Positions 1 to 20,955 of a stretch of 20,955 nucleotides of DNA are shown in pieces (the first letter of the stretch is position 1; every line of letters starts with the position of its first letter). Position numbers and translations under genes: made by a program. Location of the stretch: assembly GCA_021850345.1 (NCBI GenBank), contig JAJZMN010000082.1, forward strand, positions 1 to 20,955, written 5' to 3'. This stretch comes from Actinomycetes bacterium (GTDB lineage: Bacteria; Actinomycetota; Acidimicrobiia; Acidimicrobiales; RAAP-2). The notes under the pieces are model-generated. The model made no database searches. It had not been told where the DNA came from and saw nothing but the letters and a program-made list of their open reading frames with translations.

Positions 1-3
1 CTG

Positions 4-690
4 CTATCCCTCGACCCCCGCAATCCCCACGGGGCACGAGACGCCGGTGCCCCCGAGCCCGCAGTAGCCGTTGGGGTTCGCCGCCAGGTACTGCTGGTGG
101 TAGGGCTCGGCGTAGTAGAAAGCGCCGGCCGGCGTCACGTCGGTCGAGACCGGGCCGAACCCTGCGGCACGAAGCCGCTCCCCGTACCTGCGGGCCGCCG
201 CCCGCGCGGCGCGCAGCTGCGCCTCCGTCGTCGCGAAGACTGCGGAACGGTACTGCGTGCCGACGTCGTTGCCCTGACGCATCCCTTGCGTCGGGTCGTG
301 GTTTTCGAAGAACACGGCGAGGAGCTCCTCGTAGGAGACCTCGGCCGGCCGGAAGACGCACAGGACCACCTCGGCATGGCCCGTCCGCCCGGTGCACACC
401 TCCTCGTACGTGGGGTTGGGGGTGAAGCCTCCGCTGTAGCCCGCCGCGGTGGTGAACACGCCCTCGGTCTCCCAGAGCTTGCGCTCGGCTCCCCAGAAGC
501 ATCCCATGGCGAAGAGCGCCCGCTCGGTGCCCTCGGGGAACGGCGGGGCGAGGGGCGTCCCGAGCACCAGGTGGCGTTCAGGCACCGGCATCGGTGTGGG
601 CCGCCCCGGGAGCGCCCGCGCCTCGTCCACCATCTGCACTTTGTCCGCCAACGACCCGTTGCCGAAAATGCCCACTTCGCACTCCTCCAT
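4..690 (-). CDS. msrA: Peptide-methionine (S)-S-oxide reductase MsrA
   Basis: Reduces methionine-S-sulfoxide in oxidised proteins, with electrons normally from thioredoxin, in the cytoplasm. The 228-residue product carries the family's catalytic GCFWG motif (Cys64). Two further cysteines, 210 and 219, lie in a C-terminal tail ([18 protein letters not shown]) typical of MsrA proteins that recycle through two resolving cysteines. The core [13 protein letters not shown] and YHQQYL segments are also family hallmarks. The ATG at 690 is chosen because GGGAGGCGGGAG lies just upstream. A GTG at 774 would overlap the arylsulfatase stop as GTGA, but the extra 28 residues look non-coding. It lies 80 bp downstream of the arylsulfatase on the same strand and probably shares its transcript. 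An oxidative-damage repair role fits the redox theme of the window. Confidence 0.95.
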
Positions 691-770
691 CGCGCGGCTC
701 CCGCCTCCCGACCTGCGGGGCGCCCTGCCAGAGACCTTAACGGCGCACGAAGCATCGAGCAGCCGGCGCG

Positions 771-3080
771 TCACTGCTCGGCCAGGATCGCGGCGAGCTC
801 TGCGAGCGGGTCACGTCGCGAGGGACCGTGCGTCTCGACCTCGGCTCGCAGGATCTCGCCGGTGAACGCAAACGGCGCCGCGTACCCCTCGCCGACCGCC
901 GGCCCCCACTCCGCACCGCACACAAGCCCGACGCCGACGCCGTTGAAGCCGGACCGGGTGAACCGCTCGATCCTCCCCGAGCCGACGTCACGCCCGTCGC
1001 ACCGGAGGACGACCGTGGCGCCGAGGCCGTCAGCGCCGTCAGCGCCGTCAGCGTCCATCTCGACGTCGACTGCCACCTCGTGACGTCCCGGGGAGAGCTG
1101 CTCGATTGCCTCGACCGTTCGCAGCTCCTTCCCGTAGAGGTTGTGCACGTAGCACAGACGGCCGCCGCGCACATGGAAGGACCACCCGCCGAGCACGGAG
1201 CCGAGCGCGAGCAGCACTCCCTCGACGACGGTGGAGGGCGGCACCTCGAGCGCGACGCGCAGCGTGTGGGAACGCCCGCGCACGTCGAGCACGGCCGACT
1301 CGGGCACCTGCGCACCGCCGGGGAAGTAGCGCGCCCTGGTGCGCGCGTGGCGCGGCGTCTGCCTCGGGTGCACGAGGGTCCACAGCACGCGGTTGTCGAG
1401 GGGGAGCACGTGGTTGCGCTCGGCTTCGCGCCACCAGAGCTCCACGAGCTCGGCGACACGCGCAGGGTGCGCCGACGCGAGGTCCGTCACCTCGGAGAGG
1501 TCCGTCCGCACGTCGTAAAGCTCCCACACGTCGTCGTCGAACGGCGCATTGGGGTCCAACCCGTCGTCGTAGATCGGGCCGATCGGGTGGTAAGTGACGG
1601 CTTTCCACCCCCGGTGGTAGATGGCCCGGGAACCAAACATCTCGAAGTACTGGGTCGAGTGCCGCTCCTCTTCTTCTCCTCCCTGCGGGCCGAGCAGGTA
1701 GGCGAAGCTCGTCCCGTCGATCGCCTGCTGCGGCACGTGGTCGAGGACGCGTGGGGACTCGACGCGGGCGAGCTCGAGCACCGTCGGCATCACGTCGATG
1801 GCATGAGCGAACTGGTGGCGGACCCCACCCGCGCTCTGCGACAGCGGCCCCCACCGCACGATGCAAGGGGCCGCGACGCCTCCGTGGTGGACTTCGCGCT
1901 TCCATCTCTTGAATGGGGTGTTCCCGGCCATCGTCCATCCCCAGGGATAGTTGTTGTGGCCAGAAGGCCCGCCGAGCTCGTCGATCCTGCGAGAGAGCTC
2001 GGCGCTGTCGGCGGGGTCGAGGTTCGTCAGCCGCACGTCGTTGATGGAGCCGTCGGGACCGCCTTCGGCGCTCGCCCCGTTGTCCGAGACGACGATGACG
2101 ACGGTGTCGTCGAGCTCCCCGAGGCTCCCGAGGAAGCCGAGCAGCCGACCGATCTCGGCGTCGGCATGGCTGAGGAAGCCGGCGAAGCACTCCATGAAGC
2201 GTGCGGCGACAGCCTGCTCGGGCTTGTCGAGGTCGGTCCACGGGCGGACCCAGGGAGGGCGCGGAGAAAGACGCGTGCCGCTCGGTACGACACCCATGCG
2301 GAGCTGGCGATCATGGACGGCCTCGCGCCACTCGTCCCAGCCGCGGTCGAACCTGCCCCGGTAACGCTCGATCCATCCTGCTGGGGCCTGATGCGGGGAG
2401 TGGCACGCACCGGTGGCGAAATAGCAGAAGAACGGCCGCGCCGCGTCCACCGCGCGGAGATCGCCGATGAACTCGATGGCGCGGTCCGCGAGGTCGGTCG
2501 TGAGGTGGTAGCCCTCTTCGAGGGCGCGAGGGGGCCGGACGGAGTGGCTGTCGTGATAGAGCGCTGGCACGAATTGGTGCGTCTCGCCGCCGTGGAAGCC
2601 GTACCACCGGTCGAAGCCCCTGGCGAGCGGCCAGGTGTCCCGGCGGGCGCCCATGTGCACCTCGTCCTCGGGCGTCAGGTGCCACTTCCCGATCGCATAC
2701 GTCGCGTAGCCCGCGGCGCGAAGGATCTCTGAAAGGAAGCCGTTCTCACGCGGGGGGCGGCCCCAGTAGCCCGGAAACCCCATAGCAAGCTCCGCCACTC
2801 GTCCCATCCCGTTGCGGTGATGGTTCCTCCCGGTGAGGAGGCACGCGCGCGTCGGGGAGCACAGTGACGTCGTGCGGAAGTTGCAGAGGCGGACACCTTC
2901 CGCTGCGAGCGCGTCGAGCACCGGGGTCTCGATGTCGGAGCCGTAGCATCCGAGCTGCGCGAACCCCACGTCGTCGAGCACGACCAGCAGGACGTTGGGA
3001 GCGCCCGGCGGCGGCTCGGGGTCCGACGGCCACCAGGGCACCGACGTCCGCCAGTCACGTCCCACCTTCCCGACCTGCAA
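771..3080 (-). CDS. Arylsulfatase (alkaline-phosphatase superfamily, AtsA-like)
   Basis: Hydrolyses sulfate esters; the natural substrate cannot be told from sequence. The 769-residue protein has the formylglycine motif CSPTR (Cys74 to Arg78) followed by [13 protein letters not shown]. Metal ligands are visible as Asp36-Asp37 near the N terminus and Asp333-Asn334 (VVSDNGAS). Active-site basic residues appear in GKWH (132-134), CHSPH (226-230) and [13 protein letters not shown] (389-401). A C-terminal beta-rich part of about 200 residues is usual in the long actinobacterial sulfatases. There is no signal peptide, so it is probably cytoplasmic. The TTG at 3080 has GAGGGGG about 7 bases upstream and is the best start. 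Activity would need a formylglycine-generating enzyme, and none is encoded here. msrA lies immediately downstream. Confidence 0.93.
1026..1052. repeat. Three exact 9-bp tandem repeats inside the arylsulfatase gene
   Basis: The unit gccgtcagc occurs three times in a row. It is in frame and encodes part of an Ala-Asp-Gly run (ADGADGADG) in the C-terminal domain of the sulfatase. This looks like slippage expansion in a surface loop. Confidence 0.85.
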
Positions 3081-3096
3081 CGTGGCACCCCCTCGA

Positions 3097-3112
3097 GGTC
3101 CGTAACCGGACC
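3097..3112. promoter_or_regulatory. Inverted repeat just upstream of the arylsulfatase start
   Basis: GGTCCG-TAAC-CGGACC is a perfect 6-bp inverted repeat whose nearer edge is 17 bp from the TTG start of the arylsulfatase. It could be an operator, or a small hairpin in the leader. It does not have the 14-bp GGG-N8-CCC form of the DevR-type boxes in this window. Confidence 0.35.
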
Positions 3113-3132
3113 GAGCTTGCCACCCCGGGCGG

Positions 3133-3155
3133 CATCGGGACGGGACTGCCCGATG
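3133..3155 (-). terminator. Possible terminator hairpin after the cytochrome b gene
   Basis: CATCGGG and CCCGATG form a perfect 7-bp stem around a 9-base loop, about 50 bp past the stop codon of the cytochrome b gene. No T-run follows on the minus strand, so it would be a non-canonical terminator of the kind common in high-GC genomes. Confidence 0.4.
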
Positions 3156-3202
3156 TGCTCCTCAGCCGGATCGCACCCGCGAGGGCGGCGGGACGCCCGT
3201 CG

Positions 3203-5158
3203 TCACTGCGGCCCGTCCCGCGTCGCCCCGGTCAACACCGGCGCCTCGGCACCCTGACGCCCGGAATGCTGCTCCCCGGGCCGAAAGAACTCTTCGGGTC
3301 CGCCGTCGTCGCCGCCCCTGCTGCGGTTCCAGGCACGCCACACCAACCGGTGCACCGGGACGTACCGGGGCACGTCCCGCAGCCCGGGGATGAACGGCAC
3401 CGCAAGGAGGAGGATCGTCGCCACACCGGTCATGTACACGGCGATGAGGTCGACGTTCGCCGATGTCCGGAAGCCGGGGATCTGGTACCACAAGTCGTAG
3501 AGCCAGAGCCACGGCTGGCCCGGGTAGCTTCCGGTCTCGTTCATGACGCCCCACTGTGTCCCGAGCAGATGGAGCTTCTGGCCAACGGCGCCGAAGTAGC
3601 TGCCGTCCTCGAGGAACAAGAGGGGCTTCGTGAAGTTGGTGCCGTAGAACTGGTGCTGCGCGAGCAAGGCTGCGTCGAGCGCGCCGGAGCGCGCCATTGT
3701 GAGCTCCTTTACCATGAGCACCGGCACGGGGCCGTCGGCCGCGCTCGGCACCCTCGGCACGCCGTCGCTGAAGGTGACGTGCGGGACGATCTTGAGGTAG
3801 GCGGTCGCCCAGGCCATTTGCTGCGCTTTCGTCGCGGACTCGTAGCGGCGCACCGCCCGGCCGAGCGCTGGATCACCCGACGCACGGGTGTGGAGCGGCG
3901 CGAGCACGAATGTCCTTGCGGAGTTGACCGGCTGGCGGACACCGGCGATCTGCTGCCAGGACACCACGATCTTCTGGACCATGCCCGAACCAGGGGGTGT
4001 GCCGTTGTTGTTGTAGGGCGGCCCGTACGTCGCGGTCTCGCTCGTGTAGGCCAGCTCCGCGGCAGCGGTGGCCATGAAATCCCCGGGTGTGGCATGCGCC
4101 CAGCTCTGGACCGTCACGGAAGGCACGTTGGGTGAGGAGAGCACCGACGCCAGGACGACCACGAGCACGAGCACGACCGCGCCGGCGATCGTCGCCTCCT
4201 TCAAGATGTCGTACCGCCTCGTCGGGCCGCGCCAGTCCGCCGCGTCGGCGGACGCCACTGCTCTGCGCACAGTGCGGCCGCGTGGCGCGCGCACGGGAAG
4301 CGGATGGCTCACGCCGCGCACCCGCACCAGCAGGATGTGCGCGCCCACGATGGCCACGAGCACGAGCGGGACCAGCACGATGTGCCACATGAGCATCTGC
4401 CCGAAGTTCATCGGGTTGAAGAAGGAGCCCACCCCTACGGCATTGAACGCGTCCTTGCCGCTGGTCGAGATCCACTGGGAGTCGAAGTTCTGCTGGGACA
4501 CGTACCCGGTGAACGCCTCGATGATCGATGCGAGGAACGCCACCACGCCGCTTACCCACGTCAACCACCGGCGGCCTCGCCATGCCGCCATCCAGAATTT
4601 CCCCCACAGGTGGATCACCATGAAGGCCATGAACATCTCCACGCTCCAAAGATGGAGACTGTTGAAGAAGTGGCCGACCGGGTTGTAGCGCCACCAGTCC
4701 GGTCCTCCGAGCGCCAGCGCGGCGCCGGAGACAATCGCCACGCCGAGGGCGGAGAGGGTCGCGACGCCGAACACGTAGATCCACGAACGCACGTACGCGG
4801 GCTGCCTGTCGGGCAGCAGCTTGCCCGGCGGAAGCAGGCGGAGGCCGAGACGACGCACCCGGGCGGTCCACATGGTCGGGTCCGCGTCCCCGTCTTGCGC
4901 CATCGGCGCATCCCCGCCGCCGTGATACGCGGCGAGGGTCGCCGGCCGCGCGTCGCCGCCATCGGACCCTTCCACTGCACCGGTCTCCGCCTCCCGATGG
5001 TGCCGGCCGAGCGGGAACGGCAGCAGGAGGGCGCCGCCGAAGATCACGAGCATCACGAGGATCAGCACGAGGTTGGCGATCGACACCGTGAAGATGTTCC
5101 AGTGCACGTATGACCCCGGCGAGCTCATGTCGACGGCGAATTGCACTGCACCAGCCAT
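3203..5158 (-). CDS. Fused b-type cytochrome: cytochrome b/b6 N-domain with large extracytoplasmic domain
   Basis: Membrane di-haem cytochrome b of the bc/b6f superfamily, probably a quinone-linked electron carrier. The 651-residue protein has an extra N-terminal helix (about 22-48). The four-helix haem bundle follows, with paired ligands His169/His183 (spacing 14) and His259/His274 (spacing 15, the b6-like spacing). A fifth helix (about 322-340) leads into a soluble region of some 225 residues (341-568) and then one last helix (569-593). The quinol-site PEWY motif of classical C-terminal domains is not visible; a loosely similar DLWYQIPGF stretch lies just before the final helix. ATG 5158 is preferred over GTG 5179 because GAGGAGG precedes it. 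No Rieske protein or cytochrome c gene is in the window. A DevR-like box lies about 100 bp upstream. Confidence 0.85.
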   Translation of the reverse strand: MAGAVQFAVDMSSPGSYVHWNIFTVSIANLVLILVMLVIFGGALLLPFPLGRHHREAETGAVEGSDGGDARPATLAAYHGGGDAPMAQDGDADPTMWTARVRRLGLRLLPPGKLLPDRQPAYVRSWIYVFGVATLSALGVAIVSGAALALGGPDWWRYNPVGHFFNSLHLWSVEMFMAFMVIHLWGKFWMAAWRGRRWLTWVSGVVAFLASIIEAFTGYVSQQNFDSQWISTSGKDAFNAVGVGSFFNPMNFGQMLMWHIVLVPLVLVAIVGAHILLVRVRGVSHPLPVRAPRGRTVRRAVASADAADWRGPTRRYDILKEATIAGAVVLVLVVVLASVLSSPNVPSVTVQSWAHATPGDFMATAAAELAYTSETATYGPPYNNNGTPPGSGMVQKIVVSWQQIAGVRQPVNSARTFVLAPLHTRASGDPALGRAVRRYESATKAQQMAWATAYLKIVPHVTFSDGVPRVPSAADGPVPVLMVKELTMARSGALDAALLAQHQFYGTNFTKPLLFLEDGSYFGAVGQKLHLLGTQWGVMNETGSYPGQPWLWLYDLWYQIPGFRTSANVDLIAVYMTGVATILLLAVPFIPGLRDVPRYVPVHRLVWRAWNRSRGGDDGGPEEFFRPGEQHSGRQGAEAPVLTGATRDGPQ

Positions 5159-5248
5159 TTGGGGCCCCTCCTCGGTCACGGTCCGGCGGCACCGGACAGC
5201 CTGGCGTTCCTGGTTGCCTGACAGCGTGAAGATGCGGCGTGGAAGGGG

Positions 5249-5268
5249 GTAGGGCCGTTGGTCCCTAC
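5249..5268 (-). promoter_or_regulatory. DevR/DosR-like box upstream of the cytochrome b gene
   Basis: On the minus strand the 14-bp core reads GGGACCAACGGCCC. It is extended to a 20-bp site with perfect outer arms GTAGGG and CCCTAC. This fits the mycobacterial DosR form GGGAC-N4-GNCCC. It is centred about 100 bp upstream of the cytochrome b start and points toward it. The window also encodes a regulator with a conserved DosR recognition helix. Function is inferred. Confidence 0.6.
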
Positions 5269-5339
5269 AAGCAGCGATCGTTGCCGGCGATACTCGACAT
5301 CGCCCGTTGAGAACGGACCGTTCGGCGGCTCGCGGGTCG

Positions 5340-5357
5340 GCCGGACTGCCGTCCGGC
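5340..5357 (-). terminator. Probable terminator hairpin after the EncFtn-like gene
   Basis: GCCGGAC-TGCC-GTCCGGC is a perfect 7-bp GC-rich stem with a 4-base loop, 24 bp beyond the EncFtn-like stop codon. There is no T-run. A second short inverted repeat, GAACGG-A-CCGTTC at 5311-5323, lies between this hairpin and the DevR-like box. The hairpin would separate the ferritin transcript from cytochrome b. Confidence 0.5.
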
Positions 5358-5380
5358 GAGGGCCGCTGCCCCGTCCCGAC

Positions 5381-5707
5381 CTACGGGTTGTCGCCCTCCC
5401 CCGCTTCGGCACGCGCCTCGATCCCGGTGATCGGGCCTTCCGTGAAGAGGTACGTGCGCATGTGCGCGTCGAGTGAGGGGTCGTGTCGCCGCAGCCACTC
5501 GAGAAGCATCATGGCGTGCTCCTTCTCCTCGTCACGGTTGTGTGCGAGGATCGCTCGGAGCTCGGCGTCCTGGCTGGCGTCGACGCGTTGGTCGTACCAG
5601 TCCGCGGCCTCGAGCTCTTCTTGGAGCGACGTCAGCGCGCGGTGGCGGTCGATCGTCTCGGGTCGAAGCGACGCCTCGTTCTCGTGCAGACCCTCGCTGT
5701 TGGCCAT
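5381..5707 (-). CDS. Encapsulated-ferritin-like (EncFtn) ferroxidase without visible cargo peptide
   Basis: Small two-helix ferroxidase that oxidises Fe(II); family members form a ring-shaped decamer and normally work inside an encapsulin shell. The 108-residue protein closely resembles Rhodospirillum rubrum EncFtn as I recall it, in the segments EELEAADWYDQRVDAS, AILAHNRDEEKEHA and RTYLFTEGPIT. Expected ferroxidase residues are present: Glu31, Trp37, Tyr38, Glu61 and His64, plus entry-site Glu30 and Glu33. The chain stops soon after the core (GIEARAEAGEGDNP) and lacks the C-terminal targeting peptide (LxxGSLxxx-like) that loads cargo into encapsulins. No encapsulin gene is in the window. The start at 5707 is supported by GAGGAGGAG. 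Its upstream neighbour on the same strand is the DUF2630 gene, 98 bp away. Confidence 0.93.
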   Translation of the reverse strand: MANSEGLHENEASLRPETIDRHRALTSLQEELEAADWYDQRVDASQDAELRAILAHNRDEEKEHAMMLLEWLRRHDPSLDAHMRTYLFTEGPITGIEARAEAGEGDNP

Positions 5708-5805
5708 CGTCTCCTCCTCGGGGTACGGCCCCTACGGCTCCCGATGCACGGTAGCTGGCCGGCGAGAAGGTCGCCCGATCGCCCGACGCAGCTCCCGTCA
5801 GCGAG

Positions 5806-6054
5806 TCACTGCTGATAGCGCTCGACCGTCTCCGCCGGACGCGCGTGCGCGTCCTCGGGGTCCCGGCCCGCCCTGCGGAGCGCCCTCCGCTGGCGCAGGA
5901 GGTCCCAGAGCTGGTCGAGCGTCGTCTGCAGGCGCTCCAGCCGGGCGCGTTCGTCCTCGCTCAGCCCCTGGGCTGTCGCTGCATGGGCTTCCTCGAGGCG
6001 CCGTTCCTCGTCGGCGAGCTCGCCGATGCGCCGCATGATGTCTGCATCTTCCAC
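5806..6054 (-). CDS. DUF2630 family small protein
   Basis: Cytoplasmic protein of 82 residues with unknown function. It matches the DUF2630 pattern of actinobacteria: an N-terminal VEDADIMRRIGELADEERRL helix, a GLSEDERARLERLQ segment, the conserved LDQLWDLLRQRRALRRAG core, and an ending near ETVERYQQ. It is mostly charged and helical, likely a short helical hairpin. The GTG start at 6054 is chosen because GAGAGG lies about 7 bases upstream and the family usually begins at this point; a longer frame would overlap lon. It starts 25 bp after the lon stop codon on the same strand, so it is probably cotranscribed with lon. Confidence 0.85.
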   Translation of the reverse strand: MEDADIMRRIGELADEERRLEEAHAATAQGLSEDERARLERLQTTLDQLWDLLRQRRALRRAGRDPEDAHARPAETVERYQQ

Positions 6055-6079
6055 GGTCGATCCTCTCAGCGGTGGGCGT

Positions 6080-8467
6080 TCACGCGACTGCCGGGAGCCC
6101 ATCGGTCCCGGCGTTCGCTTCGTCGAGATGCTTGCCGTCGTCGGCGCCCGGCACCGCGTCGTGCAACGCCGCGCCGAGCACGTCGGCGACGCTCGCCGCG
6201 AGGTGGAAGGTCATCTGGGCACGGACCTCCTCGGGCACGTCCTCCAGGTCGGGCCCGTTCCGCACGGGCAGGACGATTTCAGTGAGCCCGGCCCGGTGGG
6301 CGGCGAGCACTTTCTGCTTCACGCCGCCGATCGGCAGGACACGGCCTTGGAGGGTCACCTCGCCGGTCATACCCAGCACGGGGCGAACCACCACACCCCT
6401 GAGCAGGCTCACGAGCGCGGTGGTCATGGTGACCCCCGCCGACGGCCCGTCCTTGGGAACCGCGCCGGCGGGCACGTGGAGGTGGAAGCGCCTCCCGGCG
6501 AACGCGCTCGGCTCGATTCCCAGGTCGTGCGCGTGCGAGCGCACATAGGAAAGCGCGATCTCCGCCGACTCCTTCATCACGTCGCCCAGCTGCCCGGTGA
6601 GCGTGAGCCCCTCGGGGCCTTCCGAGACGGACGCCTCGACGTAGAGCACATCCCCGCCCGCACCGGTGACTGCGAGCCCGGTCGCGACGCCTGGCACACC
6701 GGCGCGGTCCGCCGTCTCGAAGAAGAAGCGCGGCCGGCCGAGCCATGCGCGCACGTCGGCGGCGTCGACGACGACGGGCGGCTGAGCCTTGCCGGACGCC
6801 AAGGCGGTCGCAACCTTGCGCGCAAGCCGCCCGAGCTCTCGCTCGAGCGAGCGGACGCCGGCCTCTCGCGTGTAGTCCGAGACCACCGCGCGCAGCGCGT
6901 CGTCGGTCACCTGGAGCTCATCGTCGCGCAGTGCCGCTCGCGACACCTGGCGCAAGAGCAGATGGTGGCGGGCGATCGCGACCTTCTCTGCCTCCGTGTA
7001 CCCGTCGAGCCGGATGACCTCCATCCGGTCGAGGAGCGGCGGCGGCACCGTGTCCACCACGTTGGCGGTGGCGATGAACAGGACCTTCGAGAGGTCGAGC
7101 TCCACCTCGAGATAGTGGTCCCTGAAGGTGTGGTTCTGCGCAGGGTCGAGCACCTCGAGCAAAGCCGAGGCTGGGTCACCTCGGAAGTCGGCACCGATCT
7201 TGTCGACCTCGTCGAGCAAGAGGACGGGGTTCATCGTCGCCGCCTCTCGAAGCGCGCGGACAAGGCGACCTGGCTGCGCTCCCACGTAGGTGCGCCGGTG
7301 ACCGCGGATCTCGGCCTCGTCACGCACGCCGCCGAGGGCGACCCGCACGAACTTGCGGCCGAGCGCGCGCGCCACCGACTCGCCGAGCGAGGTCTTTCCC
7401 ACTCCCGGGGGTCCGACCAACGCAAGGATGGCGCCGGCGCCGCGTCCCTCCACGGGGACGAGGCCGCGCTCGATCTGGAGCTTGCGCACCGCGAGGTGCT
7501 CCAGGATCCGCTCCTTCACGTCCACGAGCCCGTCGTGGTCCTGATCGAGGATCTCGGCAGCCGCCGAGACATCCAGGCGGTCCTCCGACTCGACACCCCA
7601 GGGCAGCTCGAGCACGGTGTCGAGCCAGGTCCTGATCCAGCCGCTCTCGGGGTTCTGCTCGCTCGTGCGCTCGAGCCGGTCGATGTCCCGCTCGACCGCT
7701 GCACGCACCTTCTCCGGCAGATTGCGGGACTCCACCTTGGCGCGGTAGTCGTCTGGGTCCTCGTCACCCTCCCGGCCGCTCAGCTCGCCGAGCTCCTTCC
7801 TGATCGCCTCGAGCTGCCGGCGCAAGAGGAACTCGCGCTGGGTGCGCTCCATCCCCTCTTCGACGTCGCTCTTGATCCGTTCGCGCAGCGCGAGGTCCGC
7901 AAGGGTGTCACGGGCCCAGCCGAGCACGAGGCGCAGCCGCTCCTCCACGTCGAGGGTCTCGAGCACCTCCACCTTCTGGGCCAGGGTGAGGTCGGGCGAG
8001 TATCCCGCCACGTCGGCCAGCCGGCTCGGGTCGGTGATCTCGCGCAGCTGCGCCGCGACGCGGCGTTCGCCCCTCTCGATGAGGATGTTCTCGACGACGG
8101 CGCGGTATTCCCGAGCGAGCTCGGCCGCCGCCGGGCCGCCGGGCTCCTCGTCCACGAGCTCGGCCTCGACCCAGAGAGCCTCACCGGTGCCGGGCACCCC
8201 GGTGCCGATGTGCGCCCGGCGATCGCCGTGCACGACGATCGCCGTGAGCCCACCCGGGAGCTCCGCACGCTCGGTGATCTCCGAGACCACGCCGACCGAC
8301 GCGTAGCGGCCCTCGATGTGAGGAACGAGGAGGAGCCGGCCGCCCGCGGAGGCGGCGGCGTCGGCAGCTGCCACTGCCTCGCTCGATTCGAGCGCCATCG
8401 TGAAGGCCATGCCGGGCAGCATCACGCCTGACTTGAGAGGGAGAAGGGGAAGGGTCAACCGTTCCAA
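6080..8467 (-). CDS. lon: ATP-dependent Lon protease
   Basis: Soluble AAA+ serine protease that degrades misfolded and regulatory proteins. The 795-residue protein has an N-terminal substrate domain (about 1-200), a coiled linker and the AAA+ module with Walker A GPPGVGKT (352-359) and Walker B LLLDE (416-420). The C-terminal protease domain has catalytic Ser676 in [10 protein letters not shown] and Lys719 in [14 protein letters not shown]. Length and order match bacterial LonA. The best start is TTG 8467, with GGAG about 10 bases upstream, giving [11 protein letters not shown] as in other Lon N termini. It is divergent from the MhuD-like gene across 137 bp. DUF2630 follows closely. No HspR/HAIR-type heat-shock operator was recognised in the upstream gap. 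Confidence 0.96.
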
Positions 8468-8546
8468 CGAACATCAGCTCCGATCTGTCGTGCCGCCGGG
8501 ACCGGCGGTCGCGCCGCCGGCCCCCCGGTCAAAGCATCAACGCCTC

Positions 8547-8592
8547 CGGACGGCAGTCCATTCCTCGCGCCGGACGGTCCGCTCCTCGCGCC
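8547..8592. repeat. Imperfect 22-24-bp tandem repeat in the lon / monooxygenase intergenic region
   Basis: Two adjacent units share CGGACGG, then GTCC or TCC, then CCTCGCGC. The first also contains the small dyad GGAC-GGCA-GTCC and the second GGAC-G-GTCC. They end 12 bp before the start codon of the haem-degrading monooxygenase, in the divergent promoter region. They may be a duplicated operator. The dyads lack the outer G and C of a full DevR-type box. Confidence 0.5.
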
Positions 8593-8604
8593 ATGATGGG
8601 CAGC

Positions 8605-8928
8605 ATGACCGTCGTCCGTATCAATGCGATCACCGTCGAGCAGGGAGCCGGGGACGAGCTCGCCCGCCGCTTCGCCGCCCGCGCCGGAGCGGTCGACCGG
8701 GCCGACGGGTTCGAGGGGTTCGAGCTGCTCCGGCCGACCGATGGCCGGACCACGTGGCTCGTCGTCACCCGCTGGCGGGACGAGGAGGCATTCCGCGCGT
8801 GGGTGGAGTCACCCGCCTTCGGCCACGGCCATCGCGCAGATGCAGGTGAGGGCAACTCTCCCCGCCCCGTGGCCACCGGGAGCGAGCTGTGGTCCTACGA
8901 CGTCGCCGACCTCTCCCGCGCCGATTGA
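8605..8928 (+). CDS. MhuD/IsdG-like haem-degrading monooxygenase (ABM fold)
   Basis: Small cytoplasmic dimeric alpha-beta barrel protein predicted to bind haem and cleave it oxidatively, releasing iron. The 107-residue product is strongly similar to mycobacterial MhuD: MTVVRINAITV at the start, then GFEGFELLRPTDGR, TTWLVVTRWRDEEAF and GHGHR followed by PVATGSELW. The key residues are in place: Asn7, Trp66 and a haem-ligand histidine (His74 or His76; the loop is one residue shorter than in MhuD). ATG 8605 is chosen over 8593 from this alignment; the ribosome binding site is weak. It is divergent from lon. The next gene is convergent after only 28 bp. A generic quinol monooxygenase is the alternative, but the conserved Asn/Trp/His set favours haem. 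Confidence 0.85.
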   Translation: MTVVRINAITVEQGAGDELARRFAARAGAVDRADGFEGFELLRPTDGRTTWLVVTRWRDEEAFRAWVESPAFGHGHRADAGEGNSPRPVATGSELWSYDVADLSRAD

Positions 8929-8956
8929 CCGCGGCTCACCGGCCGGCTTCGTCCGC

Positions 8957-9499
8957 TCAGGTGGCCACGGACGCGGCCCGAGGGAGGTAGACGCGGGCCT
9001 GCCAACTCCCCGTCAGCGGCACGACCGCGAGGGCCGCACCAGCTCTGAGCATCCAGTCGAGCACCACCGCCGCCGCCGTCCCGGCGGCGGGATGGACGAT
9101 GAGCCCCCGCCGGGCGTGGTCCTGGCTGACTCGCCAGCTCGACGGCACTGCCACGCCGAGCTCCCCGAGTTGTCTCACCGCGTACCGGCCGCGCGGGTGG
9201 AGAATGCCGACGCTCTGCCCGCCCGCCGTGCCCCGGCCACCCGCCGCCGCCCTCCCGCCCGCCGTGCCCCGGCCGCCCGCCGCCGGCATCCAGGTGCACA
9301 TGCTCACAGGCGCCGGCGCGCTCGAGAACAGCGTCGAGAACACGCCTTGGGACGGCGGCTCCACCTCGTCTTCGGGCACGCCCGGAAGCAGGTTGATCCA
9401 GCCGTCGCGGACCTCGGAGAGGAGGTCCATGCGCTCGATCACTCGAGCGATTGTGGGAGGACGGAATTCGAACTGCTCCACCTGGCGGCGCCCCGGCAT
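8957..9499 (-). CDS. Conserved actinobacterial hypothetical protein with Gly-rich insert
   Basis: I do not recognise a named family. The 180-residue protein has an N-terminal part (RPPTIARVIERMDLLSEVRDGW), a PGVPEDEVEPPSQG segment and a central Gly/Ala/Arg-rich stretch. The C-terminal half is well ordered, with RYAVRQLGELGVAVPSSWRVSQDH, ARRGLIVHPA and LDWMLRAGAALAVVPLTGSW. There is no signal peptide or clear membrane segment. The low-complexity centre results from a 36-bp DNA duplication. ATG 9499 is chosen because the conserved-looking sequence begins there, but the ribosome binding site is weak and the reading frame is open further upstream. It converges on the MhuD-like gene and is divergent from the Na+/H+ antiporter. 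Confidence 0.7.
   Translation of the reverse strand: MPGRRQVEQFEFRPPTIARVIERMDLLSEVRDGWINLLPGVPEDEVEPPSQGVFSTLFSSAPAPVSMCTWMPAAGGRGTAGGRAAAGGRGTAGGQSVGILHPRGRYAVRQLGELGVAVPSSWRVSQDHARRGLIVHPAAGTAAAVVLDWMLRAGAALAVVPLTGSWQARVYLPRAASVAT
9218..9289. repeat. 36-bp direct repeat (two copies) inside the hypothetical gene
   Basis: The two copies begin at 9218 and 9254 and share 21 identical bases before diverging slightly. The period is a multiple of three, so the protein carries a duplicated 12-residue unit, GGRGTAGG(R/Q). This is a GC-rich minisatellite-like duplication in a probable linker. Confidence 0.8.
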
Positions 9500-9584
9500 C
9501 ACCGAGTGTCTATCCGACGGCGGATGCGGCGCGCCTCGCACGCCGCGAGGGTGAGGCGCAGCCGGGGTAGAGGTATGACGTCCG

Positions 9585-9619
9585 CTGCAGCGCTGCTGCA
9601 GGCGCGGGGCATGCGCGCC
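9585..9619. promoter_or_regulatory. Two adjacent inverted repeats in a divergent promoter region
   Basis: CTGCAGC-GCT-GCTGCAG (9585-9601) is a perfect 7-bp inverted repeat. It is followed at once by GGCGCG-N7-CGCGCC (9601-9619). Both lie in the 148-bp gap between the divergent hypothetical gene and the antiporter, ending 28 bp before the antiporter start. They could be operators or leader hairpins; no known regulator motif was recognised. Confidence 0.35.
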
Positions 9620-9647
9620 GTTTGCGGATCCCACCACGAAGGAGCCA

Positions 9648-11258
9648 ATGCTCAGCGAGATCGGATTCGCGTTGTCGGTCGTCGCCGTCATCGTGATCGC
9701 GCAGACCGTCGCCGCCCGGACGACGTTGCCTGCGCCGGTGCTCCTCGTCTTGGTCGGCTCGGGGTACACCGTGCTGCCGTTGCCCGCAATGCGCATCGAC
9801 CCCACGGTCTTCTTCGACCTTCTCATCCCGCCGCTGCTCTACGCGACCTCGATCCGGACCAGCTTGTTCGGCCTGCGCCGCAACCTCGGCGCCGTCCTCT
9901 CGCTGTCGGTCCTCCTCGTCCTCGTCACGACCTTCGCAGTCGCCGGAGCGCTCTCGATGGCGGCGGCCGCCACCGGCGTGCCGATGGGGTTCGCCGCGGC
10001 GGCAGCACTGGGAGCCGCCGTTGCGCCGACGGACCCCGTCGCCGCCGTTGCCGTGGCGCGGCGCGTCGGGATGCCCTCGTGGCTCCTCACGCTGCTCGCG
10101 GGCGAGGGCCTCCTCAACGACGCCACGTCGCTAACCCTCTTCCTGGTCGCCACCTCGGCGGTGGCCGGCAATGCGTCGATGCTGTCGGCAACGGGGATCT
10201 TCTTCGCCGACGTGGCAGGCGGTGTCGCCTTCGGTGCGGTCGCCGCATGGCTCGTGCAACAGGTTCGCCGTGTCGTGCACGACTCGGCGACCCACGCGAT
10301 CGTCTCACTGGCGACGCCGTTTCTCGCCTATCTCCCGGCAGAGGCACTCCACACCTCTGGCGTCCTCGCCGTTGTGGTGTGCGGCCTCTTGATGGGGCAC
10401 CGCTCCGCGGTCGTGCTGCCCGGCCAGAGCCGGCTCGAGCTCGGGGCGCTGTGGCAGGTCGTCGACGAGCTGCTGCAGGGCTTCGTCTTCTTCCTCATCG
10501 GCGACCAGCTGGCAACCACGACGCGGGCCGCCGCCACCTATCCGTCCGCGGCGATCGGCCTGTGTGTCGGCGGGACCGTCGGGACCGTGCTCGCTGCCCG
10601 GGCGCTGTGGATCTGGGCCGGCAACCAGCGGTGGGTACGCCGGGTGCATCTCGGGCTCGCCGAGGAGCGCCGGCGATTGGAGAGAAGTGAGATGACGGTG
10701 TTGTGGTGGAGCGGCAGCCGTGGAGTGATCACCCTCGCAGCCGCGTTCTCCATCCCCCGCGTCATCGATGGTCATCGCCTCCCCGACCGACCGCTCTTGG
10801 TGCTCTGCGCGTACCTGTTGGTGCTCTTCACGCTGCTCGTCCAAGGGACCAGCCTCTCTCCGATCTCCCGCCTGGTGCGGCTCCCCGCCAATGGTGCAGA
10901 GCGTCACCGCCGCCTCGCAGAAGCGCGCGTGGCCGCGGTCGACGCGGGGCTCCAGCGGCTCGACGAGTTGCTTCAAGACGATCCCCAGCCCGAAGACGTG
11001 GTGGCCCCCTTGCGTCAGAGCGCGTCGCAACGGCGACAGCGAAGCGAGGACCGCCTCGCGATGCTGGGAGCGGAGCAGGACGGGCAAGCCAACGGCGACC
11101 GGCCCGAGTCACGCACCGAGATCCGCCGACGGCTGCGCATGGCGATGATCGACGCGCAGCGCGAGGAGCTTCTCCAATGGAGAGATTCCGGACGTCTTCC
11201 CGACCGCGATCTCCGGACGCTCCAGCGCGAGCTCGATCACGAGGAGGGCCTGCTCTGA
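9648..11258 (+). CDS. CPA1-family Na+/H+ antiporter (NhaP-type)
   Basis: Integral membrane exchanger of Na+ (or K+) for protons, used for pH and salt homeostasis. The 536-residue protein has about 12 hydrophobic segments in residues 1-410. The CPA1 hallmarks are APTDP (126-130) and AGEGLLNDATSL (151-162), with the Asn157-Asp158 ion-binding pair; GSRGVITLAAA follows in a later helix. A charged, helical cytoplasmic tail of about 120 residues follows and may regulate transport. The start ATG has GAAGGAG three bases upstream. It is monocistronic, since a strong hairpin follows and the next gene converges. No DevR-like box was found in its upstream region. Confidence 0.93.
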   Translation: MLSEIGFALSVVAVIVIAQTVAARTTLPAPVLLVLVGSGYTVLPLPAMRIDPTVFFDLLIPPLLYATSIRTSLFGLRRNLGAVLSLSVLLVLVTTFAVAGALSMAAAATGVPMGFAAAAALGAAVAPTDPVAAVAVARRVGMPSWLLTLLAGEGLLNDATSLTLFLVATSAVAGNASMLSATGIFFADVAGGVAFGAVAAWLVQQVRRVVHDSATHAIVSLATPFLAYLPAEALHTSGVLAVVVCGLLMGHRSAVVLPGQSRLELGALWQVVDELLQGFVFFLIGDQLATTTRAAATYPSAAIGLCVGGTVGTVLAARALWIWAGNQRWVRRVHLGLAEERRRLERSEMTVLWWSGSRGVITLAAAFSIPRVIDGHRLPDRPLLVLCAYLLVLFTLLVQGTSLSPISRLVRLPANGAERHRRLAEARVAAVDAGLQRLDELLQDDPQPEDVVAPLRQSASQRRQRSEDRLAMLGAEQDGQANGDRPESRTEIRRRLRMAMIDAQREELLQWRDSGRLPDRDLRTLQRELDHEEGLL

Positions 11259-11262
11259 CCCT

Positions 11263-11278
11263 CGCGCAGGCCTGCGCG
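11263..11278. terminator. Perfect 16-bp palindrome just after the antiporter stop
   Basis: CGCGCAGGCCTGCGCG is fully self-complementary and begins 5 bp after the stop codon. In RNA it could form a stem with a very tight loop. It may assist termination with the larger hairpin downstream. Confidence 0.4.
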
Positions 11279-11300
11279 GGATGCGCCACCTCGGGACGCG

Positions 11301-11341
11301 CCATCGCCCTCCCGCCGGGAACCCGGCTGGGAGGGCGATGG
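11301..11341. terminator. Strong bidirectional terminator hairpin between convergent genes
   Basis: The 13-bp arms CCATCGCCCTCCC and GGGAGGGCGATGG are perfectly complementary. They enclose a second stem, GCCGG-GAAC-CCGGC, giving about 18 pairs in all with one unpaired base. It sits between the plus-strand antiporter and the minus-strand membrane protein gene, where a two-way terminator is expected. No T-run flanks it. Confidence 0.8.
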
Positions 11342-11396
11342 GCCGTTGCTGGCTCCGGTGCCCGCTGTCAGGAACGGGCGCCAGGGTGTGGAGCGC

Positions 11397-11996
11397 TCAC
11401 GCCGCCTTGGCGGCCTGCTCCGACAGCGACTTCGGGAACTCAACGCTTAGCGGCGTCCGGCGGATGTGCCAGAGGCCCATGCCGGTCAGCACCAGCATGA
11501 GGGCCGCTGCGCTGAATGCCGCCAGCGCCCCGTCGAAGGCCAGCTGCCCGAAGATCGAGAAGCCGTACGCCTCGAGCAACATCGCCCGGAGCGTCGTGCC
11601 CTGGAATACCGTTTGCACCTCACCAGCGAGTGACGCTGTGGTGGGGTTGGCGCGCGAGGCGCTGCTCACCTTGGCATAGACACCACCGTAGGGCATCTGA
11701 GACAGGTGGATACGGATGAAGTGTGTCGCGTAGATCTGCGCCTGCTGTCCCGTCGTCACCATCTTCCCGGCATACGGCGACATGTAGGGAACCATTGTCG
11801 TGGTGACCTCATGGCCTGTGGGGTGCGCAAGCTGAGCCTTGGTCGGGAAGTACACCTGCTGAAGGGCCAGCTGGTTGTGCACCTGGTCGTTGGCGAAGCT
11901 GTTGCCCCACAAGAGAAGCGCGCCCGCCGCGATGAGGACCACAGTGAGCACCGCTCCGAGTGCCGTGAGGATCAGGTCGAACGTCTTGCGTTTCAT
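11397..11996 (-). CDS. Membrane protein with two helices and an extracytoplasmic domain, unknown family
   Basis: I do not recognise this 199-residue protein. It begins MKRKTFDLILTALGAVLTVV, with a first hydrophobic helix at about 8-30. An extracytoplasmic region of about 125 residues follows, containing NQLALQQVYFPTKAQL, MVPYMSPYAGKMVTTGQQAQIYA and HFIRIHL. A second helix lies at about 150-175, and a short basic tail is in the cytoplasm. There are no cysteines and no CXXCH haem motif. The ATG at 11996 has TGGAG about 9 bases upstream. It is transcribed alone, converging on the antiporter. A DevR-type box about 120 bp upstream points toward it, so a role under low oxygen or redox stress is possible, but that rests on the site alone. 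Confidence 0.8.
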   Translation of the reverse strand: MKRKTFDLILTALGAVLTVVLIAAGALLLWGNSFANDQVHNQLALQQVYFPTKAQLAHPTGHEVTTTMVPYMSPYAGKMVTTGQQAQIYATHFIRIHLSQMPYGGVYAKVSSASRANPTTASLAGEVQTVFQGTTLRAMLLEAYGFSIFGQLAFDGALAAFSAAALMLVLTGMGLWHIRRTPLSVEFPKSLSEQAAKAA

Positions 11997-12079
11997 TGTC
12001 TGCGCTCCATTTCGTGACCCGTTCGGTCGTTCTGACGCCCCCTCTTGGAACGTCCTACCGAAAGCGTGCGCCGCGCGCC

Positions 12080-12096
12080 GCCCTCCATGGGAGGGC
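12080..12096 (-). terminator. Possible terminator hairpin after the sigma factor gene
   Basis: GCCCTCC-ATG-GGAGGGC is a perfect 7-bp stem with a 3-base loop, about 55 bp past the sigma factor stop. It lies downstream of the DevR-like box, on the side of the membrane-protein gene. It could therefore also lie in that gene's leader. Confidence 0.35.
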
Positions 12097-12114
12097 CGGA
12101 GGTCCCAGCACGTG

Positions 12115-12128
12115 AGGACGAAAGTCCC
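12115..12128 (-). promoter_or_regulatory. DevR/DosR-like box upstream of the two-helix membrane protein gene
   Basis: On the minus strand the site reads GGGACTTTCGTCCT. It matches the mycobacterial DosR form GGGACTTNNGNCCC at all but the final fixed position. It lies in the 155-bp gap between the sigma factor stop and the membrane protein start, about 120 bp upstream of the latter and pointing toward it. Confidence 0.6.
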
Positions 12129-12151
12129 AACGTCGCGGGGCTTCCGGCGGC

Positions 12152-13093
12152 TCAGGACGCCCAGGAGACGCGCTCGAGCCGGTGGCGCAACGTCGCGAGC
12201 GCGCGCATCTCGATCTGGCGCACGCGCTCGGGTGAGATGGACAGCGCTGCACCCACATCCGCCGCGCTACGGGGCCCGTCCGACGACCCGATGCCGTAAC
12301 GGAGCCGGATGACGGTCGCGGCCGACGCCGACAGGTGGCCCAGCAGCCTCTCGACCTCGCGGGGAAGCACGGCGGTGACCGCGCTGTCGCCGACGTCCAC
12401 CGAGGGGTCCGCAACGAGCTCGCCGAGCTCGTTGCCGTCTTCGTCGATCGGTGCGGACATCGAGACGACCGGCGCCGAAGCTCGCCGGATCGCGACCACG
12501 TCCGCCATGCGGATGCCGGTCTCTTCGGCGAGCTCCTGCGCGCCGGGTGAGTGGCCGAGCGTGTGCTCGAGCTGATCGGCGGTGTCCGACAGTGCGCGCG
12601 CCTGGTCGCGCCGATGGCGGGGCAGCCGCACGGGCGACGAGAAGTCCCCGACCGCCTGCGCGACCCCTTTGCGGATCCACCACGTCGCGTAGGTGGAGAA
12701 CTTGTAGCCGCGGCGCCAGTCGAAGCGCTCGATCGCGTGCAGGAGCCCGATGTTCCCCTCCTGGACCAGGTCCGAGAAGTCCACCCCCCGGTGCTGGTAG
12801 CGCTTGGCGATGGAGACGACGAGCCGGAGGTTGGACCTGGTGAAGTCCTGGCGGGCCCGACGACCCACCGCGACCGATTCTTCAAGCGCTTGGCGCTGTC
12901 GCCGGCTCAGGCGGCGTCTGGCCTGCAGCTCCCTCGCGGCACGCTCGCCCTCCTCGATCATCTGGGCGAGTCGGACTTCCTCGGCGCGCGAGAGAATGGC
13001 GTGCCAGCCGAGCTCGTCGAGGTACAGGCGCATGAGGTCGAGGTCGCGCTGGCGAGGCTGCTCACCGGCACCGCCCCGGTCGTGCTCGGACAT
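12152..13093 (-). CDS. Group-2 RNA polymerase sigma-70 factor (SigB/Hrd-like)
   Basis: Directs RNA polymerase to promoters, most likely a non-essential stress or stationary-phase sigma factor. The 313-residue protein lacks the long region 1.1 of a housekeeping SigA. Region 1.2 is at about 18-50. Region 2 holds SNLRLVVSIAKRYQHRG, DLVQEGNIGLLHAIERFDW and KFSTYATWWIRKGVAQAV (about 87-148). Region 3 is at 165-225, and region 4 has RLRYGIG and the helix-turn-helix SISPERVRQIEMRALATL (285-302). The ATG at 13093 is preceded by GGAGG. It is divergent from ftsH across 212 bp that hold four DevR-like boxes, so it is probably hypoxia- or redox-responsive (inference). No anti-sigma gene is adjacent. Confidence 0.93.
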   Translation of the reverse strand: MSEHDRGGAGEQPRQRDLDLMRLYLDELGWHAILSRAEEVRLAQMIEEGERAARELQARRRLSRRQRQALEESVAVGRRARQDFTRSNLRLVVSIAKRYQHRGVDFSDLVQEGNIGLLHAIERFDWRRGYKFSTYATWWIRKGVAQAVGDFSSPVRLPRHRRDQARALSDTADQLEHTLGHSPGAQELAEETGIRMADVVAIRRASAPVVSMSAPIDEDGNELGELVADPSVDVGDSAVTAVLPREVERLLGHLSASAATVIRLRYGIGSSDGPRSAADVGAALSISPERVRQIEMRALATLRHRLERVSWAS

Positions 13094-13171
13094 CGCCGTC
13101 CTCCGTTCCCCGGCATGACACCACTGCCGGCAGTACCTCCCACAAGTAACCCCGCTGTCGTGCAGCGGCTA

Positions 13172-13185
13172 GGGGCCGAAGTCCC
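13172..13185 (-). promoter_or_regulatory. DevR/DosR-like box nearest the sigma factor gene
   Basis: On the minus strand the site reads GGGACTTCGGCCCC, matching every fixed position of the mycobacterial DosR form GGGACTTNNGNCCC. It lies 79 bp upstream of the sigma factor start and points toward it. It is 29 bp centre to centre from the first of the three tandem boxes. Confidence 0.7.
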
Positions 13186-13194
13186 CTTCCGGGG

Positions 13195-13257
13195 TTGCAC
13201 GGGACCTTCGACCCGTTGCACGGGACCTTCGACCCGTCGCACGGGACCTTCGACCCT
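13195..13257 (+). promoter_or_regulatory. Three tandem 21-bp repeats, each with a DevR/DosR-like box
   Basis: Units start at 13195, 13216 and 13237. The first two are identical and the third differs at two positions. Each contains GGGACCTTCGACCC, at 13201-13214, 13222-13235 and 13243-13256. The 21-bp period is two helical turns, which puts all three boxes on the same DNA face, as expected for cooperative binding. The last box ends 49 bp before the ftsH start codon. A link to DevR is inferred from the motif and from the conserved recognition helix of the DevR encoded nearby. Confidence 0.75.
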
Positions 13258-13305
13258 CCCGACGTGCCCTCCGGCGAGGGACGCTTGTGAGTGGAGGAAA
13301 GAGAA

Positions 13306-15279
13306 GTGACCGTCACCTTTACCGTCGCCAACGAGCGTCCGCTGCCCAACACTCGCGCACGAAGACGTGCACCGTTCACTTCGACGCTCTTCGCGTTGGT
13401 GATGGGCGCGTCGGCGACGGTCGCCGTTGCGGGCCTCCCCGCGGTGGCCGGTGCCTCCGGTACGCCGACCGCGGGTCCGGCTGCGGGTTCCGTCGCGACG
13501 CTTCCGCTGAGCCGGCTTCTCTCGCTCGCGCAGCACGGCGACGTGCGCTCCGCAGTCCTGGACACAGGGACCGACACCGTGACCGGCGCGTTCGCGACTG
13601 GTGATGCCGTGCGCCACTACCAGTCCGTCTACCCCGCGGGATACGGGGTGCGCCTCGCAGAGCAGCTCATCGGCGATCACGTGACGCTGTCTGCAGCCCC
13701 TGGCGTCGCGTCGTCGTCCGGAGTCGGGATTGCCACGGTCGGCATGGTGCTCGTCGGGCTCGTGGCGATCCTCCTCCTTGCGACCCGCCGTCGCCGCGGC
13801 GCAGGCAAGGGCGCGGGAAGGGTCGGCGGCTCACAGTCCGCGGCCAACCCGGCAGGGTTCGCAAAGGGCCATGGAGAGCAGGTCGAAGTGCCTCCGACGC
13901 GCTTCAGCGACGTTGCGGGGCTCGACGAGGCTGTCGAGTCGCTCGCCGAGCTCGTCGACTACCTGCGTGATCCGGACAAGTACCAGGCCGCCGGCGCGGA
14001 CCTCCCTCGCGGCTTCCTGCTCGTCGGGCCGCCCGGCACGGGCAAGACGCTGCTCGCCCGGGCGGTCGCAGGCGAAGCGGGGGTGCCGTTCTTCGCGATC
14101 GGGGCCTCCGAATTCGTCGAGAGCTACGTCGGAGTCGGCGCCGCGCGGGTGCGGGCGCTGTTCGACCGGGCTCGGGGTGCAGGCTCGGCGATCGTCTTCA
14201 TCGACGAGCTCGACGCGATCGGCAGGTCTCGCAGCAGCCACTCGGTGCCCGGCAACGAAGAACGGGAGAGCACGCTCAACCAGCTGCTCGTCGAGATGGA
14301 CGGCTTCTCCACGTCGGCGTCGGTCATCGTGCTCGCCGCCACGAACCGCCCGGACATCCTCGACCACGCGCTGCTCCGTCCTGGACGCTTCGACCGGCAG
14401 ATCGCGGTGCCGACCCCCGACCGGCACGGAAGGGTGCACATCCTGGACCTCTACTTCCACCGCCGCACCGTCGCGCCGGACGTGGACCCCGACGTGCTCA
14501 GCCGGAGGACGGCGGGCTTCAGCGGCGCGGACCTTGCCAACCTGGTGAACACTGCGGCACTGCTCGCCGTGCGTGCGGGAAAGGCCGCCATCACGAGCAG
14601 CGAGCTCGACGAGGCGCTCGCGACCGTCGCCCTGGGTCCCGCCCGCAAGTCGGCGGTGGTGGCGGCAGAAGACCGCCGGATCACGGCTTGGCACGAGGCG
14701 GGCCACGCGCTCGTCGGGCTGTGGCTGGAGCATGCGGCGGACCCGATCTCGGTCTCGATCGTCCCCCGCGGGCAGGCGGGCGGCGTGACGTGGTTCCCCG
14801 GACACGACGACATGTTCCTCACGCGGCGCCAGGCGACCGCTCAGCTCGCCGTCGCCATGGCTGGGCGTGCCGCAGAGGAGCTCCTCCTCGGCGACGACTT
14901 CACCCAGGGCGCGGCGCAGGACTTCCGAGCCGCCACGGACCTCGCACGCAGGATGGTGACCGAGTACGGCATGGGGTCCATGGGGCCGGGCTTCGTCCTT
15001 CCCGAAGAGATGCACATCGGCGTCCTGGCCGAGCGCGTGCACGCATCGGTCCAAGCGCTCCTCGAAGAGGCGCTCGACTGCGCGCGCCGCCTCCTCGGCC
15101 CTTCACGCGAGATCCTCGAGCGTGTGGCGGGCCGGCTCGTCGAAGACGAGACGCTCGACAGCGCGACGCTGCTGGAGCTCGCTGGCAGGATCCCCCCCGC
15201 CGGCACCTATCCCCACAGGGCGCTTCGAGCCGAGCCCGCCCGACCACCTGACGGCCCCGCGGTCGCCGGTGCCGCCTGA
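13306..15279 (+). CDS. ftsH: ATP-dependent zinc metalloprotease FtsH
   Basis: Membrane-anchored AAA+ protease that extracts and degrades membrane and regulatory proteins. The 657-residue product has a first helix (about 26-50), an extracytoplasmic stretch (to about 137) and a second helix (about 140-160). The AAA module has Walker A GPPGTGKT (241-248), Walker [12 protein letters not shown] and the second region of homology ([13 protein letters not shown]). The zinc site is HEAGH (463-467), with Asp539 the likely third ligand. The pore loop reads SYVGVG where most FtsH proteins have FVG. GTG 13306 is chosen because GGAGG lies 8 bases upstream; GTG 13291 has no such site. Three DevR-like boxes precede it. 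It heads a plus-strand run with the APH/AAA kinase and devR. Confidence 0.95.
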
Positions 15280-15319
15280 GGTGGGCACCGGGCCGCCCGG
15301 GGCGGAGCGTCCGCCGCTC

Positions 15320-16768
15320 ATGCATGCCGACGCGCTCGAGACGCACATGTCGGTGCTGTTCTTCTACGGCGACAACGTGGTCAAGGTCCGCAAACCTGTG
15401 AGCTACGGCTTCGCCGACTTCAGCGACCCCGAGCAGCGGCGGGCGGACTGCTGGCGCGAGGTGGACTTGAACCGGCGCCTGTCCCCCGACGTGTACGTCG
15501 GAACGGCGACGGTGTTCGTGAACGGGCACACTGCCGAGCACGCCGTCGTCATGCGCCGGCTGCCCGCCACACGCAACCTCGCGTCGATGGTCCAAGCGGG
15601 CGAGAACGTCGACGCGGAGCTCGAGTCGGTCGCCCGGGTGCTCGCGAGGTTCCACGAGCACGCCCCACGGTCCGCTGCCATCTCCGCGTCGGCGACGGCG
15701 GACGCGCTCTGGCAACGTTGGCAGGCAACCGAAGAGGAGCTCGGCCGCTTCATCGGTCCCCACATCGACATCGGCGACTACCGCCGGCTCGCCGCGCTTG
15801 CCCAACGTTTCTTGAGAGGGTGGGGCCCGCTGCTCGACAGCCGGATCGCTACGGGCGCGGTCTGCGACGGCCACGGCGACCTGCAGGCTGCCGACATCTT
15901 CTGCATGCCGGACGGGCCGAGGCTGCTCGACTGTCTGGAATTCGACGATCAGCTGCGCCACGGTGACGTGCTCGCCGACGCCGCCTTTCTCGTCCAGGAT
16001 CTCGAACGCATGGGCGCACACCGCGAGGGGCGGCTCTTCGTCGACGCGTACCGCAGGTCATCGGGCATCGAGCAGCCCGAGACGCTCCTCCATTTCTATG
16101 TTGCGGCGCGCGCCCACGTGCGCCTCCTCGTCGAGTGCCTTCGCCTCGAGCAGGGACTCGACGCACTCGCCCACGAGCCCGCGGCGGTGCTCGCACAGGC
16201 CCTCTCCCACGTGGAGATGGCGATCCCGCGCCTCGTGCTCGTCGGCGGTCTTCCGGGGACCGGCAAGTCGACCCTCGCCTCATGGGTCGGCGAGGAGCTC
16301 ACGGCAACCGTCCTCTCGAGCGACCGGGTGCGCGCGGAGGACCCGGCGGCAGAGACCGGTCCCGTCCCGTTCGGCACTGGGCTCTACGCCTTCGAGCGAA
16401 GGCTCGACGTGTACGACGAGCTCCTTGCGCAGGCGAGGGCTCTGCTCGTCGAGGGACGATCTGTCGTGATCGACGCCACGTGGTCGAGTGCGGTCTTCCG
16501 TCAGCGCGCAGCGGAGGTCGCGCGCTCGTCGTCCTCCGGGCTCCTCGAGGTCGAGTGCCGTTGCACACAGGCAGCGAGGGCTGACCGGATCCTCGGTCGC
16601 AGCGAGGCCCGGCGACGCGAGTCGGACGCGACGCCCGAGGTGGCCGATTCGCTCGCCGCGGCAGCGGACCCCTGGCCCGGCGCCCACGTCGTGGACACTT
16701 CCGGCCCGCTCGACGAGACCCGCAAGTCCGCTCTCGACGTGCTCCGCTCCGGGGTCTCGGAGCGATGA
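15320..16768 (+). CDS. Rv2004c-like bifunctional APH-fold / P-loop kinase protein
   Basis: Resembles Mycobacterium tuberculosis Rv2004c, a DosR-regulon protein of unknown substrate. The 482-residue product has an N-terminal aminoglycoside-phosphotransferase-like domain with KVRKPVSYGFADFSDPEQR near the start. Its catalytic segment is DGHGDLQA (184-191), followed by DCLEFDDQLRHGD. A C-terminal AAA/gluconate-kinase-like domain starts with the P-loop GLPGTGKST (310-318) and contains VVIDATWSS. Phosphorylation of a small molecule is likely, but the substrate cannot be named. ATG 15320 fits the alignment. GTG 15281, just after the ftsH stop, and ATG 15347 are alternatives. Only 40 bp separate it from ftsH and 64 bp from devR, so the three genes probably form one operon. 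Confidence 0.88.
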   Translation: MHADALETHMSVLFFYGDNVVKVRKPVSYGFADFSDPEQRRADCWREVDLNRRLSPDVYVGTATVFVNGHTAEHAVVMRRLPATRNLASMVQAGENVDAELESVARVLARFHEHAPRSAAISASATADALWQRWQATEEELGRFIGPHIDIGDYRRLAALAQRFLRGWGPLLDSRIATGAVCDGHGDLQAADIFCMPDGPRLLDCLEFDDQLRHGDVLADAAFLVQDLERMGAHREGRLFVDAYRRSSGIEQPETLLHFYVAARAHVRLLVECLRLEQGLDALAHEPAAVLAQALSHVEMAIPRLVLVGGLPGTGKSTLASWVGEELTATVLSSDRVRAEDPAAETGPVPFGTGLYAFERRLDVYDELLAQARALLVEGRSVVIDATWSSAVFRQRAAEVARSSSSGLLEVECRCTQAARADRILGRSEARRRESDATPEVADSLAAAADPWPGAHVVDTSGPLDETRKSALDVLRSGVSER

Positions 16769-16832
16769 CGCCGCTCCACCGATGATCCACACCGTCGCAC
16801 CGACCGCGGGCAGCCCGTGGCAGACTCTGGGT

Positions 16833-17507
16833 ATGGCTCTGCGGGTCTTCCTCGTCGACGATCACGAGGTCGTGCGCGCCGGGCTCCGCTCGTTGGTCGA
16901 GTCCGAGGAAGATCTCATCGTCGTCGGCGAAGCCGGAACCGTCCAGGACGCCCTCGTCCGGATCCCACTCGCCAAGCCGGACGTCGCGATCCTCGATGTG
17001 CGCCTCCCCGACGGGAGCGGCATCGAAGTGTGCCGGCAGATCAGGTCGGACCACCCGGAGATCGCCTGCCTGATGCTGACCTCCTATGCGGACGACGAGG
17101 CACTGCTCGCGGCGATCATGGCGGGAGCGGCCGGCTATGTCCTCAAGCAGGTGGGGGGCACCGACCTCGTCGCCGACATCCGCAAGGTTGGAGCAGGGGG
17201 CACGCTGCTCGATCCGAAGCTCACCGAGCGCGTGCTCGAACGGCTGCGTCGCGGACCGCAGGAGGACCATCGGCTCGCCTCGCTGACGGCCCAGGAACGC
17301 CGCATCCTCGACCGCATCGCCGAAGGGCGCACCAACCGTCAGATCGGCGAGGAGCTCTTTCTCGCCGAGAAGACGGTCAAGAACTACGTGTCCAACCTGC
17401 TCGCGAAGCTGGGCATGGAGCGACGCACGGAGGCGGCGGTCTTCGCAACCAAACTGCACGAGCGACAGGCGTCGCTCGACCGTCAGGAGCCGTCCGGAGG
17501 GTCGTGA
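16833..17507 (+). CDS. devR: DevR/DosR-type NarL-family response regulator
   Basis: DNA-binding regulator of the hypoxia/nitric oxide dormancy response in mycobacteria. The 224-residue protein is very similar to DosR, including VFLVDDHEVVRAGL, VAILDVRLPDGSGIE and FLAEKTVKNYVSNLLAKLGMERRTEAAVFAT. Receiver residues are Asp9, Asp10, phospho-acceptor Asp55, Thr83, Tyr102 and Lys105. The LuxR-type helix-turn-helix keeps Lys180, Lys183 and Asn184, which correspond to the DosR base-contacting Lys179, Lys182 and Asn183. Site preference should therefore be close to the DosR box, and such boxes occur in this window. The ATG at 16833 has only a weak ribosome binding site. It lies 64 bp after the kinase-like gene. 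Its 3' end overlaps an opposite-strand gene, and the DevS-like kinase is encoded 538 bp downstream. Confidence 0.95.
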   Translation: MALRVFLVDDHEVVRAGLRSLVESEEDLIVVGEAGTVQDALVRIPLAKPDVAILDVRLPDGSGIEVCRQIRSDHPEIACLMLTSYADDEALLAAIMAGAAGYVLKQVGGTDLVADIRKVGAGGTLLDPKLTERVLERLRRGPQEDHRLASLTAQERRILDRIAEGRTNRQIGEELFLAEKTVKNYVSNLLAKLGMERRTEAAVFATKLHERQASLDRQEPSGGS

Positions 17508-17866
17508 CCGACCGCGGCGCGCAACGTTCGGCGTGCCCGGGCAGCTACGACATCGACGCCGGCCGCCGCGAGCTCGCCTTCAAGTCTTTGGCGCTCGCGC
17601 GTGGGGAGCGTGAACCGCTCCACGTCGCAAGGGATCGCGTGCAGCCGACAGAGCTTGATCAGCGTCCGGTCGTACTGGATCTCCGTCGCGATGCGCGACG
17701 ACGCGTCGGGCGAAGCTGAGCTCGACGCCGGCCAGTTGAACTTGAGGCGCTCTCGCAGCGCGGCGAGCTCCTCCAAGAGGCGCTTCTCGCTCGGAGGGCT
17801 CTTGACCACCGCATCGCCGTCGACTGTCAGGGACATGGCAAGGAGCTCGCTGTACATCGACATCAT
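17483..17866 (-). CDS. Small hypothetical protein, antisense to the devR 3' end
   Basis: No named family is recognised. The 127-residue product has helical, charged segments: PSEKRLLEELAALRERLKF, then a Ser-rich link, then SRIATEIQYDRTLIKLCRLHAI and PTRERQRLEGELAAAGVD. The pattern MYSELLA... followed by a YDRTLIKLC helix recalls short conserved actinobacterial proteins I have seen, so I think it is real. Met1, Met2, Met4 and Met11 (at 17836) are all possible starts and none has a strong ribosome binding site. Its last 25 bases overlap the end of devR on the other strand. It sits between devR and the DevS-like kinase gene and breaks what would otherwise be a plus-strand run. Confidence 0.65.
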   Translation of the reverse strand: MMSMYSELLAMSLTVDGDAVVKSPPSEKRLLEELAALRERLKFNWPASSSASPDASSRIATEIQYDRTLIKLCRLHAIPCDVERFTLPTRERQRLEGELAAAGVDVVAARARRTLRAAVGHDPPDGS

Positions 17867-18045
17867 CGCCAGTCTCGTGTTCTCCCGACTTGCCGCCTTC
17901 GCCGACCGTTCCCGTGAGGCGGCCTCGTCACCACTCTTGGATCACGGTTGTCGAACCAACAGGGTCCTCGGTCACATGGGGCTCCCACGTCGCCGGCGGC
18001 GCGAGCCACCGGAGGCCCCGGAGCACCACGGCTAGGATCTCGGCG

Positions 18046-19188
18046 GTGCCCCACCGGCGCATCGACGATCCAGCCACGCTGCGCCGCCTCCTCGAGGCGG
18101 TCCTCCTCCTCGAGGCGGATCTCAGCCTTCCGGTGCTCCTTCGTCACTTCGTCCAGGAGGCCTGCTCGATGACCCGCGCCCGGTACGGGGCGCTGGGCGT
18201 GCTCAACGAGCAACGGACCGCTCTCGAGGAGTTCATCACGGTCGGCCTGGGAAAGGACCAGGAGCGGGCGATCGGGAAGCGGCCGACCGGGCTCGGCGTC
18301 CTCGGCCTCCTCATCGTCGACCCGAAACCGTTGCGGCTGAGGAACATCGCGGACCATCCCGACAGCGCGGGGTTCCCCCCGGGCCACCCCGAGATGCACT
18401 CCTTCCTCGGGGTCCCAGTCGGCGCTCACGACGAGGTGTACGGCAACCTCTACCTCACCGACAAGATCGGAAGCGTGGAGTTCACGAGCGAGGACGAGGC
18501 TCTCGTGACCGCCTTCGCACAGGCGGCCGGCATCGCCATCGAGAACGCGCACCTCCACGAGCGCGTCCAGCAGGTGGCGGTGCTCGAGGACCGAGACCGC
18601 ATCGCAAGGGATCTCCACGACGCGGTGATCCAGCGGCTCTTCGCGGTCGCCCTCAACCTCCAAGGCGTCGCCCGCCCACCGCTCGAAGGCGAGGCCCTCG
18701 AACGCGTGCAGCGCGCGATCAGCGACCTCGACGACACCATCCGGCAGATCCGCTCGTCCATCTTCGAGCTCTCGCAGACAGAGGCCTCGCGCCCGGGCAT
18801 CCGGGCAAGCGTGCTCGCCCTCGTCCGCGAGCTGCGGCCGGTCGTCGGCTTCGACGTCTCTGTGTCATTCGAAGGACCGGTCGACATGGCGATTCCCGAG
18901 CCGGTCACCGAGCACCTGCTCTTTACGATCCGAGAGGCGCTCACCAACGTCGGCCGGCACGCCGAGGCCTCCAGGGCGTCCGTCTTGGTTCGCGTCGACG
19001 CCAACGTGCTGTCCCTCGAGGTCGTCGACGACGGTCGGGGCATCCCGCCCGCGGGTGGTGGCCGGACCCTCGCGACCGGCCTGGGTCTCGAGAACCTCCG
19101 CAGGCGCGCGGAACGGCTGGGCGGAGAGATGGTGCTCGGCAGGCCCGACGGTGGCGGCACGTCGCTCGTCTGGCGCGTACCGATCTGA
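18046..19188 (+). CDS. devS: DevS/DosS-like haem-GAF sensor histidine kinase with one GAF domain
   Basis: Predicted partner kinase of DevR. The 380-residue protein has one GAF domain (about 25-168), a HisKA_3 dimerisation domain with phospho-acceptor His191 in RDRIARDLHDAVIQRLF, and a HATPase_c domain with REALTNVGRHAEAS, DDGRGIPP and GLGLENLRRRAE. The GAF closely matches DosS GAF-A: GLGVLGLLIVDPKPLRL, then GFPPGHPEM with His114 at the position of the DosS haem ligand His149, then LYLTDK with Tyr136 at the position of distal Tyr171. DosS and DosT have two GAF domains and about 575 residues, so this is a compact version. GTG 18046 is chosen because AGGA lies about 8 bases upstream and the conserved sequence starts soon after; the frame is open further upstream to 17890. 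Confidence 0.92.
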   Translation: MPHRRIDDPATLRRLLEAVLLLEADLSLPVLLRHFVQEACSMTRARYGALGVLNEQRTALEEFITVGLGKDQERAIGKRPTGLGVLGLLIVDPKPLRLRNIADHPDSAGFPPGHPEMHSFLGVPVGAHDEVYGNLYLTDKIGSVEFTSEDEALVTAFAQAAGIAIENAHLHERVQQVAVLEDRDRIARDLHDAVIQRLFAVALNLQGVARPPLEGEALERVQRAISDLDDTIRQIRSSIFELSQTEASRPGIRASVLALVRELRPVVGFDVSVSFEGPVDMAIPEPVTEHLLFTIREALTNVGRHAEASRASVLVRVDANVLSLEVVDDGRGIPPAGGGRTLATGLGLENLRRRAERLGGEMVLGRPDGGGTSLVWRVPI

Positions 19189-19205
19189 GCGTGCCACTCG
19201 TCACC

Positions 19206-19219
19206 GGGCCGTTCGACCC
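19206..19219 (+). promoter_or_regulatory. DevR/DosR-like box upstream of the small basic protein gene
   Basis: GGGCCGTTCGACCC has the GGG-N8-CCC architecture and shares GGGCCGTT with the plus-strand reading of the box upstream of cytochrome b. It differs from the DosR form at two fixed positions (C for A, G for T). It lies 115 bp upstream of the 75-residue protein start. Confidence 0.45.
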
Positions 19220-19239
19220 TGTCTGCTGAACGTCCGCCG

Positions 19240-19254
19240 GGGTCCAATGGACCC
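19240..19254. promoter_or_regulatory. 15-bp inverted repeat near the box at 19206
   Basis: GGGTCC-AAT-GGACCC is a perfect 6-bp inverted repeat. It resembles the DevR-type box but is one base longer, so its half-sites are spaced differently. It lies 80 bp before the small basic protein start. It may be a second operator for the same or another regulator, or a small hairpin after the kinase gene. Confidence 0.4.
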
Positions 19255-19334
19255 AGTGCACTACCGCCGGCCGGGGCGCTGGTCACGGCGGACACCCGAC
19301 GCACGGGGTCCGTCGACTTCTGCAAGGAGCCACC

Positions 19335-19562
19335 ATGAAGACGGCAACGGGTCTCAGCTCCCTTCGTGCACAGCGGGAACAGCGGTCGAAGCGGGCACAG
19401 CGGGCACAGCGGGCGAAGCGTGCGAAGCGTGCGAAGCGTGCGCGACGCGCTGCGCCGTCGGTGCCGGCCCAGAGGACGGGACGGGCCGCGCTGAGCCCCT
19501 ACGTGATGGAGGACGTCGCCTTCACGCGGGAGGAGATCCGTCGGGCGCGCGAAGCCGCGTGA
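19335..19562 (+). CDS. Small basic protein with (K/Q)RA tripeptide repeats
   Basis: No family is recognised. The 75-residue product starts MKTATGLSSLRAQ, then carries about nine tripeptides of the type QRA/KRA (residues about 13-39), then a short tail ending TREEIRRAREAA. The net charge is strongly positive. Lys/Arg-Ala repeats resemble the nucleic-acid-binding tails of some actinobacterial nucleoid proteins, so DNA or RNA binding is possible (inference). Coding is supported by AAGGAG at a good distance before the ATG and by the in-frame 9-bp repeat. Its 3' end overlaps the end of the universal stress protein gene on the other strand by 41 bp. A DevR-like box lies upstream. Confidence 0.65.
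   Translation: MKTATGLSSLRAQREQRSKRAQRAQRAKRAKRAKRARRAAPSVPAQRTGRAALSPYVMEDVAFTREEIRRAREAA
19373..19444. repeat. Eight 9-bp tandem units in the small basic protein gene
   Basis: Units are variants of gcgggcaca and gcgtgcgaa, eight in a row without gaps. The period keeps the frame and encodes the (K/Q)RA repeats. Copy number could vary between strains by slippage. Confidence 0.85.
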
Positions 19563-19977
19563 CGTTCCCGGACGGGGCCGGGACCACGACAACGGGGACC
19601 GGCGCCCGCTCGACGAGTCCGAGGCTGGTGCTGCCGAGCAGGGTTCCCGGGTGCGCGCCGGTCCCACGAGTGCCCACCACGAGCAGCTCCGCCGCGTGCT
19701 CGCCCTGCGCGCTGCGGGACAACACCGAGCCAGGATCGCCGTCGAAGACGCACCATTCGAGGTTGGCGGCGTCCACGCCCTCGTCGGCGGCGATCGAGCG
19801 GGCGCGCCGTTCGTGCGCGACGAGCGGCGCGAGTCCCGCGTGCTCGAGGAGGCCCACCGCGTGGACGACCTTCAAGATGGCTCCAAGGGCTGATGCCAGC
19901 GATGCCGCCCATCGCAGCGCTGCCTCGGAGTCCGAAGAGCCGTCGAAGCCGACGGCGATGCAGGTCGGCGTGCTCAT
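19522..19977 (-). CDS. Universal stress protein (UspA family)
   Basis: Cytoplasmic ATP-binding-type USP of 151 residues, with CIAVGFDGSSDSEAALRWA at the start, then AAELLVVGTRGTG. The nucleotide motif G-2X-G-9X-G-S is complete (Gly102, Gly105, Gly115-Ser116), followed by LVERAPVPVVVVPA. About 15 extra residues follow the usual end of the domain. Many USPs belong to the DosR regulon in mycobacteria and help cells survive without growth; that role here is inferred. The ATG at 19977 has GGGAGGGAG just upstream and overlaps the stop of the HDAC-family gene as ATGA, so translation of the two is probably coupled. The 3' end overlaps the convergent small basic protein gene. Confidence 0.93.
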   Translation of the reverse strand: MSTPTCIAVGFDGSSDSEAALRWAASLASALGAILKVVHAVGLLEHAGLAPLVAHERRARSIAADEGVDAANLEWCVFDGDPGSVLSRSAQGEHAAELLVVGTRGTGAHPGTLLGSTSLGLVERAPVPVVVVPAPSGNVTRLRAPDGSPPA

Positions 19978-20955
19978 GCTCTCCCTCCCGGGCCCCGACG
20001 ACCACGCTCTGTGACCGGCGCGTCGAGCGAGCCGGCGCCGAGCACGAGGTCCCATGCCTCGTCGACGGCCCGCTTGCGGTCCCGTGCCCCCGTCCGCACC
20101 GCCTCTGAGCCCGGCCCCCCGAACGTCGGCTCCTCGGGTGGGGCGACATCGCCGAGGAGCGCCCCAACCGTCGCGGCGGTCGAGCGTCGCACGGCCTGCA
20201 GGTCGTAGCCCCCCTCCAAGAAGAGCACCAGCCGCCCCGGCGCCGGTGCGAGCCCGGCGACAGCCCGCGCGAGCAAACCGAAGTCGGCGCTCGACAGCGA
20301 CAGCTCCGCGAGCGGGTCGGCGCGGTGGGCGTCGTACCCGCACGACACAAGGACCCAGTCGGGTCGGAACGCCGCGACCGCGGGCGCGACCACGTCGTCC
20401 ATCGCCAGGCGTAGCACGTCCCCCGTCGCGCCCGGCGGCACGGGAACGTTGAGCGTGGTGCCGATCGCGGCCGCGCCGCCCACCTCCTCCGGCCTCCCGG
20501 TGCCCGGGTACAGGGGCCACTGGTGCGTCGAGGCGTACAGGACGGACGGCTCGTCCCAGAAGATCTCCTGGGTGCCGTTGCCATGGTGGACGTCCCAGTC
20601 CACGATCGCGACGCGCGCGCCGCGCGAGACGAGTGCGGCGGCCGCGACAGCGATGTTGTTGAGGAGACAGAAACCCATGCCGCGACTCCGCTCGGCATGA
20701 TGGCCGGGCGGCCGCACGGCGACGAACGCGACGCCCTCGTCTCGCGAGCCCAGCGCGTCGATCGCCGCGAGCCCGGCACCGGCCGCGCGCAACGCGGCAT
20801 CCCACGATGTGCCCGTGACATAAGTGTCTGGATCGAGCGCACCTCCTCCTCGCCGGGAAAATGCCGCGAGATCGTCGAGGTACTGCTCGTCGTGGACCCG
20901 GAGGAGGTCGTCTCGGCCGGCGGGAACGGCGTCCACGGTGATGACGTCGCTCCCG
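19974..20955 (-). CDS. Histone-deacetylase-family amidohydrolase (AcuC-like), 5' end outside window
   Basis: Zinc-dependent deacetylase of the arginase/HDAC fold; bacterial members remove acetyl groups from enzymes such as acetyl-CoA synthetase or from small polyamine-like substrates. Visible motifs are RPPGHHAERSRGMGFCLLNN with the catalytic His-His pair, VDWDVHHGNGTQEIF with zinc ligands Asp and His, and CGYDAHRADPLAELSLS with the third zinc ligand Asp. The frame stays open to the window edge at 20955. The usual N-terminal segment with its conserved His/Pro/Glu motif is missing, so the gene is cut by the edge; a GTG at 20936 would be too short. Its stop overlaps the start of the universal stress protein gene by four bases (ATGA). 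The substrate cannot be told. Confidence 0.92.
   Translation of the reverse strand, partial: GSDVITVDAVPAGRDDLLRVHDEQYLDDLAAFSRRGGGALDPDTYVTGTSWDAALRAAGAGLAAIDALGSRDEGVAFVAVRPPGHHAERSRGMGFCLLNNIAVAAAALVSRGARVAIVDWDVHHGNGTQEIFWDEPSVLYASTHQWPLYPGTGRPEEVGGAAAIGTTLNVPVPPGATGDVLRLAMDDVVAPAVAAFRPDWVLVSCGYDAHRADPLAELSLSSADFGLLARAVAGLAPAPGRLVLFLEGGYDLQAVRRSTAATVGALLGDVAPPEEPTFGGPGSEAVRTGARDRKRAVDEAWDLVLGAGSLDAPVTERGRRGPGGRA

Follow-up and report, generated by a model that had tools for sequence, protein, structure and literature searches.

In M. tuberculosis, promoters controlled by DevR are described as having a proximal site that overlaps the -35 region, their sites being closely packed and neighbouring sites being filled cooperatively (PMC3029386). 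Two DevR sites have been reported at Rv3134c, three at hspX, and four in the region common to narK2 and Rv1738 (PMC7018068). In the protein, K179, K182, and N183 are reported to make base contacts, and D54 is the phospho-acceptor (PMC4082495). Here we describe a locus with similar boxes in an actinobacterial contig; the window is the whole stretch of 20,955 nucleotides that was analyzed, and its features are collected in Table 1. With a probability of about 0.8, judged from sequence, we read the region between a sigma factor gene and ftsH as a divergent promoter under DevR (DosR), an oxygen-sensing dormancy regulator, with one conserved box per side, in which the ftsH-side box has been tandemly duplicated to three in this genome.

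The intergenic region carries three exact copies of GGGACCTTCGACCC on the forward strand, in two steps of 21 bp each, and a fourth box facing the opposite way, all of them where the initial annotation had placed them. Tandem Repeats Finder reports positions 13194-13256 as a single repeat with period 21, 97% matches, and unit GTTGCACGGGACCTTCGACCC; the boxes have been copied together with their linkers, and thus the array resembles a tandem duplication rather than three separately evolved sites. The fourth box lies outside the 21-bp phase, since its centre is 29 bp from that of the nearest copy. All four boxes fit the palindromic DevR-box core GGGNC-N4-GNCCC, which occurs eight times in the window against an expectation of 1.85 (eight was reached in 0 of 100 shuffles), three of the eight matches belonging to the single tandem repeat. 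Of the other matches, one falls within the sigma gene (12853) and another right past the kinase gene, the box-like GGGCCGTTCGACCC at 19206-19219, downstream of which no forward gene was recognised. A consensus scan of both strands of 13050-13350 found no sigma-70 promoter, and the window had no Rfam match at gathering cut-offs. A 6-bp hairpin on the minus strand (13152-13168), flagged as terminator-like, lies between the sigma-side box and the predicted -10 hexamer.

Table 1. Boxes, predicted promoter elements, and genes of the window
Feature	Position	Strand	Remarks
Sigma-side DevR-type box GGGACTTCGGCCCC	13172..13185	-	Centre -42.5 from predicted sigma-gene start point; at least 7/8 core letters in 12/12 orthologous loci
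21-bp tandem repeat, 3.0 copies	13194..13256	.	Tandem Repeats Finder; absent from all 8 sigma-ftsH relatives
Extra box copy 1, distal, ~-84.5 for ftsH	13201..13214	+	Without counterpart in 8 sigma-ftsH relatives
Extra box copy 2, ~-63.5 for ftsH	13222..13235	+	Without counterpart in 8 sigma-ftsH relatives
Proximal ftsH-side box, conserved, ~-42.5	13243..13256	+	Counterpart in 8/8 sigma-ftsH relatives
-10-like GACGCT, predicted ftsH promoter	13280..13285	+	23 nt past box; NANNNT
-10-like TACTTG, predicted sigma-gene promoter (weak match)	13143..13148	-	23 nt past box, read by eye
Distal box of pair upstream of 199-aa gene	12115..12128	-	Pair step 22 bp in 11/11 loci
Proximal box of pair upstream of 199-aa gene	12093..12106	-	-10-like CACGCT at 12068-12063
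DevR-type box GGGACCAACGGCCC upstream of cytochrome b-like gene	5252..5265	-	-10-like CACGCT at 5228-5223
Cytochrome b-like gene	3203..5179	-	PF13631
199-aa protein gene	11397..11996	-	Hydrophobic N-terminus by eye; no match in family search
Sigma-70 factor gene, probably group 2	12152..13093	-	Pfam regions 1.2, 2, 3, 4
ftsH-type ATP-dependent metalloprotease gene	13306..15279	+	Pfam AAA and Peptidase_M41; GTG start and GGAGG by eye
Phosphotransferase-like/AAA_33 protein gene	15320..16768	+	PF13671; predicted start
DevR-type response regulator gene	16833..17507	+	Predicted ATG start; top solved match M. tuberculosis DevR 3c3w
DevS-type sensor kinase gene, one GAF domain	17890..19188	+	HisKA_3, HATPase_c; start uncertain

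The attribution of these boxes to DevR, already proposed in the initial annotation, is well supported by the sequence: a devR homologue is encoded downstream of ftsH, and the boxes keep a near-constant distance from a -10-like hexamer (see below). The regulator combines Response_reg and GerE domains, i.e. a NarL-type receiver and a LuxR-type DNA-binding domain. Its 118 identities in 206 positions aligned with M. tuberculosis DevR (57%) include D54, T82, K104, K179, K182, and N183. The palindrome GGGNC-N4-GNCCC by itself names no reader, and the regulator used as query at E 0.001 gave 12 to 25 matches in each of eight relatives, so other readers exist; that another NarL/LuxR-type response regulator and not the encoded DevR homologue reads the boxes is nonetheless improbable, given a match of 247 bits (E 1.2e-72) to the solved structure of DevR against 148 bits to VraR, the identity of the base-contacting residues, and the position of the boxes at the homologue's own gene cluster. 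The GAF domain of the kinase matches that of DevS (2y8h, E 7.9e-42) with the HP.M motif aligned; its His is presumably the heme ligand, and heme binding by the kinase is putative. Some hundreds of bases lie between devR and the kinase gene; ftsH, the phosphotransferase-like gene, and devR probably form one operon.

The nearest NCBIfam models are MadR for the regulator (191.3 bits against a cut-off of 300), MadS for the kinase (under its cut-off), and TIGR01241 for the FtsH-type protease (E 1.5e-172, yet 575.5 bits against 600); since all of them fall under their cut-offs, the names used here are based on matches to solved structures and Pfam. Likewise, the top model for the sigma factor is SigB (245 bits against 464), every NCBIfam match of the cytochrome b-like protein lies far under its cut-off, and the AAA_33 protein has no NCBIfam match. 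We borrow the name phosphotransferase-like for the latter from Rv2004c, a protein of the DosR regulon. Two further features lie in the neighbourhood. A Lon protease gene (6080-8467) is found near the ftsH/DevR cluster here and also in loci L001-L003; the strict box core is absent from its start. A 9/27-bp tandem repeat (19365-19442) is located between the kinase gene and a histone deacetylase-like gene.

How readily such boxes arise by chance was estimated by shuffling 13 regions, which take in the first bases of the adjoining coding sequence: a near-box (7/8 letters) appeared in 23-71% of the shuffles, and the 8/8 core, which only some conserved boxes reach, in 1-8%. Near-boxes being that frequent, the presence of a box is weak evidence, and its position is stronger. 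Downstream of 30 boxes, the start of a NANNNT hexamer lies at offset 23 in 15 cases, at 24 in the other 15, and at any other offset in at most 5. These boxes represent the promoters of ftsH (9), the 199-aa gene (11), and the cytochrome b-like gene (10), with the window counted in each; the 30 rows are related by descent, yet the three promoters are mutually non-orthologous. Of the two candidate boxes at the cytochrome b promoter in L056 and L060, the count took the gene-proximal one; each box pair of the 199-aa gene was represented by its downstream member. As the offset was first spotted by eye in some rows, 30 of 30 is not a blind count. All nine ftsH-side boxes are followed by NANNNT, at offset 23 in the window and 24 in the eight other loci. 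These offsets put the box centre at a predicted -42.5 or -43.5; the overlap of the proximal box with the -35 region is likewise deduced solely from the predicted -10 hexamer (offset 23-24, 30/30). On the sigma side, where the hexamer is weaker, 10 of 13 loci have TA at offset 23 as seen by eye, one has it at 24, and two at 25; as the hexamer of these 13 rows does not end in T, they do not enter the count of 30.

A GC content of 70%, the frequency of chance near-boxes, and the occurrence of the array in one record could suggest that the boxes are accidental GC-rich palindromes or an assembly artefact. Such an origin is very improbable in view of the 23/24 spacing in all 30 rows and of positions conserved in 12 relatives; moreover, the 63-bp array is below ordinary read length.

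Orthologous loci were collected in two ways. A search of genome contigs with the phosphotransferase-like protein gave eight loci, all from metagenome genomes labelled Actinomycetes bacterium, and three of them are syntenic across the region. A search with the sigma protein in 172 genomes of one relative's family gave 12 genomes at E <=1e-85 (loci L029-L040), six of which had already been met in the former search; L001-L003 share genomes with L034, L032, and L033, respectively, and were counted once. The divergent neighbour of the sigma gene encodes FtsH in eight loci (L029-L035 and L040), and neither FtsH nor devR was found beside it in L037. In L036, L038, and L039, devR itself is the immediate divergent neighbour of the sigma gene, no ftsH intervenes, and the sigma gene keeps its box.

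The sigma-side box is retained in all 12 loci, with 7/8 rather than 8/8 core letters in L032-L035, L037, and L038, and the proximal ftsH-side box in all eight sigma-ftsH loci, with 7/8 core letters in L031-L033 and L040. The conserved boxes also share their flanks, with the consensuses GAaGGGACTTC.G and AAgGGACgTTCGaCCCTCCC, and the proximal ftsH-side box is followed by TCCC in seven relatives and by TTCC in L040. The orthologues are not independent of each other, L032/L033 and L053/L054 being almost identical. One relative (G001) has no DevR match at E 1e-70, and its locus ends past the phosphotransferase-like gene.

The array itself is not conserved. The initial annotation had asked whether the 21-bp phase is kept in orthologous intergenic regions, and none of the eight sigma-ftsH relatives has the triple array or either of the two extra copies; this absence, named beforehand as an outcome that would speak against the proposal, leaves the conserved proximal box unaffected. 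Thus DevR-type boxes at a divergent sigma/ftsH promoter stand, while a conserved array does not. Beside the proximal box, further near-boxes (7/8 letters) occur only in L031 (three, inside a 20-bp repeat), L035 (one, 19 bp upstream of the proximal box), and L040 (two), and these, though of a kind common by chance, may include weak sites. Across the relatives, the two conserved boxes are 40 to 162 bp apart, and four of the eight harbor unrelated tandem repeats with scores of at least 40 in this region: L031 has a 20-bp unit in 6.8 copies, L034 an 8-bp unit in 3, and L030 an 11-bp unit in 3.9, and on the sigma side both L029 and L030 have a 13-bp unit in 2.2 copies. Weaker repeats (score 31-33) are present in L035 and L040. 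From the conserved boxes, variable spacing, and unrelated repeats, each promoter appears to be a conserved module of its own, with the array seemingly added locally. The sigma-protein tree is mostly unresolved, and therefore the gain of the array has no placement on it.

Two of the repeat units were compared with box sequences as candidate derivatives of a box. The alignment score of the L030 22-bp unit with the general box was reached by 61 of 2000 shuffled units, and with the other box by 1028 of 2000; for the L031 unit the figures were 108 of 2000 with its own box and 1639 of 2000 with the other. The 6.8 copies of the L031 repeat fill the DNA that separates the sigma-side box from the ftsH-side one (intergenic coordinates 107-243).

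In one alternative, DevR truly acts at the proximal and sigma-side boxes, but both extra copies form a neutral minisatellite that replication slippage produced in a repeat-prone intergenic region, free of any selected role. The linkers duplicated along with the boxes, the absence of copies 1 and 2 from all 8 sigma-ftsH relatives, the unrelated repeats of four relatives, and the variable distance between boxes all agree with it, and we regard it as a serious possibility, though one that we would not favor. Every copy, however, preserves the full box core, and the 21-bp unit is near the 22-bp phase of box pairs upstream of the 199-aa gene; a second array, described below, also speaks against neutrality.

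Orthologues of the 199-aa protein are encoded in 10 of the 12 loci L029-L040, and two upstream boxes 22 bp apart were found in all 11 loci including the window, taking the best-scoring pair with at least 6/8 core letters in each box and a step free to vary from 18 to 26. A phase of 21-22 bp is therefore ordinary here. At the cytochrome b-like gene, an upstream box with at least 7/8 letters precedes all nine orthologues found, with 8/8 letters in four; they come from 9 of the 12 genomes searched, the partial L062 and L063 (genome G006) being left out.

Strict box pairs with steps of 19-23 bp occur in 12 of the 172 family genomes, at 12 distinct places, against none for the backward control. The step is 22 bp in eight of these pairs, 21 bp in two, 19 bp in one, and 23 bp in one; a -10-like hexamer follows at 23-24 in seven of the eight 22-bp pairs and in none of the other four, both 21-bp pairs included. 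Four of the eight 22-bp pairs (L046-L049) are at the promoter position of the 199-aa gene, three of them also among the 11 loci above; in L048 the gene itself would fall past the contig end. A relaxed three-box pattern gave four matches in 3 of the 172 genomes, as did the backward control (four in three), and hence triple arrays are not enriched as a class; two of the four matches represent the single array of L042, and L070 and L071 were left out of inspection.

One of the two 21-bp pairs proved to belong to a longer array in that other family genome: L042:1501-1577 contains a separate intergenic array of four tandem copies of GGGACCAAGGACCC in ~21-bp steps, between genes whose translations, by eye, suggest an ABC transporter and a flavodoxin-like protein. 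One copy has 7/8 letters, and the last is followed by CAGGGT at offset 23 (by eye); the genome encodes two DevR homologues with 62-63% identity. Phased pairs are thus found regularly, and tandem arrays of boxes seem to have originated on at least two occasions.

In a sample of the order, pairs with gaps of 0-30 bp matched in 46 of 397 genomes, with frequent matches of the backward control as well; by hand count, 22 bp is the commonest step (six distinct arrays, any other step at most three), a modest peak. In a sample of the phylum, 16 of 396 genomes contained pairs, with a non-empty backward control, and G640 alone accounted for most of the matches. This 3.6-Mb genome has two DevR homologues and 32 forward and 32 reverse matches of the box-pair pattern, with none in the control. 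The five places listed for it, L064-L068, are palindromic pairs with 21-bp steps, in which good conservation is limited to the pair and the nearest bases; they may reflect a repeat dispersed in the genome or else a regulon of great regularity.

Returning to the reading of a divergent DevR promoter with a duplicated ftsH-side box, we suggest the following mechanism. Phosphorylated DevR, itself a product of the ftsH side, would be expected to occupy the proximal box of each side, centred ~42.5 bp upstream of the start point and overlapping the -35 region, and would draw RNA polymerase to both the sigma-factor gene and the operon that encodes DevR, creating a positive loop with a sigma-factor branch. 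In this genome, as distinct from the relatives seen, duplication of the ftsH-side box would have put copies at about -42.5, -63.5, and -84.5, leaving room for as many as two additional dimers, at 21 and 42 bp farther upstream. Their identical sequence and a step close to the 22-bp phase make it probable that the extra copies are bound by DevR in a row along one face of the DNA and that they raise occupancy of the ftsH promoter; cooperative loading of DevR on the phased boxes is plausible from their arrangement. More speculatively, slippage by ~21 bp (a box with its linker) might be a recurrent way of adding in-phase DevR sites behind a fixed proximal box, a generalization that we consider rather unlikely; if it held, it would act as a dial for the expression of dormancy genes, exemplified by three copies at ftsH and four at L042.

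Should the main reading be correct, a DevR-type switch would govern a sigma factor, a membrane protease, and the regulator's own genes in these little-known actinobacteria, and the promoter anatomy (a box at about -42.5/-43.5 and a partner 22 bp upstream) could serve for regulon prediction throughout the group. The one-box relatives and the three-box genome would constitute a natural series for the effect of extra regulator sites.

The locus differs from known cases in its pair of targets and in its tandem copies, which are identical and occur in just one of the compared loci. Among the titles and abstract openings that a literature search returned for DosR/DevR with ftsH, sigma factors, Acidimicrobi-, tandem duplication, or phasing, none treats such a promoter. 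The density of sites is not new: the initial annotation had judged the array denser than mycobacterial DosR promoters, a view that fails since M. tuberculosis promoters with three (hspX) and four (narK2-Rv1738) sites have been reported (PMC7018068).

A close parallel is the M. tuberculosis narK2-Rv1738 region, where divergent genes also share a common intergenic region with four DevR sites (PMC7018068). There the sites are ranked as primary and secondary by affinity (PMC7018068), whereas here three of them are identical tandem copies; the predicted targets also differ, being a sigma factor gene and an ftsH-devR cluster in our case. As in the autoregulated Rv3134c-devRS operon, DevR sites lie upstream of an operon encoding devR (PMC7018068), but the present cluster starts with ftsH and a phosphotransferase-like gene. 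The hspX promoter resembles the ftsH side in having three DevR sites at one promoter (PMC7018068); its P1, S, and P2 rank as primary and secondary sites, in contrast to the tandem repeat of the window. Outside mycobacteria, the DevR counterpart is OsdR (SCO0204) of Streptomyces coelicolor, with the consensus AGGGCCGATCGGCCCT (PMC5069765). The word ftsH has 0 occurrences in the main text of that paper (PMC5069765), and the OsdR regulon is not known to include a tandem triple array. The predicted OsdR sites AGGGACCTTCGGCCCC are nearly identical to the box of the window, and the predicted targets include the sigma factor gene SCO0038 (PMC5069765), just as a sigma factor gene is a predicted target here.
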